Source of the DNA: a virus
Reading direction: 5' to 3' (one strand)
Virus record (IMG/VR): IMGVR_UViG_3300018057_000020
Span: 1 to 43,276 of that record
DNA length: 43,276 nucleotides
The notes below the pieces were generated by a model, which saw only the letters and a list, made by a program, of their open reading frames with translations, was not told the origin of the DNA and ran no database searches. Below, one piece after another: positions 1 through 43,276 of this stretch. A program made the translations under genes and the position numbers. Each line of letters begins with the position of its first letter. Position 1 is the stretch's first letter.

Positions 1-78
1 AAGAAACACTTTGCGATGGAAGGGCCAGATCTGGCAGGCGGCGGCTGGGTAACTGGCAAAGGGAACAAGGACAATTAA
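1..78 (+). CDS. C-terminal end of small Gly/Lys-rich protein (complete copy at 43019-43231)
   Basis: The first 25 codons read in frame to a TAA at 76-78 and match the last residues of the complete 70-residue protein encoded at 43019-43231. This is the same gene cut by the contig start. See the complete copy for the description. Confidence 0.85.
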   Translation, partial: KKHFAMEGPDLAGGGWVTGKGNKDN

Positions 79-123
79 GATGAAGAAGAAAAAAGCTTCT
101 CATGGGGGCGCTGGGAAAGCTGT
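1..123. repeat. Terminal direct repeat (left copy), contig closes to a circle
   Basis: Bases 1-123 are identical to 43154-43276. A perfect repeat of this size at both ends of a contig is the usual mark of a circular assembly from a circular or circularly permuted genome. It makes the real genome about 43,153 bp. A true short terminal redundancy is the alternative. The repeat lies inside coding sequence (end of one gene, start of the next), which favours the assembly explanation. Confidence 0.9.
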
Positions 124-271
124 CACCCTCGGTGGTGGAGCGCATACTACACTCTCTCCAAATCTCGTCGGGCATGAAGGTTTGTTTAAGATGGTAAACT
201 GTGGAACGCCCGATGTCAAAGAGAAGAAGAACTGGAAGAGCGGAGCCGCCAGACGGGATATTGAGAAATAA
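80..271 (+). CDS. Small basic hypothetical protein
   Basis: This gene encodes 63 residues, starting with a run of lysines (MKKKK) followed by a Gly/Ala/His-rich stretch. It begins one base after the stop of the preceding 70-residue gene, behind an AAGGA element. Its stop overlaps the start of the ATP-grasp gene (271). I recognise no domain. The high Lys/Gly content, like that of the preceding gene, would suit a minor nucleic-acid-binding or virion component, but this is only inference. The first 44 bases are repeated at the right contig end. Confidence 0.6.
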   Translation: MKKKKASHGGAGKAVTLGGGAHTTLSPNLVGHEGLFKMVNCGTPDVKEKKNWKSGAARRDIEK

Positions 272-1509
272 TGGACTTCAGTGGAATGAAAGCCCGCGTC
301 TGGGACAGTGGCGGTCACGGTGTTGAGCATGCCGTCCGCCTTGCGAAAGACTTCGGAATAGTAGAATACTACTCGCCCTGGCAGAAGCTGGGGCCGACTC
401 TTGATGAGCGGTCCATCGGCAAGGGAATGGAGGGGGTCACACGTATACAAGAGTTTATGCGCGACAAAGAAAACGTAGATCTCTTCTATTTCGTCTCGGA
501 AGGCGCTGGGGACTTGGCGCACGATTTGCGAGAACATGGCTACAGAGTCTTTGGCGCTGGGCTTGCAGAAGAGCTTGAGGCCGACCGGATGCTGATGCGG
601 AAGATCCAGAAGGAGCTTGGGCTGCCTACACAGAAGACTGTGAAGATCAAGGGCTGTGGAAAGCTCCAAGAGTATCTGGCAGAGCATCCAGAAGTAGTCG
701 TGAAGTTTGATGTAGTGCGCGGTGATATGGAGTCTCTCGTTGCAGACAAGCTCTTCCTGGTGGACCAGCAGATTCACAAACTGAAGTTCGACTTCGGCCC
801 CTTTAAGGACGACTTCGAGTTCATTGTGGAGGAAAAGATAGATGGAGCAGAAATTGGTTTCGACGGGTTCTTCACTGGAAGTGACTTCATTCTGCCGAGT
901 CTATGGGGTCTCGAACATGAATACGCCTATCTGGGGCGATATGATTTCGATCTTCCTGGAATCCTGTCCAATGTCATGTATCGACTGTCTAAACTGCTGG
1001 AGTCTTATAACTACCGGGGAGCCATATCTGTCGAAGTCCGCTGTCCAAGCGCTTCTAAAGCGTATCTCATTGACATGACGTGCAGATATCCGTATCCGCT
1101 TTCTCTCATCTATACAGAGAGTATCAAGAACTACTCGGAAGTGATCTACGGCATTGCAAATGGGGAGCAAGTTGAACTTGAGCCAGTGAGTGATTACGTG
1201 GGCATGTGCAACGTCCTGACGCACTACACAGAGAAAGCCTGGGCGATTCTGGAAGGCGCTGAAGACGACCGGAAGCATGTGAAACTGGAACGGTGTGCAA
1301 AATATGATGGTCATTATTACGCAGTACGTGGTGAAGATAACGGCTTCACTCTTATTGGATGTGATACCAGCCTTGATAAAGTCATTGGTGGAATCAAAGA
1401 GAAGCTGGATAGCGTTAATTGTCAAGGGCTGGAAAAAGACACCATCGGCCAGATCGACAAGGCACTCGAAGAGATCGAAGCACTTGAGGAAATTGGCGTG
1501 AGGGTGTAA
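271..1509 (+). CDS. ATP-grasp enzyme, PurD (GAR synthetase)-like
   Basis: This 412-residue protein has the layout of an ATP-grasp carboxylate-amine ligase of the phosphoribosylamine-glycine ligase type. A Rossmann-like N-terminus (GGHGVEHAVRLAKDFG, about residues 14-29) is followed by a pre-ATP-grasp helix region (residues 95-125). Then come a probable ATP-binding lysine (VVVKF, K145) followed by an RGD-x-ES loop, an acidic EEK strand (187-189), and a metal-binding-like segment with E255 and D268 followed by R272 and P274. The usual ENAR-type loop reads DMTCRYP here, so the substrate is probably not that of purine synthesis. The gene sits between a small basic gene and the portal, inside the head module and not with nucleotide genes. 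That placement hints at modification of a virion or host component. The ATP-grasp fold is well supported; the reaction is unknown. Confidence 0.75.
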   Translation: MDFSGMKARVWDSGGHGVEHAVRLAKDFGIVEYYSPWQKLGPTLDERSIGKGMEGVTRIQEFMRDKENVDLFYFVSEGAGDLAHDLREHGYRVFGAGLAEELEADRMLMRKIQKELGLPTQKTVKIKGCGKLQEYLAEHPEVVVKFDVVRGDMESLVADKLFLVDQQIHKLKFDFGPFKDDFEFIVEEKIDGAEIGFDGFFTGSDFILPSLWGLEHEYAYLGRYDFDLPGILSNVMYRLSKLLESYNYRGAISVEVRCPSASKAYLIDMTCRYPYPLSLIYTESIKNYSEVIYGIANGEQVELEPVSDYVGMCNVLTHYTEKAWAILEGAEDDRKHVKLERCAKYDGHYYAVRGEDNGFTLIGCDTSLDKVIGGIKEKLDSVNCQGLEKDTIGQIDKALEEIEALEEIGVRV

Positions 1510-1706
1510 TGTGGAAAAAGTATAGAAGGATTGGACTTTCAGAAATGCGCCCTTATAGTCCTGGAGAAGATCTTTCTCTAATCTCTGTCAATAAAGAAGA
1601 TACTCCCGCTCTTGGTGGAATGATTGCTCGTAATCCAAAGAATCATGCCGATCAGTGGTATGTAGCTGAAAAATATTTCAAGGACAACCTAGAACTGGTG
1701 GAATGA
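1509..1706 (+). CDS. Small conserved phage protein next to portal
   Basis: This gene encodes 65 residues with the motifs MRPYxPGEDL near residue 13 and GGMIARNPKNHADQWYVA near residue 36. I associate this combination with small proteins encoded beside portal genes in other phages. The ATG overlaps the TAA of the ATP-grasp gene (TAATG), so translation is probably coupled. The base composition is more AT-rich than that of the flanking genes. The function is unknown; a head or connector accessory role is inferred from position only. Confidence 0.65.
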   Translation: MWKKYRRIGLSEMRPYSPGEDLSLISVNKEDTPALGGMIARNPKNHADQWYVAEKYFKDNLELVE

Positions 1707-1707
1707 G

Positions 1708-3543
1708 ATGGCAGTCCTGACGAAGTCAAATAAAGTTGGCAAAGCAGAGAAGAAGGAAGTCGAGAAGTGGCAGACGCGAATTAAACTGTCGGAAGCGTTC
1801 CGAAATGGCGAGAACCGTAAGAACGCCTGGAAGAATGCTAAGCAGATGTACCGGGGCTACTTCAAAGAAGACGTCATCTCTGTTCCTATTGTTTATTCCT
1901 ACGGACGACAGATGGTTCCGTTTCTCTACTTCAAGAATCCCGTGGTGGAATGTACCGCCCTCCAAGAAGGCTTCGCGCAGAAGGCAAAGATTCTTGAAGC
2001 CGTGGACAACATGCTCTTGAGAGAGATGCGCGTGAAAGAGCAGCTGAAGCTGATTATTCAGGATGCGTTCCTTTATGACTATGGCATCCGAAAGATCGGC
2101 TATGATTCTGAATTCGGCTACGATGAAGAAGGTTCCCTCTGGAAGTCTCTCTTCGAGGAAGCCGGAATCGAAATGCCTGAAGAGGAATTGCTTGAATATA
2201 ATACTATCGTTATTAAAGAGTTTCCTTTTTTCCTCCGTGTTCCTCCTAGACGATTTTATGTTGATCCTGATATTGAGGGGCCAACCCTCGATACCGCAAA
2301 GTACGTTATTGAAGAGTTTTACCGACCCTTGGACGATGTTCTTGCTGATGATCGCTATGACGTTCCTTCAGATATAAAGGCGTCGCACAAGCTGGACAAG
2401 GACAAGGACGGCGAGTTAGTCGTCAGTCCGAAGTTGGTCGGAGAGAAAGCAAATGATCCCAAGCCTACCGTGCAGGGAAAGGGCGTCAGCGATGTTGACC
2501 GCCTTCGCCTCTGGGAGATTTGGGACAAAGAAAATAATGAAGTGATGGTAATTGCAGATGGGCATGATGGATTTCTTCGACGCACTGAGGACGTGTGGGG
2601 TCTTTCTAACTTCTTCCCCTATGACCGGCTCTGTTTTAATCCAGTATCTGATGAGCATTATTCTACCTCAGATGCTATGTATATTGAGAAGCAGCAGCTT
2701 GAGTACAATGATGCTAAGACCCAGGAGATGATTCACAGGCGCAAGGAAAATACAAAGTGGGTCGCCCGGAAGAACGCCCTTCCTGCGGAAGAGAAGAAGA
2801 AGTTTGAAGACGGAAAGCCGGGGATGATGGTGGAGATCAATGGTGTGCCGGGAACGGACATTCAGGCCATCACGTCTTCCATGAGTCCAGATATCTACCG
2901 AGTGGGTGAGGAGCTTCGAAATGACATCCAAGACATCCTGGCCCTCGGGAAGAACCAAGTCTCTCAGGAGATGGGGAAGAGAAAGACGGCGCACGAAGCA
3001 CAGATCATAGACCAGTATGCACAGTTGAGATCAGATGAGCGCCGAGATATAGTCGCGGACTTCATAGAACGAAGCATCCATGACATCAATAAGCTCGTCT
3101 TCAAGTTCTGGGACACTCCGACAGTCATTAAATACGTGGGCGAGGATGGGGCCAAGTGGGAAGAGTGGACCGGCGAAGACCTCCAGGGCGACTATGCAAT
3201 TCAGATCGTCCCGAATAGCACGCTTCCACATACCAAGGAACAGTACCAACAGAAGATCGAGAAGCTCTATTCCATGCTCGCAGGCAATCCGATGATTAAC
3301 CTGAAGGAAATGACCCGTATCCTCCTGGACAGCTATGAGGAATTCGACACCGAGAGGCTCTTGCTAACGAAGCCAGGGGAGGCCCCCTCAATGGCCGACT
3401 TCCGACCGGGCCAGCCGCATCATGACGAAGGTGGCGGAGAGCCTGGACAAGCAATGGGACCAGGAAGTCCCCCGAACGCCCCGGCTGAAGCCGTTGGAGC
3501 GCCTGGACTGCCCAAGGGCGGCCCTGGACAACCAAAGGAGTAA
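1708..3543 (+). CDS. Portal protein (head-tail connector)
   Basis: The 611-residue protein has the size of podovirus portal proteins, which form the dodecameric ring through which DNA is packaged and ejected. Visible hallmarks are an N-terminal helical clip region, PFLYFKNPVVECTA near residue 70, a long helix followed by LIIQDAFLYDYGIRKIGYD near 115, and PPRRFYVDPDIEG near 190. The segment LWEIWDKENNEVMVIADGH lies near 269, and a central helical stretch rich in Q/E/K near 330-360 fits the crown/stem. The C-terminus (about 560-611) is Pro/Gly-rich and probably disordered. Its place between terminase/fibre genes and the scaffold/capsid pair supports the call. Identification rests on sequence style and context, not on an alignment. 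Confidence 0.85.
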   Translation: MAVLTKSNKVGKAEKKEVEKWQTRIKLSEAFRNGENRKNAWKNAKQMYRGYFKEDVISVPIVYSYGRQMVPFLYFKNPVVECTALQEGFAQKAKILEAVDNMLLREMRVKEQLKLIIQDAFLYDYGIRKIGYDSEFGYDEEGSLWKSLFEEAGIEMPEEELLEYNTIVIKEFPFFLRVPPRRFYVDPDIEGPTLDTAKYVIEEFYRPLDDVLADDRYDVPSDIKASHKLDKDKDGELVVSPKLVGEKANDPKPTVQGKGVSDVDRLRLWEIWDKENNEVMVIADGHDGFLRRTEDVWGLSNFFPYDRLCFNPVSDEHYSTSDAMYIEKQQLEYNDAKTQEMIHRRKENTKWVARKNALPAEEKKKFEDGKPGMMVEINGVPGTDIQAITSSMSPDIYRVGEELRNDIQDILALGKNQVSQEMGKRKTAHEAQIIDQYAQLRSDERRDIVADFIERSIHDINKLVFKFWDTPTVIKYVGEDGAKWEEWTGEDLQGDYAIQIVPNSTLPHTKEQYQQKIEKLYSMLAGNPMINLKEMTRILLDSYEEFDTERLLLTKPGEAPSMADFRPGQPHHDEGGGEPGQAMGPGSPPNAPAEAVGAPGLPKGGPGQPKE

Positions 3544-3546
3544 GAC

Positions 3547-3966
3547 TTGCTGAATATCAATATCAAAGTCATACCACACACGGAGCAGCGTTTCAACACC
3601 ACGGCTGAGTGGTGGATTGATGAGGCAGGAGTGCTTCAGGTCCGCGTCAGCGACCTGGGGAACCTTGACTACATCAAACTCCATGTCATCCATGAGTTGT
3701 TCGAAGCGTTCGCATGTACCTATAATAAGAATGCGAGCTACGATGTGGTTGAAGCTTTCGATACAGCCTATGAGAAGAAGAGAGAGGCCGGTGGTGAACT
3801 CAACTCCTATGACGAAGCTGGCTTCGATCCAGATTGCCCATATCACGATGAGCACGTTGCCGCCACTGGCGTCGAAATGCTTCTCTCAACCTTTCTTCGA
3901 GTGAAATGGAACAACTATGACAAACGAGTCACCGAAATTGCTAAAAGCCGGGAAGAAGTTTCTTGA
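3547..3966 (+). CDS. Conserved phage protein with HExxE motif, possible metalloenzyme
   Basis: I place the start at a TTG (3547), because a GGAG sits 6 bases upstream and no better in-frame start exists. The 139-residue product has an HELFE motif (H49, E50, E53), a conserved-looking FD pair (71-72) and a YHDEH cluster (H100, H103). These histidines and acids could bind a metal. I recall a phage family with the same plan: an N-terminal strand with a WW pair, an HEL(x)E helix, then DDPxxPYHxxH. I know no biochemical activity for it. It lies just after the portal gene and before an FmdB-like zinc ribbon gene. The peptidase idea is inference. Confidence 0.7.
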   Translation: MLNINIKVIPHTEQRFNTTAEWWIDEAGVLQVRVSDLGNLDYIKLHVIHELFEAFACTYNKNASYDVVEAFDTAYEKKREAGGELNSYDEAGFDPDCPYHDEHVAATGVEMLLSTFLRVKWNNYDKRVTEIAKSREEVS

Positions 3967-3986
3967 ACAAAGGAGTCTGATCTACG

Positions 3987-4274
3987 ATGCCGATTTACGA
4001 TTATACGTGCTTGAACTGCGAGAACAAGCTGGAAGAGTACAAGAGTCTTGCTACGAGATTGGATGGGCCTATTTGTACGAAATGCGGGCACAAAACGATC
4101 TTTACGTTATCTCCTGGCCCAAAGCCGACAGACCATTTATATCCGAGGGTTGTGGAGAACTTCGGGCATGAGCCAGTTGTAGTCAACTCTCTCAAGCACT
4201 ATCGAGAAGAGCAGAAGAAGCGGGGGCTGGTGGACAACGGCAAACCAAGAGGGGTTAAAGGACAATGGGTATAA
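3987..4274 (+). CDS. FmdB-like zinc-ribbon protein
   Basis: This 95-residue protein opens with MPIYDYTCLNC, the signature of FmdB-family putative regulatory zinc ribbons. Two CxxC pairs (C8/C11 and C30/C33) would hold one zinc. The remaining two thirds are basic and end in GKPRGVKGQWV. FmdB-like small proteins are common in phage head modules, where their job is unknown. The gene has an AGGAG 11 bases before the ATG, and its end overlaps the next gene by 10 bases. Confidence 0.75.
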   Translation: MPIYDYTCLNCENKLEEYKSLATRLDGPICTKCGHKTIFTLSPGPKPTDHLYPRVVENFGHEPVVVNSLKHYREEQKKRGLVDNGKPRGVKGQWV

Positions 4275-4453
4275 AAGGAATTTCAGATAAGGCTCCAGTG
4301 GAAAAGCCCAAGATGAGCGTTTTAGTGACCCGGAATCAAGATGACTCATACACCGTCATCTTTGACTCCGTTGGTTGTAAGAGTGACCTGCGGCCCATGC
4401 TCCATGCCGCCGAGAAGCAAATGCATATTAAGCTTGCAAGGCACGAGATATGA
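4265..4453 (+). CDS. Small hypothetical protein
   Basis: This gene encodes 62 residues with no recognised domain. It is predicted to be a small alpha/beta protein with a central strand region (residues 18-36). The start overlaps the FmdB-like gene and the stop overlaps the next start (ATGA at 4450-4453), so it sits firmly inside a coupled operon. Confidence 0.55.
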   Translation: MGIKGISDKAPVEKPKMSVLVTRNQDDSYTVIFDSVGCKSDLRPMLHAAEKQMHIKLARHEI

Positions 4454-4557
4454 ACTCTGCCCTCGCAACAGCTATAGGAAAATACACTTCGACGGCAACG
4501 CCGAAGCGCAAGAAGAAAAAGAAGAAGGTTTCACGGTCCTCAAAAACCGCGTACTAA
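4450..4557 (+). CDS. Tiny lysine-rich protein
   Basis: This 35-codon open frame starts within the ATGA overlap with the preceding gene and ends 39 bases before the scaffold gene. Its C-terminal half is strongly basic, with a run of six consecutive lysines around residues 21-26, followed by Ser/Arg/Lys. The coupling and the tight fit between neighbours argue for a real gene. A DNA-binding or capsid-interior role would suit the charge but is only inference. Confidence 0.45.
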   Translation: MNSALATAIGKYTSTATPKRKKKKKKVSRSSKTAY

Positions 4558-4596
4558 GGTGTCGCCGACCGTAAAGGGCGTTTCAGTGGAGGTAGT

Positions 4597-5424
4597 ATGC
4601 CAGAGAAAATCACAGTAGCTGGTGTCGATATGGACGCCGCCGTGGCTGAGGCCGCAGAGAAGTTAGGGATTGACCTCGAAGAGAAGAAAGAGGACAAACC
4701 GGCCCCCCCTAAAAAGGAGAAGCAGCCCGCTCCGAAAGAAGAGGCTGTTGAGGAAGTGGTAGAAGAAGAACCCGAGGAAGCTGAGGACGAAGAAGCCGAA
4801 GCATCTGAGGAAGAAGAGCCTGAAGAGGAAGAAGCTCCAGTTCCAGAAGCAAAGAGTGTTCCCCTCGCGCGTTTCAATGAAGTCTATGGCAAGATGCGTC
4901 AGCTTGAGAGAGCGATTGAGATTCTCCAGAAGGACAAAGAGACTCCCGTTCCCAAGAAGAAAGAGATGCCGAACTTCGACGAGATGAGTGAGGCCGCGAA
5001 AGCTCAGTGGCTCCTGGACTCGGTAGCCGAGTTAGTCGATGGAAAGATCAGTGCAAAGATAGGGCCGGTGATGTCCAAGGCGGAGTTAGAAGCCGCCAAT
5101 CGGGACGTGCAGGAAACTGCAAAGCGTCACCCGGACTATGCCGACTACGGCCCCCTCATGATCGACATCGCTAACCGCCATCCTAATCTGAATGCTGAGG
5201 AAGTCTATCAACTGACGGTTGGTCTCAACCCGAAGAAGAAGGGCGCGGTAGACAAGAAGAACCTTCTGGACCGCGCGAAGAAAGCTAAGGACAAGGTGGC
5301 TCTAAAGAAAAAGGCTAACGTTGAAAAACGATCTTCTGCCAGAGAGAAACTATCTGAAAAGATCGAATACAAAGGTGTTCGAGATGCCGGGATTGCGATT
5401 GCAGAGAAACTCGGCATGAAATAA
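4597..5424 (+). CDS. Capsid scaffolding protein
   Basis: The 275-residue product is very acidic: residues about 45-90 are mostly E, D, A and P. The C-terminal third is rich in lysine and helical. Acidic, helical, low-complexity proteins directly before the major capsid gene are typical phage scaffolds, which guide procapsid assembly and leave before or during packaging. A GGAGG stands 6 bases before the ATG. The stop is 12 bases before the capsid gene. No protease motif is visible, so it does not appear to be a scaffold-protease fusion. Confidence 0.85.
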   Translation: MPEKITVAGVDMDAAVAEAAEKLGIDLEEKKEDKPAPPKKEKQPAPKEEAVEEVVEEEPEEAEDEEAEASEEEEPEEEEAPVPEAKSVPLARFNEVYGKMRQLERAIEILQKDKETPVPKKKEMPNFDEMSEAAKAQWLLDSVAELVDGKISAKIGPVMSKAELEAANRDVQETAKRHPDYADYGPLMIDIANRHPNLNAEEVYQLTVGLNPKKKGAVDKKNLLDRAKKAKDKVALKKKANVEKRSSAREKLSEKIEYKGVRDAGIAIAEKLGMK

Positions 5425-5436
5425 TAGGAGATCGAA

Positions 5437-6402
5437 ATGGCAGTTCCTACCAATACTGAAACCCTTGATACCCTGTATACGACCACTTGGCAGTTGGTTA
5501 AGAAACAGGTAACTGACACGATCTTCACCGCGACTCCGTTCTTTTATGAGATGTACAAGGCGGATAACATTGAGCGTGAAGATGGCGGGCGGTTCATCGA
5601 GGAACCTTTGATGTACGGAAAGAACGCCACTATCGCCTGGATCGACAAGGGCGGGACGATCAGCATTGCTGACACCGACCCCCTGACCTCTAGCATTTGG
5701 AACTGGAGAAACATTGCTGGTTCCGTAGTGCGTATGTGGGCAGACGATATGGCGAATAGCGGTGTTCATAAGAAAGTAGATATGATGAATGCGAAGATCG
5801 AGAACCTTCGACTGAGCTTCATCGACACGCTGGAAACCCAGCTGTTCACAGCGCAGAGCGGCTCCACGATGAGTGGGATTCCTGACATCGTTCAGGCGGC
5901 CCTTCCTGCGTCTCAGACCCTCTCTCCGGGCGGGTTGTCCAAAGCGACCTATCCCTGGTGGAGAAACCAGTATTTTGTATCCACTGGCTCTTTCGCGGCT
6001 TATGGCAAGTCCGATATGCGGACTATGTATAACAACTGCTCCGTTGGTAATGACCATCCGGGCCTAATCCTGACTGAGCAGTCCGTGTTTGAGTTCTACG
6101 AAGCAGAAGCGGAAGACGTGCAGCGTTTGAATGACACCCAGGACGCAACTCTGGGCTTCAATCGTTTCCAGTACAAGGGCGCTCATCTGTACTACAGCCC
6201 TCAGTGCCCGACCGGGCAGATGTTCTTCCTCAATCTGAAGTACCTCAAACTGAAAATCGACTCTAAGGCTGACTTCGATATGACTGAATTCAAATACATA
6301 CCGAATCAGTTGGATAGAGTCGCTCAGATCGTGACACGCCTTGAGCTGGTGTGCCGTAACTGCCGTATGCAGGGGATGATTAATACAATCACAACTGCGT
6401 AA
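5437..6402 (+). CDS. Major capsid protein
   Basis: The 321-residue protein follows the scaffold and has a strong AGGAG ribosome site. It shows features of HK97-fold capsid proteins of small podoviruses. These are an N-terminal region with a helix leading to TPFFYEMYKAD (about residue 30), a hydrophilic E-loop-like segment rich in Gly and Arg (about 45-60), and a long spine-helix candidate (KKVDMMNAKIENLRLSFIDTLETQ, near residues 109-132, in two parts). A C-terminal strand region ends in the VCRNCRMQGM segment. Two cysteines there could form disulphides or bind metal. Gene order portal-scaffold-capsid supports the assignment. Confidence 0.85.
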   Translation: MAVPTNTETLDTLYTTTWQLVKKQVTDTIFTATPFFYEMYKADNIEREDGGRFIEEPLMYGKNATIAWIDKGGTISIADTDPLTSSIWNWRNIAGSVVRMWADDMANSGVHKKVDMMNAKIENLRLSFIDTLETQLFTAQSGSTMSGIPDIVQAALPASQTLSPGGLSKATYPWWRNQYFVSTGSFAAYGKSDMRTMYNNCSVGNDHPGLILTEQSVFEFYEAEAEDVQRLNDTQDATLGFNRFQYKGAHLYYSPQCPTGQMFFLNLKYLKLKIDSKADFDMTEFKYIPNQLDRVAQIVTRLELVCRNCRMQGMINTITTA

Positions 6403-6418
6403 AGACTAACCAACCTCC

Positions 6419-6440
6419 GGGGGGCAAGCCAATGCCCCCC
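6419..6440 (+). terminator. Hairpin after capsid gene, possible terminator or attenuator
   Basis: A perfect 7-bp GC-rich stem (GGGGGGC / GCCCCCC) with an 8-base loop lies 17 bases after the capsid stop. No T-run follows, so it is more likely to act as a partial terminator or an RNA end that stabilises capsid mRNA. Confidence 0.45.
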
Positions 6441-6471
6441 TAGAGGATGACCAAATCCAAAGGAGATTAAA

Positions 6472-7296
6472 ATGGGTGCAGCTATTATCACTCCGATCAA
6501 ATCACTAGGTCGGAATGTTCCTACGGGCTTCGATCCTGGGCCGGGGAATCTAGTTGTTCAACAGGGGATTTATGAAACTAGCACGGTTAAGAAGCACGCC
6601 CTAGGGACAAGGCTCCAGATTGGGAACCGCGTGTTCTACTATGCCTCAGCTGGAGGTGCTCTCGTGGCCGGGCTTCTGACTGAGAGCGCCGTGTTTGGTG
6701 GGTCCGCTACTGTCATTCAGACCAACCTCGCCGTTGCAACCGCAACGAATGGCTCGAACGTGGCCGGGCAGCCGCTTATCAATGTTACGATGGCGACTGA
6801 TACACCGACTCTTGACCAGTTCGCAGGTGGGTATCTGAGTGGCTATGACACCACAGCGGCTAATGGAATGGGCTCTTCCTTTAGGATTAAGAAGAACTCC
6901 GCCGCCGCAGCGCCTTGTGTGATCGAACTTCACGATGACATTCCTTCTGGTGTCAGCTTTGTCGCTGGTACTTCCAAAGTCAATGTCATTTCGAATGAGT
7001 TCTACAATGTGCAGACTCGTGCTACTACACCAGTTGGCTTCCCAACTGGCGTACCCGTAGTCGCGTGTGCGAGTGGTTCCTACTGCTGGCTTCAGACTTT
7101 TGGGCCAGTTTGTATGCTCCTGGACAGCTCTGGAACGGACGCGGTTCAATTACTCGCCAGCTTGAATACTGCTGGTGGCGCTTCCATACAGGTCGCAGGT
7201 GGGTCTAGCCTTGCAGCGCCTTCAATCGGCTTCTTGATGCACTTGGCGATTGCCTCTGGCAAATACGGCATGGTCTTCTTGCAGCTGATGATTTAA
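6472..7296 (+). CDS. Putative head decoration or minor structural protein
   Basis: This gene encodes 274 residues rich in Gly, Ala, Thr and Val with few charges, predicted mainly beta-strand. This is the style of virion surface proteins. It has its own strong AGGAG site and follows the capsid gene after the hairpin at 6419-6440. I do not recognise a named family. Decoration protein is the best guess from position and composition; a neck-associated protein is the alternative. Confidence 0.6.
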   Translation: MGAAIITPIKSLGRNVPTGFDPGPGNLVVQQGIYETSTVKKHALGTRLQIGNRVFYYASAGGALVAGLLTESAVFGGSATVIQTNLAVATATNGSNVAGQPLINVTMATDTPTLDQFAGGYLSGYDTTAANGMGSSFRIKKNSAAAAPCVIELHDDIPSGVSFVAGTSKVNVISNEFYNVQTRATTPVGFPTGVPVVACASGSYCWLQTFGPVCMLLDSSGTDAVQLLASLNTAGGASIQVAGGSSLAAPSIGFLMHLAIASGKYGMVFLQLMI

Positions 7297-7306
7297 GGGA
7301 GGATGC

Positions 7307-7531
7307 ATGACAACCAACGCTACGATTGGAACAAGAGGTTCTAAGCAGCATTTTCACAACAAGGTGTTCGGTGGGTCTCACCCTGAATCTATGCCGATCT
7401 TGCATAAGATCACCACGGGGGCACCCGCAATCGCGGCCCCTTGCATCGGGTGCTTCTGCTACAATGACTATGACGATGATTACTACATCTGCACAGTCAT
7501 CTCTGGCACTTGGGTCAAGATCAACGCTTAA
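7307..7531 (+). CDS. Small hypothetical virion-type protein
   Basis: This gene encodes 74 residues with GGGAGG upstream of the ATG. The sequence contains an acidic/aromatic patch (NDYDDDYYICTVISG, about residues 51-65) and three cysteines. It probably folds as a small beta domain. It is the last gene before the hairpin terminator at 7541, so it forms the end of the capsid transcription block. The function is unknown. Confidence 0.55.
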   Translation: MTTNATIGTRGSKQHFHNKVFGGSHPESMPILHKITTGAPAIAAPCIGCFCYNDYDDDYYICTVISGTWVKINA

Positions 7532-7540
7532 CAACTAACT

Positions 7541-7569
7541 GGAGGGGGGCTTTCCCTCCTCCTTCTTTC
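7541..7569 (+). terminator. Rho-independent terminator
   Basis: The stem GGAGGG (7541-7546) pairs with CCCTCC (7554-7559) around a 7-base loop. It is followed by a pyrimidine tract ending in CTTTCGTT. It stands between the capsid block and the glycosyltransferase gene. Confidence 0.6.
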
Positions 7570-7574
7570 GTTGA

Positions 7575-8162
7575 ATGGATAATACAAGCATTTTAATTGG
7601 AATTGCTTCTTCTGGTTTCGTGCGAGCATTCGTTGTGAGTGCTGTCGTTAATTTAATGGTATCATCTCTTTACCCAGTAGAACTTCTCTTTGGAGAAGGG
7701 CCATACATACATTTTAATAGAGAAAACCTGGTAGAAGAAGCACTTAAGAGAAACAAAACTCACCTCCTTTTCATTGATGACGATGTAGGATTTCCTACAG
7801 GTGGTATGGAGCAGTTGATAAGTGCTAATGTACCAATCATCGGTGCTCCATATGCTATGCGTCGAGAAAGTAGTATGCATTTAAGCACAGTAGGTTTCAT
7901 AGATCCAGACATACGACCTGTGAAGATGTCAGAAATGCCAGAGTATATCTTTGAATGCGACTGGCTCGGGATGGGTTTTACACTCATTAACTTAGAAGTC
8001 TTTAAGAAAGTCCCGCAGCCCTGGTTCGAATATCAACATATAAGAGGGAAGCTCGCAGGAGAAGACATTGACTTCTGCGTCAAAGCCAAGAAAGCTGGCT
8101 ATCAAATATTATGTGAACCGAGGATTAAGCTCCTTCACATAGGAGACTACGCGTACAGATGA
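7575..8162 (+). CDS. GT-A fold glycosyltransferase (family 2-like)
   Basis: The 195-residue protein carries a hydrophobic strand ending in a DDD acidic triad (68-70, HLLFIDDDVGFP), the usual metal/nucleotide-sugar site of GT-A enzymes. An acceptor-site GEDxDFC motif (162-168) is followed by a conserved-type histidine (H188). The N-terminal Rossmann half appears reduced. Such enzymes transfer a sugar to protein, lipopolysaccharide or modified DNA. The gene sits behind a terminator, has no good Shine-Dalgarno, and is clearly more AT-rich than its neighbours. It looks like an acquired insertion (moron) in the head-tail block. Its stop overlaps the next gene's start (ATGA). The substrate is unknown; virion glycosylation or host surface change are both possible. 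Confidence 0.75.
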   Translation: MDNTSILIGIASSGFVRAFVVSAVVNLMVSSLYPVELLFGEGPYIHFNRENLVEEALKRNKTHLLFIDDDVGFPTGGMEQLISANVPIIGAPYAMRRESSMHLSTVGFIDPDIRPVKMSEMPEYIFECDWLGMGFTLINLEVFKKVPQPWFEYQHIRGKLAGEDIDFCVKAKKAGYQILCEPRIKLLHIGDYAYR

Positions 8163-9088
8163 AAGCATATGAACTACTTCAGCAAGTAAAAGATCTCGCC
8201 CTATATTCAACCACGGGGCGAGATTCTGCGATCTTGCAGAGATTGAACTTAACGCAGTTTACTCTGTATGACATGGAGTTTCACTGGCGGAGTCTGGAGA
8301 AGACGGTTGATCTGACGACCACGACCAACTCGACCTTCACGGCCCTTCCGTTGAATGTCGGCATCCTCTATGACATCCGGCAGGTGAGCGTTAGTCCCTA
8401 TTCTAAAGTGACCTACGTGCATCCTTACAAGCTGCATGACTACGTCCCACAAGCTGCGATCTATGCTTTCAACCGCCCTCGTTATTATACTTGGTTCGCA
8501 GGGAATTTGTGGTGGTATCCGATCCCGGATGCAGTCTACACCATGACGACTTGGTACTATGCCAAGCCAACGCAGATGCAGTTCACGGCGGCAGGAACAG
8601 CCGCACTCGCGGGAGGGGTGACTCTAACTGGAACGAATACAACTTGGCTTACGAGCTTCAATGTTCCCACAAGCGGAACGCCCACGAATCCAGTTTACTT
8701 TGCCTATGCTGCTGACCAGCTCTCCGATGGTACATATCCCTGGGCGCTTGTATCAAGCATCACCACTAACACCGCAGCAGTTCTGGCTTCTGCTTATGCT
8801 GGAGCTTCAACTACTGGCGCTGTAGTGATGACCTCGGACAGTTCCTTCACGCCCGAGTTCGATCCGTATTTGATTTACTCAACCGGCATCCTCGAAGTCA
8901 TGCGGAACAGAGAGATGAGCCAGATGACGCAGATGCTTCAGACGCAAGTACAAGCACAGCTTCAAGGACTCATCCAGAACCAAACCAGTCTTCCTGACTT
9001 TGAAGATGGCGTTCAGGACTTCGCCCGAGAGCCGATACTACTCGGAGATGATTACGCACGCTTCCCCTTCATTTCAGGCAACCCATAA
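8159..9088 (+). CDS. Head-tail adaptor / neck protein
   Basis: The 309-residue product has an alpha-helical N-terminal region ([14 protein letters not shown], then [19 protein letters not shown]) and a Thr/Ala-rich beta insertion at about residues 140-230. It ends in a helical segment with many Q and M. This helix-plus-insertion plan resembles podovirus adaptor (gp4/gp11-type) proteins that bind the portal ring. It immediately precedes the long nozzle-like tail gene, apart from a 57-codon insertion. The assignment is by architecture and gene order. Confidence 0.65.
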
Positions 9089-9261
9089 TGACTAACTTAG
9101 AGAAGAGAAACCAATATAAGGAACGTAAGGAAAAGGGACTCTGTACCACAGGTAAAATCAGAGGATTGCTTTGTAATAAATGCAATACGGGTTTAGGCTT
9201 GTTCAACGATGATCCCCGATTGCTACGAAATGCTATCCAATATTTAGAGGACAATCCCTAA
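9088..9261 (+). pseudogene. Truncated recombination endonuclease VII-like HNH protein
   Basis: This 57-codon frame is coupled on both sides by TAATG overlaps. Residues 22-54 ([19 protein letters not shown], then a leucine-rich helix ending in YLE) match the C-terminal half of the endonuclease VII HNH fold, including the CxxC pair C29/C32. The usual N-terminal half is missing: the first zinc CxxC and the catalytic DH motif before TGK. Only C19 and an adjacent threonine stand where about 25 residues should be. I infer an in-frame deletion that removed the active site but kept translation through the tail operon. It may be a remnant or a domesticated zinc protein. Confidence 0.7.
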
Positions 9262-11684
9262 TGCCCGCACAACAGACTCAAGGCCCGAACTGGCAGACAA
9301 TCAAGCAAGACGACTTCTCTGGGGGAGTGAACTTCGTAGATGACCCAGGGGATTTGGAAGAGAAGGAAGTTGCGGACGCCCTCAATGTTCGCCTGACAAC
9401 CAGGAAGATCATAGAGCAGCGCCCCGGCTTCACTCAGTACAACTCCTCTGCCATCGGCGCATCGACGGAGATTCGCTCTCTCTTCAACTTCCTGGACTTC
9501 AGTGGGGCGAGAATCCCGCTTGCTCAAGTCTCTGGAAGCCCTGGAGCACTCTACAAAGGAAGCGCGGCCTACTCAGGCACTGGTTCCTGGTCTTCGATCC
9601 TGACGGAGACTGCCAGTGCCAAGCCCGCCTTCTTCGATGCAGAGTGGGGGATAATGATCTATGTCAACGGGGTCGATGTGCCGATGATCTGGGAAGGCAC
9701 GTATGGGATGAATCAGGCGTTCAGACTCACGACAGATTCTAACGCCACACCACCACACTTCCTCAACTTTGACACCGTAGTAACGGACAAAGATCCCTTA
9801 ACTTATGCACAAATTGGCGGCTTGGACACTGTTGCAAACCATGCTTTCCTTGTCGCAAGATCTCGCGTTCCGAAGCTGACCGGCTTCAAGTTCACCTTGG
9901 CCGCTGGATATATCAATACGACGGCTGCAACCATTCAGGTTGAATATTGGAGTGGAAGTGCTTGGACGGCTGTGAGTGGCCTCTCAGATGGCACGGCTGT
10001 TGCTGGTGCAACTCTGGCCCAGAGTGGCGATATCACCTTTACGGAAGCAACTACGGTCGCCCAGATCATTGATGGCTACTATGGCTTCTGGTTCAGGATC
10101 TCCGTCAGCGCGGCCCTGAGTGCAGATGTTCGCGTGGTGGAGTTGAATCACTACTATAACATCCAGGCGCTGCAATCCCTCTGGGACGGAACCTACAACA
10201 AGCCGGACTTCGTTCAGACCTCTCTCGATACGAATGTCACCTTCCAGGATCTGACATATCTTGTTACGACCGGAACCTTCGTGACCCCTGCCGCCCTGGG
10301 AGCATTCCCTCTGACGACCGGGTATCTCTATGTCAAGTCCTTCCAGAAGTTCCGGGCCGTTCGGTTCTCCATTGACCCAGCCAATTTCAACACCACCACA
10401 GCTACACTCTCCGCAGAATATACAACTGACGGCGGCAAGACCTGGAGTGCTCTCACCATCGTGGATGGAACGTCTGCAAACTCCATTACCTTCGCTCAGA
10501 CGGGCGTTGTGACCTTCAACCCGCCCTCAAACTGGACTCAGAACCGCAGTGGCTCGGATCAACTTGCGTCCTGGCAAGTCCGCTTCAAGACGAGCGCGAC
10601 CTTCTCCACAACCGTCAATCTGACTCAGGTAGACATCATTCTCTTCCAAGATGTCCTGAAGGTCTTTGACAAGGTGATCTTCCATAAGAACCGAGTCTTC
10701 CTGGCGGGCCGCGCAGATGGCCTGAACTATCTCTTCTTCTCTGGAGCCTTCGAACCGGATGTCTGGACCGGTGTAGACACCGGGAACATCGGCGTTCCCT
10801 CTGGAAAGCCCATCACCGCCCTCTGTCGTTTCTACAACGAACTCTTCGTAGCCACGGATGATGAGATCTATCTCCTTGAAGGCTATTCCCCGACCACCTT
10901 TGGTCTTCTCAAGATCAACACGGGCGGCGTGGGAGTCAGCGCCCCGCATAGTGTGGTAGCCATAGGTAAGATGGTCTACTTCATGCATGCCAGCGGTTTC
11001 CATCGGTTTGATGGACTCGGGGCCGTTCTTATCAGCCGTGGGATTAGGTTTCTCTTTGATCCCTTGGAGACGACATATTATATTCCGCCCTCTCGATATC
11101 CATACATCCAGGCTCGATTTAATCGGGTGTGGAACACTGTGGAGTGGACTGTCTCTCAGGGAAGCGGCCAAGCAACCAATAACAAGATCTATATCTTCGA
11201 CACTGAACATGAGGGCTGGTGGATCGACTCAATCGTCGCGGCCTCTCTTCTAAAGACTGAAGACTCCAACTACACGGATCTCTATTATCACGGCGACTAC
11301 GCCGGAAAGGCCCATCAAGACTACACAGGGACAGACGACAATGGCACAGCAATCACAGCATCCGTCACTACCCGCGCCATGCAGGATAAGCAATTCCTCG
11401 GCTGGCTCTCCATGTTTCGCGGTTATAGATGCAAGCTCTTTACGGAGTCTGCTGGAACGGTGGACGTACAAGTGGCGGCTGGATATAAGACCACTTTCAC
11501 AGATCTTGGAACTATCTCTCTAGTCCAAACAGGACAGTCAGCAGTGATCCGAGAGTATTATGATCCTATTCTTGGGACTGCTTTCCAGATGAAGTTTATC
11601 CAGACTACGGATAACAAAACCTTTGCATTGAGTGAAGTTGAAGTTCTCATCAACCCCATTCGAGAGATCGGAGTCAATACCTAA
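9261..11684 (+). CDS. Tail tubular / nozzle-like protein
   Basis: This 807-residue protein is the largest beta-rich virion protein of the tail block. Near the N-terminus it has DDFSGGVNFVDDPGDLEEKE followed by VADALNVRL. This is a pattern I associate with podovirus tail tubular protein B and related stopper/nozzle proteins, where the chain enters a beta-propeller-like body. The rest has repeated Thr/Ser/Gly-rich strands and two similar modules, each with YW/W-S-LT-V-DGT-type segments (about 215-265 and 375-425), probably carbohydrate-binding-like insertions. It starts in a TAATG overlap. Its role would be to extend the neck below the adaptor and close the DNA channel. Confidence 0.7.
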   Translation: MPAQQTQGPNWQTIKQDDFSGGVNFVDDPGDLEEKEVADALNVRLTTRKIIEQRPGFTQYNSSAIGASTEIRSLFNFLDFSGARIPLAQVSGSPGALYKGSAAYSGTGSWSSILTETASAKPAFFDAEWGIMIYVNGVDVPMIWEGTYGMNQAFRLTTDSNATPPHFLNFDTVVTDKDPLTYAQIGGLDTVANHAFLVARSRVPKLTGFKFTLAAGYINTTAATIQVEYWSGSAWTAVSGLSDGTAVAGATLAQSGDITFTEATTVAQIIDGYYGFWFRISVSAALSADVRVVELNHYYNIQALQSLWDGTYNKPDFVQTSLDTNVTFQDLTYLVTTGTFVTPAALGAFPLTTGYLYVKSFQKFRAVRFSIDPANFNTTTATLSAEYTTDGGKTWSALTIVDGTSANSITFAQTGVVTFNPPSNWTQNRSGSDQLASWQVRFKTSATFSTTVNLTQVDIILFQDVLKVFDKVIFHKNRVFLAGRADGLNYLFFSGAFEPDVWTGVDTGNIGVPSGKPITALCRFYNELFVATDDEIYLLEGYSPTTFGLLKINTGGVGVSAPHSVVAIGKMVYFMHASGFHRFDGLGAVLISRGIRFLFDPLETTYYIPPSRYPYIQARFNRVWNTVEWTVSQGSGQATNNKIYIFDTEHEGWWIDSIVAASLLKTEDSNYTDLYYHGDYAGKAHQDYTGTDDNGTAITASVTTRAMQDKQFLGWLSMFRGYRCKLFTESAGTVDVQVAAGYKTTFTDLGTISLVQTGQSAVIREYYDPILGTAFQMKFIQTTDNKTFALSEVEVLINPIREIGVNT

Positions 11685-12850
11685 TGGCCCCTCAGAATCC
11701 CATAAACAACTACGGCTTCCAGAAGCCCTGGCTCTTTGGGGATTATGAGACGATGATGAACACCATAGATGACGGAGACATCTATCAGGCCAATGACATC
11801 GACTCCATTCAGAGTCAGTTTGAGAAGCCATATAATAATCTTTCTGAGCCACAGATGGAGAACGCCTTTGCTCCACCCTCTCAGCCGATCCGCCCGCAGA
11901 ATGTCCCCTGGGGGCCGGGAGGGAATGACTGTCAACCACATGGAAGTGCAGTCGGTGGAGGTGCTCTCAATCCTTGCGTCCCTCAGATGAGTTGTGGTCA
12001 GTGGGCTTGGACTTGCTGCCATCGAATAACGAAGTTTGGAGTTCTCGGGAATGGCTTCCTTCAGACCGTAATGTATCAGAAGAATGATGTTTGCGTTGTC
12101 ACAGCCTGTTGGGATGAGAGTGGTGGTTCGACGGCCCCGATCAAGGGCACAATCATTAAAACGAAGGATGGAGGCGTCTTTCAATCCAAAGTTCCTATGA
12201 ACTGCCTCGGTCCTGGACATGATGCCTCTTGTACGGGAAGTTGTTCTACTTGCACTGGCCCTGGACATCTACCAGACATCCTTGCAACCAGCCAGCAGAT
12301 GTCCACTGGAGGGACTCAGAATCTTGCAACCACTGGTGGTGGAGGCGGCCCGTATACATGGAAGATCATTTCTGGTGGAGGAACACTGACCTCAAAGACT
12401 ACTGGTGCGGGGCAAGCGAATAAATACACGGCCCCAGCATCAAATGCAAACTGTTCAAACAATCCGACCATCCAAGTGACGGATTACTGTGGAAATACGA
12501 ACACTTTAAAGCTGGCGATAAACAACCCAGCAGAGACAGGGAATGCATACTATGTTCCAAATGCTCCCGTTAGCGGTGGACCATGTAACTGGTCTATCAA
12601 TAGAAATATTTACAAGTGTGACAATACTCTCACTTCAACTAATGGTTGCTATGGTTGCACATGTGGTTCTCCCCCGCTCTGCACTTGCGGTGGTGGGATA
12701 CCTAATCCTTGTACCCAGACAGGAGTTATAGCAAACTGCAATGCTGGTGCTGGTTGTGCTGGTGCTAATACTTGCAACACCGGGCACAAGTATGACACTC
12801 GAGCAGGTTTCCAGATTTCTGGGGGCTGCTGCCCCGCGGGGCTTTTATGA
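11684..12850 (+). CDS. Cys-rich virion protein with Ig-like domain
   Basis: This gene encodes 388 residues with many cysteines, mostly after residue 85. The segment with CTGSCSTCTGPGH precedes a bacterial Ig-like (Big_2 or adhesion type) beta-sandwich. In that domain QMSTGGTQNLATTGGGGG leads to YTWKIISGGGTLTS and a closing IQVTDYCGN strand (about residues 200-275). The C-terminus again is Cys/Gly-rich. Such a protein would be stabilised by disulphides outside the cell, so a surface-exposed tail appendage is likely. It follows the nozzle gene by a TAATG overlap, and its stop overlaps the next start (ATGA). The exact function is unknown; adhesin-like receptor contact is inference. Confidence 0.6.
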   Translation: MAPQNPINNYGFQKPWLFGDYETMMNTIDDGDIYQANDIDSIQSQFEKPYNNLSEPQMENAFAPPSQPIRPQNVPWGPGGNDCQPHGSAVGGGALNPCVPQMSCGQWAWTCCHRITKFGVLGNGFLQTVMYQKNDVCVVTACWDESGGSTAPIKGTIIKTKDGGVFQSKVPMNCLGPGHDASCTGSCSTCTGPGHLPDILATSQQMSTGGTQNLATTGGGGGPYTWKIISGGGTLTSKTTGAGQANKYTAPASNANCSNNPTIQVTDYCGNTNTLKLAINNPAETGNAYYVPNAPVSGGPCNWSINRNIYKCDNTLTSTNGCYGCTCGSPPLCTCGGGIPNPCTQTGVIANCNAGAGCAGANTCNTGHKYDTRAGFQISGGCCPAGLL

Positions 12851-13200
12851 CGCCAGAAGAATTCATTCAGAGAGAGAAAGAGATTCAAGAGGCCATTTCC
12901 ATCTTTCCAGACTTGGAGATGGGTGAGGCATATCAGAAGTACAAGGAAGCTAAGGGTGAGACGGCGGAGATGATTAATCTCACGTCAGAAGACTACAAGG
13001 CTGTGAAGACGGTCATTCTCAAGACTTTCCTCCGCCCCTGCAACCAGCCCGGCTGTGATGGGGAGCAGTTGCTTGAAGGCGTCTGTGAAGGCTGTGTAGA
13101 AGGCAAAGCGGGCTTTAAGAGCAAGTGGACCTGTCAGAAGTGCATGTTCAGAGAACTTAGCAAGAAGCAATATATGGACTGGTATGAGGAGTTGAAATAA
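12847..13200 (+). CDS. Hypothetical protein with two Cys pairs
   Basis: This gene encodes 117 residues. The first 55 are helical and charged. The second half contains CNQPGCDGE, CEGC and CQKC spacing, which suggests a treble-clef or zinc ribbon-like metal site. It begins in an ATGA overlap with the preceding gene and ends in a TAATG overlap with the next. The function is not recognised. Confidence 0.55.
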   Translation: MTPEEFIQREKEIQEAISIFPDLEMGEAYQKYKEAKGETAEMINLTSEDYKAVKTVILKTFLRPCNQPGCDGEQLLEGVCEGCVEGKAGFKSKWTCQKCMFRELSKKQYMDWYEELK

Positions 13201-13505
13201 TGGCTTATACAATAACGGGGACATATTCAGTGGCGGCAGACGGGCGGATCAGCGTCGTCATAGCTTGCACGGCGGCAGATGCAACCTTTGATCAGAACGT
13301 TATCAATGCGGGCATTGGAGCAATCCAATCTCAGACGCCCCTCTTCAGAGACAACATGGTTTCAACCCTCAGCCTCGGCCCCTATGTGGCTCTGGCCGAT
13401 CTTAACAATCTCGTCGCCCTCGTCATGGGACAGATCACGACAGAAATAACTAGACGGAGAGCAGTAAATACCGGGAAGCCCTCTAACTCTAGTGTGAACA
13501 TCTAA
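13200..13505 (+). CDS. Small hypothetical protein, possible virion component
   Basis: This gene encodes 101 residues, Ala/Thr/Val-rich. It has an initial beta strand (AYTITGTYSVAADGRISVVIACT) and a helical C-terminal half ending in a basic RRR turn. It is coupled to the gene before it. No family is recognised. Confidence 0.5.
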   Translation: MAYTITGTYSVAADGRISVVIACTAADATFDQNVINAGIGAIQSQTPLFRDNMVSTLSLGPYVALADLNNLVALVMGQITTEITRRRAVNTGKPSNSSVNI

Positions 13506-13515
13506 GGAGAAGAAG

Positions 13516-13674
13516 ATGGCTCAAGTCTTCGGTAATAATACGGGGCAGTTGCAAACAATGGCTCCAGTTGCCCAAGCTATTCAGCAGCAGCAACAACCAT
13601 TCCAACCGACAATCTCGCAAGCGGCATATAATGCGATTCCTTGGAATGATGATACGTACTACGGGGAGATATAA
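13516..13674 (+). CDS. Tiny Gln-rich protein
   Basis: This 52-codon gene has AAGGAGAAGAAG directly before its ATG. The product is Gln-rich (five consecutive Q around residue 23-27) and ends in an acidic, aromatic tail (WNDDTYYGEI). The composition resembles the next gene, so it may be an N-terminal part or partner of it. The two are separated by a stop and a fresh ATG in a different frame. Confidence 0.55.
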   Translation: MAQVFGNNTGQLQTMAPVAQAIQQQQQPFQPTISQAAYNAIPWNDDTYYGEI

Positions 13675-14451
13675 ATGGCATACGATCAATATGGAAATTA
13701 TATTCCAGATCAGAGTGGGCAGGGTGGGCAGAGTGCCCTTGGATCAGCCCTTACGGGTTATAATACTGGGGGAGCGCAACAGGCTCAAGATCCGTATAAC
13801 TACCTAAGCTCCGGGTATCCTTCTGACTATTCTCAACCAGTCCAATCAGGGATTACTTCTGGACTTGGGAGTCAGAACTTCAATATCCCAAGTGGCCAGC
13901 AGGGACAAGGTCAGCAGTTCTCCCCATATGGTGGGTACTCTCAGACCGGCCAGGGGCTATATAACTACATGCAGGGAACTGGTCCCATAAGCCAAGTTCC
14001 TTCAAGTCAGATGCCTACCGGCCTTCCTTCTATGGCTGCTGGAACATACAATCCACAGTATGCGAGCTATCTCCAACAGGGTGGATTGAATCAGCAGCAG
14101 TACGGTTTGAGCCAAAGCGGAATTGCACAGGGCATCCAGAACGTCCTGGGGCTTGCAAATACAATGGGAGTTCCTACCGGCATGGCCGGGGCGCAGCAGA
14201 TAGCTTCTCTTGCCGCTGGTGGACAGGCGAATCAGGCTCAACAGCAGATGCAAGACACTCTCTCGGCTGCTCAGGGACAGAGAGGGACCGGCGCAGGGTT
14301 AGGATCAAATACAGATCAGATGCTCGGAACGGCCCTCGGAACAGTCCAGGGAAACGTCCGAAACAACTACTCAAACCTCCTGGCGCAGATTCTTCAGAGC
14401 CAGTTCGGTCAAGTCATTAGCGGGGCGAAGAGCCTCTCTCCGACGGCATAA
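13675..14451 (+). CDS. Gln/Gly-rich putative internal virion protein
   Basis: The 258-residue product is low-complexity: the first 130 residues are dominated by G, Q, S, Y and P, and the second half is a Gln/Ala-rich helical region. This pattern is usual in podovirus ejection proteins and in proteins that pass through the portal unfolded. It starts directly after the stop of the small Gln-rich gene and is followed by another ejection-type gene. The identification is by composition and position. Confidence 0.55.
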   Translation: MAYDQYGNYIPDQSGQGGQSALGSALTGYNTGGAQQAQDPYNYLSSGYPSDYSQPVQSGITSGLGSQNFNIPSGQQGQGQQFSPYGGYSQTGQGLYNYMQGTGPISQVPSSQMPTGLPSMAAGTYNPQYASYLQQGGLNQQQYGLSQSGIAQGIQNVLGLANTMGVPTGMAGAQQIASLAAGGQANQAQQQMQDTLSAAQGQRGTGAGLGSNTDQMLGTALGTVQGNVRNNYSNLLAQILQSQFGQVISGAKSLSPTA

Positions 14452-14460
14452 GGGGGAAAC

Positions 14461-15285
14461 ATGGCATTTGAAGCTAACATCGGTAGCACAAGTGGACTCG
14501 GCGGCTTCGCCACTGCCATGCCTGGGGCGATTGATGAGTGGATAAGGCAGAATGAAGCTCAAAGGCAGATGGAAGCGGAAGGAAGACTTCAGCAAGCCCT
14601 AGCGCCCTTCAAGGAGCAGATGGCTCAGAGCCAAGCTGAAAGTGGAATGATTGAGACTCAGATGCAGGGGCAGAAGGCTAATATGCTCTCACAGGCCATT
14701 GCGGGCTTCCAGAGTGGACAGCCCTTGAACGAGATGCAGAGAAGCTCCCTTGGCCTCAAGGGGCGTGATCCGCAGGTCGTCATGAATGACAAGATACTCT
14801 TTGAGCAAATTAAGCAAGCAGGTCTCCTTGAAAAAGGCCAACAGTTGATTGAGGCGCATGAAGGATCTAGTCGGAGACTTCAAGAAGATAGAGCTGCTAT
14901 GCAGGGGCAGAAACCCCCAACGCAGTCTCAAGTTCTTGGAAGCATCCTTCAAGCAGAGATCGAAGGCAAGGCCACTCCTGGAATGAAGCAAGCTTGGAGA
15001 ATGGCACATCCACTCGAAGGCCAGATCGTTGACCGTGTAGAGCGAGAGCTACTGCATAGTGATGCTTACAAGATGGCCGTCGCCTCTGGAGACGTTGCCA
15101 CAGCGACGAAGCTCCGTCAGGAGACGATGGACCGTATGATGACTTTCATGGGTATGAATCCATCTCAAGAACAGGAAGAGGCTTATGCGGCTGAAGAGAA
15201 CGAGCCACCCGCAGGACCGTCTCAATCACAGGGCTTCATGAATGACTTTCTCAAGCTGTTCATGACGCAGCCAGTGGAGAAATAA
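14461..15285 (+). CDS. Putative internal virion / ejection protein
   Basis: This gene encodes 274 residues, almost entirely predicted helix after residue 20 and rich in Q, E, A and M (EWIRQNEAQRQMEAEGRLQQ at about 22-41). It has a strong AGGGGG ribosome site and ends in a TAATG overlap with the very large 973-residue gene. Helical proteins of this size next to a giant helical protein are typical of the ejected core of short-tailed phages. No enzymatic motif is seen. Confidence 0.55.
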   Translation: MAFEANIGSTSGLGGFATAMPGAIDEWIRQNEAQRQMEAEGRLQQALAPFKEQMAQSQAESGMIETQMQGQKANMLSQAIAGFQSGQPLNEMQRSSLGLKGRDPQVVMNDKILFEQIKQAGLLEKGQQLIEAHEGSSRRLQEDRAAMQGQKPPTQSQVLGSILQAEIEGKATPGMKQAWRMAHPLEGQIVDRVERELLHSDAYKMAVASGDVATATKLRQETMDRMMTFMGMNPSQEQEEAYAAEENEPPAGPSQSQGFMNDFLKLFMTQPVEK

Positions 15286-18206
15286 TGGCAGATACAGTTG
15301 GTGAGAACATTCAAGAAGCTCTGATGGACTTCCTCAAGAAGTCAAAGAAGATGGTAGATCCTATTGTATCCACTGTCTCCAAGCGGCCCACTTCTTTGAT
15401 TACTCCTTTTAAAGAGGAAGAGATCCAAGATATACAAGCCTCTCCAGCCGCAAAGGAAGTACATGAAGCCATGAACTTTCCGGGCGTCAGTTCTCTGGGA
15501 GTTCCGGCGGCGGCCCTCGGGATGGCAAAGGTTGGAGTAAAGGGAAGCGTCGCGGCTGTTGAAAGAATGAGCAACGCTCGGGCGAAGATCCTCGCGGCTG
15601 AGGGCAGTATTAAAGCTATGTCTGAGGCACGGAAGAAGATCCTGGGGGTCGGAGAGAAGCCCCTTGAGGATCTGATGAAGAAGATTCCGACTGTCACGAA
15701 GAAAGCGACCGTCAAGGAAGAGAAGAGCCTTGGGGCCGGGGAACGCCTGACCTCCCTCTTCGGAGAGATGAAAGAGCGCGGCGCGGCCCTCTGGGAGAGA
15801 ATCAAAAGTCCCGTCTCTGGCTCAGAATGGGACCCCCTTATTCGCTCTCATGTTGGCGTGCTTCAGATCGCGGGCATGAGGACGGAGAAGTTTGCAAAGA
15901 CCCTGATGGAGAAGATTCCAGACAAGCTCCGCAGGGAAGCAATGGTCAACTATATGAATGCCAAGGGAGATGAGGGCGTCCTGTTGGACTGGAGCCGGAA
16001 GGCACCGAAAGGCACCAGGGCTGGTTACAAACAGGCTCTCGATCTGACTGAGGAAGAGAAGAAGTGGGCGGGGGATCTACGCGACTACTTCGATACCATG
16101 CATGACAAAGCAGTTGATGAAGGCTTTCTGGACTCCTATGTGGAGAACTACCTCCCAGGCATCTACAAGAAAAAGAGCAAGGAAGGACAGAAGCTTCTAG
16201 CCCAAGCCCGCTTTCATGGCAGCAATGCTGGCCTTATCCTCAAGACGCCCTTCTTCACAAAAGATAAGCACTATGCAACCTACTTCGATGCAGAGAAGGC
16301 AGGGGAGCTAATTCCAAAGAATAAAGATATCGGCTATCTCGTCACCCAATATCAGAACGCCTTCGACAAGGCTCAAGCGACGCGGACCTTTATGAAGGAA
16401 CTCATGGCGGGGAAGGCGAAGGATGGGAAGCCTTTGGCGGCCCCCATTGGCTACGTCCATATGCTCGAAGCAGATGCAGCCAAGAAGGTTGACGCTAAAC
16501 TTCTCATTAAGCCAAGTGCGGTTACTGAAGAGACTATTACTGCTGATGGACGAGCCTATGCTCGCGGCCCGGAGAATCCTGCCTTTAGAAAGTGGAAGTG
16601 GGCGGGTAAAGACACTGTTGGAAACGATGCCATTATGGAAGGAGAGCTTCGCTTCCATCCCGAGATAGCAGATAAGATCAACAACATCTTTGGGCGCTCG
16701 GCTATTCGAGAGTTCGAAGTCGCTGGCATGCGTCCTGGCTCTGCGGCCCTCAAGCTCTCTGTGGGCTTCAAAGGTGTCTTGCTGTCCTTCTCAGCCTTCC
16801 ACCCCGTTCAAGTGGCAGAGCATGCTTTCTTTCACTCCGTCAATCCTCTAAATCCGGCCCGGATTGATCCTGAAGATGCCCTTGTGAGGACTGCGGTGCA
16901 GAGTGGCTTGATGCTTCATGATGTAAGCAACATGGGACTCTTTATGGAAGGTTCCGCAGGTGGTGGCTTCCTTTCTAAAGTCCCCGGTGCTGGTAAATAC
17001 ATTGACAAGATGAGTAACTGGATCTTTAAGGATTACATCCCCCGTCTGAAGATGGCAATGTATAAGCAAGCATATAAGAGGAATCTGAGTCGTTATGCGG
17101 GCAAGAGGACACCTGAAGAGATAGGAATGATAACTGCGGATCAGTCCAATGCGGCCTTTGGAGAGTTGAACTACACAGCCCTCGGGCGGAACAAAACCCT
17201 CCAGGACGTCCTCCGTCTAACTCTTCTCGCGCCCGACTTTCTCGAAGCCCGCGCTCGCTTCGCAGGGCAAGCTGTTCGGACTGCCTGGGGTGGAGAAGGT
17301 ATGGAGCAGCTGATGGCCGCTGGCTTCCGCGGCTCCCTTCTGATGGCGGCTGGTTGTCAGACAGCGAACTACCTCATCAATGGGAAGATCTATCCAGACA
17401 AACCCTTCTCACTCGTCATTAAGGATCGGGAGTTCGTGACTCGAAGTGTCCCGGGAGACATCTATCACCTCATCAAAGACCCAGGCTCCTTCGTGAACCA
17501 TCGGCTAAATCCAACACTTCTTCGAACGGCCATATCCGCCCTTGAGCACCGGACTCCGACTGGCAAATGGCTCTCCGTGGGCGATATGATTACGGACTTC
17601 TTCCAACGGCAGAAGCCAATTCCTTTCCAGAAGACCGCAGACCAGAAGTTGTATCAGTCTGTGCTCAACTCTATGGGCGTGACAGACCTTGAGAATCGCT
17701 CTGTAGCCCTGAAGGAAGCCCTTGCCATCCGCGCCCGGACGCCCTTCAAGCAGCCGACGAAAGCCCTGGAAGAGAAGTCGAAGACCTCCATTGGCTATAT
17801 CAAGGAACTGAATCGAGCCAAGACTACTGAAGAGAAGCAAGCCGTGATGAACAAGCTGACGATAGAGATCAAGGACAAGAAGCTCAATTCCAGAGACCTC
17901 CGTCATATCGTCATTGAAGCAAACCAATCAGATCTCCAACGGGCCGTCAAATCGATGGCAATCGAAGAGGCCCTCTATGTTTGGCAACTCGGGACGGATG
18001 AAGAGAAGCTCTCCATCAGCCCCCTCATTCTCAAGAAGGCGGTCAATCTTGCGCCGGAACGTCGGGAGGGTCTAACTGAAGTCCTCAAAGCCTTCTATAA
18101 ATCTTACAGTGAACTCTCGAAAGCTGAGAAGAAGATAAAGGACAAGCCTCTGGTGGATAAGCTTAAAGAGTTTCGTAGAAAACATATCTACGACGAAACG
18201 AAGTGA
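15285..18206 (+). CDS. Large internal virion (ejection) protein
   Basis: The 973-residue protein is mostly helical and positively charged, and is the longest gene in the window. Segments such as DLRDYFDTMHDKAVDEGFLD followed by SYVENYLPGIYKKK (about residues 263-300) are of a type often found in large polyvalent phage virion proteins. I see no lysozyme or protease triad. The middle (about 480-560) contains hydrophobic helices (SVGFKGVLLSFSAFHPVQVAEHAF) that could insert into the host membrane during DNA delivery. It is translated by coupling from the 274-residue gene. The role as ejection protein is inferred from size, composition and position in a virion without a tape measure. Confidence 0.65.
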   Translation: MADTVGENIQEALMDFLKKSKKMVDPIVSTVSKRPTSLITPFKEEEIQDIQASPAAKEVHEAMNFPGVSSLGVPAAALGMAKVGVKGSVAAVERMSNARAKILAAEGSIKAMSEARKKILGVGEKPLEDLMKKIPTVTKKATVKEEKSLGAGERLTSLFGEMKERGAALWERIKSPVSGSEWDPLIRSHVGVLQIAGMRTEKFAKTLMEKIPDKLRREAMVNYMNAKGDEGVLLDWSRKAPKGTRAGYKQALDLTEEEKKWAGDLRDYFDTMHDKAVDEGFLDSYVENYLPGIYKKKSKEGQKLLAQARFHGSNAGLILKTPFFTKDKHYATYFDAEKAGELIPKNKDIGYLVTQYQNAFDKAQATRTFMKELMAGKAKDGKPLAAPIGYVHMLEADAAKKVDAKLLIKPSAVTEETITADGRAYARGPENPAFRKWKWAGKDTVGNDAIMEGELRFHPEIADKINNIFGRSAIREFEVAGMRPGSAALKLSVGFKGVLLSFSAFHPVQVAEHAFFHSVNPLNPARIDPEDALVRTAVQSGLMLHDVSNMGLFMEGSAGGGFLSKVPGAGKYIDKMSNWIFKDYIPRLKMAMYKQAYKRNLSRYAGKRTPEEIGMITADQSNAAFGELNYTALGRNKTLQDVLRLTLLAPDFLEARARFAGQAVRTAWGGEGMEQLMAAGFRGSLLMAAGCQTANYLINGKIYPDKPFSLVIKDREFVTRSVPGDIYHLIKDPGSFVNHRLNPTLLRTAISALEHRTPTGKWLSVGDMITDFFQRQKPIPFQKTADQKLYQSVLNSMGVTDLENRSVALKEALAIRARTPFKQPTKALEEKSKTSIGYIKELNRAKTTEEKQAVMNKLTIEIKDKKLNSRDLRHIVIEANQSDLQRAVKSMAIEEALYVWQLGTDEEKLSISPLILKKAVNLAPERREGLTEVLKAFYKSYSELSKAEKKIKDKPLVDKLKEFRRKHIYDETK

Positions 18207-18439
18207 TTATGGAAGTTCAAGAATTGAAGGAAGTGATAGATCAACGCTTCCAGGATTTACATACAACCCTTGCAACGTGCTTCAAAGGGATTGATGACAA
18301 GAATACCACCACTGACAAAGCCATAGACGACCTCAAGAAGACAGTTATCTCTCACGACCGCTGGCTTTGGCTCTTACGTGGAATCGGCATCGTTGTGGTT
18401 GGTTTGTTAAGCTGGATCGGAATTAAGATTCGCGTCTAA
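18203..18439 (+). CDS. Small coiled-coil protein with C-terminal TM segment (XhlA-like)
   Basis: The product is 78 residues from a GTG that overlaps the previous stop (GTGA), or 76 from the ATG at 18209. It has an N-terminal amphipathic coiled coil (about 4-53) and one hydrophobic segment (WLWLLRGIGIVVVGLLSWIGI, in part) close to a basic C-terminus. The plan matches small XhlA/haemolysin-type phage proteins, which are linked to lysis or membrane attachment. Here it lies among virion genes and far from the endolysin. It may work with the ejection proteins, or be a second lysis protein. Confidence 0.6.
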   Translation: MIMEVQELKEVIDQRFQDLHTTLATCFKGIDDKNTTTDKAIDDLKKTVISHDRWLWLLRGIGIVVVGLLSWIGIKIRV

Positions 18440-18448
18440 GGAGAAGAG

Positions 18449-19615
18449 ATGGCAGGGATCGCTGATGCTTTAAAACAATGGCAACCACCTACGGCAGAAG
18501 AAGAAGCTCTTCAAGCTCCTGCATTCGAGGGAGAGGGTGGCCCTATGGGTGCTCTCTTAGATCCAGCGGAACTCTTAAGTAATTGGAACCCTTCAGGAAT
18601 GCTCTCTCCTGCTATCGCTGGCTGGATGACTCGAACGCAAGCAGCAAAGATGCTCGGGCCTGAAGCAGTTAAGTATTTGAAATCAATTCCCTCCGCTGCA
18701 TTTGAAAGAATGATGCCAAAGAATTTAAAAATCCTACCCCAAGAAGTAGTTAGTAAACTTGCAGCGAAACTAGGAGCACGACAGTCTGCCTTTACAGAAG
18801 GTATGATGCTAACTCCAGAGCAATATACCCCAGAGATTCTTTCTCAATTTCGGCTTCCCTTTGCAAAGCAACTTAGGCGTGGGGAGCCTGTGATGATACT
18901 CTCAAAAGAGACTAAACGTCCGACAGCCCAAATTGCAGCACACGAAGCCACTCATGAGGCACGTGCTAGATTGAAATATCCCTACAATGAAAAAACAAGA
19001 GGGATAGAAGAAATGGCCGCCGACGCGGGAGAGATACTCTCCGAATTTACTCCCGCTGAACGTGAGGCGCTCCAGGATATAAGCAGAGATCCAACGGGTG
19101 GAGTATTACAATCTTTTGCAGAATTGTTAGAAAAGACTAAAGTTCCTCTTCCAGAGCATGTAGTCCCTGGAGCAGCGCATCCGCTCGCTTTGGAAACTAA
19201 AACTACTAGCGTTCGAAAATCTATGCAGAAGCATCTCAAATATGGGCCTGTGAAGAAACCAACCACTCCTCGGACGATCGAAGACACAGCAGCCTCTCTC
19301 CACAGTGGGAAACCTCAGCTTGCTGATCCTGATCAGAAGATCTTTGATCGCCTTGTGAAGCAAATTGAAGCAGAAAAGAATCCTGCTTACAAGAAGAACC
19401 TGACTAATCAACTTGAGAGAATCCACTCTGGCAAAGGGTCAACGCTAATTGGCTATGCTCCAGAGCAGCCAGTAGATATAACGGCAGGGAAGGTAGAGGA
19501 TGTTGGGAAGAAAGGAATCCTGGGCGGGCTATATGGAGAAGCCCCTAATGAGGAAACTGCGAAGGCTATCATTGACGCCCTCGCAGATCTTGAGAAGCGG
19601 TTCCCTAAGGAGTGA
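18449..19615 (+). CDS. Zincin metallopeptidase domain protein, virion-associated candidate
   Basis: This gene encodes 388 residues. A clear HExxH zinc motif (HEATH, H165-H169) lies in a helix of the form AQIAAHEATHEARARL. It is followed about 20 residues later by GIEEMAADAGE (E187/E188), a possible third ligand as in gluzincins. The N-terminal 150 residues are helical and partly hydrophobic (LSPAIAGWM). The last 130 are basic linker and helix. It is the last gene of the rightward operon and follows the ejection-type genes with an AAGGAGAAGAG site. It could process internal proteins or cut host envelope proteins during entry. The peptidase motif is strong, but the target is unknown. The base composition is more AT-rich than the large gene before it. 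Confidence 0.7.
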   Translation: MAGIADALKQWQPPTAEEEALQAPAFEGEGGPMGALLDPAELLSNWNPSGMLSPAIAGWMTRTQAAKMLGPEAVKYLKSIPSAAFERMMPKNLKILPQEVVSKLAAKLGARQSAFTEGMMLTPEQYTPEILSQFRLPFAKQLRRGEPVMILSKETKRPTAQIAAHEATHEARARLKYPYNEKTRGIEEMAADAGEILSEFTPAEREALQDISRDPTGGVLQSFAELLEKTKVPLPEHVVPGAAHPLALETKTTSVRKSMQKHLKYGPVKKPTTPRTIEDTAASLHSGKPQLADPDQKIFDRLVKQIEAEKNPAYKKNLTNQLERIHSGKGSTLIGYAPEQPVDITAGKVEDVGKKGILGGLYGEAPNEETAKAIIDALADLEKRFPKE

Positions 19616-19799
19616 CGAGTTTCTCTTCCTTCGTCATAGCTTGCACGTAGACCTGCACCACCTTCTGATCTACCATGCCAAGGACGGTTGTAAAGATCGC
19701 CACGCCTCCTATACACTCCCATCCTTCCTTCAGTGCTTTGTTCACGGCCCTAATCAGTTGGTTTGGATTGGGAGATTGAATCAATGCATATTGACGCAT
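19605..19799 (-). CDS. DUF1737-like small protein
   Basis: This gene encodes 64 residues. The pattern ALIQSPNPNQLIRAVNKALKE then GWECIGGVAIF matches the compact DUF1737-type fold, in which VN...GW...GG is conserved. It is the last gene of the leftward operon. Its stop lies inside the 3' end of the convergent metallopeptidase gene, an 11-base tail-to-tail overlap. It is 8 bases from the exonuclease gene stop. The function is unknown. Confidence 0.65.
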   Translation of the reverse strand: MRQYALIQSPNPNQLIRAVNKALKEGWECIGGVAIFTTVLGMVDQKVVQVYVQAMTKEEKLVTP

Positions 19800-19807
19800 G
19801 CTTCCTC

Positions 19808-20344
19808 CTAATCTTTAATGAATTTAATCAGCCCTTTTGTCTTCATGAAGGCCATCTCTAAGACTATGACATCCTTCCGGCAGTGATCTACGATGTAGTC
19901 CAAGGACACCTTATCCCCCGTCATTGCCTTGATCCATTGATCTCCTTGCATCTGGGTTTTCTCAATCGGAAGTCCCAAATGCTTTGCAAGGGCGTCCAAG
20001 CTCCAGTTACTCAGCTTGAGTTGGAACTTGCTGGTAAAGAACAAATCAATATGCTTCTTTCCAATGATTGGCTTCATGTCATATTTTATCAGGCGGGCAT
20101 TCAGAAATGGGATGTCAAAGCGTCGCCCGTTGTAGCTTACCAGAATGTCTGCTTCCTCTAGCTCTTCTCGGATTAAGCGAGCCAGTTCAATATCATTCCA
20201 AGGCTCCTTCTTATATTGTGGCATTCGATCAATTCTATAGAGTTTAACTGTCTTCTCTCCGAAGGTCTTGAATCCTCCCGCCAGCAACATCCCAAAGTTC
20301 GCACTTAAATTACTGCATTCCAAATCAAAAGTCATTATATTCAT
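19808..20344 (-). CDS. RNase H-fold 3'-5' exonuclease (DEDD, YprB-like)
   Basis: This 178-residue protein shows the DEDD exonuclease motifs. Exo I is FDLE (D7, E9), Exo II is SYNGRRFDIPFL (D77), D100 lies in a strand before the third block, and Exo III has a YIVDHCRKDVIVLE pattern with D158. The layout resembles the predicted RNase H-like family of YprB. It could remove 3' ends of DNA or RNA and may proofread or process primers for the polymerase. Its ATG overlaps the stop of the 57-residue gene (ATGA), and M4 is an alternative start. Confidence 0.8.
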   Translation of the reverse strand: MNIMTFDLECSNLSANFGMLLAGGFKTFGEKTVKLYRIDRMPQYKKEPWNDIELARLIREELEEADILVSYNGRRFDIPFLNARLIKYDMKPIIGKKHIDLFFTSKFQLKLSNWSLDALAKHLGLPIEKTQMQGDQWIKAMTGDKVSLDYIVDHCRKDVIVLEMAFMKTKGLIKFIKD

Positions 20345-20514
20345 TCATCCTCCTTTCCAGAGACGATTGCATCTACCATTTCATATGGGATACGAACTAG
20401 TTTACTTGCCATGTCACTACGTTGGTCTATCTCAATGAATGTAATGTATGCACTATCGTCATCATGAAGTGCAATGAAAGTTTCCCAATCTCGTTCTCGT
20501 ACTATTGCCTTCAC
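20341..20514 (-). CDS. Small acidic hypothetical protein
   Basis: This 57-codon gene starts at a GTG that overlaps the stop of the upstream ATPase gene (GTGA) and ends in an ATGA overlap with the exonuclease gene. The upstream GAGGAAGAGGA gives a ribosome site. The product has an alternating strand pattern (ETFIALHDDDSAYITFIEID) and a C-terminal amphipathic helix. No domain is recognised. The double coupling makes it a convincing gene in spite of its size. Confidence 0.6.
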   Translation of the reverse strand: MKAIVRERDWETFIALHDDDSAYITFIEIDQRSDMASKLVRIPYEMVDAIVSGKEDE

Positions 20515-21689
20515 TCCTCTTCCTCCTCTTGTTCTATTAAAGTATACTTCACTCCTGCCCCTCGCTTTGCAAGGGGGGTTGAAAAAATCTTCCGGCTCTC
20601 TTCCAAGTATTGTAGAACTTTCCCGAGATCTTCTGCATCCATCCGTCTCCAGTTCTTCTGATAGATCTGAGACTTCTTGAGTGTGTGGCCCTTGGCATTC
20701 TTGATCTGTTTGAGAACGGCATCTGCATACTTGAGGGTCGGGACGGAGCCAAGTAATTCATACGCCCGAACCATATTTGCTTCCATGTTATCCAGCAGCG
20801 CCAGCGCCGTCGTGAGATCTTCCTTCTCAACCACCAACTCATCCTTCTTTCCTGCCGCCAGGACCATCCCGAGCTTGATGACGTAGTCATGCTTCCTTCC
20901 ATAGAAGCCATTAAGCACGCCATCCGGTGGGAACTTGAACTCCTTCTCATACCAACGGTCCCACCAGTCCTTTGCCTTGGGTGACAGCACCATCTCCCCA
21001 TGCATCTCCTTCCGAATATGCATCAGGTCATTTACTAGAATCCTCTCCATCTCCGGGTCTTTGCTCGGCCATCCCACCTTTTCCCTCGGGAACTCCTGAA
21101 ATATGATATGTAAACGTGGAACGAAGCCGCTCCCTGTGGCTGCACCAGGGATAATTTCTGCAAAGTCCGTAGGTGTGGTGGCGGCAAGTATATTGACGCA
21201 AGTGTTGACTAGGAAGTCCACTCCTGCTGTCTTCGTCCGATTCTCGAATGTCGTAGGACATGTGAAGAGTCTCGTCAGTGTAGTGATGACTCCCTTGTGC
21301 GTGTCCTCTGTCGTCAGGAACGTCTTTAGTTCGTCCGCCCATATGAGCATCTCCGAGTTTCCGGTCTCCTTAGAAATATTATGAAGCTGTCTAAGAAGAT
21401 CAGCATTTGTAATCCGCTCGGCAGAGACTGAAACGACCTTTGCTTTTTCCAATAGCTCCCGAGCGATGTCGACTGCCACTGACTTCCGACACTCCGCGCT
21501 TGCAGCAAGGAGGATAATGTAATGGTTCGGATAGATTTGATAAAACCCCCTATTCAACCAGATGTTCCGCCCCAGGGTGGCGCTCATCACGCTGATCCAC
21601 GACCATGCGTGAAACATGTCCGGGCTTTCTTGGTTCTGAGTATAGTCTAGGTAAAGCTGCATCAGATCGCCCTTCCACATGCGGGCCAT
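20511..21689 (-). CDS. DUF3987-like P-loop protein with degenerate Walker A
   Basis: The 392-residue protein resembles DUF3987-type ATPases that accompany phage replication genes. Residues 25-50 (FHAWSWISVMSATLGRNIWL) are followed by the P-loop position, ASAECRKS (63-70). Lysine and serine are kept but both P-loop glycines are replaced by A and R. A Walker B-like strand MLIWADE (114-120) keeps the acidic pair. NILAATTPTDF near 166 could be sensor 1. The C-terminal 70 residues look like a winged-helix domain (KGHTLKKSQIYQKNWRRMDAE) and end in five glutamates. AGGAGG stands 6 bases before the ATG. It may load or unwind at the origin, in the absence of an ordinary helicase. ATP binding is uncertain. 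Confidence 0.65.
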   Translation of the reverse strand: MARMWKGDLMQLYLDYTQNQESPDMFHAWSWISVMSATLGRNIWLNRGFYQIYPNHYIILLAASAECRKSVAVDIARELLEKAKVVSVSAERITNADLLRQLHNISKETGNSEMLIWADELKTFLTTEDTHKGVITTLTRLFTCPTTFENRTKTAGVDFLVNTCVNILAATTPTDFAEIIPGAATGSGFVPRLHIIFQEFPREKVGWPSKDPEMERILVNDLMHIRKEMHGEMVLSPKAKDWWDRWYEKEFKFPPDGVLNGFYGRKHDYVIKLGMVLAAGKKDELVVEKEDLTTALALLDNMEANMVRAYELLGSVPTLKYADAVLKQIKNAKGHTLKKSQIYQKNWRRMDAEDLGKVLQYLEESRKIFSTPLAKRGAGVKYTLIEQEEEEE

Positions 21690-22014
21690 AGGTTCCTCCT
21701 AATCTTTCATCGACGAGTCCCTCCAGAAGAAGTAAATAGTTGATTGCGTCTGTACTCTTCTCTCTGAATTGGGAGAGCACGATCTCTCGGCCCTTGTCTA
21801 TGTCTTCTACAAGATCAAGCAAAGAGATCAAATGCTTCACCATCATTCCCAGAAGAGCCTTCTCTGGTACTACGCCAAGAAGTTGACCTGCCCGTTTGAA
21901 CGCCCCGAGGCGATCTTCCCCTCTCTGATATTCCGGCCCTTTCTTCTCCCGCATGAGATTGAGGCACTCCTTGACTCTCTGTTCTGAGAGTTCATCAAAC
22001 CGCTTTGAATCCAT
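21550..22014 (-). CDS. DUF1599 / nucleotide-modification-associated (Nmad1)-like protein
   Basis: This gene encodes 154 residues. The first ~105 have the helical pattern of DUF1599/Nmad-type proteins: KKGPEYQRGEDRLGAFKRAG, then MMVKHLISLLDL (K60, H61), and a closing STDAINYLLLLEGL (D89, N92, Y93). These proteins have been linked to phage nucleotide metabolism or modification. The last ~46 residues overlap the start of the ATPase gene in another frame by 140 bases and look like run-through. So either a stop was lost or the overlap is real. It is 20 bases inside the end of the polymerase gene. Confidence 0.6.
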   Translation of the reverse strand: MDSKRFDELSEQRVKECLNLMREKKGPEYQRGEDRLGAFKRAGQLLGVVPEKALLGMMVKHLISLLDLVEDIDKGREIVLSQFREKSTDAINYLLLLEGLVDERLGGTYGPHVEGRSDAALPRLYSEPRKPGHVSRMVVDQRDERHPGAEHLVE

Positions 22015-24409
22015 TGTATATTCCTTTCAGTTTCATATCTCTCCAAGACTTTTCAGAAGTCTTAATCTCAGTTGGTATAACCAATGGCTCCCCATCAATG
22101 ACCACTGGTACAGCCAACTCTTCAACCATAATTTGAACCACTTCATTTTCCATCTCCTTTGGTGCATGCACAAGCATGGCATCGTGGATCTGGAGGAGGA
22201 GCGCCGCTGGTGCACGAAGCCTCAGATCGACCCGCACCATCGCACGGTTCATATAGTCAACGCACATACTCTGAGGGTATTGGGCATATCCCTTCCTGAA
22301 CAACTCCTCTCCCATTCTGCCAAGAAATAGCCGCCGACGATTGAAGGCAGTCACCAGCAGTCGAGTCTTTCTCAGTTGGTCTTGTACTGATCTCTGGTAC
22401 TCTCCAATCGCCGGGCAGCTTTTAAAAAAGAGATCTCTAAGTGCTTTGGCCTTCGCCACTGTGATGCCAGTTGATACGTCAACTACCCGTCCATCTGGAA
22501 GCGTGAGTTCCTTATGAGCCATCATCTCGGCCATATGTAATGGTCCAAGACCGTACCCACATCCCAACACCACAGGCTTTATCATGTCACGCTCTTCCTT
22601 AGAGATCTCAGAGGGCGGTTTGCCTAGCATCCTTGATCCATGCCAGCGGTAGATGTCTTCTCCATTCCGAACGGCCTCTATGGTTGCATAGTCTTTTGCT
22701 TTCCATGCGAGGATCAGGGCTTCCGCGAACTTGAGATCAGCCTCAAGTAAGATATATCCATGCTCGGGAATAATAAGTTTTCTAAACCAGGGGGGAGCGG
22801 TTTGACTGTTCCATCCCTCTCCGAAGAGAGATTCCTTAGATGAGAGGCGACCAGTTTCTGTGCCAGTAATAGAGTATTGAGTTCTAAGTCGCCCATCGAA
22901 ACTGAGCACAACGTCAGCATATGTCGATTTCTTTTTCTCAAGGTCACGAACATCGAGTATGCTGGATAGGTTTTCATGTCCTTTGATCTTCGCAAGCTTC
23001 TTAATTGCTTCTTCATCAACTGTCACCTTCTTCGTCTTTCGGTCGAACTGCTTCGGGAGCTTCAGAGTCTCGTAAAGGTGCGTCGCTAGTTGCTTGTTGC
23101 TCCGCAAGTTGAATGAGTCGGGCAATCCAATCAATGCTTTTGCTTTCTTTTCCTTCCGGGCGATTAGGAAGGTCAGAGCTTTCTGGAGTCTCTCCTTTCG
23201 CTCCCGGTCTACTGGCACTCCCCGAAGGCCCATCTTTAGGATGGTATGGAATAAAGGCATCACATGGGTCAGAAATTCCGACTCGATCTTGAATTCCTGT
23301 AACTCTGAGCGCAGTATGTATGCAATTTCTAACGTACATGCGGCATCTAAAGCATTGTATCTCCATCTCGTCTCCAGTGGCGCTCCCTTGTAGTTCATCC
23401 ATTTGTAGTATGGCTCCTTCGTGTAAATGCTAGTGAGATACGCAAGATCGTGCGGGAGTTCTGGATAGAGAAAATGGTGTGCAACCATCGTATCGAAGGC
23501 CAATCTTCGAACGGGGAGGCCATTCCCCAAGAGCATCTGCATGTCAAAGGCCCCATTTTGAGCAACCAGTCCTTCATGATTCCAGAGAACCTCCCTTATC
23601 AGATCATCAGCCCACGGATTATCACGACTGATGGAAATAGAGAAGCTAGGATCAAAAGAGAAACTAATACAATCAATCCAATTCCCACGAGTCTCAGCAT
23701 CGAACGCCAGAAGGGGCGCGGCTTTAGCTTCTTCAAAGAACCCTCTAGCAATATCTTCTCTCTGCGTAACCTCAAGATTTCTGTCTGGATGAACAATTTC
23801 GCGAGTTCCACTCTCTTGCTTTGCCCTACGTGTATCAAGTATGGTTGTAAGTCTCGCGCTCCCGTATGTGTATTTACTAACCGCTTCACCTTCCCTCTCC
23901 TTCTTCGCCGTCTTATCCGGCAGTCTCAAGATGTAAGCTGGATGGAAAGTGCCGATCACCTTCCGGCCCTCCCACTCCAGGATGCTTCCACGCCAGGAAG
24001 TTATTTCTGATGCATGAGGTACAAGCGTACTGAGAGGTACGCCACCAAGAGAAAGAATACAAGTTGGATTAATAGCACGAAGCTCGGCTTTAGCCCACTC
24101 TTGACATTCCTCCAACGTGATCCCATATTCACTCAGCCTCTTCAGATCGTTCTCGGGTGGGCGGGTCGGGACTACATTCATGAGGTACACTTCCGACCTT
24201 TGTATATGAGAAGCCTTGAGGATGCTCTCCAGCACTACTCCCGCGTTTACTTTCTCTCCGGGCCGCCTCGGTGCAAAGGGCCGCATCTGTAGCACTTCCT
24301 CTGCACCCAAGGCTTCTCCTAGGAGGACAAGCTTCGCAGATCGAGGCCCCTCGCCCTCCACTACTGGAAGGCCCTTTTCCTTCAGCTTCTTCAACAGTGT
24401 GTCTGACAT
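21995..24409 (-). CDS. Uracil-DNA glycosylase / family A DNA polymerase fusion
   Basis: This 804-residue fusion has three modules. Residues 25-165 are a UDG-superfamily domain: motif 1 is GEALGAEE (31-38), NVVPTRPPEND lies at 78-88, and motif 2 is FHPAYILR (155-162). There is no Cys before 102, so the family 4 iron-sulphur cluster is absent. Residues 230-380 are the 3'-5' exonuclease, with D237/E239, N285/D289 and Y351/D355 in place. Residues 390-804 are the PolA domain. Motif A is LEADLKFAEA (D558), motif B is R607-x3-K611-x3-L615-x3-Y619, and motif C is IHDA (D743). L615 stands where E. coli Pol I has F762, and A744 replaces the usual Glu of HDE. A UDG-like N-terminus on a phage polymerase is known from SPO1. 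GGAG precedes the ATG. Confidence 0.9.
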   Translation of the reverse strand: MSDTLLKKLKEKGLPVVEGEGPRSAKLVLLGEALGAEEVLQMRPFAPRRPGEKVNAGVVLESILKASHIQRSEVYLMNVVPTRPPENDLKRLSEYGITLEECQEWAKAELRAINPTCILSLGGVPLSTLVPHASEITSWRGSILEWEGRKVIGTFHPAYILRLPDKTAKKEREGEAVSKYTYGSARLTTILDTRRAKQESGTREIVHPDRNLEVTQREDIARGFFEEAKAAPLLAFDAETRGNWIDCISFSFDPSFSISISRDNPWADDLIREVLWNHEGLVAQNGAFDMQMLLGNGLPVRRLAFDTMVAHHFLYPELPHDLAYLTSIYTKEPYYKWMNYKGAPLETRWRYNALDAACTLEIAYILRSELQEFKIESEFLTHVMPLFHTILKMGLRGVPVDRERKERLQKALTFLIARKEKKAKALIGLPDSFNLRSNKQLATHLYETLKLPKQFDRKTKKVTVDEEAIKKLAKIKGHENLSSILDVRDLEKKKSTYADVVLSFDGRLRTQYSITGTETGRLSSKESLFGEGWNSQTAPPWFRKLIIPEHGYILLEADLKFAEALILAWKAKDYATIEAVRNGEDIYRWHGSRMLGKPPSEISKEERDMIKPVVLGCGYGLGPLHMAEMMAHKELTLPDGRVVDVSTGITVAKAKALRDLFFKSCPAIGEYQRSVQDQLRKTRLLVTAFNRRRLFLGRMGEELFRKGYAQYPQSMCVDYMNRAMVRVDLRLRAPAALLLQIHDAMLVHAPKEMENEVVQIMVEELAVPVVIDGEPLVIPTEIKTSEKSWRDMKLKGIYNGFKAV

Positions 24410-24554
24410 CGTTCTCCAAATCTTGGATTAGCCCTAGGAGATAGCTCCTAGCTTGAGTTGTCTTATATCCTCGGGGAAGAATCTTATCAAGCTTTTCCCA
24501 TCGCTTGAAGGTAGCTTCGTCCACTCGGATTGCTATGATCGGTGGTCGCTTCAT
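24129..24554 (-). CDS. Possible small DNA-binding protein overlapping the polymerase gene
   Basis: The frame starts at an ATG that overlaps the previous stop and runs for 141 codons, but only the first ~48 lie outside the polymerase gene. Those residues (IIAIRVDEATFKRWEKLDKI then YKTTQARSYLLGLIQDLEN) look like a ribbon-helix-helix-type strand plus two helices. After that the composition becomes R/S/G/C-rich, typical of out-of-frame reading. A true product probably ends earlier through a lost stop, or is translated with an unusual tail. I support the N-terminal part only. Confidence 0.4.
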   Translation of the reverse strand: MKRPPIIAIRVDEATFKRWEKLDKILPRGYKTTQARSYLLGLIQDLENDVRHTVEEAEGKGPSSSGGRGASICEACPPRRSLGCRGSATDAALCTEAARRESKRGSSAGEHPQGFSYTKVGSVPHECSPDPPTRERSEEAE

Positions 24555-24763
24555 TCCACAACCTCAATCCGCACCCTCTGCGGCTTCCCTCCCACAAGAG
24601 AGGCTCTCTCCTTCGGCCCATTGTGCTCCGCATAGAACATCGCAAGCTCCAGAGTCGGATAGAGAAAGAGGCTCTTGTCAAAGGGGTGATTCATTGTTTC
24701 GTCGTATATATTTGCGAATCCCTCCAGGATAAGTCTTCCTGGTGTACTGTTTCGTTCGGGCAT
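24551..24763 (-). CDS. Small hypothetical protein
   Basis: This gene encodes 70 residues. AAGGAG stands 8 bases before the ATG, deciding this start even though it lies inside the end of the HNH gene. The sequence includes an amphipathic segment (PTLELAMFYAEHNG) and a basic C-terminal strand. The stop overlaps the next start. The function is unknown. Confidence 0.55.
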   Translation of the reverse strand: MPERNSTPGRLILEGFANIYDETMNHPFDKSLFLYPTLELAMFYAEHNGPKERASLVGGKPQRVRIEVVE

Positions 24764-25067
24764 TATTACACTCCTTATGTACTATGTGGTGACTCTTATA
24801 GAAGCTTAAATTTTCTGGAGCGTCCCATTCTTTACAGAGGCCACATTTTTTATAGTCTGGATGACCTGATGCATCTCTTGCACGTGTACGACCTTCCAAC
24901 AGAAAGTGATACGATTGGTTTTCACAAACTATTAATTCTCCAGTTTTTAGATGAATATGAATCACCGCTTTGCCTAAAGGATGCTTAAGAAGGGCTTCAA
25001 TCCGTTTCCTATTAGCTTGATGGATTGCACTATAAGTTCTAGCATGCCCCCCTTGATTATTCCCCAT
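24678..25067 (-). CDS. HNH endonuclease-like protein with shortened core
   Basis: I choose the ATG at 25067 because a GGAGG stands 5 bases upstream; an in-frame ATG at 25133 has no comparable site. The 129-residue protein resembles phage HNH homing-type endonucleases. It has a basic start, KHPLGKAVIHIH (about 28-39), then LIVCENQSYHFLLEGRTRARD (about 45-65, in two parts), and a zinc-ribbon-like tail with CGLC and HKEC. In related proteins about nine residues (H-x-x-G-N-x-x-N-x-P-E-N) lie between the HH and the VC segment. Here they are missing, so the ββα-metal core is probably broken. It may be an inactive remnant. Confidence 0.6.
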   Translation of the reverse strand: MGNNQGGHARTYSAIHQANRKRIEALLKHPLGKAVIHIHLKTGELIVCENQSYHFLLEGRTRARDASGHPDYKKCGLCKEWDAPENLSFYKSHHIVHKECNNARTKQYTRKTYPGGIRKYIRRNNESPL

Positions 25068-25112
25068 TCTTTCCTCCAAAAAACTCCCTTGGCTCTCCTT
25101 CCGTCGTACCGA

Positions 25113-25131
25113 GTCTTGCTCACGCGAAGAC
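25113..25131 (-). ncRNA. GNRA-capped hairpin in leader of HNH gene
   Basis: On the minus strand GTCTT and AAGAC pair around a short GC/GC helix capped by a GTGA tetraloop, with one bulged C. It lies in the 119-base gap between the ssDNA-binding-like gene and the HNH gene. An ACTC further on can pair with GAGT. A folded mRNA leader is likely; a decayed group I intron is possible but not demonstrated. Confidence 0.35.
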
Positions 25132-25186
25132 ATTTTCACCCGGCCTGGAGATTCCACTGGCTGCGTACAGTCAAGGGAAAGGACAC

Positions 25187-25597
25187 TTACGCCGCCTTCG
25201 GACTTCCCATCTGCGGCCCGTAAGTCTCATCGACTTTGTAAGAGGCTTTCACCCGTCGGCCAATGGCACCTTCGGTGTCGATCTGGCCGTCTTTGAACAG
25301 CGGCAACGCCTTGCAAAGATGCGCAAAGCTGAAGGAGCCGATGACTCCTGTGTAGATCACCTGCTTACCATTCGCTTTGGGATTGGCATCCTCGATGGTG
25401 AACTTCGCCAGAACCTTCTTCGCTCCCGCCTTCGTCGGCCAGTAGAGATTGAAGCCGTCTCCGTTGTTTACTTCGCCTCTGTTCTCTTTGTTTTCCAAAA
25501 AACCTTCGAAGTTGTATGTATACTCCGCCGCATCTGGAGCCGGTTCTATACTATTGAACAGCTCATCCTCAGTCATTTCCAAAGAGACTAATGCCAT
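25187..25597 (-). CDS. Hypothetical protein, possible ssDNA-binding partner of Sak4
   Basis: This gene encodes 136 residues with an acidic N-terminus. A strand-rich body (GFNLYWPTKAGAKKVLAKFTI ending near residue 68, then VIYTGVIGSFSFAHLCKALPLF) and GRRVKASYKVDETYG follow. I recognise no named domain. Genes directly after Sak4-type ATPases often encode ssDNA-binding proteins (for example DUF669). The length and beta-rich pattern would suit an OB fold. AGGAGGAAGAATC precedes the ATG. The assignment is inference from context. Confidence 0.55.
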   Translation of the reverse strand: MALVSLEMTEDELFNSIEPAPDAAEYTYNFEGFLENKENRGEVNNGDGFNLYWPTKAGAKKVLAKFTIEDANPKANGKQVIYTGVIGSFSFAHLCKALPLFKDGQIDTEGAIGRRVKASYKVDETYGPQMGSPKAA

Positions 25598-25618
25598 GAT
25601 TCTTCCTCCTTTTGATTC

Positions 25619-25759
25619 TTACTTCTTTTCTGGCAGAATTAGTTCTGCACGAACGGCCTTTTCATTTGGATAGAGATATAGATCTTTCTTCTTAAAGCCA
25701 AGACTCCCAGTGTAAGTAATCTTCTTTGTCTTCTTATCTACACCAACCCATATCTTCAC
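25619..25759 (-). CDS. Tiny basic protein
   Basis: This 46-codon gene starts at a GTG overlapping the stop of the Sak4-like gene (GTGA), with GGAGGTGGAG just upstream. The product is Lys-rich with two predicted strands (MKIWVGVDKKTKKITYTG). The function is unknown; it lies between two recombination-type genes. Confidence 0.55.
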   Translation of the reverse strand: MKIWVGVDKKTKKITYTGSLGFKKKDLYLYPNEKAVRAELILPEKK

Positions 25760-26532
25760 TTCTTCTCCACCTCCTTTAAGAACTTCTCAAGATATCCATA
25801 GTCAGGATCAATGAACTTCGGCAGCTTCCCCATCTTGTCCTTCCTGCTGCCAAGGAAAGTCAAGAAGCCATTCGGCTCCGGTTTGGTATTCCACATGTAT
25901 TTGAGTGTGCTTCCTGCCATCTGTGTCTCCGAGCAGAAGATCTCACTGAAAAGCTTCGGCATCAGAGGGCCGAGCTTCCGCCCTATGGACATCGGAAGCG
26001 TCTTCGTCCGGTGTGTGATCTCATCTTTCTCAGTATCCAAGTGTGCCGTCAGAATCACATTCTTCCCAAAGCTCATCAGCTTCCCAATAGCTCCAGTGAC
26101 CTTCCTCACCAGAACATTGTAGTCCTGAAGCTGGATCTCTGCATCCGCCTTTCGAGCACCACCGCTCGCCGCGATGAACTCCAGATAGGCATAGCTGAAC
26201 GGCTCTAGCGTCTCGACTACCAAGTTGCTTACACCTTCTTGATGGCTTTCGAACCACTGTACATCTTCAATGAACGCCTGAGCTTTATCCTTGCTTGGTC
26301 TAATACGAGCATCAGCTTCAAAGCTCGGAGCGATCAAACCATACTGCACCACTAGAATACCGGCTCCATTAGCGGTACAGCCCTTTAATCGTGGAACTTC
26401 AACACAGGGAACGATTAAAGAGCTTACGTTATCTGGAGGTTCGAAGTTGAAGATGATGGTGTTTCCTTTGAGGGTTGAGAGCGCCCTCGTCTTCCCCATG
26501 TGGGAGTCGCCCACGTTTAGCATTGTGAACAT
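25756..26532 (-). CDS. Sak4-like RecA-fold recombination ATPase
   Basis: This 258-residue P-loop protein has a Walker A motif GDSHMGKT (8-15) near the N-terminus and a Walker B-like LVVETLE (104-110). It also has an NVILTAHLDTEKDE segment, typical of the short RecA-fold ATPases (Sak4 / AAA_24) in phages. These promote single-strand annealing with a partner SSB. The ATG follows AAGGCGGTAAC. Downstream neighbours are a 46-residue gene and a possible SSB, and a Cas4-like nuclease lies upstream. Together they form a plausible recombination-dependent replication set. Confidence 0.8.
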   Translation of the reverse strand: MFTMLNVGDSHMGKTRALSTLKGNTIIFNFEPPDNVSSLIVPCVEVPRLKGCTANGAGILVVQYGLIAPSFEADARIRPSKDKAQAFIEDVQWFESHQEGVSNLVVETLEPFSYAYLEFIAASGGARKADAEIQLQDYNVLVRKVTGAIGKLMSFGKNVILTAHLDTEKDEITHRTKTLPMSIGRKLGPLMPKLFSEIFCSETQMAGSTLKYMWNTKPEPNGFLTFLGSRKDKMGKLPKFIDPDYGYLEKFLKEVEKK

Positions 26533-26533
26533 G

Positions 26534-26764
26534 TTACCGCCTTACGGAGATGAGTGTGGTATGGTTTTCATTGTCTTTGCCAAGAACCCAATCGCATTTG
26601 TTGTCTAAGTAATAGGCTTTGCCTGCAAATTCTCCTGAGGTACGAACTTGAATAGTTCCTGGACCAGAGGAACGAACTGGGACTCCAGGAGCGATAATCT
26701 TTGTTACATCAACCTCTACAATCGACCCGCCTATCAGCTTCTTCACTACTTTTTTGTACTCCAT
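26534..26764 (-). CDS. Small hypothetical protein
   Basis: The product has 76 residues from the ATG at 26764; an ATG six codons upstream exists but lies inside the previous gene and lacks a ribosome site, while GGAGGGGG precedes this one. The beta-rich pattern (VEVDVTKIIAPGVPVRSSG then IQVRTSGEFAGKAYYLD) suggests a small barrel. It stops one base before the Sak4-like gene. The function is unknown. Confidence 0.6.
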   Translation of the reverse strand: MEYKKVVKKLIGGSIVEVDVTKIIAPGVPVRSSGPGTIQVRTSGEFAGKAYYLDNKCDWVLGKDNENHTTLISVRR

Positions 26765-26769
26765 TCTTC

Positions 26770-26988
26770 TCACCCCCTCCATTTGACTGTAAATCTATGT
26801 CGGCTGTGTTCTTGTATGACTTCAAATCGCTGCCCGAGAAATATCAGCATATCCCCCATCTTTGGATATCCTATTTTACCAGAAATCTCTTCCACTGTCA
26901 AGGAAGGAGAGGTTTCTTTTTCTACAGTTGTGAATTTTTCTGAATTATCAACCAGGGTTGGAAGTGTTTCTGCATTCTGCTCTTCCAT
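26770..26988 (-). CDS. Small hypothetical protein
   Basis: I place the start at 26988, where AGGAGG is followed by a short A-run and ATG; the longer in-frame start at 27027 lacks such a site. The 72 residues have an acidic first half and a second half with MGDMLIFLGQRFEVIQEH and HRFTVKW, a likely small beta fold of the SH3 type. Its end supplies the ribosome site of the next gene. Confidence 0.55.
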   Translation of the reverse strand: MEEQNAETLPTLVDNSEKFTTVEKETSPSLTVEEISGKIGYPKMGDMLIFLGQRFEVIQEHSRHRFTVKWRG

Positions 26989-27118
26989 CTTTTTTTTCCT
27001 CCTGTTCAAGTTCAATAAAAACGACATGGATAATTCCCATGATGTCTTTCAGGCCCGCGAGTAGTCCTTCCCGTTTAATATGATCTCGGATGGCCTGACG
27101 AATGTCAATGTAGCTCAT
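26948..27118 (-). CDS. Small hypothetical protein
   Basis: This 56-codon frame begins 5 bases after the Cas4-like stop, with AAGGCGGTGAGAAAG before the ATG. It overlaps the next gene by 41 bases. The first 40 residues form an amphipathic helical stretch (YIDIRQAIRDHIKREGLLAG). The last 15, within the overlap, are hydrophilic. The function is unknown. Confidence 0.55.
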   Translation of the reverse strand: MSYIDIRQAIRDHIKREGLLAGLKDIMGIIHVVFIELEQEEKKDGRAECRNTSNPG

Positions 27119-27123
27119 CTTTC

Positions 27124-28221
27124 TCACCGCCTTTCATCTAGTGGACTCCAGAAACTCTGCTCGAAGTTGCTCTCCAGGAACTCTTCCCTCAAGCCTGGGG
27201 GCGCTTGGCAGATAGGCCGATAGGGGCAACCGCCATAGTTTGAACAGCTTCGCGTCCGCTTCGGCCACCAGTCCCAGCCGCCCTGGAAGGAGACTAGGTT
27301 AAGCACCTTACCTCTGACTTCTCTCTCCCACTCTTCCAAATCCCACGGATTCAGATCTATCGTCTCACGATTCACCACTTCCCGTGGCACTGGCTCAGGA
27401 TCGCCCTTCTTTCTTCTCTTGCCCTTAACTTGGCCGTCCACGGAGCTTTTGTAAATGCCCGCCATAGTAAGAAGGCCCCGTCTAATGTCCTGATGAAAGA
27501 GGGAGCGAGCCGCATAGACATAGCCTGTAACTTGGGCGTTTGGGTTCGCCACAAAGAGCCAAGGGCTAGTAGAAGTCTTCTCTTCATCAATAACATACTG
27601 CTGCGCGCCTCCCTTCTCTCTCCCAAAGCCATCTATGAAGCCAGCATAGCGGTAAGGGCAGCCGGGAATGTCTAACACGAACTGCTGCTCTCCTCCGAGC
27701 CAGTCCCAGTCTTCATTCTGGAAGAGCCGTGCGCGGGCAGTCAAGAGTTCATGTCCTTTAGCATACGTTCTAACCTCTCTCGACTCGTCTTCGTCCTCTC
27801 CTCCATCTCCTTCATCCACATAGCTCGCATAAGCTGCATTGAAGGCTTCGAGGGCGGCAGGAAGGCTTTTACCACTCTTATACCACACGCCCACACCTTC
27901 GTGATAGGCTTTACCAAAGTCCAGCGCACGGTGTTCTCCTCTCGTCCTGGCTCCATAAGCAAAGGCATACTGGCCCTTCCTGGGGCACTCATCGAGAGTA
28001 CCCAGGATGGTTGCATCGACAACTTCAATCAGTCTCTTCTTCATACTTCCCCTCCTGGGGCACTCATCGAGAGTACCCAGGATGGTTGCATCGACAACGT
28101 CCGTCAGAAGCTCATGGCCATCAAATTCAAACGCTTCAACTCCACTCCTTACAGCTTGATTATAGGCCGCCCGGAGTGCCTTTGCCTTCTCTCTCGTCAT
28201 CTCCAACATTTCCCCGGCCAT
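27124..28221 (-). CDS. Cas4/RecB-like PD-(D/E)XK nuclease with Fe-S cysteines
   Basis: This gene encodes 365 residues. The first cluster cysteine lies in DECPRKGQYAF (C79), followed by the RecB-family AYHEGV histidine (H107). The nuclease core follows: YAGFIDGFG (D197) and VIDEEKTS (E214, K215). The C-terminal CSNYGGCPYRPIC brings C326, C332 and C338, completing a 4-Cys iron-sulphur set as in Cas4 and AddB. It would act as an exonuclease in replication or recombination. Residues 42-66 repeat almost exactly as 67-91: a 46-base perfect repeat at a 75-base interval duplicated the segment VVDATILGTLDECPR in frame. The upstream copy puts a second CPR (C54) before the real one. No CRISPR locus is present. 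Confidence 0.8.
   Translation of the reverse strand: MAGEMLEMTREKAKALRAAYNQAVRSGVEAFEFDGHELLTDVVDATILGTLDECPRRGSMKKRLIEVVDATILGTLDECPRKGQYAFAYGARTRGEHRALDFGKAYHEGVGVWYKSGKSLPAALEAFNAAYASYVDEGDGGEDEDESREVRTYAKGHELLTARARLFQNEDWDWLGGEQQFVLDIPGCPYRYAGFIDGFGREKGGAQQYVIDEEKTSTSPWLFVANPNAQVTGYVYAARSLFHQDIRRGLLTMAGIYKSSVDGQVKGKRRKKGDPEPVPREVVNRETIDLNPWDLEEWEREVRGKVLNLVSFQGGWDWWPKRTRSCSNYGGCPYRPICQAPPGLREEFLESNFEQSFWSPLDERR
27978..28023. repeat. 46-bp direct repeat, copy 1 (within Cas4-like gene)
   Basis: This stretch is identical to 28053-28098, 75 bases away, so the repeat keeps the reading frame (25 codons). This copy encodes the cysteine motif that continues into the nuclease. The complete identity means the duplication is recent, or that the assembly joined two strain variants. 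Confidence 0.9.
28053..28098. repeat. 46-bp direct repeat, copy 2 (within Cas4-like gene)
   Basis: This is the second identical copy, nearer the gene start. Between the copies an AGGGGAAGT followed by ATG (reverse strand) could serve as an internal start at codon 60, giving a protein without the first copy. Confidence 0.9.
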
Positions 28222-28689
28222 CTACTTCACCGCCTTTCGAAGTTCCGTTAGAAGTATCCCACATTCTGATGTAGGAACACATTCCCAATGTACTTCTTCC
28301 ATAAATAACAAAAGCCTCTTCAAAAGCTCCGCCCTCTTCATCTTCGGAACCTTCGGCTTCTTCTCTTTCTTCACTTTCTTCCTCGCCTCCTTCGCTTCCA
28401 TCATCTTGCTGACGATAAAACCGAACTCGTCTGCTTCTTCTCGGCTAAGCCTCCGATCTTTCTCAGCTTGATCTACAATATCCCCAGAAGGAACCATTTT
28501 ATACTTCATGTTAGGGCCTGACTCCCCCATAGGATCTGCCCCATAATCACCAGGAGCATGAATATCTATCTTGGCATCAGGATCAATGTCCCTACCCATA
28601 GATTTATACATTAACCTCTTCTGACCGGAACTTGTGGTATAATCAAAGCCATATCGGGCATCTCTCTTCTTGATTTGATCAGCAGGCAT
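28222..28689 (-). CDS. Hypothetical charged protein
   Basis: This gene encodes 155 residues. The N-terminal part is hydrophilic and Gly/Pro/Asp-rich (DIDPDAKIDIHAPGDYG). The middle is a highly charged coiled coil with a Lys-rich run (ARKKVKKEKKPKVPKMKR). The last 40 residues are a helical domain with two cysteines. No known family is seen. Its stop lies one base from the Cas4-like start. Confidence 0.55.
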   Translation of the reverse strand: MPADQIKKRDARYGFDYTTSSGQKRLMYKSMGRDIDPDAKIDIHAPGDYGADPMGESGPNMKYKMVPSGDIVDQAEKDRRLSREEADEFGFIVSKMMEAKEARKKVKKEKKPKVPKMKRAELLKRLLLFMEEVHWECVPTSECGILLTELRKAVK

Positions 28690-28727
28690 TTATTTCACCA
28701 TAATCCCTTCATCATAAAGAGCCTCTT

Positions 28728-29126
28728 CTAAAGCTGCATTCCTACTCTGATGAAACGGAAGCGTTTGCAGAGGCCGACTCTAGCACCTTTGATTCTAAAG
28801 TCATCATCCTCCCTCATCTGAATGCCACCTTCGTATTCGATAATCTCGAACCGATTCTCAAGAACACAGCCCTTATACCGTCTGTGACCTAAGTATTTTT
28901 CCGCGTCTTTGCTGCTAGGGAAGAATGTAAAGGCTCTCTTCTTCCCATATCTGACTTCGTCCCAGACGATCCAACCATCGACTTCTGTCTGATAGGGGGT
29001 GGCCTTAAAAGGGGCACTTCCGTCCTTCCCATTTACCATCTTAATCCCGACGCCTTTCTTCGGAATTCGAACAACGTTCTTCTTCCCTTCAAGGGGGTGC
29101 TTGTACCCACTGATTGTATTGCACAT
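28728..29126 (-). CDS. Hypothetical protein
   Basis: I choose the ATG at 29126, preceded by AAAGGAG at 8 bases; an upstream in-frame ATG at 29216 lies in the neighbouring gene. The 132-residue product is basic and beta-rich, with GWIVWDEVRYGKKRAFTFFP, EKYLGHRRYKG and FEIIEYEGG segments. Its stop is followed by 38 bases without a gene. I do not recognise a domain. Confidence 0.55.
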   Translation of the reverse strand: MCNTISGYKHPLEGKKNVVRIPKKGVGIKMVNGKDGSAPFKATPYQTEVDGWIVWDEVRYGKKRAFTFFPSSKDAEKYLGHRRYKGCVLENRFEIIEYEGGIQMREDDDFRIKGARVGLCKRFRFIRVGMQL

Positions 29127-29131
29127 CTTCT

Positions 29132-29374
29132 TCACTCCTTTCCTTTTTGCATTTTTGCATAAATCTCTTTCCCACCTTTTTCCAGTGGAAGCACGGCTCG
29201 TTCGAAATAGCCGCACTCCTGACCACGTTCAATGCGGCAACCTAAACATTCAATCTCACCAATACAAAGCGGGGACTTCCACAAAGCGCACTCTCTCTTC
29301 GGAAGTCGCTTGATTCGCGTCGCAGCCCTTTCAGACATCTGGCTGAGCTTCTTTCCTGCGCTTTTCCGCTTCAT
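29132..29374 (-). CDS. Small Cys-rich protein
   Basis: This gene encodes 80 residues with a very basic start and five cysteines (CALWKSPLCIGEIECLGCR and EC), which could form a small zinc site. GGAGG is 5 bases before the ATG. The stop is within the ribosome site of the next gene. It overlaps the end of the Cys-rich gene upstream by 44 bases. The function is unknown. Confidence 0.55.
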   Translation of the reverse strand: MKRKSAGKKLSQMSERAATRIKRLPKRECALWKSPLCIGEIECLGCRIERGQECGYFERAVLPLEKGGKEIYAKMQKGKE

Positions 29375-29762
29375 CTAGCCTCCGTTCGATTTCATCGGCT
29401 TCAGGCTCTTCTCTTGGAGCCTCTGGTTCTCCCTCTTCCTTCCTCTCTGACTTCTCTCCTTCCAGAAAGTGTGACAGGCTCAAGAAATCAATCCCTGCCG
29501 CTTCGAGCTTGTCTACCAGATATTCTTCATATTGATCATGTTGATCATACTCGTCTTGGAGTTCCTGCCAGTCACCAGGAGAGTGATAATCACAAGCACC
29601 ACAATCCCCCCGATCACAATCCGGGCAATATCCACAATCCTCCGGATCGACGCGGTCGCAGTTTTTACATTCCTCCTTGTGAAGTCTCTCTTGACAAGCT
29701 CCACAATAGGAAGTCGCGCGCTCTCCTTGCTGATCTCCGCATTCTCCACAAATCCATTCCAC
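29331..29762 (-). CDS. Cys-rich zinc-ribbon array protein
   Basis: A GTG start is chosen, with GGAGG 5 bases upstream. In the first 57 residues of 143 there are about a dozen cysteines in CxxC pairs (CGECGD, CGAC, CKNC, CGYCPDC, CGAC), enough for two or three zinc ribbons or a treble-clef array. The rest is an acidic coiled coil (EEGEPEAPREEPEADEIERR). This zinc head plus acidic tail plan resembles double zinc-ribbon adaptor proteins; partners are unknown. Confidence 0.6.
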   Translation of the reverse strand: MEWICGECGDQQGERATSYCGACQERLHKEECKNCDRVDPEDCGYCPDCDRGDCGACDYHSPGDWQELQDEYDQHDQYEEYLVDKLEAAGIDFLSLSHFLEGEKSERKEEGEPEAPREEPEADEIERRLDEAEKRRKEAQPDV

Positions 29763-29894
29763 CTTAGCCTCCGAAAGAAGGGCAGAGAGTCTTCAGTCTA
29801 TCGGTCTCATTCTATACGGCATGATCCTAGCTGGCCTAGCTGGATTTATCCGCTATAGCCGATCTCGACCTTCCCCCTCTGCCCTCGCTCTTCT
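29763..29894. other. 132-bp gap in the leftward operon
   Basis: No convincing gene fits here on either strand. The strand read leftward contains stops in all frames. An 8-base element (CTAGCTGG) occurs twice near 29828-29844. No clear promoter or terminator is visible. Confidence 0.5.
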
Positions 29895-31448
29895 TTACTT
29901 TTCTTCGTCAAGAGACTGTACTAATTCCTCAATACAAGGAACATTTATGCTCCCGGCTGTTAGGGCCTTCAACTTAGCAAGTGTAACTACGCCTTTTCCG
30001 GCCGCTTTCTCTGTGATAGCGCCCGCGACGAGCATCTTGAAGTGATCGTCCAGCGTAACCGCCCGGCCCTTCGGTGCGGTCATTAGCTCGAACTGACTTC
30101 GAAGACCTTTGAGTGCTTGCACAATGTCCTCGCTACGGATTTCTGTGCTTGCTCCACCTGTACGGTCAAGCGCATAAAGGAGCGCTGAGTTGCATCCTTC
30201 GGCAACAAACGCTGGGGTGTAACCCGAAGACGCTTCCATAAGGGCTTCAAGGTCAAGCTCACCTTTGAGTGCATTTCCAACATACCCCCTTATTAGATGG
30301 TCAATCATCTGCCGGTCGATGTTTCCAAGTTCGATGACCTTGTCAATCCGGCCTGGCCTCATCATAGCTTGTTCAATCTGATCCACATGATTCGTGGTCA
30401 GAATCACCATAACCTTCGAAGACTTGGAAAGAAGGCCGTCAACGGTGTTGAGAATCTGGTTCAAGTTCGCATCTCGACCCTGATTCGTAACGTGATCGAT
30501 GTCTTCAAAGAAGACTACGCAAGGCGTGTAGAGCTTCGCAAGCTCTAGGGCTTTGACGATGTCGTCGCCCGGCAGGACGTTGATGAATGTCCATCCATTC
30601 TTCACTGCTAGGTTCGCTGTCTTCAGTGCCGTAAGTGTCTTTCCTGTCCCAAATCGCCCATGAAGTAGAACTGTTCTCTTCAATGGTACTCCCATCTTTT
30701 CTACGGCCTCTGTTGATTCCAGGAGTCGGAAGACGTTGGCATGGAGGGCAGCACGTTCGACCTCTGCATAAGCAATACGATGCAGAGGGAATCCGTTCAA
30801 GTTGATGAATTCCCATCGACTATTGATGGCTTTACCACGGAAAATGCTGTGGGCCTTCATTCGATCCAACGTCCTCCGCTCGATTTCCTCAACGATGGAC
30901 TGAAACTTCTTGGGATATTCTGCAATAATAAGCAGAGTATTCGGGACTTTGTTTTCGTCTTCGAAGCCTACGCGGAGCTTCACTGGCAGCCCGGGGATAA
31001 CTATGTTCCCATAAGGAACCGTCTCCTGCTCCGTGTAGCTTGTCTTAATTGTTCGAGTTTCTCCTGGGACGGTCATTTCTCCGAAGAACGTAAAGACCGT
31101 CATAGATTCTCCAAGGACATGGCCAAACGTCTCTTGCATCGCATGTGCGAAGTTCCAGAGACAGTCTGCTGGATGGCCCTTGATCTGAATAACCTTCTTC
31201 TGCGGCTCATCCATCTCCTTGATGCGCTTCTTCAGGACTTCAATCGCATCGGCATCATTCATGTAGGTCGGTATGATAAGCTGTGTCCCTTCCCTCTTGA
31301 TGGAGTTCCCGGCAGAGTGCTGCTTCTCAAGCTCCGTCGCCAGCTTCTCCATTGCCACTGTTACGGCGTCTTTTTTCTGAGCCTTTGGAGAGGGCTTTCC
31401 CTCTTCCTCAAGCTCTTCTTCTTTTATTCCCACTTCTTTTATTCCCAC
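29895..31448 (-). CDS. BCS1/Cdc48-like AAA+ ATPase
   Basis: This gene encodes 517 residues. Residues 1-200 form a non-catalytic N-terminal region with a beta-rich segment (about 110-180). The AAA module has Walker A GRFGTGKT (264-271), Walker B VVFFEDID (311-318), sensor 1 TTN (351-353) and RPGRID (364-369) with the arginine-finger region. The Walker B order ED, not DE, is as in BCS1. A C-terminal helical lid follows. AAA+ proteins of this group remodel or unfold proteins in hexamers. In a phage early operon it may act on replication or host complexes. The gene starts at GTG (31448) in a 15-base tandem repeat that contains a second GTG start. Confidence 0.8.
   Translation of the reverse strand: MGIKEVGIKEEELEEEGKPSPKAQKKDAVTVAMEKLATELEKQHSAGNSIKREGTQLIIPTYMNDADAIEVLKKRIKEMDEPQKKVIQIKGHPADCLWNFAHAMQETFGHVLGESMTVFTFFGEMTVPGETRTIKTSYTEQETVPYGNIVIPGLPVKLRVGFEDENKVPNTLLIIAEYPKKFQSIVEEIERRTLDRMKAHSIFRGKAINSRWEFINLNGFPLHRIAYAEVERAALHANVFRLLESTEAVEKMGVPLKRTVLLHGRFGTGKTLTALKTANLAVKNGWTFINVLPGDDIVKALELAKLYTPCVVFFEDIDHVTNQGRDANLNQILNTVDGLLSKSSKVMVILTTNHVDQIEQAMMRPGRIDKVIELGNIDRQMIDHLIRGYVGNALKGELDLEALMEASSGYTPAFVAEGCNSALLYALDRTGGASTEIRSEDIVQALKGLRSQFELMTAPKGRAVTLDDHFKMLVAGAITEKAAGKGVVTLAKLKALTAGSINVPCIEELVQSLDEEK
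31418..31447. repeat. 15-bp perfect tandem duplication at the AAA+ gene start
   Basis: Two adjacent identical 15-base units (31418-31432 and 31433-31447) encode GIKEV/GIKEE. Each carries a GTG in frame, so the start codon region of the ATPase is doubled. This is likely a slippage product. Confidence 0.8.
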
Positions 31449-31473
31449 TCCTTCTACCCTCCTTTAATTGAAT

Positions 31474-31860
31474 TTACGCATTCGCCTCTAGCGTATTTAC
31501 ATGGGCGTCTGCTTTAGCTATCTCAAATTCAAGCATTGCGATAAAGGAATCTACTTCGTCCAGACTATTTAGGACTTTGTAGCCAATCGGAAATAGCCTA
31601 TCAGGCGGTGCGCCTTCTTCGTGTGCAAACATGAAACCCGCATATAAGCCTGTGGGTACGCCCAAGGTGCCTCCATCCTTCAATACCGTGATGACAAGTG
31701 TTTCACCGAGACTCGGTGCAGGGATTACCCTGATTTTGAGAATACTGACATTGTGAAGCTGTCCCTCTGGAGTCTTCATGAAATTCCGCAAGAGCTTCTC
31801 TACTTCTTCTGCGAGAATCTCCGGCGTAACGACGTTTACGTTCACTTCTTCACTCTTCAT
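31474..31860 (-). CDS. Hypothetical protein
   Basis: This gene encodes 128 residues with GGAGGAGAAG before the ATG. A helical start (PEILAEEVEKLLRNFM) precedes a beta-rich centre (LKIRVIPAPSLGETLVITVL) and a C-terminal helix. No domain is recognised. It lies just upstream of the AAA+ ATPase and could be its partner, by position only. Confidence 0.55.
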   Translation of the reverse strand: MKSEEVNVNVVTPEILAEEVEKLLRNFMKTPEGQLHNVSILKIRVIPAPSLGETLVITVLKDGGTLGVPTGLYAGFMFAHEEGAPPDRLFPIGYKVLNSLDEVDSFIAMLEFEIAKADAHVNTLEANA

Positions 31861-31957
31861 CTTCTCCTCCTTTTTTCTCCGACTTCTCCCGCACTAAAAG
31901 TGCGTGGAGTCCAAATGCTGCAAAGAACACTAGCACGACCAATCCCAGCATCTCCAC
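31850..31957 (-). CDS. Tiny single-TM protein
   Basis: This 35-codon frame begins at a GTG with AGGAG 8 bases upstream and overlaps the next start. The product has one hydrophobic helix (about residues 3-21, MLGLVVLVFFAAFGLHALLV) and a charged C-terminus (REKSEKKGGEDEE). It is a likely inner-membrane miniprotein; the function is unknown. Confidence 0.5.
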   Translation of the reverse strand: MEMLGLVVLVFFAAFGLHALLVREKSEKKGGEDEE

Positions 31958-31968
31958 ATAAATCACTC

Positions 31969-32169
31969 CTAATGTATTTCGCTTTGTTCCAGCAAGCCAT
32001 ATTCCAGGTAATCTACGCCCGGAATGAGATCGAAGTCTTCAGGTAATCGACCTTCACCCCACTTCTCCTGAATGGTGGTTGTGAACGCATACATTGGTTC
32101 GTCAATCAGCCCGCAGTCCTCCAGATACTTACTGCACTTCTTTGTCATTGGCCGAATAACTGTTCTCAT
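31969..32169 (-). CDS. Small hypothetical protein
   Basis: This gene encodes 66 residues with AGGAGGTAG before the ATG. It has a basic start (RTVIRPMTKKCSKYL) and an acidic end. It follows the TM coiled-coil gene by 3 bases. No domain is recognised. Confidence 0.5.
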   Translation of the reverse strand: MRTVIRPMTKKCSKYLEDCGLIDEPMYAFTTTIQEKWGEGRLPEDFDLIPGVDYLEYGLLEQSEIH

Positions 32170-32172
32170 CTA

Positions 32173-32445
32173 CTACCTCCTTGTGTGGTTGTATAACTGT
32201 ACTAAATTCGCGTTCTCCTTGTGAAGAAGTGCGTTGTTCTTCCGAATTTCATAGCACTCCCGGGCGTCTTCATGATAAATCTCGAAGACCTCCCTCTTAT
32301 GCTCAACTTGTTGATAGGTATAACTCCCTATGCCCACCAGTCCAGCTACAGCGCATCCGGCAGCGAAAGCTGAAAGGCGACTGAGAGGTTTTCTGAGTTT
32401 TGCTTTTCTCTTTGCTTCACTCCAGGAGAGGTAGTATTTGAGCAT
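32173..32445 (-). CDS. Single-TM protein with extracytoplasmic coiled coil (spanin-like plan)
   Basis: This gene encodes 90 residues. A basic N-terminus (KRKAKLRKPLSRL) precedes one hydrophobic helix (AFAAGCAVAGLVGIGSYTY, about 26-44), followed by a charged helix with E/K/N heptads. This N-in, C-out plan recalls inner-membrane spanins. It is encoded in the early operon and not in the lysis block, so another membrane role is equally likely. Confidence 0.55.
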   Translation of the reverse strand: MLKYYLSWSEAKRKAKLRKPLSRLSAFAAGCAVAGLVGIGSYTYQQVEHKREVFEIYHEDARECYEIRKNNALLHKENANLVQLYNHTRR

Positions 32446-32792
32446 TTCTCTTTGTCCTCCTTCAGAAAGTCTAGCCTTCTAGGCATAAGATCTGCATCTA
32501 CATATCCCCATTGGTAGAGATTACTTCTTACTTGCCTTAGCACCCGCGTATGATTTCCAAAGCGTACATGGCTTCCATAAGCGTACTTTGCCACCTCATC
32601 ACTCCAATACTTCGGCTTAAGAAACGAGTGCGCGAGTTTCCACGCCCCATATTCAGTAGTGAATCCGAAGAGCTTCATCTCAATGGCATGAGCAAGCTCA
32701 TGTGCTAGAGTCTGAGGGGTGTTGTATTCAATCAGCTGAAGCTCATGGTCGCAAAAGCCGCCCCTTAGATTAGGAGTCCACACGTACCTCAC
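32346..32792 (-). CDS. HELAH zincin-like protein
   Basis: The 148-residue product carries a classic HExxH motif (HELAH, H31-H35) followed by AIEMKLFGFTTEYGAWKLAH. E47 or a nearby residue may be the third ligand. The context ETPQTLAHELAH-type resembles ImmA/IrrE or SprT-like zincins that cleave regulators or sit on DNA. The C-terminal ~33 residues overlap the next gene by 100 bases. As an early phage gene it could remove a host factor; this is inference. Confidence 0.6.
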   Translation of the reverse strand: MRYVWTPNLRGGFCDHELQLIEYNTPQTLAHELAHAIEMKLFGFTTEYGAWKLAHSFLKPKYWSDEVAKYAYGSHVRFGNHTRVLRQVRSNLYQWGYVDADLMPRRLDFLKEDKEKCSNTTSPGVKQREKQNSENLSVAFQLSLPDAL

Positions 32793-32795
32793 GGC

Positions 32796-32963
32796 TCATT
32801 CCTCCACCCGCTTAGATTGTACTTTATACCGCACCGAGAACGGCCCTGGGCAGGGAGGGCGACGTTTAAGAGCAAGGACTAGCCGTTTCTCCTGCTGGTT
32901 CGGCTGACAATGACATCCACGCCGTTCATGCTTCTCTCCGAGCCACTCACCATTTCTAGCCAT
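32796..32963 (-). CDS. Small basic Cys-containing protein
   Basis: A strong AAGGAGG 4 bases upstream fixes the ATG at 32963 over an ATG 26 codons earlier. The 55 residues are basic and contain CHC and a further Cys with Pro (PPCPGP). The function is not recognised. Confidence 0.5.
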   Translation of the reverse strand: MARNGEWLGEKHERRGCHCQPNQQEKRLVLALKRRPPCPGPFSVRYKVQSKRVEE

Positions 32964-33005
32964 AAGACCTCCTTGAGTTGACTTTGGACAACCCTTGTGG
33001 TTTAA

Positions 33006-33036
33006 TAAGGGCGGTCCCGAAGGACAAACGCCCTTA
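33006..33036 (-). ncRNA. Stable nested hairpin with UUCG tetraloop
   Basis: Read leftward, TAAGGGCG pairs with CGCCCTTA, and inside it GTCC-TTCG-GGAC forms a C(UUCG)G tetraloop with a 3-base internal bulge. It lies between the 36-residue TM gene and the 55-residue gene. The short AT-rich tail after it gives only a weak terminator, so it may be an attenuator or a processing site. Confidence 0.55.
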
Positions 33037-33114
33037 CCCATCGCCTATTCTTGAATGGCCCATGCGGGCGGAAGTCAGCTACCCTTCCGTTTCTCCCGCT
33101 TTAAAGGGCCAAGG

Positions 33115-33225
33115 TCATTCAATTACGTAGTAATTCCGCTTGCCTAGAGCAACGAGTGCAAATAAGCAAACGCCCACAACAACGCCCAGTAGAAAAGAAA
33201 TGGAAAGTAATGCTGTATCATACAT
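33115..33225 (-). CDS. Tiny single-TM protein
   Basis: This 36-codon gene has AGAGGAGCGGAG directly before the ATG. The product is nearly all one hydrophobic helix (LLSISFLLGVVVGVCLFALV, residues 6-25) followed by a basic anchor (GKRNYYVIE). The start overlaps the stop of the preceding 48-codon frame. The function is unknown; a membrane-acting early miniprotein is likely. Confidence 0.55.
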   Translation of the reverse strand: MYDTALLSISFLLGVVVGVCLFALVALGKRNYYVIE

Positions 33226-33364
33226 CTCCGCTCCTCTCTGGACCGCCTTTGAACGGCCCGTGGGGTTTACTCAGGGTGGAGACTACAAGCCATGTCGCGG
33301 GCTTCTTCCTCACCGGAACTTGTACCGCTTGCTGCGTGTGCTTTGTCTCTCTTCCCTGAGTCAT
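33218..33364 (-). CDS. Tiny basic protein (tentative)
   Basis: This 48-codon frame fills the gap between two genes and ends in an overlap with the TM miniprotein start (ATGTATGA). The product is hydrophilic and basic with no domain. The ribosome site is poor (GCTGGTG), so it may be read by coupling only. Confidence 0.35.
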   Translation of the reverse strand: MTQGRETKHTQQAVQVPVRKKPATWLVVSTLSKPHGPFKGGPERSGDV

Positions 33365-33371
33365 CACCAGC

Positions 33372-33662
33372 TTACGCTAAAATCTTAGCAATAATAACCG
33401 CCGGAGCCTTGGCATTCGGATTGTCTTCCGGCAGTCCGATGTAATAGCCGCCCTTGCAAGCATGCCCAATGATGTCGCCCGCAACGACCATCGCACTCAC
33501 GGCTTCAATCGGGTCTTTCTCGAAATATGTCTTGAAAGCCATGTTAAACCCGCTGTAAACCGTATGAATGCCCTTGTACTGCCGTGTGCCGTCCTTGCTC
33601 ATGGTCCTCAGAGCCTTCACGGCTTTGCGTGTGAACTCCACTTCGCTTAACTTCGTGTCCAT
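33372..33662 (-). CDS. Small hypothetical protein
   Basis: This gene encodes 96 residues, with GGAAGGAAGGAA upstream of the ATG. The N-terminal half is basic and helical (EVEFTRKAVKALRTM), and the second half is an alpha/beta pattern with FEKDPIEAVSAMVVAGDI and a GLPEDNPNAKAPAV loop. No family is recognised. Confidence 0.55.
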   Translation of the reverse strand: MDTKLSEVEFTRKAVKALRTMSKDGTRQYKGIHTVYSGFNMAFKTYFEKDPIEAVSAMVVAGDIIGHACKGGYYIGLPEDNPNAKAPAVIIAKILA

Positions 33663-33682
33663 GTGTTCCTTCCTTCCCGGCC

Positions 33683-33850
33683 CTAGGCCGCTTTGATAGT
33701 TGTCTCTCCCTCAGGAATCGCCACAATCGGTATCTGTCCATCGAATAGCAACTCCCATTCCGCCATTACCTTCGGTGTCTCTTCCTCACTGACAGAGGCT
33801 TCCAACGTCTGCAATTCTCCATTTTCCCTGATGCAAATCTTGTTTGTCAT
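33683..33850 (-). CDS. Small acidic protein, first gene of the early operon
   Basis: This 55-codon gene has GGAGGGCAAG before its ATG. The product is acidic with strand-like ends (NKICIREN, QIPIVAIPEGETTIKA). It lies next to the noncoding origin-like region and is probably the promoter-proximal gene of the long leftward transcript. The function is unknown. Confidence 0.55.
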   Translation of the reverse strand: MTNKICIRENGELQTLEASVSEEETPKVMAEWELLFDGQIPIVAIPEGETTIKAA

Positions 33851-33935
33851 CTTGCCCTCCAACTATAGAAGTTTAAACTTCCACCTGTGATACCTTATCA
33901 CCAAATTCCTGAATAAAATCAACAAAAGTCTCTAT

Positions 33936-33947
33936 CTTTATCACAGG
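33936..33947. repeat. 12-mer iteron-like repeat, copy 1
   Basis: CTTTATCACAGG is identical to 33990-34001. Read leftward it is CCTGTGATAAAG, which also resembles an extended -10 element (TG-N-GATAAA), so it may serve promoter or origin. Confidence 0.7.
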
Positions 33948-33989
33948 CTATCCGAGAAAAATCTTTAGTGTTTTCATAGACTTATCGAA

Positions 33990-34001
33990 CTTTATCACAG
34001 G
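33990..34001. repeat. 12-mer iteron-like repeat, copy 2
   Basis: This is the second exact copy of the 12-mer, 54 bases from the first. Read leftward, a TTGACT at 34015-34020 stands 18 bases upstream of the GATAAA within it, making a possible early promoter with the repeat at its -10. Confidence 0.65.
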
Positions 34002-34305
34002 AAAAAAGGGCAAAAGTCAATAAAATCAACTACTTCGAGGATTATTATTACACCCCCGCTATCGGTCAATTTGTGGGTGGATTTCTGGCAACCACTACCG
34101 CTTGTGGTGTGTCAAAAATGCAACACTATTCCTTATATATAAATAAAAATATATTAATAATATTAACTACTTACCTTTTCCCAATGAAATCAAGGACTTA
34201 CATCTGTAGAAAAATAAACTTCAATAGACCGAAAAGTCCTTAGACGACGGTGATAGTGGTGATAAAGTTAAACTCCGCGATATTACAAGCGAAAGGCTCG
34301 TTACG

Positions 34306-34325
34306 TTATCACAAAACGGTGATAA
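34306..34325. promoter_or_regulatory. TTATCAC-N6-GTGATAA palindrome
   Basis: This is a perfect 7-base inverted repeat made of the same element that is scattered through the region. It is the strongest single binding-site candidate for an initiator or repressor and lies 4 bases from the DnaA-like box. Confidence 0.6.
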
Positions 34326-34329
34326 GGTA

Positions 34330-34338
34330 TTATCCACG
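34330..34338 (+). promoter_or_regulatory. DnaA box-like site
   Basis: TTATCCACG differs from the DnaA consensus TTATCCACA by the last base. It is close to the iteron palindrome and about 155 bases from the AT-rich segment. Confidence 0.5.
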
Positions 34339-34352
34339 CCCGCTTGATGAAT

Positions 34353-34376
34353 AAAAAACCCCTGAATGGTCATTCA
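34353..34376 (-). terminator. Rho-independent terminator of the short leftward operon
   Basis: Read leftward, TGAATG-AC-CATTCA is followed by GGGG and six T. It overlaps the end of the 85-residue gene, between that operon and the candidate origin. Confidence 0.45.
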
Positions 34377-34627
34377 TTTTCCAATCGCTCACGGTATGTT
34401 ATATCCCAGTGAAAAGGCTTAGGATATTTAACATCCAGCCCAAGAGCAAGCGAAAGAGCCTGGATCGAATACCAATGCTTCTTCTCTGGCTCTGCCTTCG
34501 GGCTGAAGTCCACAAGCCACCCATCTGGTAACTCCTGGGCGAAGCGCAGGTTTCTCATGCTCACCGGTGCGTTCTTCACCGCAGAAATCAAACAATCCCG
34601 CTTACTTCCCCGAAATGCTTTAATCAT
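34370..34627 (-). CDS. Small hypothetical protein beginning MIKAFRG
   Basis: The ATG at 34627 follows GGGAGG at 9 bases, and it overlaps the stop of a 29-codon membrane peptide (ATGA). The 85-residue product has no recognised domain. The motif WYSIQALSLALGLDVKYPKPFHWDI (in parts, about 54-78) looks like a small alpha/beta fold. Its first seven residues, MIKAFRG, recur in a 9-codon frame 117 bases upstream, which suggests a partial duplication of the gene start. Confidence 0.55.
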   Translation of the reverse strand: MIKAFRGSKRDCLISAVKNAPVSMRNLRFAQELPDGWLVDFSPKAEPEKKHWYSIQALSLALGLDVKYPKPFHWDITYRERLENE

Positions 34628-34713
34628 ACCGGAATCCCTCCCAGGAAGATCAAGCAAGCTGCATAAATCAAGAGACAAACTCCAATGAATCCAAGCACAA
34701 TCCACCAGTTCAT
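34624..34713 (-). CDS. 29-residue transmembrane miniprotein
   Basis: This frame has a strong GGGGGAGGAAG before its ATG and ends in an ATGA overlap with the next gene. The product (starting MNWWIVLGFIG) is essentially one hydrophobic helix with no charged residue. Such uncharged single helices resemble phage membrane peptides and type I toxin-like peptides. The function is unknown. Confidence 0.5.
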   Translation of the reverse strand: MNWWIVLGFIGVCLLIYAACLIFLGGIPV

Positions 34714-34714
34714 A

Positions 34715-34744
34715 CTACTTCCTCCCCCTGAAGGCTTTAATCAT
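34715..34744 (-). CDS. 9-codon mini-ORF repeating MIKAFRG start
   Basis: The ATG overlaps the stop of the preceding TM peptide (ATGA), and the frame ends after nine residues (MIKAFRGRK). Its DNA shares TATGATTAAAGC with the start of the 85-residue gene. It contains the ribosome site of the next TM peptide, so it may be a relay for coupling, or the stub of an old gene copy. Confidence 0.3.
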   Translation of the reverse strand: MIKAFRGRK

Positions 34745-34830
34745 AAGGGCCACCAGAGAACGCGAAGAGTTGCCACAACAGCAACTCCCGCAAATATCGC
34801 AACCAAAACAAGCGCAGTCTTACGATTCAT
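34741..34830 (-). CDS. 29-residue transmembrane miniprotein
   Basis: It begins MNRKTALVLV and contains one hydrophobic helix with an aromatic WW near the end. GGAGAGG precedes the ATG, which overlaps the stop of the 31-residue peptide. The DNA of its middle forms a 7-bp stem (34767-34787). The function is unknown. Confidence 0.5.
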   Translation of the reverse strand: MNRKTALVLVAIFAGVAVVATLRVLWWPL

Positions 34831-34922
34831 AGCTCTACCTCTCCGAAAAGAATCTGCCATGCAAAACCAACAAATCCAATTACGAAGAAAACGATTCCTA
34901 AATCTACAAGTGCATTAAACAT
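34827..34922 (-). CDS. 31-residue transmembrane miniprotein
   Basis: It begins MFNALVDLGIVFFVIGFVGF: an acidic-tipped hydrophobic helix with a GEVEL tail. The ATG lies inside the end of the zinc-ribbon gene and follows GGGAGG at 11 bases. Its stop overlaps the next peptide's ATG. It is the first of three coupled TM peptides. Confidence 0.5.
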   Translation of the reverse strand: MFNALVDLGIVFFVIGFVGFAWQILFGEVEL

Positions 34923-35139
34923 CGCTCAAAATCCTCCCAAGAACATCCTTCGGCTCTGCAACAACTCTCACCGGAACACTTTCCCAATCTGCCCCAATTG
35001 CCAGCAAATACCCATGCTTGCAAATCGGGCATCTCAACGGTGGCTTCTCTGTCCCTGTCTCAAGCCTGCATGAACACGCAGAGCATTTGTATGCTTTCAT
35101 GTATCTCTGCTTTTGTCCTTGCATTGTCTGGTATTGCAT
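34915..35139 (-). CDS. Small zinc-ribbon protein
   Basis: GGGAGG 4 bases upstream supports the ATG at 35139 over the GTG/ATG choices further out. The 74-residue product has YKCSACSCRLE and RCPICKHG, two CxxC pairs of a rubredoxin-like zinc ribbon. It may be a small regulator or adaptor. A perfect GCTGGG/CCCAGC hairpin (35150-35166) lies right before its ribosome site and could control translation. Confidence 0.6.
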   Translation of the reverse strand: MQYQTMQGQKQRYMKAYKCSACSCRLETGTEKPPLRCPICKHGYLLAIGADWESVPVRVVAEPKDVLGRILSDV

Positions 35140-35149
35140 AAAACCTCCC

Positions 35150-35166
35150 GCTGGGCTTACCCCAGC
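35150..35166 (-). promoter_or_regulatory. Hairpin directly before a ribosome site
   Basis: A 6-bp GC-rich stem with a 5-base loop stands right next to the GGGAGG of the zinc-ribbon gene. It could expose or mask that site. Confidence 0.4.
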
Positions 35167-35200
35167 TTGCATATTGCAGGCAACTCTTCAGCCTGATCTG

Positions 35201-35434
35201 CTAAAGGATTTTGAGATACAAAGCTCGATTGTCATCACACATCTTGCGCAGGCTTTCATCTGCGAAGACATCCTCCGCCGGTCTAAGATACATCAGAAAC
35301 TCTTGCATACTGCCATACAACAGCATATTCTGGAAAATCCGTACCGCTGCCGATTTTCGATACGCCATCGCACTCAGGCGTATATACTTTCCGTTCGCTT
35401 TGATGAAGATGCTGTATGTTCTGGATTCTTGCAT
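35201..35434 (-). CDS. Small hypothetical protein, first gene of the short leftward operon
   Basis: This gene encodes 77 residues with GGAGGG 7 bases before the ATG. It starts with a strand pair (RTYSIFIKANGKYIRLS) and continues as helices (SAAVRIFQNMLLYG). It is promoter-proximal to the leftward promoter at 35593-35620. A 5' leader hairpin (GGGTGG/CCACCC, 35467-35482) precedes it. No family is recognised. Confidence 0.5.
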   Translation of the reverse strand: MQESRTYSIFIKANGKYIRLSAMAYRKSAAVRIFQNMLLYGSMQEFLMYLRPAEDVFADESLRKMCDDNRALYLKIL

Positions 35435-35592
35435 TTTGTATCCCTCCGCGTCCGTCGATTCTTGCTGGGTGGCTGTCCACCCGCGAAAACAGGCTTTTAG
35501 CGAGCAGTTTCCGTGCCAAAGAAAAAGGCCTTTAAAATCAGGCGTGTCAATTTTGCATCAGTCAAACTCTTGACGCTGGCACGGCTTTTGCA

Positions 35593-35620
35593 ATTAAAGA
35601 AGATGGCCGCCCGCTGTCAA
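35593..35620 (-). promoter_or_regulatory. Leftward sigma70-type promoter
   Basis: Read leftward, TTGACA (35615-35620) is followed after 16 bases by TTTAAT (35593-35598), five of six bases of the -10 consensus. It would drive the short leftward operon starting with the gene at 35434. Confidence 0.55.
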
Positions 35621-35625
35621 GGAAT

Positions 35626-35640
35626 TGACCCCAGGGGTCA
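35626..35640. promoter_or_regulatory. Perfect palindrome, candidate operator
   Basis: TGACCCC-A-GGGGTCA has 7-base perfect arms. It lies 5 bases upstream of the -35 of the leftward promoter and in the divergent control region, the place expected for an activator or repressor site. Confidence 0.6.
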
Positions 35641-35655
35641 GCCATCCGACTGCCT

Positions 35656-35673
35656 AAATCCAAATCCAAATCC
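35656..35673. repeat. AAATCC x3 tandem repeat
   Basis: Three exact 6-base units follow each other, with a partial fourth (AAAC). They lie in the control region between the palindrome and the late promoter. Confidence 0.7.
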
Positions 35674-35864
35674 AAACTTCTACAGTTCAAGCAAGAATCG
35701 TGCCAAGTTTTTTCTCAGCATATTCGTAGGTAGGTTGTAAGTACATAGTATTGTTGCACACTTGGGCCTTTGGGCCGAGCCCACCAGCACCCCTCCTCCC
35801 CCCTGAATGTACTCACAAGTGGTCGGAATATTTGAACAAATTTTTAGACAAAGGCTAGCCGAGC

Positions 35865-35893
35865 TTGACATTTTTATAAGAAAGGAGTATAGT
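35865..35893 (+). promoter_or_regulatory. Late operon sigma70 promoter
   Basis: A perfect -35 TTGACA (35865-35870), a 17-base spacer and TATAGT (35888-35893) form a near-consensus promoter. Transcription would start about 20-25 bases before the TerS gene. It suggests that the late genes are read by host RNA polymerase and regulated by DNA-binding proteins, since such a strong site needs restraint. Confidence 0.75.
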
Positions 35894-35921
35894 ATAAAAA
35901 CAAATTGGGGTTTGAACTTCT

Positions 35922-36392
35922 ATGGATGATATTCAGGTTTTGAGAAATAAGCACTTCAGCATAATGGATTTAATAATTGCTCACCCTGACTGGTCGCAGA
36001 AAGAGATAGCAGAAGCGCTGAATTACTCGGAGAGTTGGCTGAGTGCGATTGTGAACTCTTCTCTCTTCAAGACGGCGTTTGCGGCGTATCGTAGGAGATA
36101 TGAGGACGATCTGCGGGAGACGATTCTCAAGGGGACAAAGGCAGCTATTGATGTCTCTGTGGAGATCATGCAGGATAAGAACAACCCTGCCGTTATCAGA
36201 CGTCAGAGTGCGAGAGACATTCTCGACCAGGGGCATGCGGCGGCCATCGCCAAGAGTGCAAGTCTGAGCCTCAGTGCGGAAGTGCCAGCAGAGTTGCTGC
36301 CACGCCTGGACTCTCTGATGAAAGAGCTTGACTTACCATACTCTCCAAAGAAAATGTTAGATCGTCCTGAAGAGCTTCCTAAGAATGAGTGA
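35922..36392 (+). CDS. terS: Terminase small subunit (candidate)
   Basis: The 156-residue protein has an N-terminal helix-turn-helix (WSQKEIAEALNYSESWLSAIV, residues 25-45, in part) and a central helical oligomerisation-type region (DDLRETILKGTKAAIDVSVEI). It ends in an acidic Pro-containing tail. It is the first gene behind the late promoter and two genes before the large terminase, the standard place for TerS, which recognises the packaging site. The ribosome site is weak (GGGGTTTG). A transcription regulator is the alternative. Confidence 0.7.
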   Translation: MDDIQVLRNKHFSIMDLIIAHPDWSQKEIAEALNYSESWLSAIVNSSLFKTAFAAYRRRYEDDLRETILKGTKAAIDVSVEIMQDKNNPAVIRRQSARDILDQGHAAAIAKSASLSLSAEVPAELLPRLDSLMKELDLPYSPKKMLDRPEELPKNE

Positions 36393-36714
36393 AAAGGATA
36401 GGAAGTTCTATGCTGCAAATAGAGAGAAGTGTATTGCTGCCATATGGAATTACATCATGAAGATGAAGCGCGGAACTAAGGTTGAGGTTATTTGGGAAGA
36501 CTCCATTGCTGAGGCTGAGGGCTGGAAGGACGCGAAGGACTATGACTTCAAGCTGACGAAGCAGGCGGGACTGATGAGCAGCATGGGACGGCTGATTGAG
36601 ACCCGGCTGGGATATATCTATTTGGCACAGAGTTATAGAGACCCGGACGGGCGGTTCTGTTCAGTCATTGCTATACCGACCGGCTGTGTGAAGAAGATTA
36701 AGAGAGTGAAGTGA
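36385..36714 (+). CDS. Hypothetical protein between terminase genes
   Basis: This gene encodes 109 residues that overlap the end of TerS and the start of TerL. They comprise a helical, basic N-terminus (EKDRKFYAANREKCIAAIWNYI), a short strand (TKVEVIWED) and a C-terminal beta region. No domain is recognised. The coupling to both terminase genes suggests a packaging accessory. Confidence 0.6.
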   Translation: MSEKDRKFYAANREKCIAAIWNYIMKMKRGTKVEVIWEDSIAEAEGWKDAKDYDFKLTKQAGLMSSMGRLIETRLGYIYLAQSYRDPDGRFCSVIAIPTGCVKKIKRVK

Positions 36715-38249
36715 GTGGGAAGATTGAAGACTTCAGACAGAGAGTGGCGGAGCTAGGAAAAAGGAATCTCTACTTCCTTTGTAAAGTAATTCTCGGTTTT
36801 GATAGATTAACGCCGCATTTACATCGGGAAGTCTGCTCAGTTGTCGAAGACCCCCGATTCTCTCGGAAGTTGATTTTAATTCCACGTGGTCATTATAAGA
36901 GCACCATTGCGACCAAGGGCCGCTCGATCCAATGGGTTCTGAAGAATCCGAATGAAAGAGTTTTGATTGTCAGTGCAACAGCAACGAACGCCGAACGCTT
37001 CCTCCGCCAGATCGAGGCTCAGTATGAACAGAACGCCCTGTTCAGATGGGTATATAAAGAACACATCCCCGAGTTCAACAAGACGACCTGGAGTAAAGGC
37101 GAGGCGATTGTAAAGAGAACGGAGCACTATCCTGAGCCGACGTATGATACGGCGGGCGTCGGGACGGCGCTCCCTTCTCGGCATTATACGAAGATCTTGA
37201 AAGATGATATTTGCAACGATGTTAATACCAATACTCAAGAACTCATTGACCAAGTTATTGAATGGGATGCGGGAACAGTCCCCCTCTTCGACGATCCAGA
37301 AGACCCCAGTAATGAAGAACTTGTCGTGGGTACCCCTTGGAGCAAACTTGACGTATATTCAATCAAACGCAAAGACCCTGAGTATGGTGTATACATCCGA
37401 CACTCTCTTGAAGATGCAAATGGTAAGCCCGACTGGGAAAATGGTCAACCTATATTTCCTGAGAGATTCTCTCGGGAGAAGTTGGTGCGCATTCGAAAGC
37501 GTCTCTCCAACGATGACCTCTTCTTCTGCCAGTACATGTGCGACCCACATGGTGGCATCAATGCGATGTTTCGCAGGGATCATCTTCAGTGGTTTGAAGT
37601 CCCCCCGACGGCCCTTGAGATCAGCATTACGTGTGATCCTGGGGGGATCAGAGATGCCGACGGCGATTTCACTGCTTTTACTGTGGTGGGCGTTGACAGT
37701 AATAATGATTGGTACGTGCTTGAGACCATAAAGCAGCGGATGAATCCGAGAGAGATGATCTCCATGATGTTCACTCTTATGGATCGGTATCCGACGACTC
37801 ATTCCTTCGGAGTAGAAGAAGTTGCGTATCAGAAGACAATTCGGTTCTTTGCGGAAGAGGAGATGCGGCGAACGGGCCGCTTTATCCCCTTTGTACAACT
37901 CAAGACGGACACCAGAATTAAGAAGACTATGCGGATCCGAGCACTCATACCACGATTTAGTAACCGATCTGTGTGGCTGCGAAAGGGACACTCGGCGGAT
38001 TTAGAAGACGAGTTGTTCGAGCGAGTGAAGAATGATGATCTCAAGGACGCCCTCGCATATCAGCTTCAGGTAGCGACCATCATGCCACAGATCGCCCTTG
38101 AGTCCATGATGGATGATCCGTTGAGCATAGACAACATACTGATGGAAGTTGCGAAGCAGCACCGCCCGGTAGGGAGAGTGCTTCAGCATAATTTAAATGA
38201 GTATTACAGAGATACAAGAGATTTCTACAATCAACTGGAGGAGAAATAA
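36711..38249 (+). CDS. terL: Terminase large subunit
   Basis: The gene starts at a GTG that overlaps the previous stop (GTGA). The 512-residue protein has the ATPase P-loop of terminases, IPRGHYKST (57-65), and a Walker B-like ILKDD (162-166). Its coupling motif is VVGTPW (205-210). The C-terminal nuclease starts with TCDPGGIRDADGDFTA (about 304-319) and continues through GVEEVAYQK (near 366). TerL pumps and cuts DNA at the portal. GGAGGAG precedes the next gene. Confidence 0.9.
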   Translation: MSGKIEDFRQRVAELGKRNLYFLCKVILGFDRLTPHLHREVCSVVEDPRFSRKLILIPRGHYKSTIATKGRSIQWVLKNPNERVLIVSATATNAERFLRQIEAQYEQNALFRWVYKEHIPEFNKTTWSKGEAIVKRTEHYPEPTYDTAGVGTALPSRHYTKILKDDICNDVNTNTQELIDQVIEWDAGTVPLFDDPEDPSNEELVVGTPWSKLDVYSIKRKDPEYGVYIRHSLEDANGKPDWENGQPIFPERFSREKLVRIRKRLSNDDLFFCQYMCDPHGGINAMFRRDHLQWFEVPPTALEISITCDPGGIRDADGDFTAFTVVGVDSNNDWYVLETIKQRMNPREMISMMFTLMDRYPTTHSFGVEEVAYQKTIRFFAEEEMRRTGRFIPFVQLKTDTRIKKTMRIRALIPRFSNRSVWLRKGHSADLEDELFERVKNDDLKDALAYQLQVATIMPQIALESMMDDPLSIDNILMEVAKQHRPVGRVLQHNLNEYYRDTRDFYNQLEEK

Positions 38250-38582
38250 ATGTTAGGTGTAAAGAATTTTCCAACTTTTTATTCATGCGTGGGTTTTCAA
38301 AACCTCTCAGTGACGAGTGGGGCGGCGGTTGCTTTTACGCTTCCTACTCTCACTGGCACGATGAAAGTACGGGCGGTTCAGCTTACAGTGGAGACCGCGA
38401 CGCCCGGGGATTCGATTCGAATCAGAATGGACGGCTCGGCGCCGACGACTTCAGTTGGCTTGAGGTTCTTCGATGGAGATGTCTTGGAGATTGATAATGT
38501 GGATAACATTTCGAACTTCCAAGCAATCTGTGCGGCCTCGAATGCACAGTTGATGGTGCATTACTACGCTGGAGGGAATTGA
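38250..38582 (+). CDS. Small beta virion protein, paralogue A
   Basis: This 110-residue protein is clearly related to the gene at 39523: both begin FPT(F/Y)YS then GFQ-L-V. Both contain RAV-T-ET and R-KVDG or RMDG elements and end in an aromatic-Gly-Gly tail (YYAGGN versus YFGGGA). The size and strands fit a small beta-sandwich that attaches to the fibre or virion surface. It has a strong GGAGGAG site directly after TerL. Confidence 0.65.
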   Translation: MLGVKNFPTFYSCVGFQNLSVTSGAAVAFTLPTLTGTMKVRAVQLTVETATPGDSIRIRMDGSAPTTSVGLRFFDGDVLEIDNVDNISNFQAICAASNAQLMVHYYAGGN

Positions 38583-39475
38583 TGTTTACACAACTCTTTT
38601 CAACCCTTCTGCGGATTAGGCGGAGCAGAGTCCCGGGAAGTGGTGGAAGTCCCTTTGCTTACGGTGGGCAGCTTCTGAAGACGGGGCAGACGGCTCAGTA
38701 TAATTCTAAGTTAGATGATGGCTATTATCAGAAGGGGATAGCGAAGGTGTACACGCTTTTGACTGCTGGCCAGTATGCTAGCACAAAGAACATTGACCTT
38801 CTGCATTATACTTCTCCGACTTCAGATATTTCATTTTCCAACAACGGCGCCTTGGCTGATACCATTGCGAGTGTCACACTTGACTTTACGACTCTCTTCG
38901 TTGCTGGAGACGTCATTATCATTGGAAACGCCACAGATGCAGGAAACAACAACACGACTACAGGATGGGTAGCAGCGACAGTGGCGACCAATCTTATCAC
39001 GCTGACTCTGCCGAATGTTCTAACGACACGCGCACTTGATGCTCATGCGATCAATTTCTCAAAGAGAGAAGCGCATAGCAACCACTGTGCTCTTGACCTT
39101 CGAACGGGCCTAATGTGGAGTAATACTGTATCGGGAAAGATGGGAGCAGCAAGTGATGGCAAGATGCCCTGGTATGATGCGACCAAGATCTTTGACATCT
39201 TCACCTATTGTGCTCAATGCAATACGGCCGCCCTAGCGGGCTATTCGGATTGGAGAGTTGCTAACGTTTTTGAATTATTTAGTTTATCGAACGTGCAGCC
39301 TGCTACCGCCGTCCCAAATGGAACGGCATTTCCATCCTGGCCCAGTTCCACTGTTCATAGTTCTTCTACTTCTGCTGCGACTTACGTATTACAGGTAGAT
39401 TTTGGCTATCCCCTTATAGGGCAAGTGACAAAGACTACAGCGGAGCATGTGGCCCTAGTCCGTGGAGGGATGTAA
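38582..39475 (+). CDS. DUF1566/Lcl-like C-type-lectin-fold receptor-binding protein
   Basis: I prefer the ATG at 38582 (GGAGGG 5 bases upstream) to the TTG one codon earlier. The 297-residue protein has a beta-rich Thr/Asn N-terminal part. Its C-terminal domain (from about 175) has the DUF1566/Lcl pattern: DLRTGLMWSN, then GYSDWRVANVFELFSLS and a closing VALVRGG. This fold (C-type lectin/FGE-like) is used for binding variable ligands, including in phage receptor-binding proteins. It lies between two paralogous small beta proteins in the fibre cassette. No reverse transcriptase is near, so diversity-generating retroelement control is not seen. Confidence 0.75.
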   Translation: MFTQLFSTLLRIRRSRVPGSGGSPFAYGGQLLKTGQTAQYNSKLDDGYYQKGIAKVYTLLTAGQYASTKNIDLLHYTSPTSDISFSNNGALADTIASVTLDFTTLFVAGDVIIIGNATDAGNNNTTTGWVAATVATNLITLTLPNVLTTRALDAHAINFSKREAHSNHCALDLRTGLMWSNTVSGKMGAASDGKMPWYDATKIFDIFTYCAQCNTAALAGYSDWRVANVFELFSLSNVQPATAVPNGTAFPSWPSSTVHSSSTSAATYVLQVDFGYPLIGQVTKTTAEHVALVRGGM

Positions 39476-39522
39476 ATGAGCCACGGCGTCAACATCATTC
39501 GAAGGGAGAAGCAAGACAGCAT

Positions 39523-39834
39523 ATGGCGTCTATACGCGCATTTCCTACATACTATTCCCCGCTGGGCTTTCAGAAGCTTACAGTATCTAGCAGCCCTGTT
39601 GGGTTTACGATTCCCGATTTAGGCGTCCCGGTTAGAGCGGTCATCTTCACACTGGAGACGAACGACATCCGAATGAAGGTAGATGGCGGGGCGGCTAGTG
39701 CTACTGACGGCCTTCTCATCAAGGCAAACGACATCGTTGAGATCCTGAATGTCACGGCGATTAAGAACTGCTCCCTCATGGCGGTTGGAGCAGACGCAAC
39801 AGTGCAGATAGAATATTTTGGCGGTGGAGCGTAA
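39523..39834 (+). CDS. Small beta virion protein, paralogue B
   Basis: This 103-residue paralogue of the product at 38250 shares the FPTYYS start, RAVIFTLET and MKVDGG elements, and the terminal YFGGG. It follows the lectin-fold gene after 47 bases and ends in a TAATG overlap with the next fibre-type gene. The two copies flanking the receptor-binding gene suggest a duplicated adaptor or decoration module. Confidence 0.65.
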   Translation: MASIRAFPTYYSPLGFQKLTVSSSPVGFTIPDLGVPVRAVIFTLETNDIRMKVDGGAASATDGLLIKANDIVEILNVTAIKNCSLMAVGADATVQIEYFGGGA

Positions 39835-40103
39835 TGGATATTAACCGTGGGCCGATCACCCCGAGAATACCGGGCGGCATCCTTGTTGAGACAGATCCAG
39901 TCTTCGCCGCTTCTCCTGCATTTGGAATTACTGCTTTGTTGATTGCGGCTTGGAATACAGCAGTCTCTCTGGAGCATGCAGCGGTAACGCTTGGAGCAGG
40001 AAGCGATCCAGCCCTTGCTCTTTCTGGACAGCAACTTACTCTTACACTTCCTTCTAAAACGTCTTTAATTCCAGCATTTCAACGATCTTGGATGGGAATA
40101 TAA
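39834..40103 (+). CDS. Short tail-fibre module
   Basis: This gene encodes 89 residues with VETDPVFAASPAFGITALLIAAW (in parts), a pattern often seen in the trimeric shaft of tail fibres (T-DPVF-SPA-GIT-W-A). It ends one base before the next fibre gene. It may be a separate shaft segment or a former N-terminal part of that fibre. Confidence 0.6.
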   Translation: MDINRGPITPRIPGGILVETDPVFAASPAFGITALLIAAWNTAVSLEHAAVTLGAGSDPALALSGQQLTLTLPSKTSLIPAFQRSWMGI

Positions 40104-41468
40104 ATGGTAATTCTCGACACAGTAAATAAATCTTTAGTGGCTGTTCTTGCTGGTGCCGTAAGTGCCAATCAACCCATCTTCACCGTGGCCTACGCGGATA
40201 CGGACGGAACAACCTTTACCGAGGGATCGAATGATGGGACGTTGAATAATGCGACTCCGGTGACACTTGTGGCGGCCCCTGCTTCTGGGCATCGACGGAT
40301 AATCAAGAGCATCTCGATCTACAATGCAGACACGGCAAGTGTTACTTACAGTCTTTATCTCTTAAACACCGCCGCCGTTCAGATTATTGAGAAGAGAATA
40401 CTAACAACCCTGACTTCTAAACTCTATGGCTTCGAGGCCCTTGATCCTTTTAACCAAGGATTAAATACTGGAGATTCCCCGACCTTCGCGGCCATAACTG
40501 ATACAGGATTAACTGCTTCAGAGCCGGTTGTCACGGGTGGGAGTAAAAACTTATCTAGTGTTTCTTATCCCACGTTCAAGGGAAGCTTATCTCTTGCCCA
40601 GGCGGATATTTCTGGGTTGGCTAATATGCCCGGAAGAAATATTGTCATTAACGGTGGTTTTACAATCAATCAGCGTGTCTATGTTTCTGCCGCGACGCTT
40701 GCGGCTGCTGCTTATGGACATGATAGATGGAAGGCCGGTGCGGCAGGGGGAGATTATTCTTTTACACAACTCGCCAGCCCGACCACAATTACGATTGCAG
40801 CAAACAAGACCATCATTCAGGTCGTTGAAGACAAGATGGTTTACGGAGGGACATATATCCTATCCTGGACCGGAACCGCCCAGGCCAGATATGCCATTAA
40901 TAGCTCAACCCCAGCAGGATCTTATGCAGCAAGTCCAATTACAATCACGGGGCAAACGGCTGGAACAACGATGTCAGTGGAGTTTGGGAATGGTGCAAGT
41001 TCGGGGACTCTTGGACAGGTTCAACTTGAACTTGGCTCTGTGCCTACTCCGTTTGAGTTAAGACCATATGAGCAAGAACTTGCTTTGTGCCAACGGTATT
41101 GCTTATGTGTTAGTAGTGGAAATAGTAGCGTACCATTTTTCATTTCATCTTCTGGGGGAACCTGGATAGCGCTTGTAAGACTCCCGGTTACTATGCGTGC
41201 TGGTCCAACTATTGTTGTGACAAATTTAGGTACATATAAAAATTCGTCTGGTGGACCAGGGTCCAATCAGTGGCAATTAAATGAACCAGGATCAGGTGCA
41301 GCTATTACCTGGGGTACTGCTCCAACGACGATAGGGATAACCTCACAATCAAAGGACTACGCTCCTATCTACTGTAGTGGAACTACACCAAGCATGACGA
41401 CCGTGGGTCTTATGTATCTTCTTAGCCAGGGTGCTGGATCAATTATTGAGATATCAACAGAATTATAA
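40104..41468 (+). CDS. Tail fibre protein
   Basis: This gene encodes 454 residues. An N-terminal strand region (1-110) is followed by a short shaft with GDSPTFAAITDTGLTASEPV (about 125-144) and then the head. The head begins with NIVINGGFTINQR, common in fibre heads, and contains LGQVQLELGSVPTPFELRPYEQE followed by LALCQRYC, a segment shared by many tail fibres and spikes. The last 130 residues are beta-rich, Ser/Gly/Thr-heavy and probably receptor-binding. It is the last fibre gene before the lysis block. Confidence 0.8.
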   Translation: MVILDTVNKSLVAVLAGAVSANQPIFTVAYADTDGTTFTEGSNDGTLNNATPVTLVAAPASGHRRIIKSISIYNADTASVTYSLYLLNTAAVQIIEKRILTTLTSKLYGFEALDPFNQGLNTGDSPTFAAITDTGLTASEPVVTGGSKNLSSVSYPTFKGSLSLAQADISGLANMPGRNIVINGGFTINQRVYVSAATLAAAAYGHDRWKAGAAGGDYSFTQLASPTTITIAANKTIIQVVEDKMVYGGTYILSWTGTAQARYAINSSTPAGSYAASPITITGQTAGTTMSVEFGNGASSGTLGQVQLELGSVPTPFELRPYEQELALCQRYCLCVSSGNSSVPFFISSSGGTWIALVRLPVTMRAGPTIVVTNLGTYKNSSGGPGSNQWQLNEPGSGAAITWGTAPTTIGITSQSKDYAPIYCSGTTPSMTTVGLMYLLSQGAGSIIEISTEL

Positions 41469-41489
41469 TGGACTGGTGAAACTTCACCA
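41439..41489 (+). promoter_or_regulatory. TATAAT with flanking palindromes, candidate promoter-operator
   Basis: A perfect -10 hexamer (TATAAT, 41464-41469) has no good -35, but TCAAT-T-ATTGA (41439-41449) lies where an activator would bind. A 16-base palindrome with 7-base arms (TGGTGAA-AC-TTCACCA, 41474-41489) covers the expected start. It precedes the signal-peptide gene. Confidence 0.5.
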
Positions 41490-41513
41490 AATAAAGAAGA
41501 AGAGGAGTAAGAG

Positions 41514-41987
41514 ATGAAAAGGTTACTTTCGTTAGCGGTCCTATTAAGTATGTTGGTGTTGCCCCTGTGGGGTTGGGCTAGCTATACGGAAGGGACCAAG
41601 AAGCTCTGCATCGGGACTGCGAATATCTGTGTGACCCTGCCAGAGAAGGCTCCAGATTTTAATAAGTTTGAAGCGAATGTGCTCGGCTCAAAGAGATTCG
41701 AGAATGGAAATGCAGTGCAGGTGATGGAGTTGATGAATGAAGATGCTACCGTGGATGTCCTCGTGCTGGTCGTGATGCTTGAAGAGAAGGTCTCTATTGT
41801 GGCGATTCAAGCATCCTATGCGCCCGAGGGCTTTGCGAAGTTCGATGCAAAGAAAACGCATGTGACAGATAGTTATGAAGACGTGGGATTCACGAAGCAG
41901 GGGAAGCCAACGGGCCTTTTGCTTCCAGTAAAGAAGCTATCCGACTATGATGATTTTTCAAAGTTCCTCGAAGGAAGGAAGATCTGA
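41514..41987 (+). CDS. Exported protein with Sec signal peptide
   Basis: This gene encodes 157 residues. Residues 1-23 are a typical Sec signal (MKRLLSLAVLLSMLVLPLWG then WAS at the cleavage point). The mature part is an alpha/beta domain with a CIGTANIC pair of cysteines that could form a disulphide in the periplasm. GAGGAG precedes the ATG. The gene sits before the holin and endolysin and behind its own promoter-like element. It could exclude related phages, change the host envelope or help lysis. I do not recognise a family. Confidence 0.65.
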   Translation: MKRLLSLAVLLSMLVLPLWGWASYTEGTKKLCIGTANICVTLPEKAPDFNKFEANVLGSKRFENGNAVQVMELMNEDATVDVLVLVVMLEEKVSIVAIQASYAPEGFAKFDAKKTHVTDSYEDVGFTKQGKPTGLLLPVKKLSDYDDFSKFLEGRKI

Positions 41988-42427
41988 TGGGATTTGATCC
42001 GGTCAGTGCTATTAGTGATCTCGTAACTACGGTTGTGGGGAAGATTTTCCCTGACGCCAATAAGAAGCTTGATGTTCAAGAAGCCAAAGATGCGGCCAAG
42101 GCTGCCATTGTCGAGATGGGACAGAAGGGGGAACTTGACCAAGTTCTCGGGCAACTCAATATCAATCTGGAGGAAGCCAAGAGTCAGAACGTCTTCATCG
42201 CTGGCTGGCGGCCCTTCATAGGTTGGGTCTGCGGGGCGGCCTTCGGCTGGCAATACGTTATTGGTCCAATGGTATCTTGGGTTGCAACCTTGATGGGACA
42301 CCCCGTCATTATTCCCAAGATGGATCTGGCTGAGATGATGCCCATTATGGGCGGGATGCTCGGCCTGGGTTCTCTCAGAACCTTTGAGAAGTACACGGAC
42401 ACTAGCAAAAATAGGGACGCGAAATGA
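41987..42427 (+). CDS. Holin, 3-TM gene-transfer-agent type
   Basis: The 146-residue protein resembles the GTA_holin_3TM family. An amphipathic N-terminal region of helices (DVQEAKDAAKAAIVEM) precedes WRPFIGWVCGAAFGWQYVIGP (about 75-95) and further hydrophobic helices (MVSWVATLM, IMGGMLGLGSLR). The GWRPFIGW motif is characteristic. It overlaps the endolysin gene (ATGA), the usual pairing. It would open the inner membrane for the muramidase. Confidence 0.8.
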   Translation: MGFDPVSAISDLVTTVVGKIFPDANKKLDVQEAKDAAKAAIVEMGQKGELDQVLGQLNINLEEAKSQNVFIAGWRPFIGWVCGAAFGWQYVIGPMVSWVATLMGHPVIIPKMDLAEMMPIMGGMLGLGSLRTFEKYTDTSKNRDAK

Positions 42428-42864
42428 AGATTTCTCTAACTGGCCTCTCCCTTGTGAAAGCACAAGAAGGTTGGGTGGATCATGTCTATAAAGATGTTGC
42501 CGGACATGATACCATCGGCTATGGACATCTAGTAAAACTCGGTGAACGGTTCCCGCCGACCATCTTCTATGAGCAAGGGGAGCTACTACTGAAGAGCGAC
42601 CTTGAGTGGGCCGAAGAAGTTGTGACAGCCTCCGTGAAAGTTCCCCTTTCTCAGAATCAGTTCGATGCGCTGGTGGATTTTACCTTCAATGAGGGAGAGG
42701 GGCACTTCAAGGGAAGCACACTTCTGAAGCTCCTTAATGAGAGCAACTACATCGGAGCCTCTGGGGAGTTCAAGAAGTGGGTCTATGCAAACGGAGAAGT
42801 GAATGAAGATTTAGCTGCACGAAGAGAAAAGGAGAGGCAACTCTTCTTAACTGTGGAGGGATGA
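42424..42864 (+). CDS. Endolysin, T4-type muramidase (GH24)
   Basis: This 146-residue lysozyme has the GH24 catalytic layout E15-x8-D24-x5-T30 (QEGWVDHVYKD, then HDTIGYGHL). The central LSQNQFDALVDFTFNEGEG (about 78-96) and the C-terminal R-x-x-ER region are also as in phage lysozymes. No signal peptide or SAR segment is visible, so it relies on the holin. The size (146) is that of P22/T4-type enzymes. Confidence 0.9.
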   Translation: MKISLTGLSLVKAQEGWVDHVYKDVAGHDTIGYGHLVKLGERFPPTIFYEQGELLLKSDLEWAEEVVTASVKVPLSQNQFDALVDFTFNEGEGHFKGSTLLKLLNESNYIGASGEFKKWVYANGEVNEDLAARREKERQLFLTVEG

Positions 42865-43007
42865 TGGAATATACGTTATTGGAAATGACTATCAGTCTTG
42901 CTCTCGGCTTCGGGATTGGTCTTTTGGTTGGAAAGAAGCTTAAAGCAAAAGTTGCACAGGTTGAAGCTGCGGCCAAGGCCGTAGTTGCTGACGTAAAGAA
43001 AGTCTAA
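42864..43007 (+). CDS. Small membrane protein after endolysin (possible spanin-like)
   Basis: This 47-codon gene starts at the ATG at 42864, 4 bases after GGAGGG; the ATG at 42861 is too close to the ribosome site. One hydrophobic helix (MTISLALGFGIGLLVG, about residues 8-23) is followed by an Ala/Lys/Val coiled-coil tail. The position right after holin and endolysin fits a small inner-membrane lysis protein, but it has no spanin lipobox or partner gene. Confidence 0.55.
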   Translation: MEYTLLEMTISLALGFGIGLLVGKKLKAKVAQVEAAAKAVVADVKKV

Positions 43008-43018
43008 GGAGGAAGAGA

Positions 43019-43231
43019 ATGTCTTACACGGATGCGAAAGTAAAGCACCACAAGCTCCCTATGTCTTCTCCAGTTCAGGGGAATGACGCGCGGGGCGGAC
43101 TGGTAGAAGGTGGAAAGTCCCCTAAGTTCGGGAAGACCGAAGGAAAGGGAACTAAGAAACACTTTGCGATGGAAGGGCCAGATCTGGCAGGCGGCGGCTG
43201 GGTAACTGGCAAAGGGAACAAGGACAATTAA
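43019..43231 (+). CDS. Small Gly/Lys-rich basic protein
   Basis: This gene encodes 70 residues with a perfect AAGGAGG site. It is hydrophilic, rich in G, K and H, with no hydrophobic core, so probably disordered; the last 25 residues are also seen at 1-78. Such basic, flexible proteins at the start of a head module may bind DNA or the capsid interior. The function is unknown. Confidence 0.6.
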   Translation: MSYTDAKVKHHKLPMSSPVQGNDARGGLVEGGKSPKFGKTEGKGTKKHFAMEGPDLAGGGWVTGKGNKDN

Positions 43232-43276
43232 GATGAAGAAGAAAAAAGCTTCTCATGGGGGCGCTGGGAAAGCTGT
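43154..43276. repeat. Terminal direct repeat (right copy)
   Basis: It is identical to 1-123. It includes the end of the 70-residue gene and the first 44 bases (from 43233) of the 63-residue gene complete at 80-271. Confidence 0.9.
43233..43276 (+). CDS. Partial copy of the small gene complete at 80-271
   Basis: This is the start of the 63-residue gene, cut by the contig end. It matches bases 80-123 exactly and so is the same gene, seen twice because the contig ends overlap. Confidence 0.85.
   Translation, partial: MKKKKASHGGAGKA

Follow-up and report, generated by a model that had tools for sequence, protein, structure and literature searches.

A phage family A DNA polymerase with an N-terminal uracil glycosylase domain that may serve as a DNA-holding module

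Fusions of a uracil glycosylase (UDG) domain with a PolA polymerase are already known from phages SPO1, Serbin and Lebethron. In gp31 of Bacillus phage SPO1, a UDG-like domain without Fe-S cysteines precedes the exonuclease and PolA domains, and Ser is found at position 883 (conserved polymerase positions are numbered after E. coli Pol I, NC_000913 polA). Viral PolA enzymes fall into groups with Phe, Tyr or Leu at position 762, Leu having been linked to temperate phages (PMC6302109; PMC9069017), and Leu762 is one of three standard viral states. In vaccinia virus, the UDG D4 is part of the polymerase processivity factor, and its role in replication is independent of catalysis (PMC1936997).

We analysed a virus genome, IMG/VR record IMGVR_UViG_3300018057_000020, over its whole length of 43,276 bases (hereafter, the window). 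Judged by identical 123-bp direct terminal repeats (window 1-123 and 43154-43276), the genome of ca. 43 kb is apparently complete. Its base composition (GC 0.47-0.51) is unremarkable. The polymerase gene, its domains and motifs, and the genes that accompany it are located in the window as follows:

21995-24409, minus strand: UDG–3'-5' exonuclease–PolA polymerase, 804 aa, ATG start (open reading frame and Pfam domains)
23900-24355, minus strand: UDG domain PF03167, residues 19-170 (Pfam, E 2e-18)
23297-23764, minus strand: 3'-5' exonuclease domain DNA_pol_A_exo1, residues 216-371 (Pfam, E 7e-9)
22112-23197, minus strand: DNA_pol_A domain, residues 405-766 (Pfam, E 4e-51)
22721-22738, minus strand: motif A core, from catalytic D558 (D705) to E563 (E710) (alignment with E. 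coli Pol I)
22553-22579, minus strand: motif B core KPVVLGCGY with L615 (position 762) and Y619 (position 766) (alignment with E. coli Pol I)
22178-22186, minus strand: motif C HDA, with H742 (H881), catalytic D743 (D882) and A744 (E883) (alignment with E. coli Pol I)
20511-21689, minus strand: DUF3987 / phrog_14296 "DNA primase"-like protein, its gene being conserved downstream of polA in UDG-PolA loci (Pfam, PHROGs)
21550-22014, minus strand: phrog_6802 small protein, between polA and the DUF3987 gene (PHROGs, E 7e-22)
25756-26532, minus strand: AAA_24 / Sak4-like annealing ATPase, in the replication block shared with polA (Pfam, PHROGs)
27124-28221, minus strand: PD-(D/E)XK exonuclease, in the same replication block (Pfam, PHROGs)

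Several other elements were observed. The PD-(D/E)XK exonuclease gene contains an in-frame 59-nt duplication with 75-nt spacing (window 27974-28107), and the protein repeats VVDATILGTLDECPR. A 141-aa open reading frame (24129-24554, minus strand) overlaps the 5' end of polA by 281 nt in a different frame. At its N-terminus it resembles a small DNA-binding protein, and no family match was obtained in Pfam or PHROGs. The genome also codes, probably at 19808-20344 (minus strand), for a further 3'-5' exonuclease of the RNase H-like type (phrog_403, "DNA polymerase exonuclease subunit"), and a Twister-P5 ribozyme match in Rfam lies at 32977-33045 (minus strand; 39.1 bits versus a gathering score of 37.6).

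The DNA_pol_A domain scored 174.6 bits against a cut-off of 34.3, and the full-length predicted model matched Klenow and Bst polymerases. Residues D705, E710, R754, K758, Y766, H881 and D882 of E. coli Pol I are all kept (as D558, E563, R607, K611, Y619, H742 and D743, respectively), as are all six catalytic residues of the exonuclease (D237, E239, N285, D289, Y351 and D355). A preliminary description of the locus had proposed that a UDG domain heads the polymerase, as in SPO1, that Leu replaces Phe762, and that Ala follows the motif C Asp. The Pfam domain order (UDG, exonuclease, PolA) and the predicted UDG fold agree with the first point, and alignment with E. coli Pol I confirmed the other two, with L615 (codon TTG, 22565-22567) at F762 and A744 (codon GCC, 22178-22180) at E883. 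The column of A744 is unshifted; a carboxylate displaced near motif C, an outcome which that description had itself named as refuting, is ruled out by the same alignment. Judged from its sequence, the protein is a family A DNA polymerase of the ordinary phage replicative type, with a UDG domain in front.

From the combination of HDA and Leu762 altered chemistry had also been suggested, and the enzyme might then be crippled, for example a translesion or non-replicative polymerase. In E. coli Pol I, E883 indeed counts as an active-site carboxylate (PMC9324360). However, the essential, metal-binding Asp residues, D558 and D743, are both present, and most of the phage PolA sequences sampled carry Ala or Ser at 883: 30 out of 40 sequences of the Leu762 set (19 Ala and 11 Ser, the other 10 being Glu) and 37 out of 40 other phage and viral sequences (31 Ser and 6 Ala, with 2 Glu and 1 Gln). 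Among phage relatives, the motif C Asp is followed by Ser, Ala or Gln; the SPO1 motif is HDS, and HDA is also found in Serbin, Lebethron, STP12, Hexbug and NoShow. The polymerase of Thermus phage Tt72 naturally carries Ser at this site, and its S616A mutant retains 76% activity, while mutants in the two Asp residues drop to 4% (PMC9324360). Since the catalytic Asp pair is present, Ala or Ser at 883 is common, and Tt72 provides a precedent, altered chemistry need not be invoked, and we consider a crippled polymerase very unlikely.

A PDB sequence search with the UDG domain returned Thermus thermophilus UDG (TthUDGa, 1ui0) as the best match among solved structures (E 7e-22). The structure predicted for residues 1-200 (mean pLDDT 88) also had 1ui0 as its first Foldseek match (E 1.7e-13, TM 0.67-0.69), so the lack of a UDG fold, the second outcome named as refuting, is not the case. 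Three of the four Fe-S cysteines of classical family 4 enzymes are absent: the CxxC pair near the N-terminus is missing and Thr occupies the Cys84 column. The domain had been described as being without Fe-S cysteines, and this stands for the set, with C102 alone persisting near the position of the fourth. Mutagenesis of TthUDGa identified E41, G/A42, E47, F54, N80, N89 and H155 as residues of the uracil pocket or of catalysis (PMC5387724). By residue mapping, all seven positions are present in the window protein, as E32, A33, E38, F45, N78, N87 and H156. The predicted model and this mapping thus describe a family-4-like UDG that resembles TthUDGa in fold and keeps its uracil pocket intact; it differs from TthUDGa in the loss of the three cysteines, in its fusion to a polymerase and in a short insert after the PF motif. 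UdgX, which is recognized by a GEQPG motif A and a KRRIH R-loop (PMC10359453), was considered and rejected; the window protein has GEALG, and KRRIH occurs nowhere in it.

The nearest annotated relatives of the window polymerase are UDG-PolAs of environmental phages, with ca. 27-33% identity. Phage ctMlz233 (MW202489), Microcystis phage Mel-JY34 and Desulfofustis phage LS06-2018-MD01 share with the window the domain order, a downstream DUF3987-like gene and a non-carboxylate residue at 883, but their polymerases have His762 and, in two cases out of three, Asp710, whereas the window has Leu762, Glu710 and Ala883. SPO1 gp31 is far off in the tree; it differs from the window in having Phe762 and a pocket that is degenerate at the equivalents of F54 and N80. 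Searches with peptide patterns revealed no close relatives of the window PolA or DUF3987 protein in IMG/VR and none of the PolA in GTDB genomes, and the window sequence was too divergent for an alignment-based scan for relatives.

Two features of the relatives' loci were recorded separately. In seven loci, the PolA gene has an interruption of 183-877 nt, located either near motif A (L022, L026, L027, L028 and L033), close to the intron position of SPO1 gp31, or at the boundary of the exonuclease domain (L025 and L031). An Rfam search at gathering thresholds found no introns in the interrupted genes, and it missed the known SPO1 intron as well. In Lebethron, Serbin, Hexbug and NoShow (L038, L039, L041 and L044), PolA adjoins dCMP/cytidine deaminase genes, in some cases near thymidylate synthase or dUTPase; no such neighbours were found in the window.

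His at position 762 prevails among the fusions: it is present in 85 of 94 sampled sequences, the window being the sole Leu, and in 30 of 40 relatives retrieved by protein similarity. The pattern K.F.HGT[NH]Y.G, which fixes the His but leaves the UDG domain, Asp710 and Ser883 free, matched 111 IMG/VR loci, all of them PolA. Every one of the 78 open reading frames of at least 700 aa among them had a UDG domain; of these, 58 distinct ones were examined, and Asp710 was present in all 58 and Ser883 in nearly all. A published screen keeps F, L or Y at position 762 only (PMC9069017), and this class would be discarded by such a filter. No paper on a polymerase of this kind was found under the spelling His762 in the part of the literature covered, and the group of UDG-PolA fusions with His762 is little described.

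The Leu762 motif on its own is commonplace in viral PolA. The pattern K.V.LGCGYG matched at least 119 loci, all PolA, and no UDG domain was found among those listed, some open reading frames being clipped by contig ends but most complete at ca. 610-640 aa. None was found in 34 further Leu762 PolA open reading frames obtained with a second, looser Leu pattern. Among the matches listed, ca. 150 sampled Leu762 polymerases in all, the window alone combines Leu762 with a UDG domain.

Two origins of this combination were compared. The window polymerase could belong to the classical Leu762, temperate-type clade (Nasko 2018; Keown 2022) and have gained a UDG domain. It shares with that clade Leu762, an identical motif B core (VVLGCGYG) and the HDA motif, HDA or HDS being found in most clade members. 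The clade members are, however, shorter, lack both a UDG domain and a DUF3987 neighbour, and stand apart in trees. In three trees the window grouped with UDG-PolA sequences at UFBoot of 98-99, in a group containing no members of the Leu762 clade; being a long branch, it took no firm position within the UDG lineage. Of 59 lineage-diagnostic sites, the window is of the UDG/His type at 29, of neither type at 20 and of the Leu type at 10; at three of these ten (762, 764 and 765), the search pattern itself dictates the residue of the Leu set. A DUF3987 homologue lies downstream of polA in 98 of the 111 His762 UDG-PolA loci, as in the window, versus none of the 119 Leu762 loci listed. No tyrosine integrase was matched within the window. 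Constraining the window to the Leu762 set cost 37-46 log-likelihood units, with AU test p values of 0.058 and 0.064. Because these values miss rejection at the 5% level, an independent origin of Leu762 is likely rather than proven, and we regard membership of the classical clade as improbable. With its N-terminal UDG and adjoining primase/helicase-like DUF3987 gene, the window polymerase belongs, as far as these comparisons can tell, to a UDG-PolA/DUF3987 lineage in which His762 is common but not defining, and it most likely gained Leu762 separately from the classical clade. A slow or temperate lifestyle, which had been linked to Leu762 in the preliminary description, has a correlation in the literature behind it (PMC6302109), and the apparently complete genome with no integrase match does not bear it out.

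Across the 94 UDG-PolAs, the uracil pocket is intact in 58, including the window, and broken in 36 (32 of the 85 with His762). Mapped with a single alignment onto a single approximate tree, the losses correspond to ca. 19 changes; residues of the fold, G122 and D192 among them, are invariant. Such repeated loss of an active site, with the fold retained, speaks for a non-catalytic function of the UDG domain. The vaccinia D4/A20 system is similar in that a UDG resides within a viral polymerase holoenzyme and its catalysis is dispensable for that role (PMC1936997); it differs in that D4 is of another UDG family and a separate polypeptide, and works with a family B polymerase, so the analogy is one of role only. 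By this analogy, the pattern suggests that the UDG domain mainly helps the enzyme to hold DNA.

The intact pocket of the window protein also bears on two uracil-based explanations. The domain could be an active glycosylase coupled to replication. It would then rid the phage template or competing DNA of uracil as the polymerase advances, and repair would be the reason for its retention. All seven pocket positions are in place, and the 58 intact pockets among the sampled fusions are expected of a working enzyme. On the other hand, the pocket was broken repeatedly while the domain persisted, and uracil excision at an advancing fork would create an abasic block in the template. Moreover, neither dUTPase (PF00692) nor dCMP deaminase (PF00383) was matched within the window, and AP endonuclease, ligase and Ugi were not found among its scanned gene products. 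We therefore consider repair as the purpose of the domain unlikely. Thymidylate synthase was likewise not found among the scanned products, and the presence of genes for uracil-containing or modified-T DNA was rejected, this enzyme, dUTPase and dCMP deaminase all being unmatched.

Archaeal family B polymerases sense uracil by reading ahead, whereupon the polymerase stalls, and the UDG domain could be a functionally similar sensor. An intact pocket fused to a polymerase would suit such a role, and the suggestion of uracil sensing during copying made in the preliminary description is in this respect possible for the window. The recurrent pocket decay argues against it as a general role of the domain, since this kind of sensing would fail in relatives whose pocket is broken, and genes of uracil-related metabolism were not found in the window genome. 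A read-ahead sensor thus appears to us quite improbable. The window UDG itself is probably still glycosylase-competent, as expected from its intact pocket.

The reading that we favour, and consider probable, is that of a standard replicative PolA with the UDG as a DNA-holding module and an independently acquired Leu762. The polymerase would copy phage DNA by the standard two-metal mechanism via D558 and D743; A744, beside the second Asp, would be neutral, and L615 would tune nucleotide handling by the O-helix. The N-terminal UDG would act as a processivity or template-scanning module, its role being comparable to that of vaccinia D4, and in the window phage, with its complete pocket, it would probably also bind and excise uracil. 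For the family as a whole we propose, tentatively and with less assurance than for the window, that widespread phage polymerases with His762 and Asp710 use an often catalytically dead UDG as their own DNA clamp, the window member having independently acquired Leu762 and kept the pocket.

With Leu762 apparently of more than one origin, and the His762 class dropped by filters that keep F, L or Y, residue 762 alone is an unsafe marker of clade or lifestyle. The wider pattern of His762 and pocket loss is a more interesting lead than the residues for which the window had been flagged. Should the UDG domain prove to be a built-in clamp, these phages would have reached a poxvirus-like solution, in which a glycosylase has turned into a processivity factor.

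What the first reader, a model, noticed from the sequence alone, without database searches (positions are those of the whole stretch)
34624..34922. Chain of coupled 29-31 residue membrane peptides with a repeated MIKAFRG start
Three uncharged or weakly charged TM peptides (starts 34922, 34830, 34713) follow each other through ATGA overlaps, with good ribosome sites. A 9-codon frame MIKAFRGRK copies the first residues of the next gene. Such a membrane miniprotein cassette in an early operon may be an inhibitor, exclusion or toxin-like system that gene finders miss.
Basis: partly seen in the sequence, partly recalled or inferred. Interest (0 to 1): 0.7.

Follow-up and report, generated by a model that had tools for sequence, protein, structure and literature searches.

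The report
Early phage membrane miniprotein gene chain
An uncultured bacterial virus carries, in what looks like its early operon, three tiny coupled genes for single-helix membrane peptides, two of which look like products of a small tandem duplication; the genes are very probably real but of a kind already seen in other phages, and their exact job is unknown.

Summary
In a complete 43,276-bp phage genome (123-bp end repeats), the minus strand encodes a coupled chain: zinc-ribbon protein, TM1 (31 aa), TM2 (29 aa), a 9-codon frame MIKAFRGRK, TM3 (29 aa) and an 85-aa protein X starting MIKAFRGSK. All five junctions are overlaps or a 1-nt gap. No chained TM ORFs with ribosome sites arose in 1,000 shuffles, and each TM frame has the best coding score of its six frames. 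The repeated MIKAFRG head is best explained by a 117-nt tandem duplication of [ribosome site + 29-codon TM gene + start of X]; homology of the TM bodies themselves is weak (p = 0.057). The 9-codon frame, a truncated head of X, bridges a 27-nt gap that should otherwise break translational coupling, and supplies TM3's Shine-Dalgarno. No relatives of X or the zinc-ribbon protein were found; the TM peptides match no family. A collinear relative has an unrelated early region but its own TM mini-ORF. Most likely these are early host-membrane takeover or exclusion peptides, comparable to those of phage SPP1. A lysis role is unlikely (holin and endolysin lie elsewhere); a toxin role is untested. New member of a known kind.

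The parts
34915..35139 (-). 74-aa zinc-ribbon protein (CxxC...CxxC), first gene of the coupled chain, SD GGGAGG
   Evidence: ORF and RBS; only weak zinc-ribbon-like matches, e.g. RNA polymerase subunit P model E 6e-4, below cut-off
34827..34922 (-). TM1, 31 aa MFNALVDLGIVFFVIGFVGFAWQILFGEVEL, three acidic and no basic residues
   Evidence: hydropathy 2.31 over 19 residues
34741..34830 (-). TM2, 29 aa MNRKTALVLVAIFAGVAVVATLRVLWWPL, three basic and no acidic residues; first copy of the 117-nt repeat
   Evidence: hydropathy 2.59
34715..34744 (-). 9-codon frame MIKAFRGRK, truncated copy of the head of X; probable relay for translational coupling, its codons form TM3's SD
   Evidence: 22/27 nt identical to head of X; best of 2,593 ATGA pairs
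34624..34713 (-). TM3, 29 aa MNWWIVLGFIGVCLLIYAACLIFLGGIPV, no charged residue; second copy of the 117-nt repeat
   Evidence: hydropathy 2.83
34370..34627 (-). X, 85-aa orphan protein MIKAFRGSKRDCLISAVKNAPV..., last gene of the chain
   Evidence: coding score 14.2 bits; no homologue
34597..34847 (-). 117-nt tandem duplication: [RBS + 29-codon TM gene + head of X] x 2
   Evidence: 51% identity at shift 117 against at most 38% at other shifts
35201..35434 (-). 77-aa ORF upstream in the same direction, 61 nt before the zinc-ribbon gene; probable first gene of the operon
   Evidence: coding score 15.0 bits; gap

Best explanation
This is a translationally coupled block of the phage's early operon that makes three single-pass cytoplasmic-membrane miniproteins and two small soluble proteins. 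TM2, TM3 and the two MIKAFRG heads arose by a 117-nt tandem duplication of [ribosome site - TM gene - start of X]. The first X copy was left as a 9-codon frame that works as a relay: ribosomes finishing TM2 restart on it at ATGA, stop one base before TM3's ATG, and its codons double as TM3's Shine-Dalgarno. The acidic, basic and neutral helices probably act together or in parallel on host inner-membrane proteins soon after infection, as takeover or superinfection-exclusion factors. Shown by sequence: reading frames, overlaps, RBSs, excess over chance, the duplicated head and its spacing. Inferred: translation, membrane insertion, early timing, the relay role and the takeover/exclusion function. 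Rough separate confidence: real translated genes 0.88; duplication origin 0.8; relay role 0.5; takeover/exclusion role 0.4.
For: Chained TM ORFs with SDs never occur in 1,000 shuffles. TM frames score best of six in each segment. All junctions -8, -4, -4, +1, -4 nt. Head repeat is the best of 2,593 ATGA pairs, and shift 117 stands out in self-comparison. Gaps near 20 nt almost abolish reinitiation in E. coli and H. volcanii, and overlaps are enriched in genes for heteromeric complexes (PMC10666635), so the 9-mer is what keeps TM3 coupled. Relatives have unrelated TM mini-ORFs in the same operon position. SPP1 has runs of dispensable early TM mini-ORFs, for which its annotators suggest takeover or exclusion roles (PMC6316719). 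Holin and endolysin are elsewhere.
Against: No expression data. TM2's coding score is low (1.5 bits). TM2/TM3 body similarity alone is not significant (p = 0.057). No homologue outside the window, so no test of selection. TM3 has a strong SD of its own and may not need a relay. No direct evidence for any target or phenotype.
Confidence: 0.45

Rival explanations
1. Young, fast-turnover peptides: T-rich stretches of a variable early region readily encode hydrophobic helices, and the TM genes are recent, dispensable and only loosely functional, kept mainly because the overlaps carry translation through to X.
For: T fraction of the TM genes is 0.37-0.42 against 0.23-0.26 for the soluble neighbours. 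No homologues anywhere searched; the early region is wholly different in the collinear relative. De novo small proteins tend to be hydrophobic and thymine-rich DNA is a reservoir of TM helices (PMC10065794).
Against: Good SDs, precise overlaps and two matching 29-codon lengths suggest maintained genes; shuffles of the same dinucleotide content do not give such chains.
Confidence: 0.25
2. Membrane-active inhibitors or toxins of host growth (TisB-, Hok- or Ldr-like in manner of action), used to stop host functions or depolarise the membrane.
For: 29-31 aa hydrophobic single helices are the size of type I toxins (own knowledge); random hydrophobic small proteins that insert in the membrane can disrupt proton motive force (PMC10065794, citing Knopp 2019).
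Against: No antisense RNA or antitoxin partner was seen; no family match; a lytic phage needs host energy early; TM3 is uncharged, unlike amphipathic pore formers.
Confidence: 0.12
3. Lysis accessory proteins (holin-like, antiholin or lysis-timing peptides).
For: Small TM proteins are typical of lysis control.
Against: A 3-TM holin (PF11351, E 4e-23) and a phage lysozyme (PF00959, E 1.5e-36) sit together on the other strand at 41987-42864, and the cassette is in the replication-side operon.
Confidence: 0.08
4. Not genes: chance open frames, with X really starting upstream at GTG 34705 and the rest non-coding or an RNA element.
For: A frame continuous with X runs back to GTG 34705 across TM3, and a 77-aa antisense frame covers part of the region.
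Against: The X extension scores -4.1 bits and the antisense frame -6.5 bits; 0 of 1,000 shuffles chain even two TM ORFs; no RNA structure signal (z -0.65); no Rfam family here.
Confidence: 0.07

Closest known systems
Early TM mini-ORFs of Bacillus phage SPP1 (sequential ORFs 50.1, 51, 51.1 and others under promoter PE1; PMC6316719)
   Same: Consecutive short early ORFs with predicted TM segments, dispensable or uncharacterised, poorly conserved, proposed takeover/exclusion role
   Different: No detectable sequence relation was found in the phage family libraries; the duplicated head and relay micro-ORF were not described in the passages read
Membrane superinfection-exclusion proteins of phages (T4 Imm, P22 SieA; PMC11436027, PMC10883804)
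   Same: Phage products that act at the host inner membrane; T4 Imm comes from a lytic phage
   Different: Those are larger proteins (own knowledge); no family match and no exclusion phenotype is known here
Termination-reinitiation coupled gene pairs (PMC6728339, PMC10666635)
   Same: 4-nt ATGA overlaps throughout the chain
   Different: Here a 9-codon duplicated gene head appears to be the coupling element between two genes 27 nt apart
Type I toxin peptides (TisB, Hok, Ldr)
   Same: Length and hydrophobicity (own knowledge)
   Different: No antisense regulator seen, embedded in a multi-gene phage operon, no family match

Membership tests
Early-operon phage membrane miniprotein cluster (the SPP1 PE1 kind) | Consecutive short ORFs with a predicted TM helix and RBS | tested here: met
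Early-operon phage membrane miniprotein cluster (the SPP1 PE1 kind) | Position in the early or replication-side operon, apart from lysis genes | tested here: met
   Minus strand with polymerase and primase; lysis genes on the plus strand at 41987-42864. Timing itself not testable.
Early-operon phage membrane miniprotein cluster (the SPP1 PE1 kind) | Expression early in infection | not testable with these tools
   no transcript data
Superinfection-exclusion protein | Sequence match to a known exclusion family | tested here: not met
   PHROGs, Pfam, NCBIfam, PADLOC: no significant match
Superinfection-exclusion protein | Blocks entry of a later phage | not testable with these tools
   needs plating assay
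Phage holin / lysis cassette | Neighbour of endolysin, or holin family match | tested here: not met
   Holin and endolysin are at 41987-42864; cassette peptides match no holin family
Type I toxin-antitoxin peptide | Known toxin family or antisense RNA partner | tested here: not met
   No family match, no Rfam match in the cassette; an unknown antisense RNA cannot be excluded
Translationally coupled (termination-reinitiation) genes | Overlaps of 1-4 nt or gaps well under 20 nt | tested here: met
   -8, -4, -4, +1, -4 nt
KdpF-like small membrane subunit | Match to KdpF models | tested here: not met
   no match for TM3

The most novel reading that the evidence does not exclude
A three-component heteromeric membrane complex of acidic, basic and neutral single helices of about 30 aa each, made in fixed proportion through a duplicated micro-ORF that serves purely as a translational relay, and acting on host membrane proteins early in infection.
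Probability: 0.12. Interest if true: 0.6.

Novelty: new member of a known kind. Interest (0 to 1): 0.3.

Why it matters
It is a clean example of the small overlapping membrane genes that phage annotation tends to drop, and it gives a testable model for how a tandem duplication can leave behind a 9-codon relay ORF that keeps a coupled operon coupled. The sequences are orphans, so they add to the dark matter of phage early regions rather than define a new system.

Tried and rejected
Homologues: X against viral contigs and genome contigs, zinc-ribbon protein against viral contigs: none. X and the zinc ribbon by tblastn against phage records: none, apart from an E = 3 chance hit for the zinc ribbon. 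The AAA ATPase as bait found nothing. A degenerate DNA pattern for MIKAFRGxK found 7 contigs: six share one identical stretch that hits a stop after MIKAFRGLKR, one encodes MIKAFSG...; none resembles X or the cassette. Terminase as bait gave one near-identical contig that stops at 35,405, short of the cassette, one collinear 56% relative, and distant ones; none in genome contigs. Structured RNA: rejected. Structure prediction of X without relatives was poor (pLDDT 47) and was not used. TM1 as a third copy of the repeat: rejected, 30-35% identity and 92-nt rather than 117-nt spacing. Tandem Repeats Finder does not report the 117-nt repeat, as expected for about 51% identity. KdpF-like resemblance of TM3: no model match. 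The 50-aa frame after X (34221-34373) was rejected as a gene: -13.7 bits.

Full report
Setting. The window is a complete phage genome with a 123-bp direct terminal repeat; a second contig (L002) matches it from 35,405 to the end and wraps into its start at 99.99-100% identity. Terminase subunits, portal, holin and endolysin are on the plus strand; DNA polymerase, primase, a PD-(D/E)XK nuclease and AAA proteins are on the minus strand. The cassette lies on the minus strand close to the divergent region in front of the terminase genes, the position of an early operon. Early timing is an inference.

Observation. All three peptides exist at the stated coordinates. The junctions are zinc-ribbon/TM1 -8 nt, TM1/TM2 -4, TM2/9-mer -4, 9-mer/TM3 +1 and TM3/X -4. 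The wording that the three peptides follow each other through ATGA overlaps is therefore slightly off: TM2 and TM3 are 27 nt apart, and the 9-codon frame fills that gap. Shine-Dalgarno-like sequences are strong at TM1, TM2, TM3 and X, and weak at the 9-mer.

More than chance. A genome-wide scan for ATG-started, SD-preceded, hydrophobic ORFs of 20-60 aa finds five, four of them at 33.1-34.9 kb and three in this chain. In 1,000 dinucleotide-preserving shuffles the mean is 0.28, the maximum 3, and no two are ever chained. A codon model trained on 35 larger genes gives the TM frame the best score of six in each segment (7.0, 1.5 and 3.4 bits): good for TM1, moderate for TM3, weak for TM2. The GTG extension of X and the antisense ORF score negative. 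The RNA is not unusually structured (z -0.65).

The repeat. The 27 nt of the 9-mer and the head of X agree at 22 positions, with one amino-acid difference in nine. Among 2,593 pairs of ATGA sites within 1 kb this is the best (18/23 beyond ATGA; per-pair p 1.3e-7; next best 15/23). Each head is preceded, at exactly 86 nt, by the ATG of a 29-codon TM ORF starting ATGAA with a purine-rich RBS. Self-comparison at shift 117 gives 51% over 134 nt, against at most 38% at other shifts. The TM bodies alone give 42%, not significant against codon shuffles of codons 3-28 (p = 0.057); the likeness sits in the first 36 nt (21/36) rather than the last 50 (15/50). I take tandem duplication of [RBS - TM - head of X] as the best explanation; the head and the spacing are the strong part, the TM bodies the weak part. 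Tandem Repeats Finder is not sensitive to it.

Working model. Gaps of about 20 nt almost abolish termination-reinitiation in E. coli and H. [quoted passage not shown] The 9-mer would restore coupling across the 27-nt TM2-TM3 gap, and its codons AGG GGG AGG form TM3's SD. TM1 has three acidic and no basic residues, TM2 three basic and no acidic, TM3 none. Joint action as a small membrane complex fits but is inference.

Comparative evidence. No relative of X or of the zinc-ribbon protein was found in the collections available, and neither these nor the TM peptides have a family match above cut-off. The collinear relative IMGVR_UViG_3300044798_000207 (about 57% TerL identity; homologous polymerase, primase, tail and holin genes) has no homologue of window genes between about 28.2 and 35.5 kb, apart from one 35-residue match in the AAA region (E 0.002). 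It has its own 33-aa TM ORF with SD (L003:5384-5485) beside an unrelated zinc-ribbon ORF. Podoviridae sp. ctLwi270 (MW202554.1) has a 48-aa TM ORF (L014:5244-5390) overlapping both annotated neighbours but itself not annotated. So the kind of gene recurs while the sequence does not. This resembles the early units of phage SPP1, where sequential short ORFs 50.1, 51 and 51.1 have TM segments and the annotators suggest takeover or exclusion roles for such early genes (PMC6316719).

Verdict. Very probably real, ordinary in kind, with an attractive duplication/relay detail. Host-membrane takeover or exclusion is the most likely role, unproven; young loosely functional peptides are the main rival. 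Interest 0.3.

Noticed in passing
32977-33045 (-): Twister-P5 self-cleaving ribozyme match, 39.1 bits against a gathering score of 37.6, inside the early minus-strand operon.
   Followed up: partly
33880-34340: Non-coding, AT-rich stretch after X with several copies of (G)GTGATAA/TTATCAC in both orientations, including an inverted pair at 34302-34329 and a 13-nt perfect inverted pair 33890/34318; looks like operators or replication iterons.
   Followed up: partly
33115-33225 (-) and 31850-31966 (-): Two more short single-TM ORFs (36 and 38 aa) in the same early region; the first has a good SD and scored in the genome-wide scan.
   Followed up: partly
L014:5244-5390 (-), MW202554.1: Unannotated 48-aa TM ORF with SD TGGAGG that fits between two annotated genes with short overlaps in Podoviridae sp. 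ctLwi270.
   Followed up: partly
29895-31448 (-): 517-aa AAA ATPase (PF00004, E 3e-18) in the early region, with nSTAND-like secondary matches, without a full-length relative in the collinear phage.
   Followed up: no
27124-28221 (-): PD-(D/E)XK nuclease ORF whose N-terminus carries the stretch VVDATILGTLDECPR twice, a small in-frame duplication.
   Followed up: no
L007-L011, L013: Six contigs share an identical stretch encoding MIKAFRGLKR followed by a stop, found only through the degenerate pattern; apparently unrelated.
   Followed up: partly
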